Source of the DNA: Acorus gramineus
Taxonomy: Eukaryota > Streptophyta > Magnoliopsida > Acorales > Acoraceae
DNA: 64,000 nucleotides
Reading direction: 5' to 3'
Assembly: GCA_030737835.1 (NCBI GenBank)
Contig: CM060853.1
Location: 18,844,895 to 18,908,894 of the forward strand
A program made the position numbers and the translations under genes. Under the pieces are notes generated by a model. It did not search any database and was not told the DNA's origin. It saw nothing but the letters and a program-made list of their open reading frames with translations. Below, one piece after another: positions 1 through 64,000 of this stretch. Every line of letters starts with the position of its first letter. Within the stretch, counting starts at the first letter, position 1.

Positions 1-591
1 CTTTTATAGAAAAATGAAGTTACATAATTATATGAATTGAATGTATAGATTTTTATGTTTTCATGATAAATTATGTATTGGGATAATAAAACATATATTA
101 TGTTAGACGATTTTGTACAATGCTTTAATAATGTGGTGATTACAAATGGCGCTGCGAAACAAACTGAATTTATCAACGCTCTTTCTAGACCCAAATAATC
201 TAATAAGAGTGTTGTTAAACTCAATCTTAAATACAATAATATATACCTCGTTAACTCTATTCATTAATCATAATAAGGTATATATATCCTATTCATAATT
301 TTTTTACATTTTTTTATAAATGACATCATTCAATTCATTGAAGTATTTATTTTATTTTTTATAAAAATATATATCTCATTAGTTAAGATATATGATTTAA
401 AAAATGAAATCATACGTTGATTTCGTTTTGGATTTTGTAATGTACTGATGACTGTAACATTTTCCGTCTAATCATAAGAAACATCACAGCCCATTCACCG
501 GAAGTATAGGCCTGTATTTATATCCTTTTTTAGATATCCTCTTTATTTGAAATACAATGAAAGACGCATGTCTACCATTTCACACGCACGC

Positions 592-626
<35 letters not shown>

Positions 627-2960
627 TGCTAGACTTGAGGATTTGAGGTTCTATGGAATCTGTACTCCCCCAAAAATGTACTGCTCTTTGTGTTTATTCA
701 CTGCACATAACCCCCTGTAAAATTTCTGAAATCCACTTAACTCACTCACTTTTTCTAAAATCCATATAACCATGCCAAAACACTTATATAAATATAAATA
801 ATCTCATGAGTTAAACTTCGATTGACAAATGAAGTATCTTATGTGAATATTCTGTTTGGTTAACTTTAACTGAAAACACAATACACCAAAAACCTTTTAC
901 TATTTGTTTAAATTGTGAATTTTTTTTTTATAAATGACAATTTTATCCCTCTGGAAAAATTATAAAATTTTATCTAGAGAAGCAAAAACATCATTTACAA
1001 AGATTTTTTACATTTAAACACAATGTAGAGGTGTTTTGATATTCTATGTTTTCAACCAGGGTTAATTAAAAAACTATTCGCATAATAATCATAATCTGTC
1101 AGTGAAAATTTAATTCAGGGGGGCTATTTAGATTTTCGTAGGTGTTTTCATAGGGTTTTATGGATTTTTGTGTGCGCGTGCTCCGCGCGGCAGGCGCGCC
1201 CGTGTTACCAATTTTTTTTTAAAAGTATATGAATAATGAATTTGACGACTTGACATATTTTTCATGAAATTAACATTAAAACTAAAAATAATATATTTAC
1301 GTGAATTATAAAAATGTGTAACACATGAATTATAACATTAAAACTAAAACTAAAAATGCATGTAAAAATAAGATATTTTTAATGTAAAACTAAAACTAAA
1401 AATAAGATATTTGAATTATAAAAATGCATATATTTTCCATGAAATTAACATTAAAACAAAAAAAAGATTAGATGCAGTGATTTTTTTTTCTTCTTAAAAA
1501 GGGATAAAAATGGCTACCACAATTTATTAGAATTCATATTACAAAATCTAAAATGAGTGTGCCCGGACTGGGAGAATGACCAAAACAAAACAATACATAA
1601 ACCATAATCCCAAAAGCATTATTTACATCAATGAGTCTATTTCAATGAATCTATTACATCAATGAGTCTATTTTAATGTTTTTTCAGATTTTTTATATAA
1701 TCTAAAAAATATATAATTATAAAAAATATATCATAAAAGTGAAAAATCAATACCATGTTTGTTTATAATAAAGAAAAATAATTGTTATTCTTGATGTATG
1801 TTAAAACCATTTGTTTCCAAAATGAAGATCGTATAAACTACCACATAAGCTATAATCCCAAAAACATCATTGACCCAGCTTTTATGTTATGACTATAAAG
1901 TTAATCTCCAATAAGTTTAGACAAACACGTCACAACAGTTTTTAAAAGCTAAAAGCTATAATAAAAACTTGCAAACCAAAAACAAGATTATGTATTTCAT
2001 TTAATGAAGCATATACATCATTAACAAATACAATTCTACGTGTGTTTGGATACAAGAACTGTGTAAAGGCCCTTTTGTTATATATTGCTCATTTGTAATG
2101 TTCCCAGGACTTAATAGTAAAAAGAGCAGTCAGGGAGCACTTTCATATCAGGATAACCATCAAGAGCTTTAAATTAAGCTGAGAACGGCAGGCAAAAGTG
2201 CCCGTTCAGAGAGAGATTAATAAGATTCAGACACTAATAAACTTGACTGGAGCAAGATATTTATGAGATGTCCCCCAACCCCACCAATGCTTTTCCTAAC
2301 AGTGACAATACATAAAAAAAAGGCCCTCACATCTAATTGAACCAATACAAACTTACCTGAATGAAACACCAATTGCCTGCTCTTATATAGAGTAGTATGA
2401 ATGAAGGAAATAAACAGAAAAAAAATGGTGCATATAACAAGGCATCATAGTTTTGTATAATAGTGATTCAAGAGGAAGTTCTATTTTGTTCCCTGATTTT
2501 GAATTGAACTTTTTTTCATGACAAAACCCTAAAATAGTTTGGTATAAGCAGGTACAAAACGTGCACTAAATATCCATGGAAATAAATCTCCTGTCACAAA
2601 ATATTACCAAAATAATTCATATATCATGCACAAGCCACAATATATACGAACGATTTATTGGAATCAAAACCATTCAATTACGAGGTGCATGTCTTCCCTA
2701 ATTCTTTGATCTGTACAATTTGCTCCCAGAGGCTTGCAAAAACATACAATTGCATCACATTGAATCTATGAGGTATCTGTTAATAAAAAGAGAGGAAAAA
2801 AAGAAGAAAAGACTATATATGATGTATCTCCCGATGGAAACTGTCTTCAAATCTAACTCTGCTAATGTTAAAACTGGAGATCTCCAGAGAATCTCCAGGA
2901 AAACGGGTCAACTCAAATAACACATGGTGACCAATAAATAGAAAAATAATCACCAAGTAA
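1..2960. other. gene-free AT-rich stretch
   Basis: No open reading frame here has recognisable protein similarity. Visible content: a GA microsatellite at about 597-625; a MITE-like AT-rich segment at about 270-475 resembling the Mutator-like MITEs at 8268 and 34401; and short repeats of the form ACATTAAAACTAAAA at about 1270-1450. The 66-aa frame at 2720-2920 is lysine-rich, looks like chance and has no homology I can see. Confidence 0.6.
597..625. repeat. (GA)n microsatellite
   Basis: Uninterrupted GA dinucleotide run of roughly 14 units. No adjacent gene was recognised. Confidence 0.95.
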
Positions 2961-3303
2961 AATTTTGCTTTTCTCTAATGATAATGAATGAGTGTCGGTG
3001 ACAAGCTGCCCTCTTATTGTTCTGGTACCCTCAGCTACCACAACGAGCATCAACAAAGCATATCCCAACCTTTTCTGACTTTGGGTTGCCCATAAATTAG
3101 GATAAGAATTGTCTTCAACACCAGATCATCAATTCCATAGTCCAGGTGTATAATAGGGCCACCACCAGCGGTAAATACATCCAGCCTCTGCTTGTAGATG
3201 CTTACTTTGCATGTGGACCTAATTCATGTGAGATGGTTCCTGATAATGAGATATGGAATCAAGAGATTGCGGTTCCATTTCTTTTATCCAGGACATAGGG
3301 GAC

Positions 3304-6300
3304 TTAGATGTAGCTAGATGATCCTAGTAGCAAGTCAAACATGTCATTAGGAGTTAGAAGAGTTGTGCCGCCAAGAATCAACTCCACATCAGGCCTTCCA
3401 CTTTCTGAAATTGCCTCCTGAGCTTCACGGACCTTTAAACCAAGCATCATATTTCCAATAAGAGTAATTTACAGGATAGAATGTGGATATTTAATTAGTT
3501 TTTCAGCTTGTTTTATATGCTCAAAATTTAGAGGTGACAATCAACCGTGACAGATTGAAGTTTAATTGTTTGGGGTTCAAAAAAATTAATCAAGAACAGA
3601 CTCCTGAAAACAGATAAAATGAATTGTTAAGGAAACATTATAAAGCAATGGCTGAGAAACTCACCTCATGTCCACTGATGCCTCCGACAACAAAAACCAG
3701 AATAATGTCTTGATCACCCAGACTTGGTTTTGCCTGAAATTTGTTTTAGCTTTATCATGACAAGTGTATATATTTTTTTGAATCCTGTGATTAGGAGAAT
3801 AGTAGTTACCTGCCCAAGGCCAAATCTACCAAACCCACTTTTGAAGAACCGTCCAACGGCAGAGGAATGGTACTCTAAGCCAGGTATATCAAGCTTACTC
3901 AGAACCATAGTCAGAAGCTTATAAAGCAATCCCTTATGAGCACCAGAATCATTGCTGAACCAACTTTCCAAAGCTAACTTCCCTTCCTTGGAACTTGGAT
4001 TCTTCCTCTTTAAACTGGATAATTTGTAAAAGAACTTGAAGAGATGATCTATCTTGTCTCGCAATTCCAATTTTAGTTGTACCTCCCCATAAGCCTGTTC
4101 ATTATTCTGATCCACGTCATCATCATCCCAATCACCCCAATGATCATCAAAATCTTTGGGTGTGGATGGCTCAGGGACAGCCTCTTTGGCCTTTTCAGCC
4201 TCCACCTTTTTTGAGTTGGCTTCAAGTTCTTCCTCCAAACCATGGAGGAACCTAAACTTCGCAGCCACTGGGTTTTCAAGGATGACATCCATTATGGCTT
4301 CCTTCAAGGAGTGTTCTTCATCCCATGAAAAAGGGCTGCTGGACCCAGACGTCGTGAAATTTTCACCAGCCAAAATGTATCCCACAATAGCAAGAAGGAG
4401 AGCATCCTGAAAAGAAATAAGACTCCTATCTGCTTTTATGTCCTGATTATGTGATCCCACTACAACACTCTTAAGGATGAAATCACATATTTGACTTGAA
4501 AGACTCTGACTGGTATCTCTGGCGCTGATGCTCAGTATCTTTTCAGCATTTGCTAAAGCATCCCAGCGGGAACTGTAAGGATCGCTCAAAGCTATTTCTG
4601 CAGCCGCCGCCAACTGCATGAGCCCTCTGCTCTTGAACAAAGATATCTGGTTTGAAGCCAGCATTTTGGCCATCGAGTTTAGCTCAGAAGCAGTGGTACG
4701 CTGACTAACTTTTGTGTTCAGAGTCATCCTCTCTCGACGTAGAGTTTCCAAAAGCCACTTCTTTATCAAGAGTGCACCGTCTTTTGAATTTCTTTCAAGA
4801 ATTGCTTCTAAGAAATTGGCACCCTGGTAATTATCTGTGGAAACAAAGGATCCACTCAGGTAACTGAGCTCAGACTCCACCAAACTTTTATCGACATGCT
4901 CTGACGGATCTGCACCATTAGATTGAAGAACACCAGAATTCCAACCCGATAAAAAAGCACCCATGCTCTCTGATAAACGCGTGCCACCAACAGAAGATTC
5001 CACCTTGGTTAAAACCCTTTCAAGTGGTATCTGTACATCAAGTGGAGCCCGATGTAGACTAGCATAAGTGCGGGTTGAGCTCTTCACACGTGCAGAGGAT
5101 GCTGTTCTTCCCCTGCGTGGTAAAGAGGACAACATTCGATCAACAAGAGAATCCCCATGGAGGCAGGGAGTAAGTAGATCAAGTGGGCGGTCAATAAGCA
5201 ATAGACAGGCCGATTTTCTATTTCGCCGACCTACATCATAAAGACTGGACATGTCGGTCAATATTTTGCCAATAGTCTTTGACAGATCACCGAGTGAAAA
5301 TATTTCCATCTTCAAATCCATCTACAAAAATTTCAGAATTGAAAAGGGGGTCACAAACAAAATTAAAAACAAGCCCTCAGATGAGCAAAAGAAGAAACTA
5401 GAAAATGCCATCTTAGGCCATGCTGAAACACACTACCTTCGCAACAAGGTGATAAAGAAAATGTGCAGTCAGTGTAGCCCCAGGAGGAGGGTCATCAACA
5501 TCTGACAGCGATCCAGTACATATGGGAGGCAAACCAGGGCTGAGGGACTCTTCTTGTTCATTTGATAGGATTGCTTCAGCAATTGTCCCTTCTGAAGGCA
5601 AAAAAAAGACACGAGGTGAAAGTGGACATAAAATCATGGGGAAGTGATTCACAGCCACAACCAAGTTTGACCAATCATCTCTTAATTCTGTAGAATTTAT
5701 AGATACAGTTTCACCTACATCTCTACCAGTAGCTTCGGTTTTAGATATATCCTCTTTCCTATAAGCTAGATGTGACCAGTTGTCATCTTCAGAAACTGAT
5801 TTTTCCTGATAGTTGCCTTTTACTGGCTTCTTGAGCTCATTGAGTTGATGTGAACTATCTCTCTTCTGGACACAATTTTTGACAAGTTCTTCATAATCTT
5901 GGACAAGCAGAGATTCATATTCATGAAAAGCATCGGGTCCCAAAGGTGAATCAACATGTGCAGAGTGATCGATCTGTTATTAATGCAAGAACAATATCAA
6001 AATATTAGCATGACAATAAAATAAAAATTTGAGTGAGGATATATATCATAATATTATAATTTATAAAATTCAATTTCTTAATTATTTTTTTTTAATATAT
6101 AGGGCCCTTTAAGAGGATAGAGAGAACATTGGAGTCAATGGAAAGAGTTGTCCAACAGGTTTTTTAATGCAAAGATCTAGTGCTATGTTTGGGTTGAAAG
6201 GCAAAACGAGCATGCAATGCATCTTTGTGTGTGTGTGTTGGATATGAAAACATGCATATTTAGTTACTTGTATAACTATATCTCGCAAATCCATTCACAA

Positions 6301-7420
6301 AACGGCAAGAAGCTTGGTGATTCTGTGGCTTCATGCCAAAGGAGACTGTTTGTTGCAATGTTCTAATTTGTGCTTGTTCAGAAATGTTCTGGAATGCCCA
6401 AATTAAAACTAATGGATTGGATATACAGATTGGAATGAATAGAAAAATAATGGACCATGATAAAACTATGGGAAAATAAAGAATCATTAAACTATCTTCC
6501 AGCAGTAGATGGGCACCTCTGAGATAGATGTAAATATAAAGCAATTGACAAATCTCTGATGTGCGCTTAAACAACGTAAAATATGTCGATGAGCATCGCT
6601 GAGAAGACGTGAAGTGATCACTACCATCTTCTTTGCTGGATTCTCAGAAGCCGAGCTCCAATCAACAGCCTGGAAAAAAGAAACTCGAGAAAATGTCACC
6701 CTGCCTAACGTGCAATTCATAACAAATGCATTAATATCAAAAACCAAATAAGCAAATAAAGGCGATGGAAAGAAATGAACAAGTACTAACAACATCGAGC
6801 GGTGTCATGTTCTCCAAGCTGCAAACCGCACGCACTCCGAGTTCCAGTAACAAAGGGAATGCCCCAAGAAATTGAAAAGCCTCCAAACAACCAGCATCCA
6901 AGTAAAGAATGGCATCAGAAACCTGGTCTGATATCTATAAAGGAACACAAAAAATGAAAATTGGATCGCACTGTCATTTATCAAAGCCTAAAAAAGGTCT
7001 ATATGCACAATGCTTTCACATTTCAGAGTTCATGCATGATTGCGATCTACACATATACATGTGTTCAACACAATTTTCAAAATAAGTACATTCCATAATC
7101 ATCTAATCTAAGTTTATTGAATCAAACACAAAACGCTCTGTAGAAAAGGCGTATCTTTGATACGCGTTCGATCAAATACGCGTTCTCTCGAGTTTTGTGT
7201 GCGCACGCGCGTAGAGGAAAACCATTTGTTCGAATCAAAACGAATCACCGACTTATTTCGAATCAATTCATCTTTTATTGACAACGAATAAGAACCAACA
7301 GAACCTACAGTTTGACATTATTTGATTCATAGACAAAACGAATGAGAGGAGAGAATTGAAGAGCGCACTCACTTGGCGGATGGAGTCCAAGCAAGATCTG
7401 ATAACATCGGTGGCAGCCAT
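3304..7420 (-). CDS. MIP3: Sec1/Munc18-family protein, MIP3-like (MAG2-interacting)
   Basis: Seven exons on the minus strand: 7420-7373, 6934-6791, 6669-6517, 5973-5437, 5321-3810, 3733-3665, 3432-3304. All junctions are GT/AG, every exon is a whole number of codons, and together they give 863 aa. The start is MAATDVIRSCLDSIRQ. Exon 3 holds the conserved block SRLLSDAHRHILRCL, exon 4 holds LPPICTGSLSDVDDPPPGAT, and exon 5 (504 codons) carries most of the Sec1-like region, including LLLIDRPLDLLTPCLHGDS. The C-terminus (exons 6-7) has AKPSLGDQDIILVFVVGGIS. I recognise the order and motifs as Arabidopsis MIP3 (At2g42700), of similar length. In Arabidopsis, MIP3 is a Sec1-like subunit of the ER-localised MAG2 tethering complex (with MAG2, MIP1, MIP2) that acts in Golgi-to-ER traffic and seed storage-protein export; transfer to this gene is by homology. 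An acidic patch (DDHWGDWDDDDVDQ) lies in exon 5. No frameshift or stop is seen, so the gene looks functional. Confidence 0.93.
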
Positions 7421-7585
7421 GCCTTCTCTCGACCTGAACACGTTGAAGGTCGATGGATCTCCGTCGAAGAGAACAATCTGAAGATTAGGGTTTCCGGAGA
7501 TAGTCAGGGTGGGGTTGGGGATCTTCCCGGTCCGACACCGTCTCCTGTTTTTCGCTTCTTCTTTCCTTTATTTATTTTATTTTTT

Positions 7586-7857
7586 GGGATTTTTAGTTTT
7601 AAGTCCCTACAAACCATCATATTTAGTGATCGATCCCTCCCTTCTTCGTATTTAGTTTTTAGTCTCCAGATTTAAATGATAATTTCTTTTTAGTCCCTGA
7701 GAGGAACTATCCATAAATTATTTAATTTACTGTTTAGTCCCTGTGAGGGACCTATCCATGAATATCCTTTAAATCGGGGGACTAAAAGCTAAATACGAAG
7801 AAGGGAGGGATCGATCACTAAATATAATGGTTTGTGGGGACTTAAAACTAAAAATCC
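7586..7857. mobile_element. inverted-repeat MITE upstream of MIP3-like gene
   Basis: The first and last ~90 bp are near-perfect reverse complements: GGATTTTTAGTTTTAAGTCC from 7587, and its complement ending at 7857. A 9-bp direct repeat TTATTTTTT flanks it (7577-7585 and 7858-7866), which fits a Mutator-type footprint, though the repeat is low-complexity. It begins 166 bp upstream of the MIP3-like start codon, so it probably lies in that gene's promoter. Confidence 0.8.
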
Positions 7858-8006
7858 TTATTTTTTATATTATTAAATGTTGGACAAATTTCACAGGCCC
7901 AAAAACTGCTATAGTGCCATCAAACCCGGCCCATTTAAAGACCCAGCCCAGCAATCTCCGACTCAAAAGGAGCTTCCGCTCATGTAGTGATGCAGTCTTT
8001 GATTTA

Positions 8007-8258
8007 CTAATGTTGTTACACTCAGTTTTTTTTCTCAGTCCAAAATACAGTCCTATATGATATGTTATAAATCCAGTGAAGCATGTATCTCGTTAGATAT
8101 TGTATATATTATATTAAATATTCTTTTACACTTATTAAAAATGAGTTTATTTAACTCAAAATGAAACAATATGCCATTTTTTATTAAAGCATATATCTTA
8201 TAGTTGATGTTTAAGTTTTAGTTGGTGAATATGATTGAGTCTAATATTTTCCTTAACT
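8007..8258. mobile_element. decayed MITE copy, Mutator-like family
   Basis: Starts with GTTGTTACACTCAG followed by a T-run and CAGTCC. It has internal ATGTATCTCGTTAGAT-type blocks like those of the elements at 8268 and 34401. The right end is worn and no clear target duplication is visible. Confidence 0.45.
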
Positions 8259-8267
8259 TATAGTAAA

Positions 8268-8544
8268 GAGTGATGTCACACACAGTTTTTTTTAGCCCAA
8301 ATTTCAGTTTCATATGTGTCGATATAAAATTAACGAAGTATATATTCACAGTAGTGAGGTATATGCTTCAATATAATTTTTTTACATTTTCTATAAATGC
8401 ATCCATGCAATCCATTGGATTATATATTTCATTTTTTTATAAAAACATGTATCTCATTAAATGAGATATATTATTTTTTAAAAAATTAAAACACGTGTAG
8501 ACTGGGTTTAAGGCTGAAAAATGAATTGTTACTTAACATTATCC
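8268..8544. mobile_element. Mutator-like MITE with 9-bp target duplication
   Basis: Imperfect terminal inverted repeats (GAGTGATGTCAC at the left; AACATTATCC at the right) enclose AT-rich non-coding sequence. It is flanked by an exact 9-bp repeat TATAGTAAA (8259-8267 and 8545-8553). Nine-bp duplications are characteristic of the Mutator superfamily. Related copies lie at 34401-34660 and, more decayed, at 8007, 13797, 45835 and 46945. Confidence 0.75.
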
Positions 8545-8559
8545 TATAGTAAATACTTT

Positions 8560-9460
8560 CTTTAGTCAGTAGTTTTTTTATTAAAAATGTATGAAAAAAT
8601 ACACATTTAATTTATTCGAATATATGTTTCACTTTTTAAAATATATTTTCATTTTATTTATTAAATAAATATATATTTCTTAAAAGTTTAAACAATATGA
8701 CATTTTCCATTCTGCAATGGGGGGTTCTCTATTATTCAGATTCTCTTATTTATTTTTTGAAAAAGAGATATTTGTAGTGTGACCTTCTGACATTAATGTA
8801 ACTAGTTTTGACCCATATATTCCATTTCTATAAATTTGATGTGGGGGGCAATTCAGGGAATAAATAAAATTGCAAGTTGCAACTCCTAAACAGAGAATAA
8901 GAAAGAACAACTTTCAATCACCAATTTTCCGTAAAACCATACCAAACAAACGGAGGTAGCCTTCCCAGCTCGACCGTAAAATCAACCACGAGGGGTTTTC
9001 TCCGATATCTAAAAAAAAAAAAAAATTTCAATCACCGTACTTGAAACCTAAAATGGACCTCATTCAATAGGATGTATGTATATTATGCTTGGAGTTTCAA
9101 CATCCAACAACAAAGAAAATGAGGGAAAATTTAACAAATTGACAAATGTGAAATACAGATCATATGAAGGGGGTGGACTTCACTGAACCCACCAACAAAG
9201 CCGCTTCTTTTTTTTATAACACTAACACATACTGTGATTAGAGAACCTGTTATTCAGTAGAGTAAAGTAGATGTTGACCATCTGAAAGGCATCAAAGAAC
9301 CTGCTTTTCCATTTCTAAAAGTTCTATTCTGTAGGGGGTGTGAAAGGACTCTAAAAGCCATCCTTGCATTTCCATCCCATCCAGTGTCAGCCCCTCAAGA
9401 ACTTCAGTTCTATCAATGAAGCAGGAGGACACTCCCTCAAGAAGTAATATATAGCAGATC
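8560..9460. other. intergenic between MIP3-like and HRGP-like genes
   Basis: AT-rich sequence that includes the 3' flank of the HRGP-like gene. An A-run sits at about 9010-9025. The 60-aa minus-strand frame at 9292-9474 overlaps the 3'UTR and shows no homology. Confidence 0.5.
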
Positions 9461-9463
9461 CAT

Positions 9464-12400
9464 TCAACTGACACTTGGCTGTATCACAGGGAAGAAGGCC
9501 CAGTTCTTCCTCGATGGCCCCACCTCGGCCCCGATGAACTTCTCATTAGCCCACCAGTCTGAACCGACCGTGGGTTCTGCAGAGGTTCCATCTGCATTGT
9601 CGAATATGAATTCCTTGACCGGCCCATGACCACTAGGTGGCTGCCTCTGCTCCTGTTGTAGTGCATCCACGTCTTCTCGATCTTTCTCAGGTGAGCTCTC
9701 TTCTGCATCAACACATGTCGTCTCTTTTGACAAGTGATCATTTTCAGACACCACTGTGGCCTCTGATGTGGACTCGGCACATGTTGCCAACCTTTTCCCA
9801 TTTGCCTGTTCAGAGGTAAGTTCAAATGATACCCTGGGATTCAACACTGATTCAACTCGTCCAATATCCTCCTTTGGAGATGACCTCTGACTCTCCAAAA
9901 GTGAGCCGTCCCCCGGGGAAGTTGTGGGGCAGGACTCCTGAGGTGAGATCAATTTGCGCAGTGCAAGGGTGTCAAGTTTTAACAGCTTAGGAGGCTCGTT
10001 GGGACGGAATGAAGGGAACTCAAGATCGGGGAATGGAGAAGAGGTTCCCGATATCACGGAGCTGGGAGAAATGAGGTTGCCCACCGGGCTCCCAGGGTAC
10101 AGATGATATGATTGAAATTCATGATGTGATGGCGAGAACTTCTTATCGCCCAATCTCTGGTTGAACTCGAATGAGGAACTCAGAAGTTGAGCGTATGGGA
10201 CTTCAGGAGATGAGGGTGTCGTCAGGTGCACGGATTCGGGTGGAGGGGTGAAGGGGGCAGTGGAGGGCTCAGTAGTGAAGGTGGAGAAGACGGGAGGAGA
10301 GACTAATTGGGTCTCATTTGCATATGGACCAATGGCAAATATGGAAGCAGGTCCATTTGGGGAGTAGGAGTTGGCGGAAAGGAAGTCAAAGGAGTTTAAA
10401 CCTGCTGGAGATTGGAGTGTGGAAGGGGGTTCCGATTGTAGGAAGGAGGCAGGAGAGGATGGAGGAACAACAAAGGGCAATGTGAGAGGGGGTGTTTGGG
10501 AAGGGTTTTCAGTCGGATGGGCTCCGGGTGGGACAGGAAAAATCACTTCAGGAACCAGGGCTGCTTTGTTGATACGCTTCTCGTGCCTTTGAGACCCGAA
10601 ACACCAGTACATGCTTAAACAGCCTCCCCAACGCCTCCTCTGCCACAAACAATAACAATGGTACTTATGTATGAGAGGTATATTATTTGAATCCAAAATA
10701 AATAAATAAATAAATAACTCATCCAGATTAAGAGAGACCAAGAAGATTTTTTGAAATTCATATAAGGTGGCTTCAAAATCATTGCAAGAGTGCATCTACT
10801 AGATATACCAAGTGTCAAAAATCATTGCAGCCTAATCAACCATGTTCACTAAGCTAGTTCAGAAGACTTCCAAAGATGTAGTGGGGTGTAAAGGGGAACT
10901 TCATAAAATCACCAGAACACCCTCTTTTTTTTCTGACAGCCGTCAATTATCTATCAAGTGTGGAAAATAACATCATACGAGTAAAGCCTCGAAGTAGATA
11001 ATATCAATCTGTGATTTGTATAAAAGAAAAAAATTTACTATTTAAAACGGCTGCGGGGAAAAGAAATTCACATAAATAAAGCCTCAATTATCATCAAGTC
11101 TTTAGCAAGACCAGGTTAGTTTGAAGATGAAGAATTAGGATTTTGTTTGAAACCCGTGTTGGATGGCATGTGCAAAGCAGAAATTTCACCAATTTTGAAT
11201 CAAGCGACTTGAGGGAAAGAAGCCTATTAGTTAAGATACTTTTTAAGATGATGTGGAAATACTAGATTCCTAGATTCTCATTAAATTGCATGTATTAAAA
11301 AATAACTCATCAGTTGGATGTCCAATCTCATGATAAACTGAGCATTTCCAATTTCATAATTATGTAATATGATAACCCTCACATGGGGATGATATATAAA
11401 CTTCGGCATGATTACCACTGACATGTTAGAATCGGCATTGGATTGAGCGCGTATCATTAGAACATGTCGAAAGTCCACTGAGATTACTGGATGCACCTAA
11501 AATTCAGAATTTGAAGCTTTGGGCACTTTAATTTTATCACTTTTCATCAGAATTCTAGTACTATTGAATGCAACCTCACAACATTTTTCCTCTTTTTAAC
11601 ATAAAATTTCATTATACAGTGAACTCGAAGCCAGAAATTACAAATATAATATTATAAATTATCAAGAAACGACTCCTATAGGACCTGGAAAGAACTTCAG
11701 AACCAGTAAGCACAACTATTTTCTAACAATAATACTGATAAACCAAAAAGTGTGTGCATGATTGCAGAGACGACCTTCCTGTGACAAATTTTGTAGACCA
11801 TATGCTTTCTCTATGCATCAGTAGCTGTCTACAGAATGGTAGAAAATCATGCAAAAACTAGATAAGTAGCCATTTCAATCAGAAATCTCACCCCCCCCCC
11901 CCCCCCCCCCAACCCAATTGCTTGGCAATAGCCAGGGAATGGAAATCCAAAGAAAGTAAATCACAGTAACCATATTATCACCAGTGATTTTCTGTTATAA
12001 GAGAAGAAGCCACAAAGAGAACATTAACATTTAGAGAGTTGAGGTGGATATGTTTTATTTTTATTTTTTATTTTGGTTTGTAAGTTTTTTTTTTTTTTGT
12101 TAAATCTTCTCCTATCAACAGGAGCAAGACTCAAACCTAGGACCCTTAGGTAAAGAGGGGGTACCTCTACCAACTGGCCAAGAGGAGTTTTGGTATTAAC
12201 AAACATGTTGAAGTCAATTGAACGAAACGTAGCCTTTTTCAACATGACATCTGTTTCTAAATCTAATGCATGGGGTAAAAGTTAAAACCAATGTCCCATG
12301 CCACGATTACTTGAAAATGTGTTAAAACTTAAAAATCTGTATTCCCTGCTGCAACCCAGTTAACATGTTGGATTGGAAATTTATGATTAGACAATCAAAT

Positions 12401-13198
12401 CTTTACTTCAGAATCCAAAGCGCAAATATCCTATTGAATTCCATATTGTCTGCCTAGTGACACAATTGAAAAAATTCCAGTATCTCTGGCTCTATTCAGT
12501 GTTACCATCATAAATTCATTTTCTGCCATAACCATCATGACATATGAAACTGAAGCAGACATCAATAAGCAATAAACATAAATGTTTTGACACTCACAAG
12601 TGAAGATTGATCCATCGACACTTCTCCTCCTTGAATTGTACCGAATGAACACCTACAAGTGTCAAGTAACCACTCCAAGGGAGAGAGTTAACTTTCCTAA
12701 CCCTCTGAAAATTCCACAAAACCATTCTCTCTGCATCTTCGATTTGATCCATGATTACTCATAACAATTAGACTAAAATTCAATTAAAGGCCCTTCTATC
12801 CTCTCTTTTCATTACTGCTATCAGATTAGTAGCACCAATAAAAAAAAAACCCAATTACATTTTCCATCAAAAACTCAAATTTTTAACCAAAACGAGCAAT
12901 TACGGTGAAAATTTAAGGCAATCCCAACCGATTCGAGAACAGTGAACTCTAATTCCAAACAAAGACAATCCATATAAAGAAATTCACGACACCAACAAAA
13001 AAAAAAAAAGGAAGGCCTTTTAAGCTGACAAGTCGAAGCAAGTGTGATCATGTCAAAACCCAATCAAGAAAACCAATATAAAACTCCATGGATCGGATGA
13101 CTCACCTGCACAGCGACTTGCTGGACCCTCCCCTCGGCGGTCATGATGGCCGTCGCCGCCGCGTTCACCGTCTCCACACTGTTATTCATTCTTCTCAT
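9464..13198 (-). CDS. hydroxyproline-rich glycoprotein family protein
   Basis: Two exons: 13198-13106 (31 codons) and 10639-9464 (392 codons with stop). They are joined across a 2.47-kb GT/AG intron in phase 0, giving 422 aa. I chose the upstream ATG at 13198 because MRRMNNSVETVNAAATAI matches the conserved start of the family; an in-frame ATG lies 9 nt later. Exon 2 opens with RRWGGCLSMYWCFGSQRHEK, a Cys/Trp-rich block. A Pro/Ser/Thr-rich region follows with PPSSPASFLQSEP, GPYANETQLVSPPVF, FTTEPSTAPFTPPPES and TTPSSPEVPYAQLL. The protein ends WAFFPVIQPSVS. I recognise this as the Arabidopsis At5g52430/At4g25620 group, labelled hydroxyproline-rich. No signal peptide is evident, so secretion and hydroxylation are doubtful. 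The molecular function is unknown. A CT microsatellite lies in the 5'UTR. Confidence 0.9.
11891..11910. repeat. poly-C tract (20 C)
   Basis: Uninterrupted run of 20 cytosines inside the long intron of the HRGP-like gene. Its length is probably variable and hard to sequence accurately. Confidence 0.9.
12085..12195 (-). mobile_element. tRNA-derived SINE
   Basis: Read on the minus strand, the segment has a tRNA-like A box (TGGCCAGTTGGTAGAGG) near 12185, then a B box (GGTTTGAGTCTTG), a short body and a poly(A) tail (plus-strand T-run 12085-12098). This order is the hallmark of plant tRNA-related SINEs. It lies in the intron of the HRGP-like gene, in the sense orientation. TTTTGGT occurs on both sides (about 12072 and 12187) and may be part of a target duplication, but the spacing is not clean. 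Confidence 0.7.
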
Positions 13199-13264
13199 TC
13201 CCCAAGAAAACCCTAATTTTCCCAAAATCCGATCAGATAATCACATCAAGAACACGAGAAGAGG

Positions 13265-13284
13265 AGAGAGAGAGAGAGAGAGAG
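13265..13284. repeat. (GA)n microsatellite in HRGP-like 5'UTR
   Basis: GA run of about 10 units, about 65 bp upstream of the start codon; it reads as CT in the mRNA sense. Pyrimidine microsatellites in 5' leaders are common in plant genes. Confidence 0.9.
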
Positions 13285-13320
13285 CAAAAAAAAAATGGAT
13301 TTTTAATTAAAATCTGCACC

Positions 13321-13338
13321 AATAAATAAATATAAATA
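13321..13338 (-). promoter_or_regulatory. possible TATA region of HRGP-like gene
   Basis: On the minus strand the sequence reads TATTTATATTTATTTATT. It lies about 35-75 bp upstream of the CT-rich leader and about 125 bp before the start codon. Position and composition fit a TATA element, but the surroundings are AT-rich. Confidence 0.35.
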
Positions 13339-13796
13339 CAGAGAGGGACTTCACAAAAAAAAGGTCAACAGCGGGAGTAACTTGATCTCTCCCCAGGCGT
13401 GTTATTCACGGAATTACTGTTTGGATGACGAGATAACGTTGTCCGACCGAACGATTTGTCGATCATATGGGATTCCCAAGATTAGATTGTTTTATTCATC
13501 ATGAAAGCTCCCCCCACTCGTGCGGGTGTTTATAAGTTGTTAATTTTTTTATTTTTTTATTTTAGGAGCTGTAGCTCTCATAATTGATTAATTGATTGAC
13601 TGACGTTTCTAAAACAGGGCCAATGCCAACTTTTGCAGTGGAGAGTTCACACGTGCGGGCTGGAAGGGCCACATTATTACAACGGGAAAGCCATATTTTG
13701 GCTAATTATATATCATAACTTCTTATAAATTTAATAATTTTTTTTTTTATAAAGAGTAAAAATATTTGTTGTAGCAGTTAATAAATAAATAAAAAA

Positions 13797-14045
13797 TAGC
13801 GGTTGATGTTGGTGCACACATTTTCTTATCATTCTCATATGCATCTATAGAAAATTACTTAAGCATGTATTTACATTAATGATGTATATACATTAATAAA
13901 AAAAATTTACGTTTTTTATAAATACATTCATACAATTCATTAGAACATATATTTAATTTTTTTTATAAAATTATGTATCTCATATTTTTTAAAAAAAATT
14001 TAAAATATATGCGGACCGGAATTGAGTATGGAAAAAAGAATATAA
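13797..14045. mobile_element. decayed Mutator-like MITE copy
   Basis: Shares the internal blocks of the 8268 and 34401 elements: CATATGCATCTATAGAAAAT, then TACATTCATACAATTCATT, then ATGTATCTCAT. The ends are worn and no target duplication is visible. Confidence 0.5.
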
Positions 14046-14359
14046 TATAATATTTTTATTTAATTATACAAATTGAATGTATTTTTTAAAATATTTTTAA
14101 TAGACAATATGTGGAGACAGTAAAATATAACACTATATTGGACAACAAGGTTTTATAAAAATGAGTGAATGTATCAATGTCTATTTTTGTTAACTTTTTT
14201 TTTCTTCCAAAGTGTTGCTACTTGGATGGTGCCTTTTCTTTTAGGTGCACAAGTGTTGCTGCCTCTTTTTTTGACTTGAACAGTGAGAGCTTCGAAACCT
14301 CGTCACAAGGAAGGATCATGTGATGAGCTGAGTGAGGAATCAATTTATATTTATATTTA

Positions 14360-14569
14360 GGGTGTGTTTGGTTGTGCGATTGTAAAATTGATTCTGTAGG
14401 AAATTTATCTTCTTCAGTTTTTTGAAATTGCAGTTTTTAAACATTATTTATCTGAAATTTGTGTGCATAAAACTTCTACAGTAAAACTGTTTAGTTGCAT
14501 GATTGCAAACGAAACACAGTTTTCTACAATCTCAAATATTGTGCAATCGTGCAACCAAACGCTCCACCC
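14360..14569. mobile_element. Tourist-like MITE (copy 1)
   Basis: Terminal inverted repeats: GGGTGTGTTTGGTTGTGCGA at the left and the complement of GGGTGGAGCGTTTGGTTGCA at the right, over 210 bp. TTA precedes the left end but the right flank reads AAT, so the target duplication is imperfect. The interior matches the copy at 14924-15143 in opposite orientation. Confidence 0.75.
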
Positions 14570-14923
14570 AATTCTCATTACATATATAGATTATAAATAA
14601 TAATTTGTTATAAACGAGTATAAAAAATATCATATGCCACACTTATCCATTTCTCCCTGCAACAGAGCGAAACTATCAATGTTTATTTTCTCTCTTTAAA
14701 AATGTTATACTACTTAATTATTTCTTCAATATTTATATAACATTTTAATTTTTTTAAAAAGATATATCTATTGAAAAATTGTTTGGATGAGTCACACAAG
14801 CATGTGAGACTATGAATGCAAATTTTTATAGAAAGATAATTTTTTTTAAAAAAAAATAGTTTATCATCGCTTGTCAACATAATTTAAACGTACATTATCT
14901 ATGATCCAAACATATTTTATTAA

Positions 14924-15143
14924 GGGTGCGTTTGGTTGCGCGATTGCGATTGCAGGAAGCTGTGTTTACAATCGTGCAACCAAACAGTTTTATTGTAGCA
15001 GCTTACTGCATACAGATTACAGGCAAATAGTGTCCAAAAGCTGCGATTTCAAAAAGTTGAAAAAATGAGCTTCCTACAGAATCAGTTTTACAATAACAGA
15101 TTTCAGCAGAATCAATTTTACAATCGCACAATCAAACACACCC
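14924..15143. mobile_element. Tourist-like MITE (copy 2), TAA duplication
   Basis: 220-bp element with inverted termini GGGTGCGTTTGGTTGCGCGA and the complement of GGGTGTGTTTGATTGTGCGA. It is flanked by TAA on both sides (14921-14923 and 15144-15146). A three-base TWA target and GGG...GTTTGG termini are typical of PIF/Harbinger Tourist-like MITEs. No transposase is encoded. Confidence 0.82.
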
Positions 15144-15795
15144 TAAGAAGGCTTTAGTTGCACATTTTCCATTCTTTCACATTGTACTGTACAGATCAAG
15201 CAAGCCATTTGTGTTGCTGGATTGGAATATTTCTTTTTCGCATGTTAGGACAAAAAGAAAAGGACTAAAAATATGGCTGATTAATCAGCACCGTACGATT
15301 GTGTGTTGTCAATCCTTTCGTGCGCCACTTAAAATCGCGCACGTGCGTCGAAGGAGAACAAACTGAGCAAATGAGTTCAACCTTGGCGTAGACACGCCAT
15401 GACACCTGTTGTGTACCATGTGAGTTTTGGGCCGTCCGATGCTCAAAATGGACCCCCGACAAACATCATGCTTTTTTAAACTGTTAGGATTAGGATCGCT
15501 CAAACGGATCACACGAAATGAATAAAAAAATGTGCATGGATGACAAGACTAGCACAACCCTCAATTTTTTTTTTAATTATTATTGAAATTGCTTATTCAA
15601 GCTTGAATACTTAAAAATAAAACTGAAACCATATTCACACTTTAGAATCCTAAATAGAAAAAAAATGTTGGCACACATTTAGAATATCGTGTGAGAGGTG
15701 GCCCACACCTCTACTTTTTTATTTTATTTTTTCTTCTATTGTTTTTATCTGATTTTCTACAAATAATTCACTAATTCATATTTATATCATTTTTA

Positions 15796-15798
<3 letters not shown>

Positions 15799-15845
<47 letters not shown>
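15799..15845. repeat. (TA)n microsatellite
   Basis: Pure TA dinucleotide run of about 23 units. Confidence 0.95.
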
Positions 15846-15851
<6 letters not shown>

Positions 15852-17244
15852 TTTTAGTTAATGATGGGGTTGAAAAAATCATTATATTCTCTACAAATAA
15901 AGGTTCGTTTTACCATCTCTCTTTTGTCTCATAATATTTTTCACTGTTTTTTTTATTGATCATCAGTCATGATTGGAAGAGATGATCATTCTTTTAGATA
16001 AGTAAATAAATGTAAATTCTAATAAAATTGACCAATTACATGTGAAAATTAACAATTTTTCCATGTATATAACTATGTAGATCCAAAAATTTGTGGCAAT
16101 ACAAAAATCATTCAATTAGATGCTACCACAAATTAACGTATTTCAAATTTCAGAAATATATATAATTGTGATTTATTGAAAGAATATTTGGCATTTTAAT
16201 TGTAGCTTTAACTGTAGCTGCGAACAAAATCATTACATCGAAGCCTCATGACTTTCAGGTTTTCTATAAAACAACCAACCAACTTTTATAAGTTCTGGAA
16301 CCAACCAAGAAAAGCCTGACAAAAAAAAGTTTTTTTCAAAATAGACGTGTGTGTACATCACATTCACATCAAACCAACTAAAGTTGGGTCTAATTGATAA
16401 ATATATATATTGGTGGGGCTTGCATCCCACAGACATTGAGAGACTTTTACACTAAAGTTAAAGATGATGACTTTTTTCCCCTCTTCACCAGTTACTAAAT
16501 CTTCCACTCCCTGCCTTTGAAAAAGAGTGGGGCAGAGGTATTCGTGGGCAGTGCAGGGGGCCTAACTTTTGACTCCAAATGGGGGAGTCATTCTGGAGCT
16601 TCTATTGTCCTTCATTTCTCCACGTATGTATAATTTGCAATTGGGAATTGATATCGAAGTGTTACTTTAATCCCTCGTTCTTTTTGGAAATTTTTAGTAT
16701 ATGTAAACAACTCGTAAGATAAAAGTTACATTTTTTAGGTAATAATTTCATCTTAGATACCGTTAATGTACGTGTTTTTAAATTTCTTCATATACTGTCA
16801 AACAAACAAACTATTTTCAGAATGCACATACATTATTATTTATCTTTTTTTTATGTAAACTAGTATATTGTTATACATTTGTATGCTGCTAAATAAAATG
16901 AACAACAATGTACACTCTGTCACATTCATACACTGTATCAATCTATATATATATACATATTCACATATAACATGTGAACAATTACGCATTTGTTTACACC
17001 ATTTATTGGAGAGCATTTTGGTGAAAAAGCCACGTGTAATGACGATATTTGGATAGGAGAAACAAAAAAAATGCTAATAAATGAATTTTCGCATGTTAAA
17101 AATTCAAGCGGATGAGATGGATCTTCTACTGGGGGGAGGGGGTGGTGTCGTGGGTTTGCTCTCCTCTCTCTTTCATCCAAACCATATTCGTTGTTGCATC
17201 TATTGATCGGAATAAAAACAATGCCAAGATCTATTTGTCAATCC

Positions 17245-17395
17245 TAAAGTCTGCAAAAGTATGTGAAAGTTCATGAGAGTTAATTTGTGAAAGTCTGCAA
17301 AAGTCCACGAAAGTCTGCAAAAGTCTGTGAAAGTCTGCAAAGTCTACAAAAGTCTATCACTTAAATAATGTCCACAGAAATCCATCAAAGTCCGT
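17245..17395. repeat. AAAGTCTGCAAAAGT minisatellite
   Basis: The word AAAGTCTGCAAAAGT and close variants (GAAAGTCTGC, AAAGTCCACG, AAAGTCTGTG) recur at about 15-bp spacing, most densely at 17290-17360. Confidence 0.7.
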
Positions 17396-17519
17396 ATCGA
17401 CTACCCCTCTTAATTAATCATTTTGCATTTGTCCCATGAGTGACATGTTAAGCCCATTCACCACCTACACATAACATGTTTTTTTTTAAAAAAAAAAAGA
17501 TAGACACACAACACTAATC

Positions 17520-18800
17520 GATTTCATTAAAAAAGTGAATTAGTACATGTGGAATGAGAGGAAATAGAGAAAAGAAAATAAATTACAATAAACAAACCAA
17601 ACCAAGGGCCATGAATGGGATAGATGCGATGGCTACCCATCGAGAGCACATTTTGGCCACTACCTACGTGATGATCACTATAGTACCTCCACCAAAATGA
17701 ACGCCCCTCAAGCCCACCAGCTTCTACGTCCAGTCGCGAATGAGACTTGCACGTGGCTGCCCACACGTTTTCAACATAAACACGCACACTTGAGAAGACC
17801 ATGTCATTCTTGGTGCGCCAAGTAACCCATGCCCCTGCCAGGATTACCGAGCGCACTATGTGTTTCTGAGAGCCCGAGGAGGAGCTCGAGCATAAGGCCA
17901 CCCCCACCACCCACATGTCCTCTAGCGCCCCAAATTGTGCCAACGAAGTCTCCTGCACCCACCTCCCACCACAGCTCTTGGGCTACCCGCGCGCTGGTAG
18001 ATGATCTACTGTCTCTGACTCGTAGCCGCATAGCACACAAAGAACCGGCGCGTCCACCCTCCACTTTGCTCGATAAACCTTAGTCAGTAATCGTTTGTGG
18101 TCAAGAAGTCAAGTAAACACCTTGATCTTGCGGGGTAATCGGGGGCTCCAGATGCGCATCAAGGTTCCGCTCAAGAGAGACACAGCAGGCAAGTCGCGAC
18201 GTCTCCCCTCATAACTGCTCTTCATCGAGAAACTGGATGACCGGTTCGAAGACCACTGCGATCTATCCTGGGAGGTGCTGAATCTCCCGTCCCACTCCGC
18301 CAATAACTCGGCCATGCCTTTGACTGTGCTCTCCACGGAAAACAGATGGGAACAGCGTAGAGACAGTGACCAGCGACCACCCACCTCAGCCACGGACCAC
18401 AAACTGTAGATTGTACCATCTTGGGACAATGTGAGCGCGTGTATCGCCGACAACTGCTCGCGCAGGTGTAGATCACCGCACCAAGTGTCCCTCCAGAAAT
18501 GAATGTTATCGCTGGTGCTCACCTCCCAGTGAACAAACCGCACGGATTTGTCTTGATCCTCAAACATGCCCTTGCAAAGGTGTGAAGCCTGAGATCCGAC
18601 AGAAGGCCATCAAAAGCTCACCAATCCCGTGACCCTCATAGCGGTCTTAGAATATCCGCACCCACTGACTCGGATCCTTGCAAATCCATCGCCAATGCCA
18701 TTTTGAGAGCAAAGCCTTATTCATGTCGTGAAGATTGAGTACCCCCAGCCCACCCGCCTCCTTTCTCAAGCAAACCGCCGATTAGCTACCTGTTCATTGT
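17520..18800 (-). pseudogene. LINE (non-LTR retrotransposon) remnant, ORF2 3' part
   Basis: Read on the minus strand from about 18790, broken frames give NLHDMNKALLSKWHWRW and NIHFWRDTWCGDLHLREQL. They continue with SPRLPRKIKVFT (start of the zinc-binding RVT domain) and end with AGAWVTWRTKNDMVFSS (the usual LINE C-terminal region). Frame changes and stops separate the pieces and the reverse-transcriptase core is missing, so it is a 5'-truncated dead copy. A T-run at about 17479-17488 may be the poly(A) end. Confidence 0.85.
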
Positions 18801-18939
18801 TGGCATCTGTTTTTAATCAATACATTTAAGGGGAGCTGTATACCCACCCCGTCAGATGAGAACATTACCTCAATAAAAAAAATAAAAAAAAAATAAAAAA
18901 AACTGTTTTTACGTTATTATAGAAGAAACGAAACCCACC

Positions 18940-19870
18940 CCTCTATGCGACCTGTTCGACAGGCTTACTGTCGCGGCAGATATAGTATTTTGATAGATAA
19001 TCTGTAGATTGTTGTTTTGGAGATTCGACAGACTGATTGTCACAAATTCAGTCCCAAGTCGATGGAGACACTGTTGACGGCTGTTGTTCTAGATGATCGA
19101 CAGATAAATTGTCAACATTGCAATCCTAGGTCGACACTGCATTTGTTGAACAGACAATATAGGCCTAGTTGATTCCACCATTTCAACTAAATACATGTGT
19201 AATTAATTAGAGCACATTCCACCATATCAACTATACTCTACAACCAAGATAAGAGCCAAGTGCAACAAATTCATTGCAGCTAATACACTTGATATGTGTT
19301 CATTCTACCCACCCAAACTACCCATCACTCCCCTAGTACACAATCCTTCCTTGTTCATTGCAGCTAATATCTAAATTAGGACATTAAAGACATCTAGACA
19401 CACAAACTCCCCTTGTACTGCAATCCTTATTCAACATTTCTCTTTCAATTATACCATCGAATCTTCCACGCATGTTCTTTCAAAAGTTCAGACAAACAAA
19501 AATTAATGAAATAGTTAGGAAAACTATTAGACTTAGTTGGCCGATTGAAAAGTGAAATTTTTGTCCCGCCGCTCGACACATGTAATGTCGATGCATTCGT
19601 AAATGCATCAACAAACCCGATGTCGATAGAAAAATATCACCGTTTGTCTCCTTGTTCGACAAACATTGTGTCGATTTATGCAACTTTCGTTGACAAAACC
19701 CATGTCGAAGTGCAAAACAAGACTTGTTGTCCCTTGCTTCGACAAATGTGATCTTGACGAATTCAATATATGTCGACAACAAAGTAATTGATATCATAGC
19801 CGGATCTATTCTTAGCTTTGATGCTCCACATGTTGATCGATTGGTAGACAGTCAACCATAACAGTGTCGA
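18940..19870. repeat. cluster of TTCGACA/TGTCGA palindrome-like motifs
   Basis: Words such as TTCGACAG, TGTCGA, TCGACAAA and GTCGAC recur every 35-80 bp in two blocks (about 18955-19135 and 19570-19860). Many form short inverted pairs such as TTCGACAAACATTGTGTCGA. The copia element is inserted just downstream, at 19912. The pattern resembles the subrepeats of the foldback element at 34837-36027, though the two are not clearly the same sequence. No coding potential was seen. Confidence 0.55.
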
Positions 19871-19911
19871 TCCAAGCAATTATTTTTTTGGGTTCAATCA
19901 CATCCACAAAT

Positions 19912-20628
19912 TGTTAGAAATATATATACAAAGTGAACGGATCTTGACTCTATAATTCATAAAATCATATTTGGTGAGGAAGGACTAGAATGCATACCTT
20001 GCTCCATAGTATTTGTTCAAGGAATTTGGTAAGAATAGGAGCTTAGACTTCTCTCTCCTCACTCTTTCCTTATTTAGAGATTTAATGGATATCTCTACAA
20101 ACCACTTTACTTTGATGTGGATGTGATGTTGTGTGTAGTAATGAGTGGAGAGAGGGACCAAGTCCCCTTTTATAGACCATAGGAGGCCAAGGGCTCACAT
20201 CATGAAATTACTCCCATCATAAACTCCATGAGCCCCCCCAAAAAATCACATTGGATACATAAAGAAATATATTAAGTGATTTATCTTGGAATTTAGCCCA
20301 CCATGAAATCTAATAATTTTATTCTTATTGGAATTGCTATCAACATGATTTCCAACAACCTTTATTTCCATTGATATGCTCCCACCATGAATTCTTCACA
20401 TTGGACAACCAAAACTCTTACTTGGGTTTGCAACATATTAGTGGATAGGTGAGTGTTCATGTATTGGGTAGATAAAAGTCATTAACAATATGACTAGTTA
20501 TATCTCATTGGGTAGCTCAAATTTTAAATTGTGAAAAGTCCAAGACCAACATATGAGGAATTCAAGAAACAATGAAAAATAAATCTTAATTCCTTTTATT
20601 GGTTCATGGAAGGCCACAAAATCCAACA
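19912..20628 (-). repeat. 3' LTR of copia element
   Basis: 717 bp, TGTTAGAAAT at the left and ATCCAACA at the right; on the minus strand it reads TGTTGGAT...AACA. It matches the LTR at 26033-26744 with scattered substitutions and small indels. Confidence 0.96.
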
Positions 20629-20640
20629 TTCTCCCACTTG
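20629..20640 (-). other. polypurine tract of copia element
   Basis: On the minus strand the bases just before the 3' LTR read AAGTGGGAGAA, a typical copia PPT for plus-strand DNA priming. Confidence 0.85.
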
Positions 20641-20962
20641 GCCTGGAATGATCACTACTATTATAATTCTTTAATTAGTGATCCTTACAATAATACTTAT
20701 ATTAACTGTATATATCAATGCGAATCATAGCGGTCACACATTGTATCTAAATATGCTCCCTTCTATGCATCACATCATTGATATTTCCAGATAACTAAGT
20801 CTTTTATGATAAATTTTTACTTATCAATGTTATCCCAACCATTATGTTAGGCATTTATATTTCTATTTCCCAAATATATATATATGTGCACAAATAAATA
20901 GAAATTGACCGGAATCATCATTAAATAAAAGATCTCAAAAACATATAGTGTCACATTACAAT

Positions 20963-23900
20963 TTAATGATCCCACTCTGTAAGACCCATCATCACAACAT
21001 GATTTTTATAGGTCTTTGGCGCCAATCCTTTAGTTAAGGGATCTGCTATCATATTCCTTGTACTAATATGTTCAATGGACACTAGATGATCCCGTATCTT
21101 CTCTCTTACAACAAGATATTTAATGTCTATGTGTTTAGACGCACTTGAGCTCTTGTTGTTTTTGGAGAAGAAAACAGCAGCGGAATTATCACAGTAAATT
21201 TTCAATGGCTTAGCAATTGTATCCATCACTTGAAGCCCTGAAATGAAATTCTTCAACCATAATGCATGTGAAGTAGCTTCATAGCAACTAATAAACTCAG
21301 CCTCCATGGTGGATGAAGCAACAATTGTTTGTTTAACGCTTTTCCATGATATAGCTCCACCAGCCAGTAGAAAAACAAAACCAGATGTTGATTTTCTACT
21401 ATCGACACAACCGGCAAAATCCGAATCTGAGTAACCAATTACCTCTAGATTATCAACCCTTTTATATGTAAGCATATAGTCTTTTGTCCCCTGAAGGTAG
21501 CGCATAACCTTCTTTGCAGCTTTCCAGTGCTCCAATCCAGGATCACTTTGATATCTCCCAAGCATTCCAACAGCAAAACTTATATCAGGACGAGTACATG
21601 TCTGGGCATACATTAAACTTCCTACAGCAGAGGCATAAGGAATTTCTTTCATTTGTTTCCGCTCAACCTCATTTCGTGGACATTGAGATTGGCTAAATTT
21701 ATCACCCTTCACAATGGGTGCATCACCTGATGAGCAATTTTCCATTTTAAACCTTTCAAGAACTCTTTTAATGTAAGTCTTTTGTGATAAGCCAAGTAAA
21801 TGACGAGATCTATCTCGATGAATCTCAATGCCTAACACAAAAGAAGCTTGACCTAAATCTTTCATGTCAAAGTTCTGTGATAGAAATTCTTTGGTCTCAT
21901 ATAAAAGACCCAAATCACTACTAGCAAGCAATATATCATCCACATACAAGACTAAGAAAATAAACTTGCTCCCACTGACCTTCAGATATATACATTGGTC
22001 AATAGTGTTTTCCTCAAATCCGAAGGATGTAATGATGTCATTAAACTTAAAATACCATTGACGGGAAGCTTGTTTTAGTCCGTATATGGATTTCCTTAAT
22101 TTGCATACTAGTTGCTCCTTTCCCTTTTCTTCAAAACCCTCGGGCTGTCTCATGTAGATTTCCTCATCTAGATTTCCATTCAAGAACGCAGTTTTCACAT
22201 CCATTTGATGTAACTCTAAATCATAATGAGCTACTAATGCCATGATAATTCTAAATGAATCCTTCTTCGAGACAGGTGAGAAGGTTTCACTATAATCGAT
22301 TCCCTCCCGTTGAGTGAATCCTTTAGCAACAAGTCTGGCCTTATACCGTTCAACATTGCCCTTGGAATCTCGTTTAGTCTTAAATACCCATTTACAACCA
22401 ATAGGTCTAAACTCCTTAGGCAGTTCAACAAGTTCCCAAACTTGATTTTTGCTCATGGATGTCAGTTCATCCTTCATGGCATCCAACCATTTTTTAGAAT
22501 TATCACCCTTCATGGCTTGTGAAAACAAAATTGGATCTTCTTTAATTCCAATATCAAAATCTGACTCCTGAAGGTACACAATGTAGTCATTTGGTATAGC
22601 AGATCTTTTCACCCTTTCTGATCTGCGTAGAGTACCATGTGTGGCTACATTATCATTATTTTGTACACTTTCTAAAATAGGTTCATTATTTTCAATTATT
22701 TCATTCGATGGTGTACTCCTTTCAGGTTGATCTTCCAAAATGTTATGCTCAAGAGCATTACTCATGTCATCAACCTTTGATGTTTCAGTAGGAAAAGAAA
22801 CTGAATTTCTTATTTCTTGAAATACCACGTTTCGCGGTTCACTCCCACTGATACAACCATCTTCAATGAACCTAGCAGTGATAGTTTCAGATATTCTATT
22901 TGTATGGTTAGGACAGTAAAACCGATAACCCTTTGACCTTTCTGGATACCCAATGAAAAAACAGCTAACTGTTCTTGGGTCTAATTTTCTTTCATGTGGG
23001 TTGTAAAACCTAGCCTCAGCCGGACATCCCCAAACATGTAAATGTCCTAAACTCGGTTTCCTACCTGTCCATAACTCGAATGGAGTTTTAGGAACAGCTT
23101 TACTAGGAACTCGGTTTAGGATATACATTGCAGTCCTTAAGGCTTCACCCCACAAAAATTCAGGCAATGTGGAATTACTGACCATACTCCTAACCATTTC
23201 TATAAGGGTGCGGTTACGCCTTTCAGCCACACCATTTTGTTGAGGTGTCCCTGGCATCGTATACTGTGCAATGATGCCATTTTCTTGTAGGAATCTAGCA
23301 AAATGACCTAAATGATGGTTTGTTCCATCGTATCTACCATAATACTCACCACCCCTATCAGACCTCACAACCTTAATTTTTCTGTTTAATTGATTTTCAA
23401 CTTCAACCTTGTAAATCTTAAAGGCATCCAAAGCTTCAGATTTTTCTTTTAACAGAAAAATATATCCATAACGTGAGTAGTCATCAATGAAAGTGATAAA
23501 ATATTTTTGACCACCAAAACAGGGTGAAAAAGGACCACAAATGTCAGTATGAATCACTTCAAGAAGCCCAGAACTCCTTGTGGCACTCTTTTTAGAGGTT
23601 TTAGATTGTTTTCCTTTAATACAATCTATGCAGACACCATAATCAGTAAAGTCAAGAGTTTTTAAAACTTCATCTTTCACTAATCTCTTAATTCTCTCTT
23701 TAGAGATGTGTCCAAGTCTATTATGCCACAACATAGAAGAGTTTTCATTAACAATGCCACGTTTATTACCAACACTCACATGCAAGGATAAAAGGGATTG
23801 AGAAAATGAGGAATCCAAAGACAGTTTATATAATCCATCACACAATAAACCAGTACCAATCAAAAGAGAGTTTTGAAACAAGTTGACCTTACAATTTTCA

Positions 23901-25042
23901 AAATTGAAGGTATAACCTTCGAGGTCAAGTTTAGGTAAGGAAATAAGATTTCTAGAAAATGAAGGGACATAAAAAACATTATTCAATAGAAGGTGGAATC
24001 CGGTATTTAAAATAAGCTTGTAGGTCCCTATTGCTTTGACTTTAGATTTCAACCGGTTCCCCATGAAAATAAATTGCTCTCTTTCATTTGGCTTCTGGGT
24101 TGAAAGGAATCCCTGCATGGAGTTTGAAACATGAATTGTGGCACCAGAATCAATCCACCAAGTATTAGAAGGAACATCAATAAAATTGGTTTCAAAACAT
24201 ACAAGTGACAAAGTATCACCTTTCTTTGCAAACCAATCTTTGCGTTTCTGACAGTCCTTCTTGAGATGTCCCTTCTTCTTACAGAAGAAACACCTCAAAT
24301 TGTCACTCTTCTTTCCACTTTGATGGCCAACTTCATTTGACCTCTTGCCTTTCTTTGGTGGACCTTTTCTTCCCTTAAATGGCTTCTTGTTGTTGGGTTG
24401 ATTCTCCTGAGATACTAGATGGACAATATGCAATCCCTCCTGTTTCAGTCTTTCCTCCTCTTGCACACACATAGCAATCATTTCATTCATGGTCCATTTA
24501 TCTTTATGTGTGTTGTAAGTAATTTTGAATGGACCAAACTGAGGAGGAAGACTATTGAGTGCAAATTGCACAAGGAAAGGTTCAGAAATTGTCATTTCCA
24601 TGCCTTTAAGCTGCCCAGCCAAATCTCCCATTTTCATTATGTGCTCTCGCACTCCACTTATTCCATCATATCTCATAGTGGTCAATTTTGCCATTAATGT
24701 ACCCGCCAAAGCCTTATCAGATCCTTGGAACTGTTGTTCCACAGCTTGGAGGTACTCTTTTGCCTTAGAACTAGTAGGGATGGATCCCCTAATAGTCTTA
24801 GCAATTGTACTCTTAATGACCATGAGACTAAGTCTGTTAGAGCGTTCCCACTTCTCATATAGAGCTTTCTGTTCAGTGGTACTTGCCTCAGTAGTTTTAG
24901 GAGGTTCATCAATGCGCAAACAATAGTCAAGATCAGAACATCCTAATGCAATGCGTAATTGCTCATTCCAATCAGAAAAATTTGATCCATTAAGTGTTGG
25001 AACATTAGATACATGCCCAGACAATGGAGTAGGGGTCATCAC
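20963..25042 (-). CDS. copia gag-pol polyprotein
   Basis: Single 1359-aa frame without stops. A UBN2-type gag region lies at about residues 50-200. The zinc knuckle CFFCKKKGHLKKDC is at 251-264 and the aspartic protease motif DSGA at 298-301. The integrase zinc finger is H440/H445/C471/C474. The integrase catalytic triad is probably D500 (HTDICGP), D562 (RSDRGGEY) and E607 (NGVAERRN). Reverse transcriptase has YVDD at 1033-1036, and RNase H has YSDSDFAG near 1213. All key catalytic residues I can check are present, so the protein could be active. The many smaller frames on the opposite strand are shadows. Confidence 0.96.
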   Translation of the reverse strand: MMTPTPLSGHVSNVPTLNGSNFSDWNEQLRIALGCSDLDYCLRIDEPPKTTEASTTEQKALYEKWERSNRLSLMVIKSTIAKTIRGSIPTSSKAKEYLQAVEQQFQGSDKALAGTLMAKLTTMRYDGISGVREHIMKMGDLAGQLKGMEMTISEPFLVQFALNSLPPQFGPFKITYNTHKDKWTMNEMIAMCVQEEERLKQEGLHIVHLVSQENQPNNKKPFKGRKGPPKKGKRSNEVGHQSGKKSDNLRCFFCKKKGHLKKDCQKRKDWFAKKGDTLSLVCFETNFIDVPSNTWWIDSGATIHVSNSMQGFLSTQKPNEREQFIFMGNRLKSKVKAIGTYKLILNTGFHLLLNNVFYVPSFSRNLISLPKLDLEGYTFNFENCKVNLFQNSLLIGTGLLCDGLYKLSLDSSFSQSLLSLHVSVGNKRGIVNENSSMLWHNRLGHISKERIKRLVKDEVLKTLDFTDYGVCIDCIKGKQSKTSKKSATRSSGLLEVIHTDICGPFSPCFGGQKYFITFIDDYSRYGYIFLLKEKSEALDAFKIYKVEVENQLNRKIKVVRSDRGGEYYGRYDGTNHHLGHFARFLQENGIIAQYTMPGTPQQNGVAERRNRTLIEMVRSMVSNSTLPEFLWGEALRTAMYILNRVPSKAVPKTPFELWTGRKPSLGHLHVWGCPAEARFYNPHERKLDPRTVSCFFIGYPERSKGYRFYCPNHTNRISETITARFIEDGCISGSEPRNVVFQEIRNSVSFPTETSKVDDMSNALEHNILEDQPERSTPSNEIIENNEPILESVQNNDNVATHGTLRRSERVKRSAIPNDYIVYLQESDFDIGIKEDPILFSQAMKGDNSKKWLDAMKDELTSMSKNQVWELVELPKEFRPIGCKWVFKTKRDSKGNVERYKARLVAKGFTQREGIDYSETFSPVSKKDSFRIIMALVAHYDLELHQMDVKTAFLNGNLDEEIYMRQPEGFEEKGKEQLVCKLRKSIYGLKQASRQWYFKFNDIITSFGFEENTIDQCIYLKVSGSKFIFLVLYVDDILLASSDLGLLYETKEFLSQNFDMKDLGQASFVLGIEIHRDRSRHLLGLSQKTYIKRVLERFKMENCSSGDAPIVKGDKFSQSQCPRNEVERKQMKEIPYASAVGSLMYAQTCTRPDISFAVGMLGRYQSDPGLEHWKAAKKVMRYLQGTKDYMLTYKRVDNLEVIGYSDSDFAGCVDSRKSTSGFVFLLAGGAISWKSVKQTIVASSTMEAEFISCYEATSHALWLKNFISGLQVMDTIAKPLKIYCDNSAAVFFSKNNKSSSASKHIDIKYLVVREKIRDHLVSIEHISTRNMIADPLTKGLAPKTYKNHVVMMGLTEWDH

Positions 25043-26017
25043 TGAAATAAAGACAATATTTTTACATTAACATCATGTTTTAAATCATATACAATTAAAT
25101 CACATGCAATTACTATTATTAAAATTAATTCGTATACATTCATGAATTAATTTTAAAGTGAATCATGCATCATCATCATCCCTCCTTTGGGTCGAGAATA
25201 CGACATGCAATTGATCACAACAATTCGAATACAATAATGAATTGATCCTTAAAATTACATCATCACAATCCCTCCTTTGAGTCGAAATTGTGATATGTAA
25301 TTAAATCACAATTATACAGTTTAAATCTCCAAAGCCATGAAGATGTTTTTTTTTTTTTTTTTTTTTAACCATAATTAATTCAAGTTTCTCATGATTTGGT
25401 CACTTTGGTGACTACAAAATCACTCGATTAATGAATAACTATGACATCAAATTTCATGGAGATTAATTAAACTAATAATTTCCTTTAATAATGATTTTAA
25501 TCATAAAAATCAAAAGTAATCTTTTATGTTGCTTTTGTTATTACTTAATCCATATCATTTATTCAGTAAATAGCCTCCTTTGGGTCGACTATTTATGAAT
25601 AAATTAAATGGTAAACTTTTATGCAACTTTCTAACATGTATTCTCAATATCTTATTGACTGTGATCCCTTTGGGGAACAATATCAATTTATTTGAAAAAA
25701 CATTTAAAGGATGTAATTAATCTTACTAACATGAAAACTCAAATCCAATGTACAGCCATGCAAGATACGAGATCCATTCTATTATACATATATATGTAAG
25801 AATCACTAGAACATCCTTTCTTTAAAGGTTTATTACAAATCATATATATATCATTATGTATATTATTGCATGTAAACATCCCACGTATGCATATATCATG
25901 TATATCAATGCTTTTAAATATCCTACGCATGCATATATGTTAATGAATTCTATTACATAAAATATTATTTCATATTCATTCGACTTTCATGACTTATGAA
26001 TTACAGAGTCACAACCT

Positions 26018-26030
26018 GGCTCTCATACCA
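26018..26030 (-). other. primer-binding site (initiator tRNA-Met type)
   Basis: On the minus strand, just after the 5' LTR, the sequence reads TGGTATGAGAGCC. The usual copia PBS complementary to initiator tRNA-Met is TGGTATCAGAGCC, so there is one mismatch, at the seventh base. Confidence 0.88.
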
Positions 26031-26032
26031 CA

Positions 26033-26744
26033 TATTAGAAATATATATAAAGTGAACGGATCTTGACTCTATAATTCATAAAATCAAATTGGTGAGGAAG
26101 GACTAGAATGCATACCTTGCTCCATAGTATTTGGTCAAGGAATTTGATAAGAATAGGAGCTTAGACTTCTCTCTCCTCACTCTTCCTTTACTTAGAGATT
26201 TGATGGGTATCTCTACATACCACTTTACTTTGATGTGGATATGATGTTGTGTGAAGTGATGAGTGGAGAGAGGGACCAAGTCCCCTTTTATAGACCATAG
26301 GAGGCCAAGGGCTCACATCATGAAATTACTCCCATCATAAACTCCATGAGCCCCCCAAAAAATCACATTGGATACATAAAGAAACACTTTAAGTGATTTA
26401 TCTTGGAATTTAGCCCACCATGAAATCTAATAATTTTATTCTTATTGGAATTGCTATCAACATGATTTCCAATAACCTTTATTTCCATTGATATGCTCCC
26501 ACCATGAATTCCTCACATTGGACAACCAAAACTCTTACTTGGGTTTGCAACATATTAGTGGATAGGTAAGTGTTCATGTATTGGGTAGATAAAAGTCATT
26601 AACAATATGACTAGTTATATCTCATTGGGTAGCTCAACTTTTAAGTTGTGAAAAGTCCAAGACCAACATATGAGGAATTCAAGAAACAATGAAAATAAAT
26701 CTTAATTCCTTTTATTGGTTCATGGAAGGCCACAAAATCCAACA
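26033..26744 (-). repeat. 5' LTR of copia element
   Basis: 712 bp. It ends in TATTAGAAAT at its inner (26033) edge, where the 3' LTR has TGTTAGAAAT, so the terminal dinucleotide has mutated. The outer end is intact. Confidence 0.95.
26285..26292 (-). promoter_or_regulatory. TATA box of copia 5' LTR
   Basis: TATAAAAG on the minus strand, about 450 bp into the LTR. The same word is kept in the 3' LTR at 20167-20174. The position suits the U3/R boundary promoter. Confidence 0.65.
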
Positions 26745-27249
26745 CAAATAATTAAAGATATTAAAAAATTATTCAAACACATTCAATCCCTATCAGAACA
26801 CATGAAAAACATAGTGTGAAACACATTGAATCCCTTTTGAATCCCAAAAGAAAATTGTTCAAAATATTGAATCTCCGCTAAAGCACATTAAAACATTGTG
26901 GGACTGGGTGGTGCTAGCACAGAGGGAGACGATGGAACCCAAAATACACAGTGTTGGCAGGGGGGGAGGCGACCATCGGTGGAGGGGGAGTGGGACCGAT
27001 GGAGGGAAGAGAATGAAGGAGATGGAAAATCTGGGGGTGGGTGGGATTCCAGGTTGTAGTGTGTGATATATATATTGGGGTGGGTTTATGGTTCACAAGT
27101 TTTGGATGGAGTGGATCATCTAATGGGGTGGGATTGGATAAAAATGGGGTTAAAATAATGGTCCCCTACATTTAATCTCATGAGCCATGTTACATTGACT
27201 TTTTTTTATATATAATTTTAAATGCAGTATGAGGTATATAATTAAAAAA

Positions 27250-27720
27250 AAATACAAGCCCCCGTTACAGTAACGGATAAAGCTCGGATAAGGGTGGTAT
27301 AAGAATGAATAGGGAAAATAGTTGTTTGTTTGTAGAGTATAACTTAGTATTACTAAGCCACTTTAAACGAGTATAAGAGAGTATAACAATTCTAAGTAAC
27401 CCCTAGGATAAGCTATACTCAGTTTATTTATTCTAATGGGCTCTCATGTCAAATCAACTTTTTATACCCTATCACATCAAATCACCTATCAACACCTCTT
27501 ATACATCAAAAGACTCACATGTCAAATCAATTTTTTTACACTTTATTTATATTTTATTCTTTATCAACCAAACAACTCAACCTTTATTCTTACGTTTTCC
27601 AATGAGAATAATAAAAAACACAACCAAACAGAAAATCTCTTATTCCTATAGAATTGTTATCTATGCTGGTATAGTTATCTATCCAGAATAACTCAATTCC
27701 TTAATCCAAATAGGAAAAGA
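27250..27720. mobile_element. MITE copy related to 47969-48861 pair
   Basis: Holds the shared core GGGCTCTCATGTCAAATCAA, CACCTCTTATA, CACATGTCAAATCAA, TTTATTCTTTATCAACCAAA. The same blocks in the same order occur at 48170-48310, inverted at 48540-48690, and at 51225-51345. The ends are worn. Confidence 0.6.
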
Positions 27721-27862
27721 AAAACTCTCTAATAAATGTCAATGTTACATCCAACCCTCTTCAAGCTGCACACGATTTAATTTTTTTTCCATAATACATA
27801 TTTAACTAATAAAATATATTTTATGATAGAATCTTATACATTATATAATAATATATATTATA

Positions 27863-28048
27863 TGATTAAGTGAGGTCATGTGACAGGTGCGAACCGTGTA
27901 TTTACATCACTTATCGATGTATATGTACTGATAAAGATAGCATATCAGATTATTGAAGCATATACCTCATTAAAGTTTATTTATGTATATATCCTGATAA
28001 GTGATGTATATACACAATTTGTATTTACCGCATGATCTCACCTAATCA
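27863..28048. mobile_element. short inverted-repeat MITE
   Basis: Left terminus TGATTAAGTGAGGTCATG (27863-27880) and right terminus CATGATCTCACCTAATCA (28031-28048) are imperfect complements. A second inner inverted pair follows around ACATCACTTATC / GATAAGTGATGT. 186 bp, non-coding, about 315 bp upstream of the HCF106 start. Confidence 0.75.
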
Positions 28049-28330
28049 TTTCACTGCCCTGTATTATCATAGAAAATTTTACAGTTAGAAGGATTGGTTG
28101 CATCGAAAATTCGAAATATTTTTGCAACAAAAATGCACAAAGTGGGCCTATGTCCAAACCTTGTAAATGAATCCGGCTCATTTTATACAGTTCACTCCAC
28201 ACAAAATGACCAGAATAACCTTGGCACTGCCACATTTGGAAATAATAATATTTCAGACCATAAAATAAAAAAAATAAAAAAACAAACAGCAGCGAAGGAC
28301 GTCAAGCGTCTCTCTCACTCGAGCTTCTTA

Positions 28331-28360
28331 TCCCCCCCCCCCCCCCTCTCTCTCTCTCTC
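28331..28360. repeat. poly-C plus (CT)n tract in HCF106 leader
   Basis: A run of about 16 C followed by TC/CT repeats ends three bases before the start codon; it is probably in the 5'UTR. Confidence 0.9.
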
Positions 28361-28362
28361 GA

Positions 28363-31300
28363 ATGGCTACAGCGATAGCCTCATCGACGACCACCTCCCT
28401 CACATTCTACATCTCCACTTCACCCATAAAAGCAACCCCCTTCACCTCCCCTTCCATAGCATGTAAGAATTACATAGTGAACCCTAGATTTCGTCCCCTC
28501 TCTGCGATTCCTCAATTGGGTCTCAAGCTTTTCTCGCCCTGGAGCGGTTTGAAGCCTCTCGGGACCTCTCCCAAGCAAACACCATGCTTGAGAGGTACTA
28601 ACACGAACTGGTTTTGGTTCTGTAGGGTGTTGTATTGATTATGTATATATATTTTTTGCTTTAGATTTTCATTCACATCTCTAATTTAATGTGAAATACA
28701 ATGGAAAGTTATTGTTTTTATCAAGTCTTCGCCAAGTGCTTTGAGAGAGAGAAAAATATTAGAATTCTTGGATCTCCCCTTTAGGGCCTTATCCAACATA
28801 GATTGGTATTCTGGGATGGATAGCTAGTGCGACAGTTTGCTTTTGATTGTATTTTTTTCTTACCTTGTCATCGTTACTTTTGTCTTTAATTATACATTAG
28901 GGTGTATATGACACCGATAAGCTATTCTAAACCCCTCTATACTATGGTGCTTGTGCTATCTTATCCATGCATAGCCTATCAGAGTCTATAAATGGAAATC
29001 AAATGGCGTTGTTTTGCTATTGGGACCTATCGAGCCCTTATATCACTAGCTAAATGTGGCAAGTGCATTGGAAGGCAGGAGTAGTAGATGCGTGCATTAA
29101 GCGTTCATCAAAAGCTTAAGTATGGAACTTTGCGTGATGGAGGTGGTGGTATCCACAAAGTGATGGGAGAATGTGTATTTTGGAAGGTGAGGCAAATGTC
29201 TAAAGTGTTAATTGCAGCAACTGGTGACTGGAGAGATGTGACCGATCTCCAGAGTCTTCCATATTTTGCACTTCTCAGGGCGAGTCTTGAAATTTGGGAT
29301 TCTGTCAAAGATTGCCTGAACAAGCAGATTCCCTCCCTTGACACAAGTAGGCTTGCTGTTCTATAGAAATGCAGACTGGATGACCATGAATGCAGAGAGT
29401 GAACCGAAATTAACTGAATGGGAGGGAGAGAATAATCATCTACAGAGACTTTTAGATTGTCTTTAGGGAGTAAGAGAAAAAAGTGTGAGGATCACTAGTG
29501 GATCCAAAACATGGCGACTTTCGGGGGAGTATGTTTTTTAATGTGGGTGAAAGGAGGGGGTGTGGAATTTTCCTCTTCATTTATATTCATGTAAATGGAT
29601 CCTTAATTGATTCATCCAATTCAGCGGTCCTATCCAAGCTTCTCTCTGCCCAAGTTTCTCACGGGCTGACTTAAATAACTGAGCTCATGAAACATACAGA
29701 TAATTCTTACCAACCTGACAATTTTGTTAAATTTCAGCTCATAAGCCACATGACTTCCATTAACTTGGCTCATTGCTAGTTTGTTACACTATTCTTAGCA
29801 TATGAAAATTTTGGTGCAATGAAGAGTTTTGAAGGGATTTTGATGCAAAGGTCTGTGAGTAATAGAAAAGGACCTAAAGTGCAACTAACATTGAAAAGTA
29901 TTGAACTTCAGAAAAGGGAGTCATGAGAACAATAAAACATGGCATGCAGTAATAGTTGATTTTCAGTTGTTTAGGTCTTAGGATATGCCTATAATAATAT
30001 CTTTAAATCATCAAAATCATGATGTGGAAATGTAGAAATGTTTAAGAGATGCACTGAAACCGAGGAACTAAATTCTTCATGAATTTTTGTGAAATAATGT
30101 AGTGGTTGGGATCCAGTGAAAGACATCATGTTTCTCAAATTTACTCACTTCTCGCTTCTGTGCATACAGAAGAGGAAGAACATACCTAAAAAGGTACATA
30201 ATCAATTAATGAAAAAGCTACAAAAACGCATAAGCTCTATGTGGAAATTATGTACAAAAATGCATAAATTTGACCCTTGTTGGATGGATTGCTATGTTGA
30301 CATTGCTATCTATATTTTGGGAATCTCACTTCCAGCTAAAGTGTTTTTTTTTTTAATGTGGGGAGGCACGTGGTTCATAATGCAATTTTTTTCATCTTGC
30401 TTCCCTTTTCTCATCATTAGTTGTTTTACCTTACAATATCCAACCTTGCATAGTTTCTTCCATAAATTCCCTTCTTATTCTAGAATCATGTATATTTACT
30501 CCATACTTTTTAAAATGTTTCTTCCATGCAATTGTTCCCTGTATGAGGCTTACATCCCTTAGTTTACACGTACCAGAACCCTTTTAATAATATGAAATTT
30601 GGATTTGGTTGACATTTTTTTTTTCTTTTCTTTTTCAACTGATGCAGAAAGAAGAAGGAAATTTAGAGGTGTGGTTGTCTATGCATCTTTGTTTGGAGTT
30701 GGAGCTCCGGAAGCTTTGGTCATTGGTGTGGTGGCTTTATTGGTGTTTGGTCCCAAGGGTTTAGCTGAGGTAGACCTTTACCATTAATGATTTTATCTGT
30801 GCGATAATTAATAAGAGGCCAATAAACAAATAATTTAAATCATTGATAGTTTATATTAATGACAAATAAAGTTACTTTTTTTTTCTTCTTTGGACTGATA
30901 AGGAAGAATTGCACAATAAGAAATTATCGACCGGTAATCCATAATTCTGATAAGACCATCCTTTTCATGATTATATCATCCATGCATTGTTCTGATTTAA
31001 TGACACCATACTACATATACCATATCTCATTGAGTGAATTTCTGGTTTTAATTTATTTTTTTTCAATCTTTTTGTCTGTTCAAGTAGTGAAGGATAAGGA
31101 AGATAATTCCACACTATATGGCTTCATTTGAGTGTCACCACCTTGCATCTGAAGAAATAAAAGAGAACAAAAGTTAACTAATTATGAACCTCACATGGAA
31201 ATAGACATGTATATCAGCAATACCACTTCCTGTCAAAATCTTTTGTTCATCAATCAGTTCTTTATCTCCAGATTCTGTCATTTACTGAATTCAGGTTGCT

Positions 31301-33751
31301 CGGAACTTGGGAAAGACTTTGCGTGCATTTCAACCTACAATTAAGGAGCTTCAGGTTGGTGCAACCCAGATGAAATTGTTGGCTTGAATGCTGTTTAATC
31401 ATTATCATTCAAATTTATGCTTCATAGCTAAGTGATGGACTGGGCAATATCAAGCATGCTTTCAATGTTTCTTTTGATGCAGGAGGTGTCAAGGGAATTC
31501 AAGAGCACGCTTGAAAAGGAAATAGGACTTGACGATGTTAGTCCATATACAAAAGAATATTATAACTCCAGATCTTCTAATACCAATGAAAAACCACAGG
31601 ACATTATTGACCCAAGTAAGTAAATGATGCTGGCATATTGAAGACTTGTTTCCTGGAAGGCATATGATCTGATCAGATCCTTTTCTATGTGCCATATATT
31701 TCATTATTTGATGCACTAAAGGAAATCTTGTATCTATGAATAAGTAAGGAAAAGAAAGCAACCCAGTCACAAATCCTCACATGTAAAGCAGTCTCCTTAG
31801 GGCTATTAACCCAATATCATGCTAGAGTATCTGCCATAAGAAGCCTATGTTTTCCATGTTTAATAGATAAAATCCTACGGACCCATGAAGGTAGTTCTCA
31901 CCTGAAAAATACAGATAATGATGAACTTATCTGCCCATTATCTGCATATAGCTGGACAAGTGGACCAGTTCTAAGATATTCTCAGGTCTAAGGATCCAAT
32001 TTGGCATTAATCTACTCATTATTGAATTAAGAAAAGCTGTTGATATAACATAGATGTGGAATGAGGTTGTAGTAATTTTGAGAGTATATCACCTATATTG
32101 GGGCTTTAGTTTTGCTGTCGAGTTCTTATCTCCAAATACACAGAAACCATGCCATAGGATCATTGATCGGAAAGTCATACCGCAGTAGGCCCACTGTGAT
32201 TCTTTTATTAAATTTGAGGCCAGTATCTTCCACTGCTTGAGATGCTTCAAAGTGTGCAGCTGTATGCAGTCATGAGTCATCCTGTGGGCATTCTTTTTGT
32301 GGAAGGAACTCCATGCATGGATTTTATTATTAAACACCATTCACTACATATATTATAAGGAGATGCCTTGTTTTTATATCGAAGAAGAGATGAGTATTCC
32401 GTCAAACACTGAGCTTATGCAATCACCTGTATGCAGTCCTCATGTGGGCATTCTTTTTGTGGAAGGAAGGAACTCAATGCATGGATATTATTATTAAACA
32501 CCATTCACTACATATTTTATAAGGAGAATGCTTTTTTCTGCTTTTATCGAAGAAGAGATGAGTATTCCATCGAACACTGAGCTTATCTTTCTGGCAATGA
32601 TGGATTAGGAATGAGTTGACTACGAAGTCACTTTGTAAAATAAACAAACTTTTCAAAAAGAGAATTATTCCCCATATCTGCCCCAGGCTCTGGAAAGATG
32701 TATGGTGAAGTTCGATGGCTATGGTGGCCGTATGGTATCTCAATAAATAAGAAGATTAGTTAATCCTTGACCTTTTGTGGTGCCTTCAATGGTGGCAAAT
32801 CTTTGAATTACTATAAAAGAAATTGCCTTTCAACAATAACAGTTGGTGATAAAAAGCACATGACATATGAATACTTATGTAAGATTTGAATTGCCTGCAT
32901 TAGTTATCCCACTAGGCATGTTTTCCAATATAATCATATTCATTATATTTTTAAAATATTCATATTCATTAAAAACTTATCTCCTGTTTCTTTACTAGGT
33001 ACCCATCGAGATTTCAGTATATGCACTATTATTTTGTAGTTATTCTTTTGACATACTTTTATATGGAGCTTGTAATTGTAGGTTGTAGCTCAAACAAAAT
33101 TTGCAACATCTTGGGTTCGAAGTCCCACCACTTTTTTTAAACCCCCTCCCCCCCCCCAAAAAAAAAAAGAAGAAATAAGTATAGGGTGATTTGAATAAGA
33201 TTAAAAAATTAAACTTTATAAAGTGTATGATTCGAGCCTTGTTTTATTTCCTTTGTATCTGCTTTGGGCCTACTCTTTTTATAAGTTAGTATGCCTACCG
33301 TTTTATTCAAAAAAAAAAAAAAATTGTATGATTCGAGCCGTCTTATTTTTCTTATCACAATATCAATTTATTATTTATGCACAACAAATGTAAATGTTGA
33401 TTGAATATACCTCTTCAATTACTGCAGATGGAACTCCCCCAACCAAAGAAGCATACACCAGTGAGGAGCTCTTGAAAATCACCGAAGAACAGCTGAAAGA
33501 ATCCGCTTTAACACCTCAGACACAGGCATCTAGTCCTGAAGATCCAATTCAAGGTTTCCACTAATTCTCATTTTTTTAATGCATCATGCAGTTGTACCTA
33601 ATCTGGACCATTTTATTCATTTATGCTATTTGCAGGAAGTTCTATTTCCGTAACAGCTACACCCGAAGATACTGCTCAAACAGCTTCATCGACAGCTGCA
33701 GCTAAACCGACATCTCCACAAGTGCAAGAGAAACTTGAAAATGAGGGATAG
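28363..33751 (+). CDS. HCF106: thylakoid Tat translocase subunit TatB (HCF106), chloroplastic
   Basis: Six exons: 28363-28594, 30648-30769, 31295-31354, 31483-31615, 33428-33553, 33636-33751. All have GT/AG borders, phases agree at each junction, and the total is 262 aa, the usual HCF106 length. Residues 1 to about 85 are Ser/Thr-rich with few acidic residues, as in a chloroplast transit peptide. The core GAPEALVIGVVALLVFGPKG is the single TatA/B membrane helix with its GPK hinge. ARNLGKTLRAFQPTIKELQ then VSREFKSTLEKEIGLDDV form the amphipathic and coiled-coil helices. The C-tail is Ser/Thr/Pro/Gln-rich (TPPTKEAYTSEELLKITEEQ). In plants HCF106 acts with cpTatC as the receptor for twin-arginine precursors in the thylakoid membrane. 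A possible AATAAA polyadenylation signal is at 34026-34031. Long frames inside the introns (for example 30116-30562) are not exons. Confidence 0.95.
32261..32590. repeat. 168-bp tandem duplication in HCF106 intron 4
   Basis: Two adjacent copies begin TGTATGCAGT at 32261 and 32429 and share GGGCATTCTTTTTGTGGAAG, AACACCATTCACTACATAT and GAAGAAGAGATGAGTATTCC. A few substitutions and small indels separate them. Confidence 0.9.
33060..33170 (+). mobile_element. possible decayed SINE (tRNA-like boxes)
   Basis: GTAGCTCAAAC resembles a tRNA A box and GGGTTCGAAGTCCC a B box about 30 bp downstream. A C-run and an A-run (about 33150-33169) follow. It cannot fold as a full tRNA. The order fits a worn SINE; no target duplication was found. 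Confidence 0.45.
33239..33324 (+). mobile_element. 86-bp 5'-truncated LINE 3' end with 15-bp TSD
   Basis: The exact 15-bp repeat TGTATGATTCGAGCC flanks it (33224-33238 and 33325-33339). The insert ends TGCCTACCGTTTTATTCAAA plus further A residues. CCTACCGTTT before the A-tail also occurs at the end of the LINE at 54480-54508. This is the signature of target-primed reverse transcription that stopped after about 70 bases. Confidence 0.85.
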
Positions 33752-34400
33752 CTGAAAAAAATTGGCTTGGCAGAACAAGATTTTGGCATTCGACGGAATT
33801 TTTGAACCTTCGTTGAGAATCCAGATGATGGCAACTTCATCAATTCCATGCAACTCCACAGTAGAAATTAATTTGTGCAATAATATGTAAGGATTAACAC
33901 CTTGCTTAGCTTTTCAGAGAGAGAGATATCTAGGAGTAGTTCGTCATATTAATTCATTATTTGTTGCTTCTGGACCTGAAGATTGGAATATAAAATACAT
34001 CTTATTGTTGAATGTCATTGATTTGAATAAATCGATTTCACTAGGTAATGCAGATGAATGGGAGGGATACATGATTTTAAAAGCCTTTAAGTGTACCCAT
34101 TCTATATCTTAACTTGTTTTGCATCAGTGAAGATCTGCAAATTGAAAAAAAAAAAAAAACAACATTTGCGTGCACTTGATCATAACAACTATGAAACCTC
34201 TGGCCCTTCAGCACATGGGTTTTTTTTTACACACAGTTTCATGTTTGCACTTAAAAAGAAAACCCAAATTAGGCAGCACATGTTTTATCTATCAGGTTTT
34301 ATTATACTTTTTATATGGGATTATAAAAGAGGATGAGTTCTGAAAAAATCAATTTAAATTCTCATATCTATTCTTTTTCTTTTTTTTGAAAATACTCAAA

Positions 34401-34660
34401 AAGTGTTGTTACAGTCTTTTTTTCAGTCCCATATGCATCGATAGAAAATCACCAGAGCATATACTCATATTAATGAGGTATATGCTTCGACATAAATTTT
34501 TCACATTTTCAATAAGTGCATCTATACAATTCATTTGAGTATATACTTCATTTTTCATAAAAACATTTACCTGATTAGATGAAACATACTATTTATAAAA
34601 AATTAAAATGTGTGTAGATTGAAATTGAGACTGAAAAAGGGACTGTATGTAACATTATCC
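34401..34660. mobile_element. Mutator-like MITE with near-perfect 9-bp duplication
   Basis: Left terminus TGTTACAGTC-TTTTTTTCAGTCC; right terminus, read in reverse, TGTTACATACAGTCCCTTTT. The flanks ATACTCAAA (34392-34400) and AAACTCAAA (34661-34669) match at 8 of 9 bases. Same family as 8268-8544. Confidence 0.75.
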
Positions 34661-34836
34661 AAACTCAAATGGGGGCTCTTAAGGATTTGATTTATTGACC
34701 TCATTTATTTATTAAATAGAAGGTGCTAACTGGTTAACTCGAAACTCGATTTTGCAAAAAAAAAAAAAAAAAATTATTTCCTCCCACGTAATTATTCACC
34801 ACATCCCTCTCCAAGCAAAAAATTGATTTTTTTAAA

Positions 34837-36027
34837 GGGTGAACTTACCCCGATCCATTCAACTTTGTAAAGTCGTCTATTATGTCACATGTTGACATCA
34901 CAAAGTCGAATTAGTCACGGAGACCTAAAGCTCTCTCTGCGGCTCATTCAACTTTGTGGAGTCGTCAATTATACACTCTGTTCGACATCATAGAGTTGAA
35001 CATGTCACAGAAACTTTAGACCCTTTTTGTGACCCATTCGACTTTGTGAAATCATCCAGTAATTTAGTATTTTAAAACCTGACCTGACCCGCCCAGTTGA
35101 ACCGGTTAAACCTTCATCCACTTTGAATTCCGGTTCAGTTTACCTCTGATGATATAAAAAAATCAGTAAAACTCAATCAATCCACCGGTTAAACCAACGA
35201 TTTTTATAACCGGCTACAAGTTGATTATATCAAATGGTTATTTATTCATAGAAATTGTGATTAATCACTTGTTAAAATATGAAATCTAATAAAAAGTTTA
35301 GATTTTATATACTAAAATCATGTTATAATGTTTAGTAAAAGCTTTATGGAAAGATTTTCTAAAATATTATATATTTTTATTTAGTAATGATAATTAAATT
35401 TTTTATTATATTACGGTTCAAATTCAATTGACCCAATAGTTAAACCAACGACCCTTGATCCGTTCATTTTTCTGGTTCATTGAACGGTTTGATTTTTAAA
35501 ACATTATCATTATGTCATAGGTTGACATCACAGAGTCAAACTGGTCACAGAGATCTAAGGCCCTCTTTAGGATTCATTCGACTTGTGACATAATAGACGA
35601 CTTCACAAAGAGATGCCCAAACATTACATCATGTGATTTGTCCTTCATGATATTGAACAACGCACCATTGTTTGAAGACATCATTTCATTGAGAACGCCA
35701 TAACACGTGAATACGTTATTCAAAACACAAAGTCAAATATGCCGTAGAGAGAGCCTTATATTTCTGTGACCAGTTTGACTATGTGATGTCGACCTGTGAC
35801 ATAATGGACGATTTCACAAAATCGAATGGGTTCCAGAGAGAGTCTTAAGTTTATGTGACATGTTTGACTCTGTAATGTCGAACAAAATATATAACTAACG
35901 ACTACACAAAGTCGAATGAGCCGCAAAAATGACCTTAAGTATATATGATCCGTTCAACTATGTGATGTCGATCTGTGATATAATGAACAATTTTGTATAG
36001 TCGAATAGATTAGGGTGAGTTGAATGA
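34837..36027. mobile_element. long foldback element of ~95-bp subrepeats
   Basis: The left arm (34837 to about 35590) and right arm (about 35590-36027) are reverse complements of each other. Each arm is a series of units of about 95 bp with the skeleton CATTCGACTTTGTGAAGTCG, TATTATGTCACA, TTGACATCACAAAGTCGAA, GTCACAGAGACCTAA. The units themselves contain short inverted pairs (TTCGACTTTG/CAAAGTCGAA). The left arm is split by an unrelated insertion at about 35059-35508. No open reading frame was seen. Structure and size resemble plant Foldback or TIR-satellite elements; the superfamily is not determined. Confidence 0.75.
35059..35508. mobile_element. MITE nested in foldback element
   Basis: The ends are inverted: TTTTAAAACCTGACC at the left; the complement of TTTTAAAAATCAAACC at the right. 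Interior words GAACCGGTTAAACC and GGTTAAACCAACGA occur. Removing it restores a continuous foldback subrepeat (ATCATCCA joined to TTATGTCATAGG). The exact borders and target duplication are unclear. Confidence 0.65.
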
Positions 36028-36391
36028 CGTTCTTATTTTTTGGGAGGGGGTGGACTGAATAACTATGTCAATGGAAATAACCGCCCCCGTCCAAAAATTA
36101 ATATGATACGCATCTGGGCTTGTTCTGAAGTACAATCAAGTATTGATTCTAAAATCAACGATCACGACACGAAATATCACCATCCTGACCCTCCAATCAA
36201 TGGACCCACGCAACAACACCATTGCTTCCGCCCGAGTTTATCCCAGGCTCATCTTCGACAAGGCATCCGAAATGTAGGGCCCGCGTGTTGACGGGCTACA
36301 CCCGGTTTCCTGGGACCCACCTGACCCATTGGTTTACCGGTCAAGCCGGTTTCATCTAATCTTCTGCCGTTTCTTTCTACACTCACCATGC

Positions 36392-36400
36392 TATATAAAT
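36392..36400 (+). promoter_or_regulatory. TATA box of ATG8-interacting-protein gene
   Basis: TATATAAAT about 30 bp before the presumed transcription start, upstream of a non-coding first exon. Confidence 0.6.
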
Positions 36401-36424
36401 AAAGAAAATTCTTCATTCCACACG

Positions 36425-38352
36425 TCACTTCTCTCTTCTTCAGTTCATCCTCTGTTGGGAATTTTTTTTCCTTTTTTTAAAATTTTTACTGGTTCTGCTT
36501 CGGCGACCCGTTCAAGGTATAATCGCTACAATCGTTTTCTCCCTCTCTGTTGATCCTTATATTGATGATTTTTTTTGATAGATCGTATACGTATAGCAGT
36601 TCTTGTGGTTTCTTTGTTTGTTGGTGATACACGTGGTTCGATTGATCATGATAAATTTCATGTGAATTTTGATTTGTTTGAATTGACAGGAGTGTTAATC
36701 GTTTCGAGCTGTTGATGTTCATCTCATGTTTTTTTCTGTTCTTTGTGGATTGAGCTTGATTTAATTAATCATGATATATGTGTTTTTTTTTAGAGGGATT
36801 GATTTTTCCTGTTTGATTTCTGATATGACTGAAGTGAGAATCAATTATAGGTACATCTAATTTTACAAAAAAAAAAAAAAAACTTTGGAAGGTTTTAAGT
36901 TTAGGATGGTGGATAGTATAGTTTTGATTATCAAATCAAGTGGAATATTATGGGGTTTCTGGTTTAGAAAAGGAAGCTGCTTGGATATATATCCACGGTA
37001 CTGCGTTCGAACTCAACCTTCATGTCCAGTGGCTCGTTCAATTGTGGATTGCATTTTACTGAATTTGATTCTGATCCTGTTTATGGCTTCTGTTATAATC
37101 ATCCAATCGAAGTTTTTTTTTTTTTCTCTCATTATTATGTGTTTGGGAGGATTGTAGGTTGTCAATAGTGAGGAGCCAACTTTTGTTGCTCTGTTGAAAA
37201 TTCTTGGTTTAGTGTTTTCCCCTTATCTGAAGTGGAGAGTCATGATTCAAATCTTTTCCCTTCATTTTATGACCAGGCATGTGAGTAGTAAGCTTTGGTA
37301 TTTTGTATTCTTGTAGACTGAATTGTTTTTTTTTTTAAATTGATATGGTGGAAGTCTTATGTGGGAATATCTGCATCTGATTCTTGTGAACCTGGATAAC
37401 TCTCTGTTCTTTATTCACAAAGCTTGTACCAAGATGTCACACAATTTTTTGTCAGTTCATTTGCTGTTGGGCTTCTCAGGTTTCCTTGATTGCCGCATTT
37501 CATGCCGACACACATGACTAGCAGACATCTTTTGTAGGACTCTTGCAAAACTGGTCATTTGTTCTAGCTTGTAACCGCATTTGACTTTGTTTGGAGCTTA
37601 ATCAGTAATCATCTATAGCACTTCTGTCTTATTTAACCACCGTCAATTTTAGCTTAGATTTACGTAGAAACTGTTGCTGTTCAACATTAGCACCTGTAGA
37701 TTTTTATTGGTCAATCAGTTTATTATTAAAAGTTGCTATGTGAACTGTTGCATGATTTCTGGGGCTTCTATTTACATGTCTGGCTGATTTATTGGCTTTA
37801 CTTCTTGCATTGGACTCAGTGTTTTTGGATTTGAAACACTGATTTGTTTTACAATATTATGGTCCCTAGCTATCAAAGGGTTTAGTATCACTGAGGTTTT
37901 TATACGATGTAGATTTGGTTGCATTGTGGTTGTTTTGAATGAGTGGTGGTTGTTGCCTTTTCATCCTTTCATGGGTGATGCTGAAGGGGGTGAAAAAGCC
38001 ATTATTTGTTTGGAGCTAATGCTATAGTACGATTGTATCAAAATTTATTGTTGAAAACTCTGTTTCCATCAAAATTCAGGATAAAATTGCATTCTTTGAT
38101 CTCTCATGCTTTTAAGTGGTGTACCCTATTTTTTTTTTATTTATGTGATACATCTTCCATTAGCGTGCTCATGGAAGAAGGGGAAATGTCATTTGCTCAT
38201 GGAAGAAGGGGAAATGTCATTTCTTATTATATTTGCTGGTTGTGGACCCTTTACATTTTGATGGCTTCATACTTCACAAGAATTAAACATTTCTGTAAGT
38301 CGTATGTAGGCTGATCAAAATTTGATGTTTTAGGAAATTCACATCTGGTGAT
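36425..38352 (+). other. 5'UTR exon and leader intron of ATI-like gene
   Basis: A leader exon probably runs from about 36425 to 36516 (CAAG|GTATAA). A 1.8-kb intron ends at TTTTAG|GAAATTC, so the second exon starts at 38334, 19 nt before the ATG. Long leader introns next to the promoter often raise expression in plants. The intron holds a 28-bp tandem duplication (38167-38222). The frame at 36885-37157 is not coding as far as I can see. Confidence 0.6.
38167..38222. repeat. 28-bp tandem duplication
   Basis: GCTCATGGAAGAAGGGGAAA followed by TGTCATTT occurs twice in direct succession in the ATI-like leader intron, without a mismatch. Confidence 0.95.
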
Positions 38353-40311
38353 ATGTCAGATAAAAAAAGTGAGGGAGGGGATACTTCCTCCTGCGGAAAT
38401 GAGTGGGAGGTTGTGTCCCTCACAGCATCTGCTTATGCTGCAGCTCCTGGTTCAAATGAATTTGTGCCAACCGATGCTAACAATGACAAGGAGATCACCG
38501 GTGATCAACAAGCACCATCTTCTGCCATGTTTATGTCAAAGCATTTCATGTTCCCCCCTGGTCAGCTTGAGAATCTACCTATCAAGCCTGAGTGCATTGA
38601 TATTCGCGATGAATCTGCAGATCAGGGCAAAGATTTCTGCAAAGAAATTCAAGTAGACTTGGAGGACATGATTGGTTGCGGTAAAGCCGAGCAGCAAGGG
38701 TGGGATATCAAAGGGATATCTGAAATTGAAGAGGTACATGGGATTCATTTTTTTAACAAGGGAAAGAGTATCTCCATGCGAGGCATTGATTTCGAGGAAA
38801 GCAAAACATATCAGGGGCTGAATTTGGTACTAGAGGAACAGAGCATTTATGGTGGTGCTGGATATGGTTCCATTCATTCTGAGGAACATATAAGCGGACC
38901 CGATGGATATGATGAGGACACTATTGTCTCAGAATCTGATCAACTGAATATTGATGCATATTCAGATACTTCAAAGTCTCCAAAGCTTGGAAAAGATAAT
39001 AAATTCAATGGGTCTGGGATCCCCTGTGAAGCATGGTGGAAGAGACAGGCATCATTTGTGTACACTCATGCAAAGGAAGCGAATACATTTTGGTCTGTTT
39101 GTGTTGCTGCAGCTTTGATGGGACTCGTGGTTCTTGGGCAGCGGTGGCAGCAAGAACGTTGGCAGATTCAGCAACTGAAGTGGCACTTCAGTATCAGTGA
39201 TGAGGTATATCTATAACTTCACAAGCTTTTAAAATGACGAGATCTCTATTTACTCTGTTGTTATAGCTTTATGTTACTCTTTCTTGTTTAACATATGCTT
39301 AGTAGCATAGGTATCGGTACCAGTGTATGCCGGAATCATTGTATGGATGACTTTTAAGAATCCAGCATTGCAAAGTTTCTCTTGTTAAAGTAAAGATGGG
39401 TGATTTTCTGTGAAACAATCATTCTTGACGTCATTTTGTTAGAGCAGAGGAATTGTCTTTCTAAAATGAAAATAAGCATAGAATAGTTGAAGACATCCGC
39501 TGTGCATGTGGTGATGTCAAATATGAAAACTTTGTATGGGTTTTCAATTGAATAAGGCCATTTACTTCTTATTCAAAGACTGATAAAAGAATGGATTGTT
39601 AAATTAATTTTTTTAGCAGATCTCTTGGACTGTTAAAAGAACAGGTTGATAATTACCAGTTAAGAATCCGTTGATTATTTTTAAATTGTTAAGTGTGTAC
39701 ACCCGGATGTATGTAGAATGCCAGGGAGAAACAATGCCTTGATTATTATTTTTTGACTGTATCTGCTTAAAACAGAACCTTTGCAATATCATTTAAAGTT
39801 AACATAATCCAAATGATTCTTCCCTTTGTTAAAATTCTCAACTTCGGTAATGTGCCATTAACCAAAGAAGGTAAACTGTGTTTTATACTATGTTGTATGT
39901 GAAATTATTAGACGATTGGTACGTGAAGGCTACAGGAACCTTACTGGTTTGATAATCAACAACATCAAACTGTAATTAAATCCCTAAAGATAAAATGAAT
40001 TTGTAGGAAGAGTATACAGAGGAGGTTAATGGCATGGAAATTATCATAAGATATCTCTTGAATTATTTATATCTGTCTCCTTTACTTCATGTTTTTGTTC
40101 CTTTACTGATCTGTAGTCATTCCTAGAGTTTCATTTTTCACACTGAATATCTTGAATTAGGCTTCTAGATTTCATAGTCTTTAAATGTGGTTATGATGGT
40201 ATGTTATTGTGACAGATGCTACACCGGATATTTCCACGATTAAAAGAGGCTCTGGCTGGCAGTCAACACCACCGGGTTACACTGATCCGTACCGCCCCAG
40301 GCACATTTTGA
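38353..40311 (+). CDS. ATI1: ATG8-interacting protein (ATI1/ATI2-like)
   Basis: Two coding exons, 38353-39204 and 40216-40311, with phase-0 GT/AG borders, give 315 aa. NEWEVVSLTASAYAAAPGS near the N-terminus holds a WxxV ATG8-interacting motif (W18-V21) preceded by an acidic residue. A low-complexity acidic middle follows. Then comes AWWKRQASFVYTHAKEANTF and one membrane helix (about 247-262, SVCVAAALMGLVVLGQ), followed by RWQQERWQIQQLKW, the most conserved block of the family. In Arabidopsis, ATI1 and ATI2 bind ATG8 and form ER- and plastid-associated bodies that carry cargo to the vacuole under carbon starvation or stress. Assignment to ATI1 rather than ATI2 is not resolved. The short last exon (32 codons) follows a 1-kb intron. 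Confidence 0.9.
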
Positions 40312-40319
40312 AGCAAAAG

Positions 40320-41220
40320 AACGGTTCGTATAGTAGGTGTGGTGGGGCGACGAAGGGTATCTGGTTGGGTATGTAGTAACCCTTATCTTGTTAAGGTTTA
40401 AAGCTGGGTCTTGGTTTGGTTTCTATTAGGTTGTTATGTTCATGGTAAATTATAACCGGATGTGTACATATTACTTGCCCAATATACTTTTATGATTATC
40501 TGGTTCTCAACTTCTTTACCTTCCCACAAACACACATGATTACCCCTCTTGTGAATAGGTTTCAGCAACTTATTATCATTAGACATGGTGATGTTTTTGA
40601 TGAATTGTACATGCGTATTCCTTCTAGAGAAGTTAGTACAACTGGATAAGCTTTGGTAGTTATTCCGATAAGATCAATTATAACTAAAAAGGAACAACGA
40701 AGGAATGTAATCAAATAGAAATTATTCCGATAGTGTGATCTATCCCAAAATATTGTATTACTATTCTCTCACGAAAAGACGGGGGCACCTCAAATTGAGG
40801 CTTTGAACCAGTGTGATAATTGTGATCTAGATGTAGCAATCCTCCCTCCATGAATCTAATTTTGATATATTCCATGCTCATCCAGGGGATTAAGCGGCCC
40901 TGGGATTAAATGGTTATTAAGCAGCCAGCTAAAAAGAAGTTTTTTTTTTATTATTACTTGGTAAATAAGCTTTTCTTTTTCTTTCAATGAGCCTCCACAA
41001 AATGTACATCACATGAGAATAGATAGAGGGAGAAAGGGGGGGGGGGGGTTGGGATTGGGAGAGGCCAATGTTGGGTCAGAATAGCAACCCAACAATGCCG
41101 GATACTTTGATGCACAGGAAAAAGAGTACTTGGGAACTAGAGTTCAAGGGATTAAACTGGCCCTATTTTTTGTGACAAGCCTTTCTGATGAGAATAGGGC
41201 TAGCTTTGTCTTCCCCAATT
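40320..41220. other. 3' flank of ATI-like gene, no gene seen
   Basis: 3'UTR and intergenic sequence. A G-rich patch lies at about 41036-41048. No frame shows homology. Confidence 0.5.
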
Positions 41221-41700
41221 AAAATTTGAATTTCACTATTCAATTGAGAAGGCGTGAATAAGGTGCTACCAATTTCAGATTCCATGCCGCAAGTGCATCT
41301 GCCACCCAGTTACATTCTCGATAGACATGAGAGACCTTCCACCATTATGCAAATCTGGAGGAAATATGTTGAATTTTGCGATTCAATTGAGAAGGCGTGA
41401 ATAAGGTGCTATCAATTTCAAATTCCATGCCGCAAGTGCATCTGCCACCCAGTTACATTCTCGATAGACATGAGAGACCTTCCACCATTATGCAAATCTG
41501 GAGGAAATATGTTGAATTTTACGATTATTTCTCAATGCATTAGATCCCTACTTAGCGCCCAAGCAACCGCCGTAGTTGAGTCTGATTTAGACCAATCTAA
41601 ATTGCCTGGGAGATTTTGAAGCTTCAGACGAGCAAGCAAACCTTTGAGCTCCAAAATATTAAACTGATTAAGTTGATTTATCTTTATATTTATTTTATAT
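41221..41700 (-). pseudogene. LINE RNase H-like domain relic, tandemly duplicated
   Basis: On the minus strand the sequence reads ILELKGLLARLKLQNLPG, then SDSTTAVAWALSR, then further on RECNWVADALAAWNL. This is the typical order of the plant LINE RNase H-like (RVT_3) domain. The last part is present twice because of a 143-bp direct duplication (41238-41380 and 41381-41523). Stops interrupt the frame. It is a dead fragment. Confidence 0.75.
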
Positions 41701-41938
41701 TTTCAACTATTACACACACATACACATGTAAATATACATACATGTATGTTCTATGTGTATATACATATACATAATTTTTATATCTCTGTGTGGGTGTGAA
41801 TGTGTATATTAATTTTTTTTTATTAGAAAATGGTCATTTAAATTTAACTTAATCTCGGCCTAATCAATTAATTCCCATGCCATAATTGACCACCTAATTA
41901 GCGCCTAGCATTCTTTAGAACACCAGAAAGACACATAA

Positions 41939-42002
41939 AAATCTTATTTGGGACATTCAAGAATAGAAGAAAATCTTATTTGGGACATTCAAGAATAGAA
42001 GA
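41939..42002. repeat. 32-bp tandem duplication
   Basis: AAATCTTATTTGGGACATTC plus AAGAATAGAAGA occurs twice in succession. Confidence 0.9.
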
Positions 42003-42343
42003 ATCCAAACGCCATTTATCTGGCTGAAGTAAAATGAAAAATGAACACCAAACTTATAATTAATTATAAAAAAATTCAAAAATTAAAAATATAATATGTG
42101 CTTCTTGCATTGCACCCACGATGACTCGCTGTCAGTACATGATGCATAATCATCTGTTCTCTAATCCGAATACATTTAGAAATCTTAGCTAGACTCGATA
42201 CATAGATCATAATAGAAACTAATAACCCTACAAACAAACGCGATTATTATTTCAACAGAAACCACAATACCATGCACACGTAAACACAAATCTAAATCAC
42301 AGACACACAAACACATAGAGCAGCAGCAACATCAAATCATCAT

Positions 42344-45300
42344 TCAAACCTTGAGGAACTCCTCATCCTTCTCCAAGTTCTCCATGGGCAGTGGCTCAAG
42401 AGTGATCTCCACATCAACACTCCTCCCCCCCTCCCTCCCCCTGTAGAGATACACCATCCCATCGAACTTGTTGTTCGACCCGCTCCTTACCCTCTCCGGC
42501 CTCCCGAACCCGAAGTCCACCTCGTACACCGGGAACCTCGGCGAGCTCCCCACCGCCACGCAGTTCACCCCCGCGTCCTTGAAGTGGAACAGCTTTGGCG
42601 CCGCCTCCCACTCCTTCGATCGCGCATCGATCGCCTTAGCATCGTGCGCGTCGATTACACCCTGCAATTAAACCCGGCCGTTAATTATTCAAAAAATATC
42701 AAAATTTTAAAAATTATTTGATATCTAAAATTTCGCATCCATATTTAAGATATTATATATCGGATACGTATATGATAGTATTTAATCTAAAAAATGTCTG
42801 AATGTGATATATTATATTATTATTTATTATATCAATATATTTATATTTTTCTATATCAATAAGAGTTTATTTTTTATTTTAAACCATGTAATATTTTGCA
42901 TGTATATTTATAATTTTATGTTTTATACTAGGTGATTATTAATAGATATATGATTTTTATTTTCAAATATTTGAATTATATCCATGCTCATTTTGATTTT
43001 TCGGATATCTTGAATAATTATCAAATCGGGATTTTGGATCGGATATAAATATTAATTTGAATATTTGTCGAATATCAGATACATGTATCTATTCCGTTGA
43101 TAGGCTTACCTGTAGCAACCCCGCCCCGAACCCAAGCGGGTGGGCCTGCACGAGCCCAGACGCCGTCCCCGTGAACACGGCCTGGATCAAGTTCCCAAAG
43201 TAGGAGTCGTCCATGGGCGGATCGACCCGCTTGCGGCAGTCCATGAAAATTGCGAACACCGTCACGTCCTCGGGCTTCAGCCCGCGGGCCCGGCACACGG
43301 CCTTCCATATGTGCGAGCCCAGCGACTGGAACGCGGAGAAGGGCTTGGCCCCCTCGGGCCGGCCCGCGTTCGCGTCTGACTTGATCTTGTCGATGGACGC
43401 CTCGGAGAACGTGAAGACGCGCTCGCGGAGCGGTATCGAGTGGCCCTTGGTCGGGTCGGAGTCTTCGTGTTCTGAGGCGGACTTCGGGAGCTCGAGCTTG
43501 ACCCGGGTGTTGCGGGCCTTGGTCCGGTCGTGGATGGGCTTTAGGGAGATCGAAGTGGACTCGCAGCCCGTTCGGCAGATCTCGGCCCATGAGCTCATGA
43601 AGTGCCACGTGGAATTGCCGTCCAGGATCGCGTGGTTGAAGGCGCAGCCGATGGCGAAGCCGTCTTTGAGCTTGGTGAACTTTTTTATGAAACCAAGGAT
43701 CACGAAATCGACGGTCAGTGATGAGTGTGATCATTGTAGAGTGGAATAATTAGGGTCCTTGCATGCATGTGTAATTTATGTGAAATAGTATGCGTACGTG
43801 ATAATCATTCCTTTGTAGTGTAGTGTCTACATCTACTAAAGAAGAAATGATTGATTCTCTTTATTAAGACCTATGTGCATATTCACATGTATAATAACAG
43901 TTTCACTTTTATAATATCTACATAAAAATAGGATTTGATATCAGGTTGATCCTGTGTACGAGTAAGTTAACTATAATATGCCCACTAATGCAAACAACGA
44001 TTTTATATTGATTTTGTGTGTAGTAATATTGGTATTTGTCTAGAATGTATAATACACCTGTACAAAAATCACACAGTCTAGAAAGAAGAGTGTATCACAT
44101 TCAATTGCCTAGTGCAAGCTGGATGTATGAAATCAAGATGCTTTGGTCCCAGTTTTTTTTTTTTTTTTGCTTTGGTCCCATTTGTTACATAATATATAAC
44201 ACTACATTAATTGTGTGTTAGGTAACTAGGTAAGAAATGAATGGACATATTAAACATGAATTAATTGATGTCCACGAAGATATAAATCTGATTTCACTTG
44301 TGGACATAATGAAGAAGATTAATGGCAGTGAAGGGTAGGGTCATTTGACTCATTTGGGAGGTGGAATTAACTTGGGCACGTGAACTCTATTTATCTTGGT
44401 CGGTTGGTGGCGGTTATAATAAAAGTTCACCTCCATTTAAAGGTTCCCTATATAAATTAAGTGTCTCTCTGCAAAGAGTGTGTGAGAAATAAAGAGAGCA
44501 CTTATTTCATGGAATTGACCTTCAGATGAGGTCATCTACTGGAGGGAGGTTCTTTTCATTAATTGATAATAACTGTATTATTTGTATACTGTATAAATGA
44601 TCTTGATCGCCCACTTCCATTAGATGAATTTTTTTTTATTGTATTCAGCATTATTCATACATAAAAAATATCAACCTAGCAATAGAGTTGCCAAATTGTT
44701 TCTTTTTCTAGCAATAGAGTTGCCAATTTGTTTCCATTAAATGAAAATTTTTAATTGCATTCAGCATTATTCATACATAAAAATTATCAACCTAGCAATA
44801 GAGTTGCTAATTTGTTTCTTTTTTCTTTGATGAAAAATGCCAATGTTAGTTAAGAAAAATCTCAAATACACATAATAATCACTTACAAATCATATGCACT
44901 AATTAAAACCAAGAGGATTCATCAAAAGGTCAAAAACTACAAAATAAAAACTATGTATGGAAAAAAATTATGTAGCAAAATTAATAAGGTTCAGTAAACG
45001 TGGTGTTCATTTGCCAAATAATTCAGCTATAACTTTGAAATTATTTGCCAAAAAATTTGAGATTTTAACTGTGTTAGCAACTTAGCATAAAATACTGTCC
45101 CACCAGAGATGGATCAGTAAAATTTTATAGGAATTCTTTCATAAATATCATTTATGCAAGGAGGTGAAATTTAATGAGGACCATTAATTTTTACTACACG
45201 AAAAATTCTTTCATAAAAATCAATGTTTAATAAAAATGCATCACTTAATTGATATAGCATGAAAAATCATGTATGTTCATTTTAAAACGTTTTATGTGAT

Positions 45301-45951
45301 CTATGGCACGCATCAGCCCTATTTCGAGGTCTTCAACACATAGGATCACATTATCTCAATTTAATTTTATCCACGATTTTTTAGGTAATAAATATCCAAC
45401 TGTCCCATAAAATTCCTGCGGCAGATATGATCCAATTTTAAGTTCATAAAGAGAAAAGTTACTGTATATATATATATAGGATACAAAGCATAGTGGATCT
45501 CATCAATTTTTGTCAACAGACCTGACAACACATGTTGTAATGATGATAAAAGCTCACATTTTTAATAGGGTGTTGAACCTAGTCAACTAATTTATGACAA
45601 GTTATCTTATCACTTTTAGAAATTATGTTAAAATTTTTGAGTGTGTAAATTATTATTTTTCTCATAGTCATAATTGAAACTTTTGATCAATTCTTAGTTA
45701 GAGTGTTACAATGTCCGTCTTTTTATGAGGTACTAATGGAAAAGATCGTTCTCATCACAACACTACCACTTCAACAAAGAATAATCGCAAGCATGCACCA
45801 ATGACACAAAAAAAGCACGCTATTAAATTCAGTATTTTTTACAGTCTCAAATGCAATTACTGCCTTCACTTAGATATATCTCGTTAAAAAAAATTCACAT
45901 TTTCTATAAATATATAATTTAAATCTTTGGAATATATATTTCACCTTTAAC

Positions 45952-45991
<40 letters not shown>

Positions 45992-46646
45992 TTTTAAATT
46001 GTTTTTTTTACTATAAATTTCACTTAATGTAACATTTCTTTTTACTATAATTAAAATGCATTGAGGGTAACAAAATTAATATCATTTAAATAATGAGAAT
46101 ATATAATTTCACCTTCAGGAAAAGACTACTTTTTTTTTTTTATTGTAAAATACATTGAATGTAAGCGCTCACCTGAACAGCCAGGAGCGGACGGTGGAGA
46201 CCCTCGAGGTTCATGACGCCGGTGAGCGGCACGATCTGCTGGAGAAGCTCCGGCACCTCGTCCGCCGCCAGCTCCGCCACCTCCACCTCCTCCGCCACAG
46301 CCTCCACAACATCCACACCCACCCACCCTTCCTCCTCCTCCCCACACTTCACAACAAGCACCCCCTCCTCATCCTTCCCAAGCCTCCCCGCGAGCGGATA
46401 AAACTCCTCCAACGCCGCCGAAAGCCCCTCCTTGAGCTTCCCCACGGCCTCCCCGAAGTCCCCACCATGTTTGTACACCAAAACCTTCTGGTTGTAATAG
46501 AAGGTTATGTAGGGGAGATCAAACGTGACAAGTTGACAAGTAGGTCGTCTCTCTTCTTTCTTGCATGGGAGGACCCTCGACTTCCCAGTCACCTTCACTG
46601 CCACTCCTGGCTTCTCTTCTGTCGTCTTCCCCTTCTCAACAGCCAT
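42344..46646 (-). CDS. DCR: BAHD acyltransferase, DCR-like
   Basis: Three exons: 46646-46173, 43679-43110 and 42661-42344, all phase 0 with GT/AG borders, giving 453 aa. Exon 1 has CQLVTFDLPYITFYYNQKVL and LEEFYPLAGRLGKDEEGVLV. Exon 2 opens FTKLKDGFAIGCAFNHAILD and carries the catalytic HxxxD motif (H174, D178). It also has STWHFMSSWAEICR and DCRKRVDPPMDDSYFGNLIQ. Exon 3 carries the structural DFGFG motif (397-401). I recognise the family as that of Arabidopsis DCR (At5g23940), an epidermal cytosolic BAHD enzyme needed to build dihydroxypalmitate into cutin. The substrate here is inferred from homology. The protein ends EEFLKV. Exons are markedly GC-rich against AT-rich introns, so several long antisense frames (for example 43213-43749 and 46155-46730) are shadows. 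Confidence 0.92.
44617..44822. repeat. ~117-bp direct duplication in DCR-like intron 1
   Basis: CCATTAGATGAA...GTATTCAGCATTATTCATAC and CCTAGCAATAGAGTTGCC occur twice in order. AGCAATAGAGTTGCCAA is repeated a third time between them. Confidence 0.8.
45835..46040. mobile_element. decayed Mutator-like MITE with (TA)n
   Basis: ACAGTCTCAAATGCAATTAC, ATATATCTCGTTA and CACATTTTCTATAAATATAT match the 8268 family. A TA microsatellite lies within it at 45961-45986. It sits in the first intron of the DCR-like gene. Confidence 0.45.
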
Positions 46647-46649
46647 TTT

Positions 46650-47960
46650 TGTTGTTGTTTTTGTTGTTCTTATGAGGGGTATTCAGGGAAGGGAAATGTT
46701 TTGGTGGAGATGGAGGAGTTTGGGTTGTAATTTATAGAGGGGGTTTTAAAGTGTTTTTTTATTTTTGGGGTGCATTGGGTGGGTAGTTGTGATGCATTGA
46801 ATTTTTGGAGGGGTGTGTTTAAGTTTGCACCCAACAAGAAAAACTGTGAGCATTTATATTGGGTTTTGATTTGGAAGGGGTGGGAGTTAGGGATCACCAT
46901 CCGTTTGATCGGTGGGGTTTTTAAGGCCTCCTTTCTTTCTTTTTTTTGGATTGTTACACTCAGTTTTTTTATACAATCTTAAATGTAATTTTGTATATCT
47001 CATTCAAAATACAGTGAAATATATAAATAATCTATACCACTTTAAATTTTTTCTTATATTTACTGAAATGAATTCATTCAATTCAAAATGAAATGATATA
47101 CACTTTTTACTAAAGTGTGTGGTCTAGGTTTTTGAACTATAAAAATGACGGAGCCTATAATTTTTTATTTTTTTTTGCCCTTTGATAAGATCTTGGGAGG
47201 AAAATTTTGAATGATTGAGTTATCATGTTTTCGTTAGTTTGAATCAATTTTTTTGTCCAAGTTTTGGGTGATTAGTTTTTTTGTTTTCAATATTTTGAGT
47301 GTCATCAATGTTGTGGGATTAAAGTGTGGAGTGGTTGGTGGCATTAGAGGTGTTTTAGGATTTGGGGGATGAGGACATACATATAAATCAGGGTGTTTTA
47401 AAATTGAAGTGGACACTTTAAGGTTAATTTAGGAAAGTTTGATGTGCCCCGAAGCATAATACTCTTGAATCCTTTGTGGTCCTCTTGGTTTTGACAACCT
47501 TGTTACATTAATTAGGTTAAAGCTTTTAAAACTTCTATTAAATATTTTGTGTGCTAATCTAATTTTTTTTGAATGAGTGGTTTTAATTAATCTGACTAGT
47601 CCGATGTCATCCTGTGATACAATACAACAAACATTCAAAATATTTCTCTTGTTAGGATTCAAATCAGTGATTCAAAACAAGAAGATATATATATATATTC
47701 TAATGTGATCCAAGCGTGTAAAATACGACTGGGTTACACATGCTAGACCGATGAACAACATATTCAATGAACCCGCCTTGGAAAAACTTGCACAACTTTG
47801 TTTTTGAATAAAGTTGGTTCTCTACTGGCAGTAGAAATGGTAATGAGAGACTTTTGAATCCTTTGGTCGATGTGGAAAGCTATGATGATCTGTGATGATG
47901 TAAAAACAGGGTACCGCCAGTCATTCCCATTGTCCGTGTATTCGTTTTAATTGTTTTGAT
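46650..47960. other. DCR-like promoter region and gene-free stretch
   Basis: Immediate upstream sequence of the DCR-like gene, then AT-rich DNA. A decayed copy of the Mutator-like MITE family lies at about 46945-47130 (TTGTTACACTCAGTTTTTTT). No other gene was seen. Confidence 0.5.
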
Positions 47961-47965
47961 ACATT

Positions 47966-48864
47966 TAGCCCTGTTTAGATACAGAAAAAACCCAGGTTAA
48001 AATAGGAATAAATCTTTGGATAATCTGATATTGATTGAAATAGAGATTTTAACATGTTTGTTTGTCTGGTATATCTCAGAATATCTTATGTAGAATAAAC
48101 TTGTACAGTGTGATATATGAATTCCAACCAACCCATGAAAAGGTTATTCTAGGTTATTCCACCCAAATAATATGTGGGCTCACTGTCAAATCAACCATTA
48201 TCACTTCTTATAAAGCACATGTCAAATCAACTATTATTATTTTTTCACCTTTTATAAATCCCTATCTATACTTTATTCACATTTTACCTTAACAACAAAA
48301 CATTTATTTTTACATTTACCAAAGAGAATAATTCAAAACACAACAAAACACAAAATCACTTTATCCTTATTTATCCTCACTTATGTCGGAATAAATGTAT
48401 ACCCAATAATAAATCATATTCATGTTCCAAATGGGGGCTAAGACTTATTCTTGGGTATACAGTTCTTCTAGCGAAAGTGAGTATAAATAAGGATAAAATG
48501 ATTTTGTGTTATGTTGTATTTTGAATTATTCTTGTTAGGAAACGTAATAATAAAAATTTTGTTGTTTGGATAAAATATGAAAAAAGTGTGAATAAGGATT
48601 TATAAAAAGTAAAAAAAATAATGATAGTTAATTTGACATGTGATTTATAAGAGGTGATGACAGTTGATTTGATAGTGGGCCAACATATTCTTTGGGTGGA
48701 ATAACCAGGAATAACTTTAATTCTACGGTTGGTTAGAATTCATGTACCACTTTATACCAGTTTATTATGACATAATTTATCTCTGGGTATTCCCTACATT
48801 CAAACAACAAAAAAATACATATTCTGCTTTATTCTCACATTCTTCCCTATCCAAACAGGGGTTT
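47966..48864. mobile_element. inverted pair of MITEs (head-to-head)
   Basis: Copy 1 runs about 47966-48442, from TTAGCCCTGTTTAGATAC to GTTCCAAATGGGGGCTAA. Copy 2 runs about 48443-48864 in reverse and ends CTATCCAAACAGGGGTTTAG. The two are reverse complements over nearly their whole length; for example GTGGGCTCACTGTCAAATCA pairs with TGATTTGATAGTGGGCC. Together they form a foldback of about 900 bp. No coding potential. Confidence 0.8.
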
Positions 48865-49718
48865 AGGGTTTGTTTTTTTATAACTCTGATCCAAAATTAT
48901 AATTTTTCATTTTTAGGAATCCATTTCTAATAGATTAAATGTTCATGAATAAACATGAGAATGGAATATTTCAAACAGAATTTTCTGAGTATTTCAACCT
49001 AATGAGAATGAACGAGAATGAATGTCAGATGACTTTTTAATAACATGGATCTATTTAAAAAGCGTACAGCGTACGTTTGGAATTCTCGTATGAATGCATA
49101 TAATCAAATAAATGGATATGGCTAAAATACTAAATAATAAGTTCGGTGTATTAATTTTTTTTTCCTAATCTAGTATACACTTAATTAGAAAAAAAAATCA
49201 AAATTATATGCATTTAATCCATTCAGTTATATATATTTCACCTTCCTTTTTGTGATAATTTGCACTCCACTAAATAAACACACACTTAAAAACAAAACAT
49301 ACATATGAGATTGTAAATGTGACCACTGGGAAAGAAAAAAAAAAAACACATAATTGTATAATAGTAAAAAGTTCATCCATACACTTGTGACTTGTCCAGG
49401 TTCTTGCATGCGTAACCTCTCTCAGGTTTTTGCCCCCATTTTCCTTCTCTTGGTTGGGTGTTAGGGTGAATGTCCATCCACAGAACCTTAGGTCGTTTAC
49501 ACAGGGTTGCCATACCTAATCATGTTTCACAATATGCATTTTGAATGAACATGTTATGCAAATGATCGAGCTGGATGGGGTACTTGATCCGGTTCTTAAA
49601 AAACTACAGTTTCACGTCACAATAAGCTTCTAATTTCTTGTTGAACTCTTTTTCGTTGGTAGAAAAAACAGGTAATTGTATACGCAACTTTTTTTTTGAA
49701 AAAATAAAATAAAAAACT

Positions 49719-50245
49719 TTCAAAAACACAGAATTTGCCGTTCAACCGTATTTTGATGACCAGAGGCCAAATGCCACCATTGATGGAAAAACATAATAAA
49801 ATAATGGAAAAAAATTCAAATAACCCCTTATAAACTGCCCGACATCCATATACTTAAAAGAGTTTAAAAAACACAGGATTTGTCAGTCAACCGCATTTTG
49901 ATGATCAAAGGCCAAATGCCATCATGGATGGAAAAACATAATAAAATAGGGTTAAAGACATCCAAATTCTTACAAACATGGATAATCTTTTATAAATCTT
50001 TATCAAAATTAGAACATATATACAATTCATTAAAAACTCACAAAAACCTATATGTATCCCCAGTTTTAACAAAAATTCATCATAACCCAACCTATCTTAT
50101 TTAATTTTAGGGTTAAAGACATCTAAGTCCCTACAAACATGGAAAAACCCATATAAGTCCCTACTAAAATTAGGACAGACGTACGAGTCCCTGAAAACTC
50201 AGAAAAACCCAATTATCATCCCTGAGTTAAATTTCCATTCAAACT
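49719..50245. repeat. two families of direct repeats
   Basis: Pair one: CAAAAACACAGAATTTGCCG... at 49719-49805 and AAAAAACACAGGATTTGTCA... at 49863-49950. Pair two: GGTTAAAGACATCCAAATTC... at 49951-50094 and GGTTAAAGACATCTAAGTCC... at 50110-50245. Both contain words typical of MITE-like filler and are non-coding. Confidence 0.7.
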
Positions 50246-50280
50246 TAACAGAATATTCCCAGAATATTCTGTCACATATA

Positions 50281-50540
50281 ATTGTATTGACATTGAAGTC
50301 CTTATAAACAGTCATAAAGACAAATTAGTCTATGCAAAAGACAAAATTGCCCCTGAAAGACTTTTATATTAAATTGTGTACACATTGCAGTCCCTATAAA
50401 CAATTATAAAGACAAATTAGTCCTTGCAAAAGATAAAATTGCCCCTGAAATTTTTTTACATTTAATTGGATAGACATTACAGTCCTTATAAATAATCGTA
50501 AAGACAAATTGGTACATGTAAAAGACAAAAATAATCATAA
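50281..50540. repeat. ~92-bp tandem repeat, three copies
   Basis: Copies start near 50281, 50373 and 50465. Each has the order GACATT-GCAGTCCTTATAAA, AAAGACAAATTAGTC, GCAAAAGACAAAATTGCCCC. Confidence 0.8.
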
Positions 50541-51029
50541 AATTGCATATCCGTGATCTGTAGCCCCCCCTTTCTCTGTTTTGGGCTGCTCTCTTCGTAA
50601 AAAATTTTGTGATAAGGGAGTTGTACTCCCTTTCTCATACTGCATCTTTGCTTGAGGGGATCTTTTCTATGATTCCTTTACCTCAAGCTTAGCTATTTCT
50701 TCTGCCTCCCCTGTTTTCCTTTTGTTCTGCTGCTTTCAGCATTGTACATTTGCTTATTTCAGTAATAAATACATAGAGTGCATTTACAAAGCCAAAAAAA
50801 GAAAAGAAAAGAAAAGAAAGAGATACCCTGTAGAGATGCACTACACACCCTTCGAAACAATGATTAATTATACCTTTCGAAATAATGACTAACTCCACAC
50901 CAACCCACATGAAAGTTTATCCATGGCCGCCAAGTAAATCAGGGGTTGGAGATCGTGATAGTGTTTCACCTTATAAATGTTCGGTATGTTTTACTTTTCA
51001 AGATAATTATGATTGTGAATGGTAGATAC

Positions 51030-51345
51030 TAGGGTTTCGTTTGGATAGTGAAATAGGGAGAGACTAAAAGAAAATAAGGGGAGGTTGGATCTAAAAACAT
51101 GTATGGGTGAAAGAATAAATGGGTATAACTATGTCAGAATAAATGTGAATAAATTATTATTTGTATTTTAGGTCACATGTGGAATTGTGTTATTCCACCT
51201 AATCCAATGGTATATATAACGACCCACTATCAAATCAATTGTCAGCACCTCTTATAAATAAGAGGTTTACAGGTCCAATAATTTTTTATCTATTATAAAT
51301 CATTATTCACACCTTATTCATATTTTATCGGTCAATCAAACAACA
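51030..51345. mobile_element. MITE copy related to 47966-48864
   Basis: Begins AGGGTTTCGTTTGGATAG. It carries TTATTCCACCTAATCC, CCACTATCAAATCAATTGTC, CACCTCTTATAAAT and CATATTTTATCGGTCAATCA, in the order seen in the other copies. The right end is not clear. Confidence 0.55.
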
Positions 51346-51363
51346 AAAATTAGGTGACTGAAG

Positions 51364-51385
51364 GTGACCAAGGTATCAGAGCCTG
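51364..51385 (+). other. possible orphan retrotransposon primer-binding site
   Basis: GGTATCAGAGCCTGATT matches the tRNA-Met type PBS core GGTATCAGAGC. No LTR or coding domain is recognisable around it, so it may be a relic or chance. Confidence 0.3.
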
Positions 51386-51399
51386 ATTCTATCAAAACC

Positions 51400-52540
51400 T
51401 AAGTATGATGTTGTTTTATTTATTTTAAAAGTTTGGACTCTTAGATCGTGTTTTATTTATTTTAAAAGTGGACGCTCATATAAAAAATATGACTGCATAT
51501 TTATTCTCCTGATATTGACATTGACCTACTTGTAAATTTTTATCATATTCTGATGTCGTTTTAGAAAATTATACAGTTCTGATTTGTATCCAAGTTTTCA
51601 TTTACTGGATTGAATAGGTGGGATATTTTTCACTCGAATATGATGCATTGATATTTGCTTGTTTGTGGGTGAATGAAGGCTTATACTCACCTCTCCCCAA
51701 CTTTAACCCACCTAATCCCTTTTTACCCATTTATTAATGTCTCCCTCTCTCGCACTCCACCTCATTTTGCTCACTTGAGAAACCACTCAGCAGCCATTAA
51801 AAGAGAGGAATGAAAGAAAGGAAAGAAGAGAGAAAGGGTTTTGTGTTTGAGCATTTCTTGGTCTCCCTCTCCTTCTCCAAAGACGATGAGGAGGTTCATG
51901 CTTGCGGGGTGAGTGTAGAGGCTTCGAGCGAGAAAACAGATGGAGTGCATGTTTGGGGTACTCGGGTACGCTCGGACCGCACAGTATGCATGTGAGGAGT
52001 ACTCGCTTAGACTCGGCAGTGCGTGTAGCGTATGCACAAAATGCTCGGAGCTAGGCGAGTGTGTACTTGTTAGTGGTTCGACCATCTCACTCTTTCAATG
52101 TCATTGAATTATAGTTGTCATGATTTATATACGGGAAATTATAATTGTTAGTCATTTTAACCTTCATGTTCAGATTAACTGAATCATGTAATTTGTTATT
52201 TGGGCCATTATTCATAGAGTCATGAGAGAGTTTGACATATATCCATTCTGCTTGAAATTTAAGAGTTGTTTGAGACTTAAATTGTAAGGTTGGTGTTGGT
52301 TTGTAAGACAGATCTGTCTTCTTAAGATTCTTGTAGAATTAGTATCTAGAGACATATTATGAGCATCGTCTCCTCATGTGATATGATTATCCATGTGTCT
52401 AGATGCTATATATGAAATTTAGTATCATAATATTACATGTGTTGCAAGTTACAAACTGAATTGTAAGGACTATCCAGCTTTGCGTGGGAAATGAACAGTT
52501 TTCAAAAATATTTTATCAGTTATGATGTCATAACTGCAGA
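51400..52540. other. gene-free stretch
   Basis: No frame with homology. The frames at 51771-52085 (-) and 51810-51995 (+) overlap a GA/CT-rich region and look like chance. Confidence 0.5.
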
Positions 52541-52544
52541 TGCA

Positions 52545-54508
52545 TCAGTTTTACATGGCTCTGGATGCTTAACACGTACATATTGACGACAAAGGCATCA
52601 GTGTTAGTTAACAGACATCCATGTGGCTTCTTCCATATTCACAAAGGACTTCACCAAGGTGATCTGTTATCCCCACTTCTATTTGTCATCGTTGCTAATG
52701 CTTTTAGTAGGATGATGAAGATGGCCTTTGAGAGAGAGATATGGGTGAAGGGACTATAGTGCAAAACAGGAGGTGCCACCATTTCCCACGTGCAGTATGC
52801 GGACAATACGATCGTTCTAAGCATGGCAAAGGACACGGTGAGGGGAGAAGTTTGTTTATACTTTGAGTTGGTGTTGGGACTTCAAATAAATTTTACGAAC
52901 GAGTGCTAACTTGGGGATCAACGTGGAGAGGCCTACCTTATCCAGGCTTGCGAGAGTCCTTTTTTGCGAAGTCCAGTCTTTTACGTTTAGACATGCGGAG
53001 CTACCTCTCCACTTGCGGAGCCTTCAGAAGTCGGATTGGGAACCGCTTGTGGAAAGTTTTGAACGTCGATTGGACGGGTGGAAGAGAAGATTCCTGAGCA
53101 TGGGTGGTTGGCTGACTTTACTTCAAGCTGTCCTTTTCAATCTCCCAATTTTTTTTATGATTTTATCACTGTTCAGAATTCCGAAAGGAGTGTTGAGGAG
53201 GTTGGAGGGGATTAGGAGGCGTTTATTCTAGTGCGGTGCAAAGGAGGATCGGCATAAGGTCCACATAATGAGGTGGGGCATCGTTTGCTCGAGCAAGAAG
53301 AAGGGGGGGTGCGGGGGTTGATTTGGTGGATATGAATAGCGCATTGCTATATAAATGGTTATGGAGGTGGCTGAGGCTTCCACAGTTGCTGTGGTGTGGG
53401 GAGACGGGAATGCTATGGCGCTTTGGCGGACCGGTTCCCATGGTGCAATTGCATATCATTGAGGATGTGGCGATATACCCTACAGGGGCAGGAGGAAATC
53501 TCAGAGGCAATAGGTTGGGAAATTGGCTCAAGTTTGTCGATGAGGTTTTGGGAGGATGTGTGTGGACCCCACTGAGGCAAAGATTCCCACGCACTTTTCA
53601 GATCTCCACCGAGGCCAGTGGCATGGTGTGTCAATTCTAGAGGAGCAGGGGAGATGGGGGATATTGGGAGGTATAGGTGCAAAGGAACCTTAACGATTCT
53701 AAGTGGACAGCCATCTTTCACTCCTTGAGATACTTCAATATGTGGAGGTGAGTCCGGGTCGTGGGCACACTCCGGTGTGGATTCCGGGGAGATTGGTGGG
53801 TTTCATACTCAAGAGTTGCTATGAGTGGATGAGAAGGGAAAGGCCGGTGGTCCAAGTAATTGCGTCCAAGTACAAGGAAATCTGGGGATGCAAGGTCCCT
53901 CTGAAGGTCAGAGCATTTATGTGGATGGTTTACTTACTCAAAGTTCTCACCAGATCTAGTATTGCACGCTAGTCTCCAGCGGTGGACACGACGTGTGCGT
54001 TGTGTTGATGGGAGGAAGAGATGGTGGATCACCTCTTTTTTAAGTGCCCCATGGTTCGGCAGATGTGGGGCTGGTTGCAGGTGGCTACGGGTTTGGAAGA
54101 GAGATTCCATGATGTGGAGGGGATGGGGGAGGCGGGCAGGAGTTTGCGGATAGCGGGGGATCGATCTTTGAGAGCCAAGATTTCACGATCGTATGATGGT
54201 GGTCAATTTTATTCAGGAGTGGGGAAGATTTTGTGGGCGTGGGGGTGGTGAGGGTGTTGGTGGGAGGTGTGATAATCTCTTGATTGGCCTCTCTTTTGGG
54301 AGAATGGGGAGGACATTTGGTGCAAACCATGAGTAGACGTCTCTTCTACTATTGGGGAGTAGTTCTCTGTTTTTCTCCATTCCATAGGCCTTCATTTTCT
54401 GTCTTGTTTTCTCTAAATTATCTTTTTTTTTTTGTAATTTTCCTTTGGATTTTGGCCTTTTATTAATACAAAGGTGATCCGCCTACCGTTTCCCTAAAGA
54501 AAAAAAAC
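52545..54508 (+). pseudogene. LINE (non-LTR retrotransposon) remnant, RT to 3' end
   Basis: Broken frames in order give GLHQGDLLSPLLFVIVANAF (RT fingers/palm motif), then QYADNTIVLSMAKDT, where the usual YADD active site reads YADN. Next come RRLDGWKRRFLSMGGWLTLL (thumb region), SKYKEIWGCKVPLKVRAFMW (start of the zinc-binding RVT domain) and EMVDHLFFKCPMVRQMWGW. It ends GCCTACCGTTTCCCTAAAG plus an A-run (to 54508). Several frameshifts and the lost catalytic Asp make it inactive. The endonuclease and 5' part are absent. Confidence 0.88.
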
Positions 54509-54509
54509 T

Positions 54510-56560
54510 ACCACCTAATAAGGAAGGGCACATAATTAAAAAGACGAATGATCAAAATCATAAGCAACCATTTATTGGTATAAAACAACCCATTCAAATA
54601 TACAAATTTTTTAAACGAATTCATGTCTTATATAATCCTATTTTTTAGACACTCCCATAGATTTTTTTTTCCCCTCTTTGGTTGATATTTCAACATAGGC
54701 CAATAAATAAATGAGAAAAATTCTCAACACAAAAGTGTAAACATGTCAGCACTTAGAAGGAGATGTTAACCTGAATCATTGTCCATTGCAGCAATCACAA
54801 GCATCATTGTAACTTGAGAAAACCAATAAGGATTTTTTAGTTGATAGCAGATGGACAATGCATAAAAAAAAAAAAAAACCTTAACTATACTGTTGAGGAG
54901 CTTGTCATGTATCATATATATTTTAAAAAAACAAAGGCTTGGTATAATCTGACTATATTAAGAATTTAACAATATTATATGTTTATCCACTAATGCCTAA
55001 CTAAAAGAAATATAAGCAGACGGTCCAAGATTCAAATTTAAGGTGATCATGGTATATATCTTACTTTTAGACATCATGCTAGAAACAAGATCAGCACATG
55101 TTCCAATTATTCTTTTCACATAAGAATGAAAACAAACCTGAAGTTAATGAAATCCATTGCAACAGATTACTTGTCAAATGGCTTCCCAAACATATAACAT
55201 TGCACAAATATTTATATGGAATCAAATGATTATGCTGAGATTATAATTTCATCAACAACGTGATTTTTTTTTTTGTTGGGGGGGGGGGGGGGGGGGGGGG
55301 GGGGTGTAATTTAAGCCTACACGCTGGACTTATAACCAAAATTGTTTTTCATTACAAATGTAGTTGGATAATGTGCAGCACCTGAGATCTAGATGCAGTT
55401 TGGAGCAATAATATGAGTAGACATATACTTATCTTGCTTCGATTAAAAAATAAATAATTAAATAAAGGACTCATAAAGTAATCAAGGAATGCTGAAATGA
55501 AATATGCAAATGTTACCAGAGGCTGCAGATGGAAGAGAATCAAATAAAGAATTCAAACCCCAACCACTCAAGTAATTATTAGAAACCTCAAAAAAAAAAA
55601 CTCGGAATATCTTAGGGAAAATCACCTTCAAACGTCCCAATTTCTCAGTCAATGTCCAAATCCCCTGCTACAGATGATGGAGATGAGGATGGCATTAACA
55701 AATATAAATTTTTCCCTTGGTTGTAAATGAGAAAATCAATGAGTTTTATTCCTTTTTGGGTGTCACAAAAAACAATTTCTTTTTAGATTGATTAACCTAT
55801 TGACCTAAGAACAACTTCACTGACTTGAATGGTTGTTCTTCAACTTACTGTCCCAGCAATTTTTCCCAAAAAACATGTGATAAAAGTGAAGCTTTAGCAA
55901 GAAGAAACAAAGAGATACATAGGGAAGGGAAGTATATTGGGTTACCAGAGGGGTCGAGGTCACCAAGGAGGCAGATGAACGATCCCACAAGAGAAAAAAT
56001 ATACTCCGTTAGATTTCGTCTTCATCCCTCTTTCACCACTACAACAATCTCATTCAAAGCTTCAAGTAGATCTCAGAAAGAAAGAAAGGAAAAAAAAGAG
56101 CTAAGAAAATAATGCACACATGGCAATGGAAACCCAACTAGGAGACACGAAGAGAGGGGAAAGTGAAATATCACCTCATCAAAAGACACATTGACAGAGA
56201 ACTTCAGTCCAGTCGACTGGGAATTACAAGGATATACCCTCCATTTGGAATAACCATCAGATTGTCCGGTTAGAAAAATTGTCGTTATCATGCCTCATTA
56301 TAGGATATTGTTTTAAATTTCCCAAAAGTTTTTCTAATTTAAGTTGTCACATTTGCGATTCAAGCCACATACCTTGTTTTAAAAACAAAGGCTATGTAAA
56401 TAAGAAATGAAGGAGAGAATGATACATTTTAAAAATCAAATGTCATGAGTTGCAAAAAATAAAGTATTAATTCACTTGGAATGTAGCAATTAGAAATCAA
56501 TGCTATTTAAAAAGCAAGGAAAAAACAAGACTACACAAAAATCAAAGGATGCGAGCGACA
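54510..56560. other. no gene recognised
   Basis: AT-rich sequence between the LINE and the satellite. It has a 27-G run at 55278-55304 and short A-runs. The frames at 55825-56112 (+) and 56073-56291 (-) show no motif I can name. Confidence 0.5.
55278..55304. repeat. poly-G tract (27 G)
   Basis: Uninterrupted run of 27 guanines, preceded by a T-run. It could form a quadruplex, but such runs are also prone to length errors. Confidence 0.9.
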
Positions 56561-59423
56561 AAAAATAAAATCTTAATGCAATTGAAATGTGACAGACAAA
56601 TACGATCCATGTCCGTCATCCTCAACGGTGCACCCATCCTCAAAGGGATGGTCATACAATGGTTTCCACCAAGTTTTCTTCCCTAACCCACCACATTTGG
56701 GATTCAAGCCATAGACCAATAAGTTGCCTTAAAAACAAATGCTATGCAAAATGAGAAGTGAAGGAGAAAGTGATGCTCGTTAGAAATCAAATGTGATGTG
56801 CTGCGAAAAATAAAGTATTAAATCACTTGAGTTGTAGCGATTAAAATCAATGTTATTTAGAATGCAAAGCGAAGGAGTGATGTTATTTAAAAAATAAAGG
56901 TGATGAGCAACGAAAAATAAAATCTTAAATCACTTGAATAATGGTAGACAAATGTAATCCATGGCCGTCATCCTCAGCGGCGCACCCGTGCACTTAAGGA
57001 GAAAAGTTGATGGCTTTAGCATGGTTTCCACAAAGTTTTCTTCCTTAAGCCACCACATTCGGGATTCAAGCCATAGACCTATAAATTGTCTTAAAAACCA
57101 ATGCTATGCAGAACGACAAATGAAAGAAAAAGCGATGCTCTTTAGAAATCAAATGTGATGGGTTGTGAAAAATAAAGTTTTAAATCACTTGAATTGTAGC
57201 GAGTAAAATCAATAATGTTATTTAGAATTAAAGGAAATTGTAGCTATTAAAATCAATGTTATTTAGAAAGAGAAGTAGAAACGATGTTATTTAAAACATA
57301 AAGGTTATGAGATGAAAAATAAAATCTTAAATCACTTGAAATGTGGCAGACAAATATGATCCATGGCCGTCATCCTCAGCGGCGCACCCGTGCACTTAAG
57401 GAGAAAAGTTGACGGTCATGGTCTGGTTTCCACCAAATTTTCTTCCCTAAGCCACCACATTCGAGATTCAAGCCATAGACCTTTAAATTGCCTTAAAAAC
57501 CAATGCAAAGTAGAATGAGAAATGAATGTGTAAGCGATGCTCTTTAGAAATCAAATGTAATGTGCTGTAAAAAATAAAGTTTTGTAAGGAATAAAATCAT
57601 TGTTATTTAGAATGAGAAGCGAAGGCGAAACGATGTTATTAATTAAAAAAGAGTGATGAGCGACAGAAAAATAAAATCTTAAATCATTTGAAATGTGGCA
57701 AACAAATACAATCCATGGCCGTCATCCTGAGTGGCGCACCCGTGCACTTAAAGAGAGAAGTCGATGGCCATAGTCTAGTTTCCACCAAGTTTTCTACCCT
57801 AAGCCTCCACATTCAGGATTCAAGCCACAAACCTATAAGTTGCCTTAAAAAGCAATACAATGCAGAAAGAGAAAATGAAAGAAAAAGCGATGTTCTTTAG
57901 AAATCAAATGTGATGTGCTGTGAAAAATATAACTTTTAAATCACTTGAATTGCGGCGATTAAAATCACTATTATTTAGAATGAGAAGGAAAAACAACGTT
58001 ATTTAAAAAATAAAGGTGATGAGCAACGAAAAATAAAATTTTAAATCGCTTGAAATGTGTGGCAAACAAATACAATTCATGGCCATCTCCTTTAGTGGCT
58101 TACCTGTGCACTTAAAGAGAAAAGTTGATGGCATAGTCTGGTTTCCACCAAGTTTTATTCCTTAAGCCACCACATTCGGGATTCAAGCCACAGACCTATA
58201 AGTTGCTTTAAAAACCAATGCAATGTAGAATGAGAAATGAATCAGAAAGCGATGCTCTTTAGAAATCAAATGTAATGTGCTGCAAAAAATAAAGTTTTAA
58301 ATTACTTGAATTGTAAGGATTAAAATCAATGTTATTTAGAATGAGAAGTGAAGGAGAAACGATGTTATTTATAAAACAAAGGTGATGAGCGACAAAAAAA
58401 TAAAATCTTAAATAACTAGAAATGTGGCAGACAAATACGATCTGTGGTCGTCATCCTGAGTGGCGCACCCGCGCACTTAAGGAGAAAAGTTGATGGCCAT
58501 AATCTGGTTTGCACCAAGTTTTCTTCCCTAAGCCACCACATTCAGGATTCAAGCCACAGGCCTATAAATTGCCTTAAAAACCAATGCAATACAAAATGAG
58601 AAAATGAAAGAGAAAGCGATGTTCTTTAGAAATCAAATGTGATGTGCTGTGAAAAAAATAAGTTTTAAATCACTTGAATTGTATTGATTAAAATCAATGT
58701 TATTTAGAATGAGAAGTGAAGACAAAACAACGTTATTTAAAAATAAAGGTGATGAGCGACGAAAAATAAAATTTTAAATCACTTGAAATGTGGCAAACAA
58801 ATACGATCCATGGCCGTCATCTTCAGTGGCGCACCCGTGCACTTAAGGAGAAAAGTTGATGGCATAGTCTGGTTTCCACCAAATTTTATTCCTTAAGCCA
58901 CCACATTCGAGATTCAAGCCACAGACCTATAAGTTGCTTTAAAAACCAATGCAATGTAGAATGAGAAATGAATGAGAAAGCGATGCTCTTTAGAAATCAA
59001 ATGTAATGTGCTGCAAAAAATAAAGTTTTAAATTACTTGAATTGTAAGGATTAAAATCAATGTTATTTAGAATGAGAAGTGAAGGAGAAACGATGTTATT
59101 TATAAAACAAAGGTGATGAGCGACAAAAAAATAAAATCTTAAATCACTTGAAATGTGGCAGACAAATACGATCTGTGGTCGTCATCCTGAGTGGCGCACC
59201 CGCGCACTTAAGGAGAAAAGTTGATGGCCATAATCTGGTTTGCACCAAGTTTTCTTCCCTAAGCCACCACATTCAGGATTCAAGCCACAGACCTATAAGT
59301 TGCCTTAAAAATCAATGCAATGCAGAATGAGAAAATGAAAGAGAAAGTTATGTTCTTTAAAAATAAAATCTGATGTGCTGCGAAAAAAAAAGTTCAAAAG
59401 CACTTGAATCGTGGCGATTAAAA

Positions 59424-59705
59424 TCAATGTTGTTTTCTTCCCTAAGCCACCACATTTAGGATTCAAGCCACAGACCTACAAGTTGTCTTAAAAATCAATG
59501 CAATGTGCAGAATGAGAAAATGAAAGAGAAAGTGATGTTCTTTAGAAATCAAATGTGATGTGCTGCAAAAAAAAAAAGTTTAAAATCACTTGAATTGTAG
59601 CGATTAAAATCAATGTTGTTTAGAATGAGAAGTAAAGGAGAAACAACGTTATTTTAAAAAAAAAGGTGATGAGCAACGAAAAATAAAATCTTAAATCAGT
59701 TGAAA
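59424..59705. repeat. truncated satellite unit at an illegitimate junction
   Basis: The unit that begins near 59161 jumps at about 59430 from AAAATCAATGTTGT straight to TTCTTCCCTAAGCCACC. A partial unit lacking the header follows before the next full one. This looks like an unequal-exchange or deletion junction. Confidence 0.75.
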
Positions 59706-61148
59706 TGTGGAAAACAATACGATCCATGGCCGTCGTCTTCAGTGGTGCACCCGTGCACTTAAGGAAAAAAGTTGATGACCATAGTCTGGTTTCCACAAAG
59801 TTTTCTTCCTTAAGCCACCACATTCAGGATTCAAGCCACAGACCTATAAGTTGCCTTAAAAACCAATGCAATGCAGAATGAGAAAATGAAAGAGAAAGCG
59901 ATGTTCTTTAGAAATCAAATGTGATGTGCTGCGAAAAATATAAGTTTTAAAACACTTGAATTGTATTGATTAAAATCAATGTTATTTAGAATGAGAAGTG
60001 AAGACAAAACAACGTTATTTAAAAATAAAGGTGATGAGCGACGAAAAATAAAATTATAAATCGCATGAAATGTGTGGCAAACAAATACAATCCATGGCCA
60101 TCGCCTTCAGTGGCGTACCCGTGCACTAAAGGAGAAAAGTTAATGGCCATAGTCTGGTTTCCACCAAGTTTTCTTCCTTAAGCCACCACATTCGGGATTC
60201 AAGCCACAGACCTATAAGTTGCCTAAAAAACCAATGCAATGTAGAATGAGAAATGAATGTGAAAGCGATGCTCTTTAGAAATCAAATGTAATGTGCTGTA
60301 AAAAATAAAGTTTTAAATTACTTGAATTGAAAGGATTAAAATCAATGTCATTTAGAATGAGAAGTGAAGGAGAAACGATGTTATTTATAAAACAAAGGTG
60401 ATGAGCGACAAAAAAATAAAATCTTAAATCACTTGAAATGTGGCAGACAAATACGATCTGTGGTCGTCATCCTGAGTGGCGCACCCGCGCACTTAAGGAG
60501 AAAAGTTGATGGCCATAATCTGATTTCCACCAAGTTTTCTTCCCTAAGCCACCACATTCAGGATTCAAGCCACAGGCCTATAAATTGCCTTAAAAACCAA
60601 TGCAATACAAAATGAGAAAATGAAAGAGAAAGCGATGTTCTTTAGAAATCAAATGTGATGTGCTGTGAAAAAAATAAGTTTTAAATCACTTGAATTGTAT
60701 TGATTAAAATCAATGTTATTTAGAATGAGAAGTGAAGACAAAACAACGTTATTTAAAAATAAAGGTGATGAGCGACGAAAAATAAAATTTTAAATCACTT
60801 GAAATGTGGCAAACAAATACGATCCATGGCCGTCATCTTCAGTGGCGCACCCGTGCACTTAAGGAGAAAAGTTGATGGCATAGTCTGGTTTCCACCAAAT
60901 TTTATTCCTTAAGCCACCACATTCGGGATTCAAGCCACAGACCTATAAGTTGCTTTAAAAACCAATGCAATGTAGAATGAGAAATGAATGAGAAAGCGAT
61001 GCTCTTTAGAAATCAAATGTAATGTGCTGCAAAAAATAAAGTTTTAAATCACTTGAATTGTAAGGATTAAAATCAATGTTATTTAGAATGAGAAGTAAAG
61101 GAGAAACGATGTTAGTTATAAAACAAAGGTGATGAGCGACAAAAAAAA

Positions 61149-61618
61149 CATCGAAGCGATAGCGGATATAAGAGCGGAAATAAGTGTGGTGCGGAGCATA
61201 AAAGCGACGAAGGAGCGTAAGAAGCGACAGCTATGGAGCGGAAAAAGGAGCTTGCTTAATTAGAAAGTGAGGTGAGTTCACTTCCCAAAGCGGATGATTG
61301 GAGCGATATAAAATACCGATAATCCTTAATATAGAGTTTCTCTCGAATCCTTTATTAAGAAAGCGAACCTCTAATCCTTAATATAGAGCTTGACTCAAAT
61401 CAAGTATTAAGAAAGCGAACTCAAAAGACCTTTAAAACGGGCCACTTTTGAAACTCAAGTCTGATCTCTTAGTTCATTCTGTTTTATGACTTTGTGGCCT
61501 ATATGAAATGCAACTTGTTCATATGCTCTGTAATAAGAATCATAATGAATGGCTAGTACAAAGTCTATCATAGTAAGGTGATCCTTGTGTTGCAGTCGTT
61601 CTCTCCCAAGGTAAATAT
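61149..61618. other. 470-bp non-satellite island inside the array
   Basis: Satellite sequence stops after GATGAGCGACAAAAAAA and resumes at AATCACTTGAAATGTGGCAG; about 10 bases of the unit (TAAAATCTTA) are replaced. The insert begins purine-rich (CATCGAAGCGATAGCGGATA) with many AGCG words. It then has two copies of AATCCTTAATATAGAG (near 61320 and 61375), each followed by ATTAAGAAAGCGAAC. No target duplication, inverted termini, poly(A) tail or coding frame is visible. Origin unknown. Confidence 0.75.
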
Positions 61619-64000
61619 AAATCACTTGAAATGTGGCAGATAAATACGATCTGTGGTCGTCATCCTGAGTGGCGCACCCGCGCACTTAAGGAGAAAAGTT
61701 GATGGCCATAATCTGGTTTGCACCAAGTTTTCTTCCCTAAGCCACCACATTCAAGATTCAAGCCACAGACCTATAAGTTATCTTAAAAACCAATGCAATA
61801 CAGAATGAGAAAATGAAAGAGAAAGCGATGTTCTTTAGAAATCAAATGTGATGTGCTGTGAAAAAAATAAGTTTTAAATCACTTGAATTGTAGCGATTAA
61901 AATCAATGTTATTTAGAATGAGAAGTGAAGGAGAAACGACGTTATTTAAAAAATAAGGTGATGAGCGACAAAAAATAAAATCTTAAATCACTTGAAATGT
62001 GGTAGACAAATACGATCCATGGACGTCATCCTGGGTGGCGCACCCGTGCACTTAAGGAGAAAAGTTGATGGCCGTAATATGGTTTCCACCAAGTTTTCTT
62101 CCCTAAGCCACCACATTCAGGATTCAAGCCACAGACCTATAAGTTGCCTTAAAAACCAATGCAATGCAGAATGAGAAAATGAAAGAGAAAGCGATGTTCT
62201 TTAGAAATCAAATGTGATGTGCTGCGAAAAATATAAGTTTTAAATCACTTGAAATGTAGCGATTGAAATCAATGTTATTTAGAATGAAAAGTGAAGGAAA
62301 AACAATGTTATTTAAAAATAAAGGTGATGAGCAACGAAAAATAAAATTTTAAATCACTTGAAATGTGGCAAACAAATACGATCCATGGCCGTCGTCTTCA
62401 GTGGTGCACCCGTGCACTTAAGGAAAAAAGTTGATGACCATAGTCTGATTTCCACCAAGTTTTCTTCCTTAATCCACCACATTCGGGATTCAAGCCACAG
62501 ACCTATAAGTTGCCTTAAAAACCAATGCAATGCAGAATGAGAAATGAATGAGAAAGCGATGCTCTTTAGAAATCAAATGTAATGTGCTGTAAAAAATAAA
62601 GTTTTAAATCACTTGAATTGTAAGGATTAAAATCACTGTTATTTAGAATGAGAAGTGAAGGAGAAACGATGTTATTTATAAAACAAAGGTGATGAGCGAC
62701 AAAAAATAAAATCTTAAATCACTTAAAATGTGGAAGACAAATACGATCTATGGTCATCATCCTGGGTGGCGCACCCGTGCACTTAAGGAGAAAAGTTGAT
62801 GGCCATAGTGTGGTTTCCACCAAGTTTTCTTCCCTAAGCCACCACATTCAGGATTCAAGCCACAGACCTATAAGTTGCCTTAAAAACCAATGCAATGCAG
62901 AATGAGAAAATGAAAGAGAAAGCGATGTTCTTTAGAAATGAAATGTGATGTGCTGCGAAAAATGAAATTTTAAATCACTTGAATTGTTAAAATCAATGTT
63001 ATTTAGAATGAAAAGTGAAGGAGAAAAGACATTATTTAAAAAATAAAGGTGATGAGCTACGAAAAATAAAATTTTAAATCACTTGAAATGTGGCAAACAA
63101 ATACGATGCATGGCCGTCGTCTTCAGTGGCGCACCCGTGCACTTAAGGAGAAAAGTTAATGGCCATAGTCTGGTTTCCACCAAGTTTTATTCCTTAATCC
63201 ACCACATTCGGGATTCAAGCTACAGACCTATAAATTGCCTTAAAAACCAATGCAATGTAGAATGAGAAATGAATGAGAAACCGGTGCTCTTTAGAAATCA
63301 AATGTAATATATTGTCAAAAATAAAGTTTTAAATCACTTGAATTGTAAGGATTAAAATCACTGTTATTTAGAATGAGAAGTGAAGGAGAAACGATGTTAT
63401 TTATAAAACAAAGGTGATGAGCGACAAAAAAATAAAATCTTAAATCACTTGAAATGTGGCAGACAAATACGATCTGTGGTCGTCATCCTGAGTGGCGCAC
63501 CCGCGCACTTAAGGAGAAAAGTTGATGGCCATAGTATGGTTTCCACCAAGTTTTCTTCCCTAAGCCACCATATTCAGGATTCAAGCCACAGACCAATAAG
63601 TTGCCTTAAAAACTAATGCTATCCAGAATGAGAAAATGAAAGAGAAAGCGATGTTCTATAGAAATGAGATGTGATGTGCAGTGAAAAATAAAGTTTTAAA
63701 TCACTTGAATTGTAGCGATTAAAATCAATGTTATTTAGAATGAGAAGGAAAAACAACGTTATTTAAAAATAAAGGTGATGAGCGACGAAAAATAAAATTT
63801 TAAATCACTTGAAATGTGGCAAACAAATACGATCCATGGCCGTCATCTTCAGTGGTGCACCCGTGCACTTAAGGAGAAAAGTTGATGGCATAGTCTGGTT
63901 TCCACCAAATTTTATTCCTTAAGCCACCACATTCGGGATTCAAGCCACAGACCTATAAGTTGCTTTAAAAACCAATGCAATGTAGAATGAGAAATGAATG

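Follow-up and report, generated by a model that had tools for sequence, protein, structure and literature searches.

Human alpha-satellite arrays have an array-specific higher order, are homogenised locally, and carry more generic units at their edges. Higher-order structure is common outside that system: the survey of Melters et al. (2013, PMC4053949) finds it clear in 76 of the 171 species that had Sanger data, giving an AB dimer of Sorghum as example, and a report on oyster describes satellite-like repeats carried by Helentrons (PMC7492417). We have analysed a window of 64,000 nucleotides of Acorus gramineus (C7:18,844,895-18,908,894), together with the 398.6-Mb assembly of 137 contigs to which it belongs, and which was the genome searched. 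The right-hand end of the window holds an array in which two diverged unit types alternate. AB-dimer repeats are widely known, and this array is of an ordinary kind, well described by known processes.

Alignment, TRF and self-match all delimited a tandem array of ~366-bp units, arranged head-to-tail on the plus strand, from about position 56,310 to the window edge (Table 1). An earlier note on this DNA had placed the array start at 56560; the measured left edge lies near 56,310-56,360, with self-match beginning at 56,318. The right end was found at C7:18,909,185 (L009:1186), only 291 bp past the window, so that the array is complete, at ~7.9 kb. Twenty-one unit starts, anchored on a conserved word, fall inside the window (M01 to M21). 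Sixteen of the 20 steps between them measure 352-368 bp, and the remaining four 344, 402, 183 and 828 bp, the last because a 465-bp non-satellite insert interrupts unit M14. Word lags and self-match gave ~366 bp for the unit and ~731 bp for the dimer; the dimeric tandem order described before was thus retained, and its periods, ~365 and ~726 bp, were corrected. The strongest exact-word lag is 2016 bp rather than 731 bp, which counts against a clean dimer, and is due largely to a single 398-bp exact copy (58,512 and 60,528). The earlier description had not covered the insert, the duplication inside every unit, or the generic units found at either array end.

Table 1. Coordinates of the array features in the window (positions of the window) and of the arrays of the same repeat in the assembly.
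Feature	Position	Strand	Basis
Tandem array, ~366-bp units	56310..64000, +291 bp beyond window	+	unit starts, alignment, self-match
M01-M03, generic left-edge units	56357..57464	+	alignment, clustering
M04-M08 = B,A,B,A,B	57465..59276	+	clustering
M09 (183 bp), M10, M11 = A,A,A, alternation break	59277..60195	+	unit starts, alignment, clustering
398-bp block, copy 1	58512..58909	+	self-match, identical to copy 2
398-bp block, copy 2	60528..60925	+	self-match
Internal duplication, its place in M12	60227..60441	+	two 104-bp modules; TRF period 111 at 60227-60437
465-bp non-satellite insert in M14	61148..61612	.	self-match, genome search
M15, A/B hybrid unit	61755..62120	+	diagnostic columns
M16-M21 = A,B,A,B,A,B	62121..64000	+	clustering; M21 cut by window edge
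Arrays on C7	18.90 (window), 20.93, 22.19 Mb		
Arrays on C10	10.42, 10.46, 10.473-10.483, 12.67 Mb		
Arrays on C4	29.88, 30.30 Mb		
Array on C9	7.24 Mb		
Array on C1	0.16 Mb		
Array on C8	4.62 Mb		
Arrays on small unplaced contigs	C29, C51		

From the fourth unit on, both alignment and clustering resolved two types, A and B, which largely alternate; between the runs listed in Table 1, M12-M14 read B,A,B. M21 has a B head, and is completed beyond the window (L009) by a generic-type tail. Units M01 to M03 are neither A nor B, M01 being the most diverged (74-79% identity to the 19 units compared). When M02 and M03 were included in the clustering, both split off first, and A and B separated at the four-cluster level; without them, the two clusters obtained were A and B (silhouette 0.41), M15 joining B. 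Monomer clustering, proposed in the earlier note as a check, returned two types and not one homogeneous family. The types differ at 22 diagnostic alignment columns, picked with the A and B groups already in hand. A few units are impure at these columns (M04, 6 A and 15 B; M10, 17 and 4; M17, 4 and 18), and M15 is mixed (11 and 9). The CGCGCAC mark, previously opposed to CGTGCAC as diagnostic, was present in 5 of 7 B units, M04 and M17 lacking it.

Alternation was tested on 16 units, M04 to M20 without the 183-bp M09, leaving out M01-M03 and the cut M21. The type changed at 13 of the 15 neighbour steps (p = 0.009, 100,000 order shuffles), or at 13 of 16 when M09 was counted. Identity at unit offsets 1, 2, 3 and 4 was 89.0, 92.3, 89.6 and 90.6% for M04-M20 (n = 16 at offset 1, n = 15 at offset 2), and 88.7, 91.4, 89.2 and 90.2% when M02 and M03 were included. 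The excess at offset 2 is modest, 3.3 points, and the even/odd difference becomes smaller and less regular beyond offset 3. Mean identity was 93.3% within types and 88.7% between them. A maximum-likelihood tree of 56 units grouped the eight A units in a clade with bootstrap support 93 and six B units in another with support 96. Units are head-to-tail, more alike when two apart, and split into separate A and B clades, as in an AB dimeric higher-order repeat. The alternation of two diverged monomer types claimed at the outset is upheld, and the dimeric order is confirmed as real, despite resting on 16-17 units with alternation broken at two places.

Both breaks had been described as two A-type tails in a row. 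The first, at 59.3-60.2 kb, proved to be three A units in a row, one of them cut to 183 bp, and its junction in M09 shows, by eye, GTTT(T) microhomology. The second had been placed near 61.6-62.3 kb; a disruption is indeed found there, at 61.75 kb, and consists of the A/B hybrid M15 followed by an A unit, not of two A units. The states of M15 along the diagnostic columns, AAAAAABBA?ABBBAA?BBABB, give an A head and a mostly B tail. Besides these breaks, the 398-bp block of Table 1 recurs without a difference at a shift of 2016 bp, and the two identical copies are evidently the product of a recent copying event within the array. The AAA run, the 183-bp unit, the hybrid and the exact copy together bear out the suggestion that the array has been reshuffled, and from their pattern we infer copying within the array.

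The unit itself is built from a duplication. In the B majority sequence, positions 32-135 and 143-246 form two 104-bp modules that are 79% identical, with a similarity score of 51, the highest among 300 shuffles being 16. The remaining ~145 bp resembles neither module (scores of 8 and 10, within the range of the shuffles). At 79% identity between modules, the internal duplication is older than the dimer. A search for inverted repeats in one dimer returned short or imperfect ones only, and the 10-bp periodicity of AA/TT/TA gave a ratio of 1.30, compared to 1.13 +/- 0.12 in mononucleotide shuffles. As for the 465-bp insert, it is single copy in the genome searched, its three other matches being just 40-44 bp long. 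It carries its own 52-bp tandem duplication, and by eye stands in place of ~9 bp of the unit, with no obvious target duplication.

The repeat belongs to a small family, with at least 14 small arrays in the assembly (Table 1) and a remnant at C7:22.14. A 32-base unit core, searched with at most 3 mismatches, gave 160 matches in 398.6 Mb and none in a reversed control; this is the genome-wide count that had been proposed in the earlier note, and 130 of these matches lie within the stretches examined in detail. The core count is too low, since a profile search gave 187 full and partial units in 12 arrays alone. Moreover, the C29 and C10:10.473-10.483 arrays, recovered by flank search and core search respectively, were missing among the similarity matches listed, so that counts from those searches are lower bounds. 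All copy numbers refer to assembled sequence only; C29 was read in part and left out of the trees, and C10:10.473-10.483 is known from its core matches rather than read by unit. The longest array seen is ~9 kb. Contig C51 (25,000 bp) has its left-hand matches at C10:12.67 and its right-hand ones at C1:0.15 Mb, and may, from these matches, be an allele, a true mosaic or an assembly chimera.

The monomer may be an undescribed one. Three 15-17-base words of it and their reverse complements had no match in open-access full texts, in which sequences are seldom printed, and no plant paper with ′366-bp′ appeared among the literature matches listed. An exact 28-base unit pattern had no occurrence in viral and prokaryote collections. 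A Crepis satellite family was considered and set aside on unit length: as far as the excerpted description goes, 366 is the upper end of the 156-366 bp length range of another family.

Comparison of units across 12 arrays made use of 187 unit hits, of which 119 full-length ones were aligned, 55 partial ones (at least 100 bp) were added later, and 13 shorter ones were dropped. For 84 of the 119 units the nearest relative was in the same array. The other 35 had it in another array, including 17 among the near-identical C1, C10:12.67 and C51 arrays and 5 between C10:10.42 and 10.46; in the window array this was the case for 3 units out of 18. Unit orders also differed between places. The C9 array has a period of 1837 bp, its copies being 99.4% alike, the C1, C10:12.67 and C29 arrays have one of ~1251-1254 bp, and the C10:10.42 array has no clear higher order. 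Units of C9 and C7:22.19 are not near-clades in the tree, hence the separation between arrays is incomplete. Judged from these unit relationships, local homogenisation is not uniform across arrays.

We also looked for A and B outside the window array. With the majority state of the other arrays taken as reference at 20 A/B sites, A carries 9 changes and B carries 9, and 2 are unclear. None of the 101 full units of the 11 other arrays reached 16 or more of the 20 A or B states. In the whole assembly, the A-head pattern, with at most 2 mismatches, was found at 10 places, 8 of them in the window array and the others at C7:20.93 Mb and C10:10.43 Mb, the latter keeping one B state. The B-head pattern was found at 13 places, 7 in the window array and 6 lacking two B states. 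At C7:20.93 the unit has the A state at all 19 sites scored, and the edge unit that comes after it groups with the edge unit of the window array (support 100). Pure A and B units are found in the window array, plus one A unit at C7:20.93, 2 Mb away on the same contig, so that the dimer is not strictly private to the window array. Identity between C7:18.91 and C7:20.93 is 94.1% in the array, 95.9% in the near flank and 87.8% in the far flank. The presence of an A unit at C7:20.93 implies that the A/B split is older than the right-edge duplication between these two loci.

The right flank of the window array is common to C7:20.93, C7:22.14, C9 and C4:30.30 (85% over 1.8 kb by BLAST with C7:20.93), and at C7:18.91, 20.93 and 22.14 Mb the array gives way to it at one and the same junction. 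A second right (3′) flank is common to C1, C10:12.67, C51, C29, C4:29.88 and C8, and the left flank of C10:10.42 and 10.46 is partly common with those of C1, C10:12.67 and C51. As several arrays have common flanks, the segments copied during dispersal were, at least in part, longer than the array itself. For the 1.5 kb to the left of the window array, no match was found in the left flanks of the other arrays with which it was compared.

Such flanks, shared on several contigs and ending abruptly, would also be left by a non-autonomous mobile element, for instance a Helitron-like one, carrying the arrays as cargo and spreading them with their flanks by transposition. Helitron ends are a 5′ TC and a 3′ hairpin followed by CTRR. 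In the C8, C10:12.67 and C1 copies, homology does stop at a common point, give or take a base or two; this shared 3′ end reads, by eye, ...AATAA and not CTRR, and no 5′ end was found. A CTAG following the AATAA end in the C10 copy was read as the end of a neighbour: at L018:40-73, a Helitron-like 3′ end (a hairpin, then CTAG-T, by eye), which we take to resemble the Helitron signature, abuts the shared flank of the C10:12.67 copy. The reported Helentrons of oyster, with their short satellite-like arrays, speak for transposition (PMC7492417), but several observations speak against it. When the left flank was compared with the right one in 9 arrays, over 1.1 to 16 kb per side, no match exceeded 116 bp, the matches being four of 28-60 bp at the window array and one of 116 bp on C1. 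Few flank copies were found: one flank gave 7 loci, on scoring 40 of the 3496 first-look candidates, and the other gave 6, leaving aside a 588-bp piece. An RNase H-like domain alone was found in the few flank frames scanned. We therefore regard transposition as cargo as unlikely. In its fuller form, the repeat would be the internal array of a so far undescribed non-autonomous mobile segment that has repeatedly placed array and flanks at new sites in gene-bearing DNA, a doubtful proposal on the same evidence; if true, each deposited array would evolve its own higher-order pattern, and short dimeric arrays would be a by-product of transposition rather than of centromere biology.

Other elements were seen in these flanks. 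The 588-bp segment (L020:2009-2596), which adjoins the second flank group, is itself a dispersed repeat with more than 10 copies or part-copies, ~69-74% identical and in many cases sharing their ends; it may be a transposable element or a long terminal repeat. A GC-rich fragment resembling the 5′ end of a gene occurs in the shared 3′ flank (L009:1640-1940; L028:2956-3237 and 3947-4226), and as an inverted pair at C10:10.466 Mb; no Pfam family was matched in the frames tried. On the left of the C10:12.67 array, ~755-bp direct repeats, 95.5% alike, lie ~2.8 kb apart (C10:12674179-12674932 and 12677751-12678511, L018/L026). By its sequence the pair looks like an LTR element; being outside the array and missing from the C10:10.42 copy, it is a later insertion in the left flank.

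The arrays might instead be outlying pieces of a centromeric or subtelomeric satellite; the earlier note had remarked that dimeric satellites are often pericentromeric or subtelomeric, yet that this one abuts a gene-bearing region. The unit equals 2 x 183 bp, and 183 bp is near the nucleosome repeat length. Some arrays do lie near contig ends: that of C1 is 0.16 Mb from the start, and a TTTAGGG tract is found 0.7 and 1.1 Mb away from the two on C4. Two more are on small unplaced contigs. However, the high copy number and long arrays of a centromeric satellite are not seen in the assembly, with its 160 core matches, nor do the arrays adjoin telomere repeats on several chromosomes. Nine of the 12 arrays on long contigs are more than 2 Mb from either end, the window array having 18.9 Mb of C7 before it and 5.83 Mb after it. 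CENP-B boxes are not in excess in the window (61 matches for 69.4 expected, two inside the array). Low copy and the distance of most placed arrays from contig ends leave the pericentromeric or subtelomeric status unsupported, and make this origin very improbable. Also very improbable is the expansion of a tandem repeat internal to an LTR retrotransposon, by which 9 of 11 major Lathyrus sativus satellites are reported to have arisen (PMC7004042), as the LTR-like pair upstream of the C10:12.67 array does not enclose it and is missing from the C10:10.42 copy, and no LTR-sized repeats bracket the 9 arrays (longest match 116 bp, some flanks being as short as 1.1 kb).

We consider it probable that the repeat is a low-copy, noncoding, interstitial plant tandem repeat, spread within larger segments and then reordered locally. 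An ancestral unit of ~366 bp, made of two modules of ~105-111 bp and ~145 bp of other DNA, would have come to occupy at least 14 places, carried at least partly within larger duplicated segments together with its flanks, as seen for several of them. Unequal exchange, conversion or slippage would then have copied the array interiors locally, and the unit orders peculiar to several places would be the outcome. In the window array, two neighbours would have diverged at ~20 sites before the pair became the copied unit, giving rise to the A-B alternation. Out-of-register copying may have produced the AAA run, the 183-bp unit and the hybrid, and edge units, having escaped copying, would have retained the generic type. 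The array is presumably maintained passively, no host function being indicated: all stop-to-stop frames in it are shorter than 120 aa, and the window gave no Rfam match at gathering cut-offs.

The rest of the window contains several other features. On the minus strand, 20963-25066 is occupied by a Copia-type retrotransposon polyprotein frame, open over 1367 aa, in which Pfam detected gag, integrase and reverse transcriptase domains. Pfam also detected a transferase-family domain of the BAHD kind. An inverted repeat at 48240-48617, with 179-nt arms 82% complementary and 20 nt apart, is MITE-like. To the left of the array, remnants at 52600-54400 resemble, by eye, a LINE reverse transcriptase, and a run of 27 G at 55278-55304 is a likely sequencing trouble spot.

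With its shared flanks and differing higher-order patterns, this small assembled family makes the start of a higher-order repeat traceable: its birth, when two neighbours diverge and the pair becomes the copied unit, can be viewed without the assembly problems of centromere scale. Compared to human alpha-satellite, the window array is alike in its array-specific order, local homogenisation and generic edge units, and differs in its 366-bp unit, its size in kilobases instead of megabases, and the lack of CENP-B-box excess. Reports on the oyster Helentron repeats (PMC7492417) and on mollusc satellite junctions (PMC5139131) likewise describe short arrays that are dispersed, share flanks and have abrupt junctions; ours differ in the few copies found and in element ends that are at best putative. 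Finally, the AB-dimer repeats surveyed by Melters et al. (PMC4053949) are candidate centromere repeats in large arrays, whereas the window array is low copy and ~7.9 kb long; in both, as far as that survey describes them, diverged monomers alternate, form separate clusters in trees, and the dimer is better conserved.
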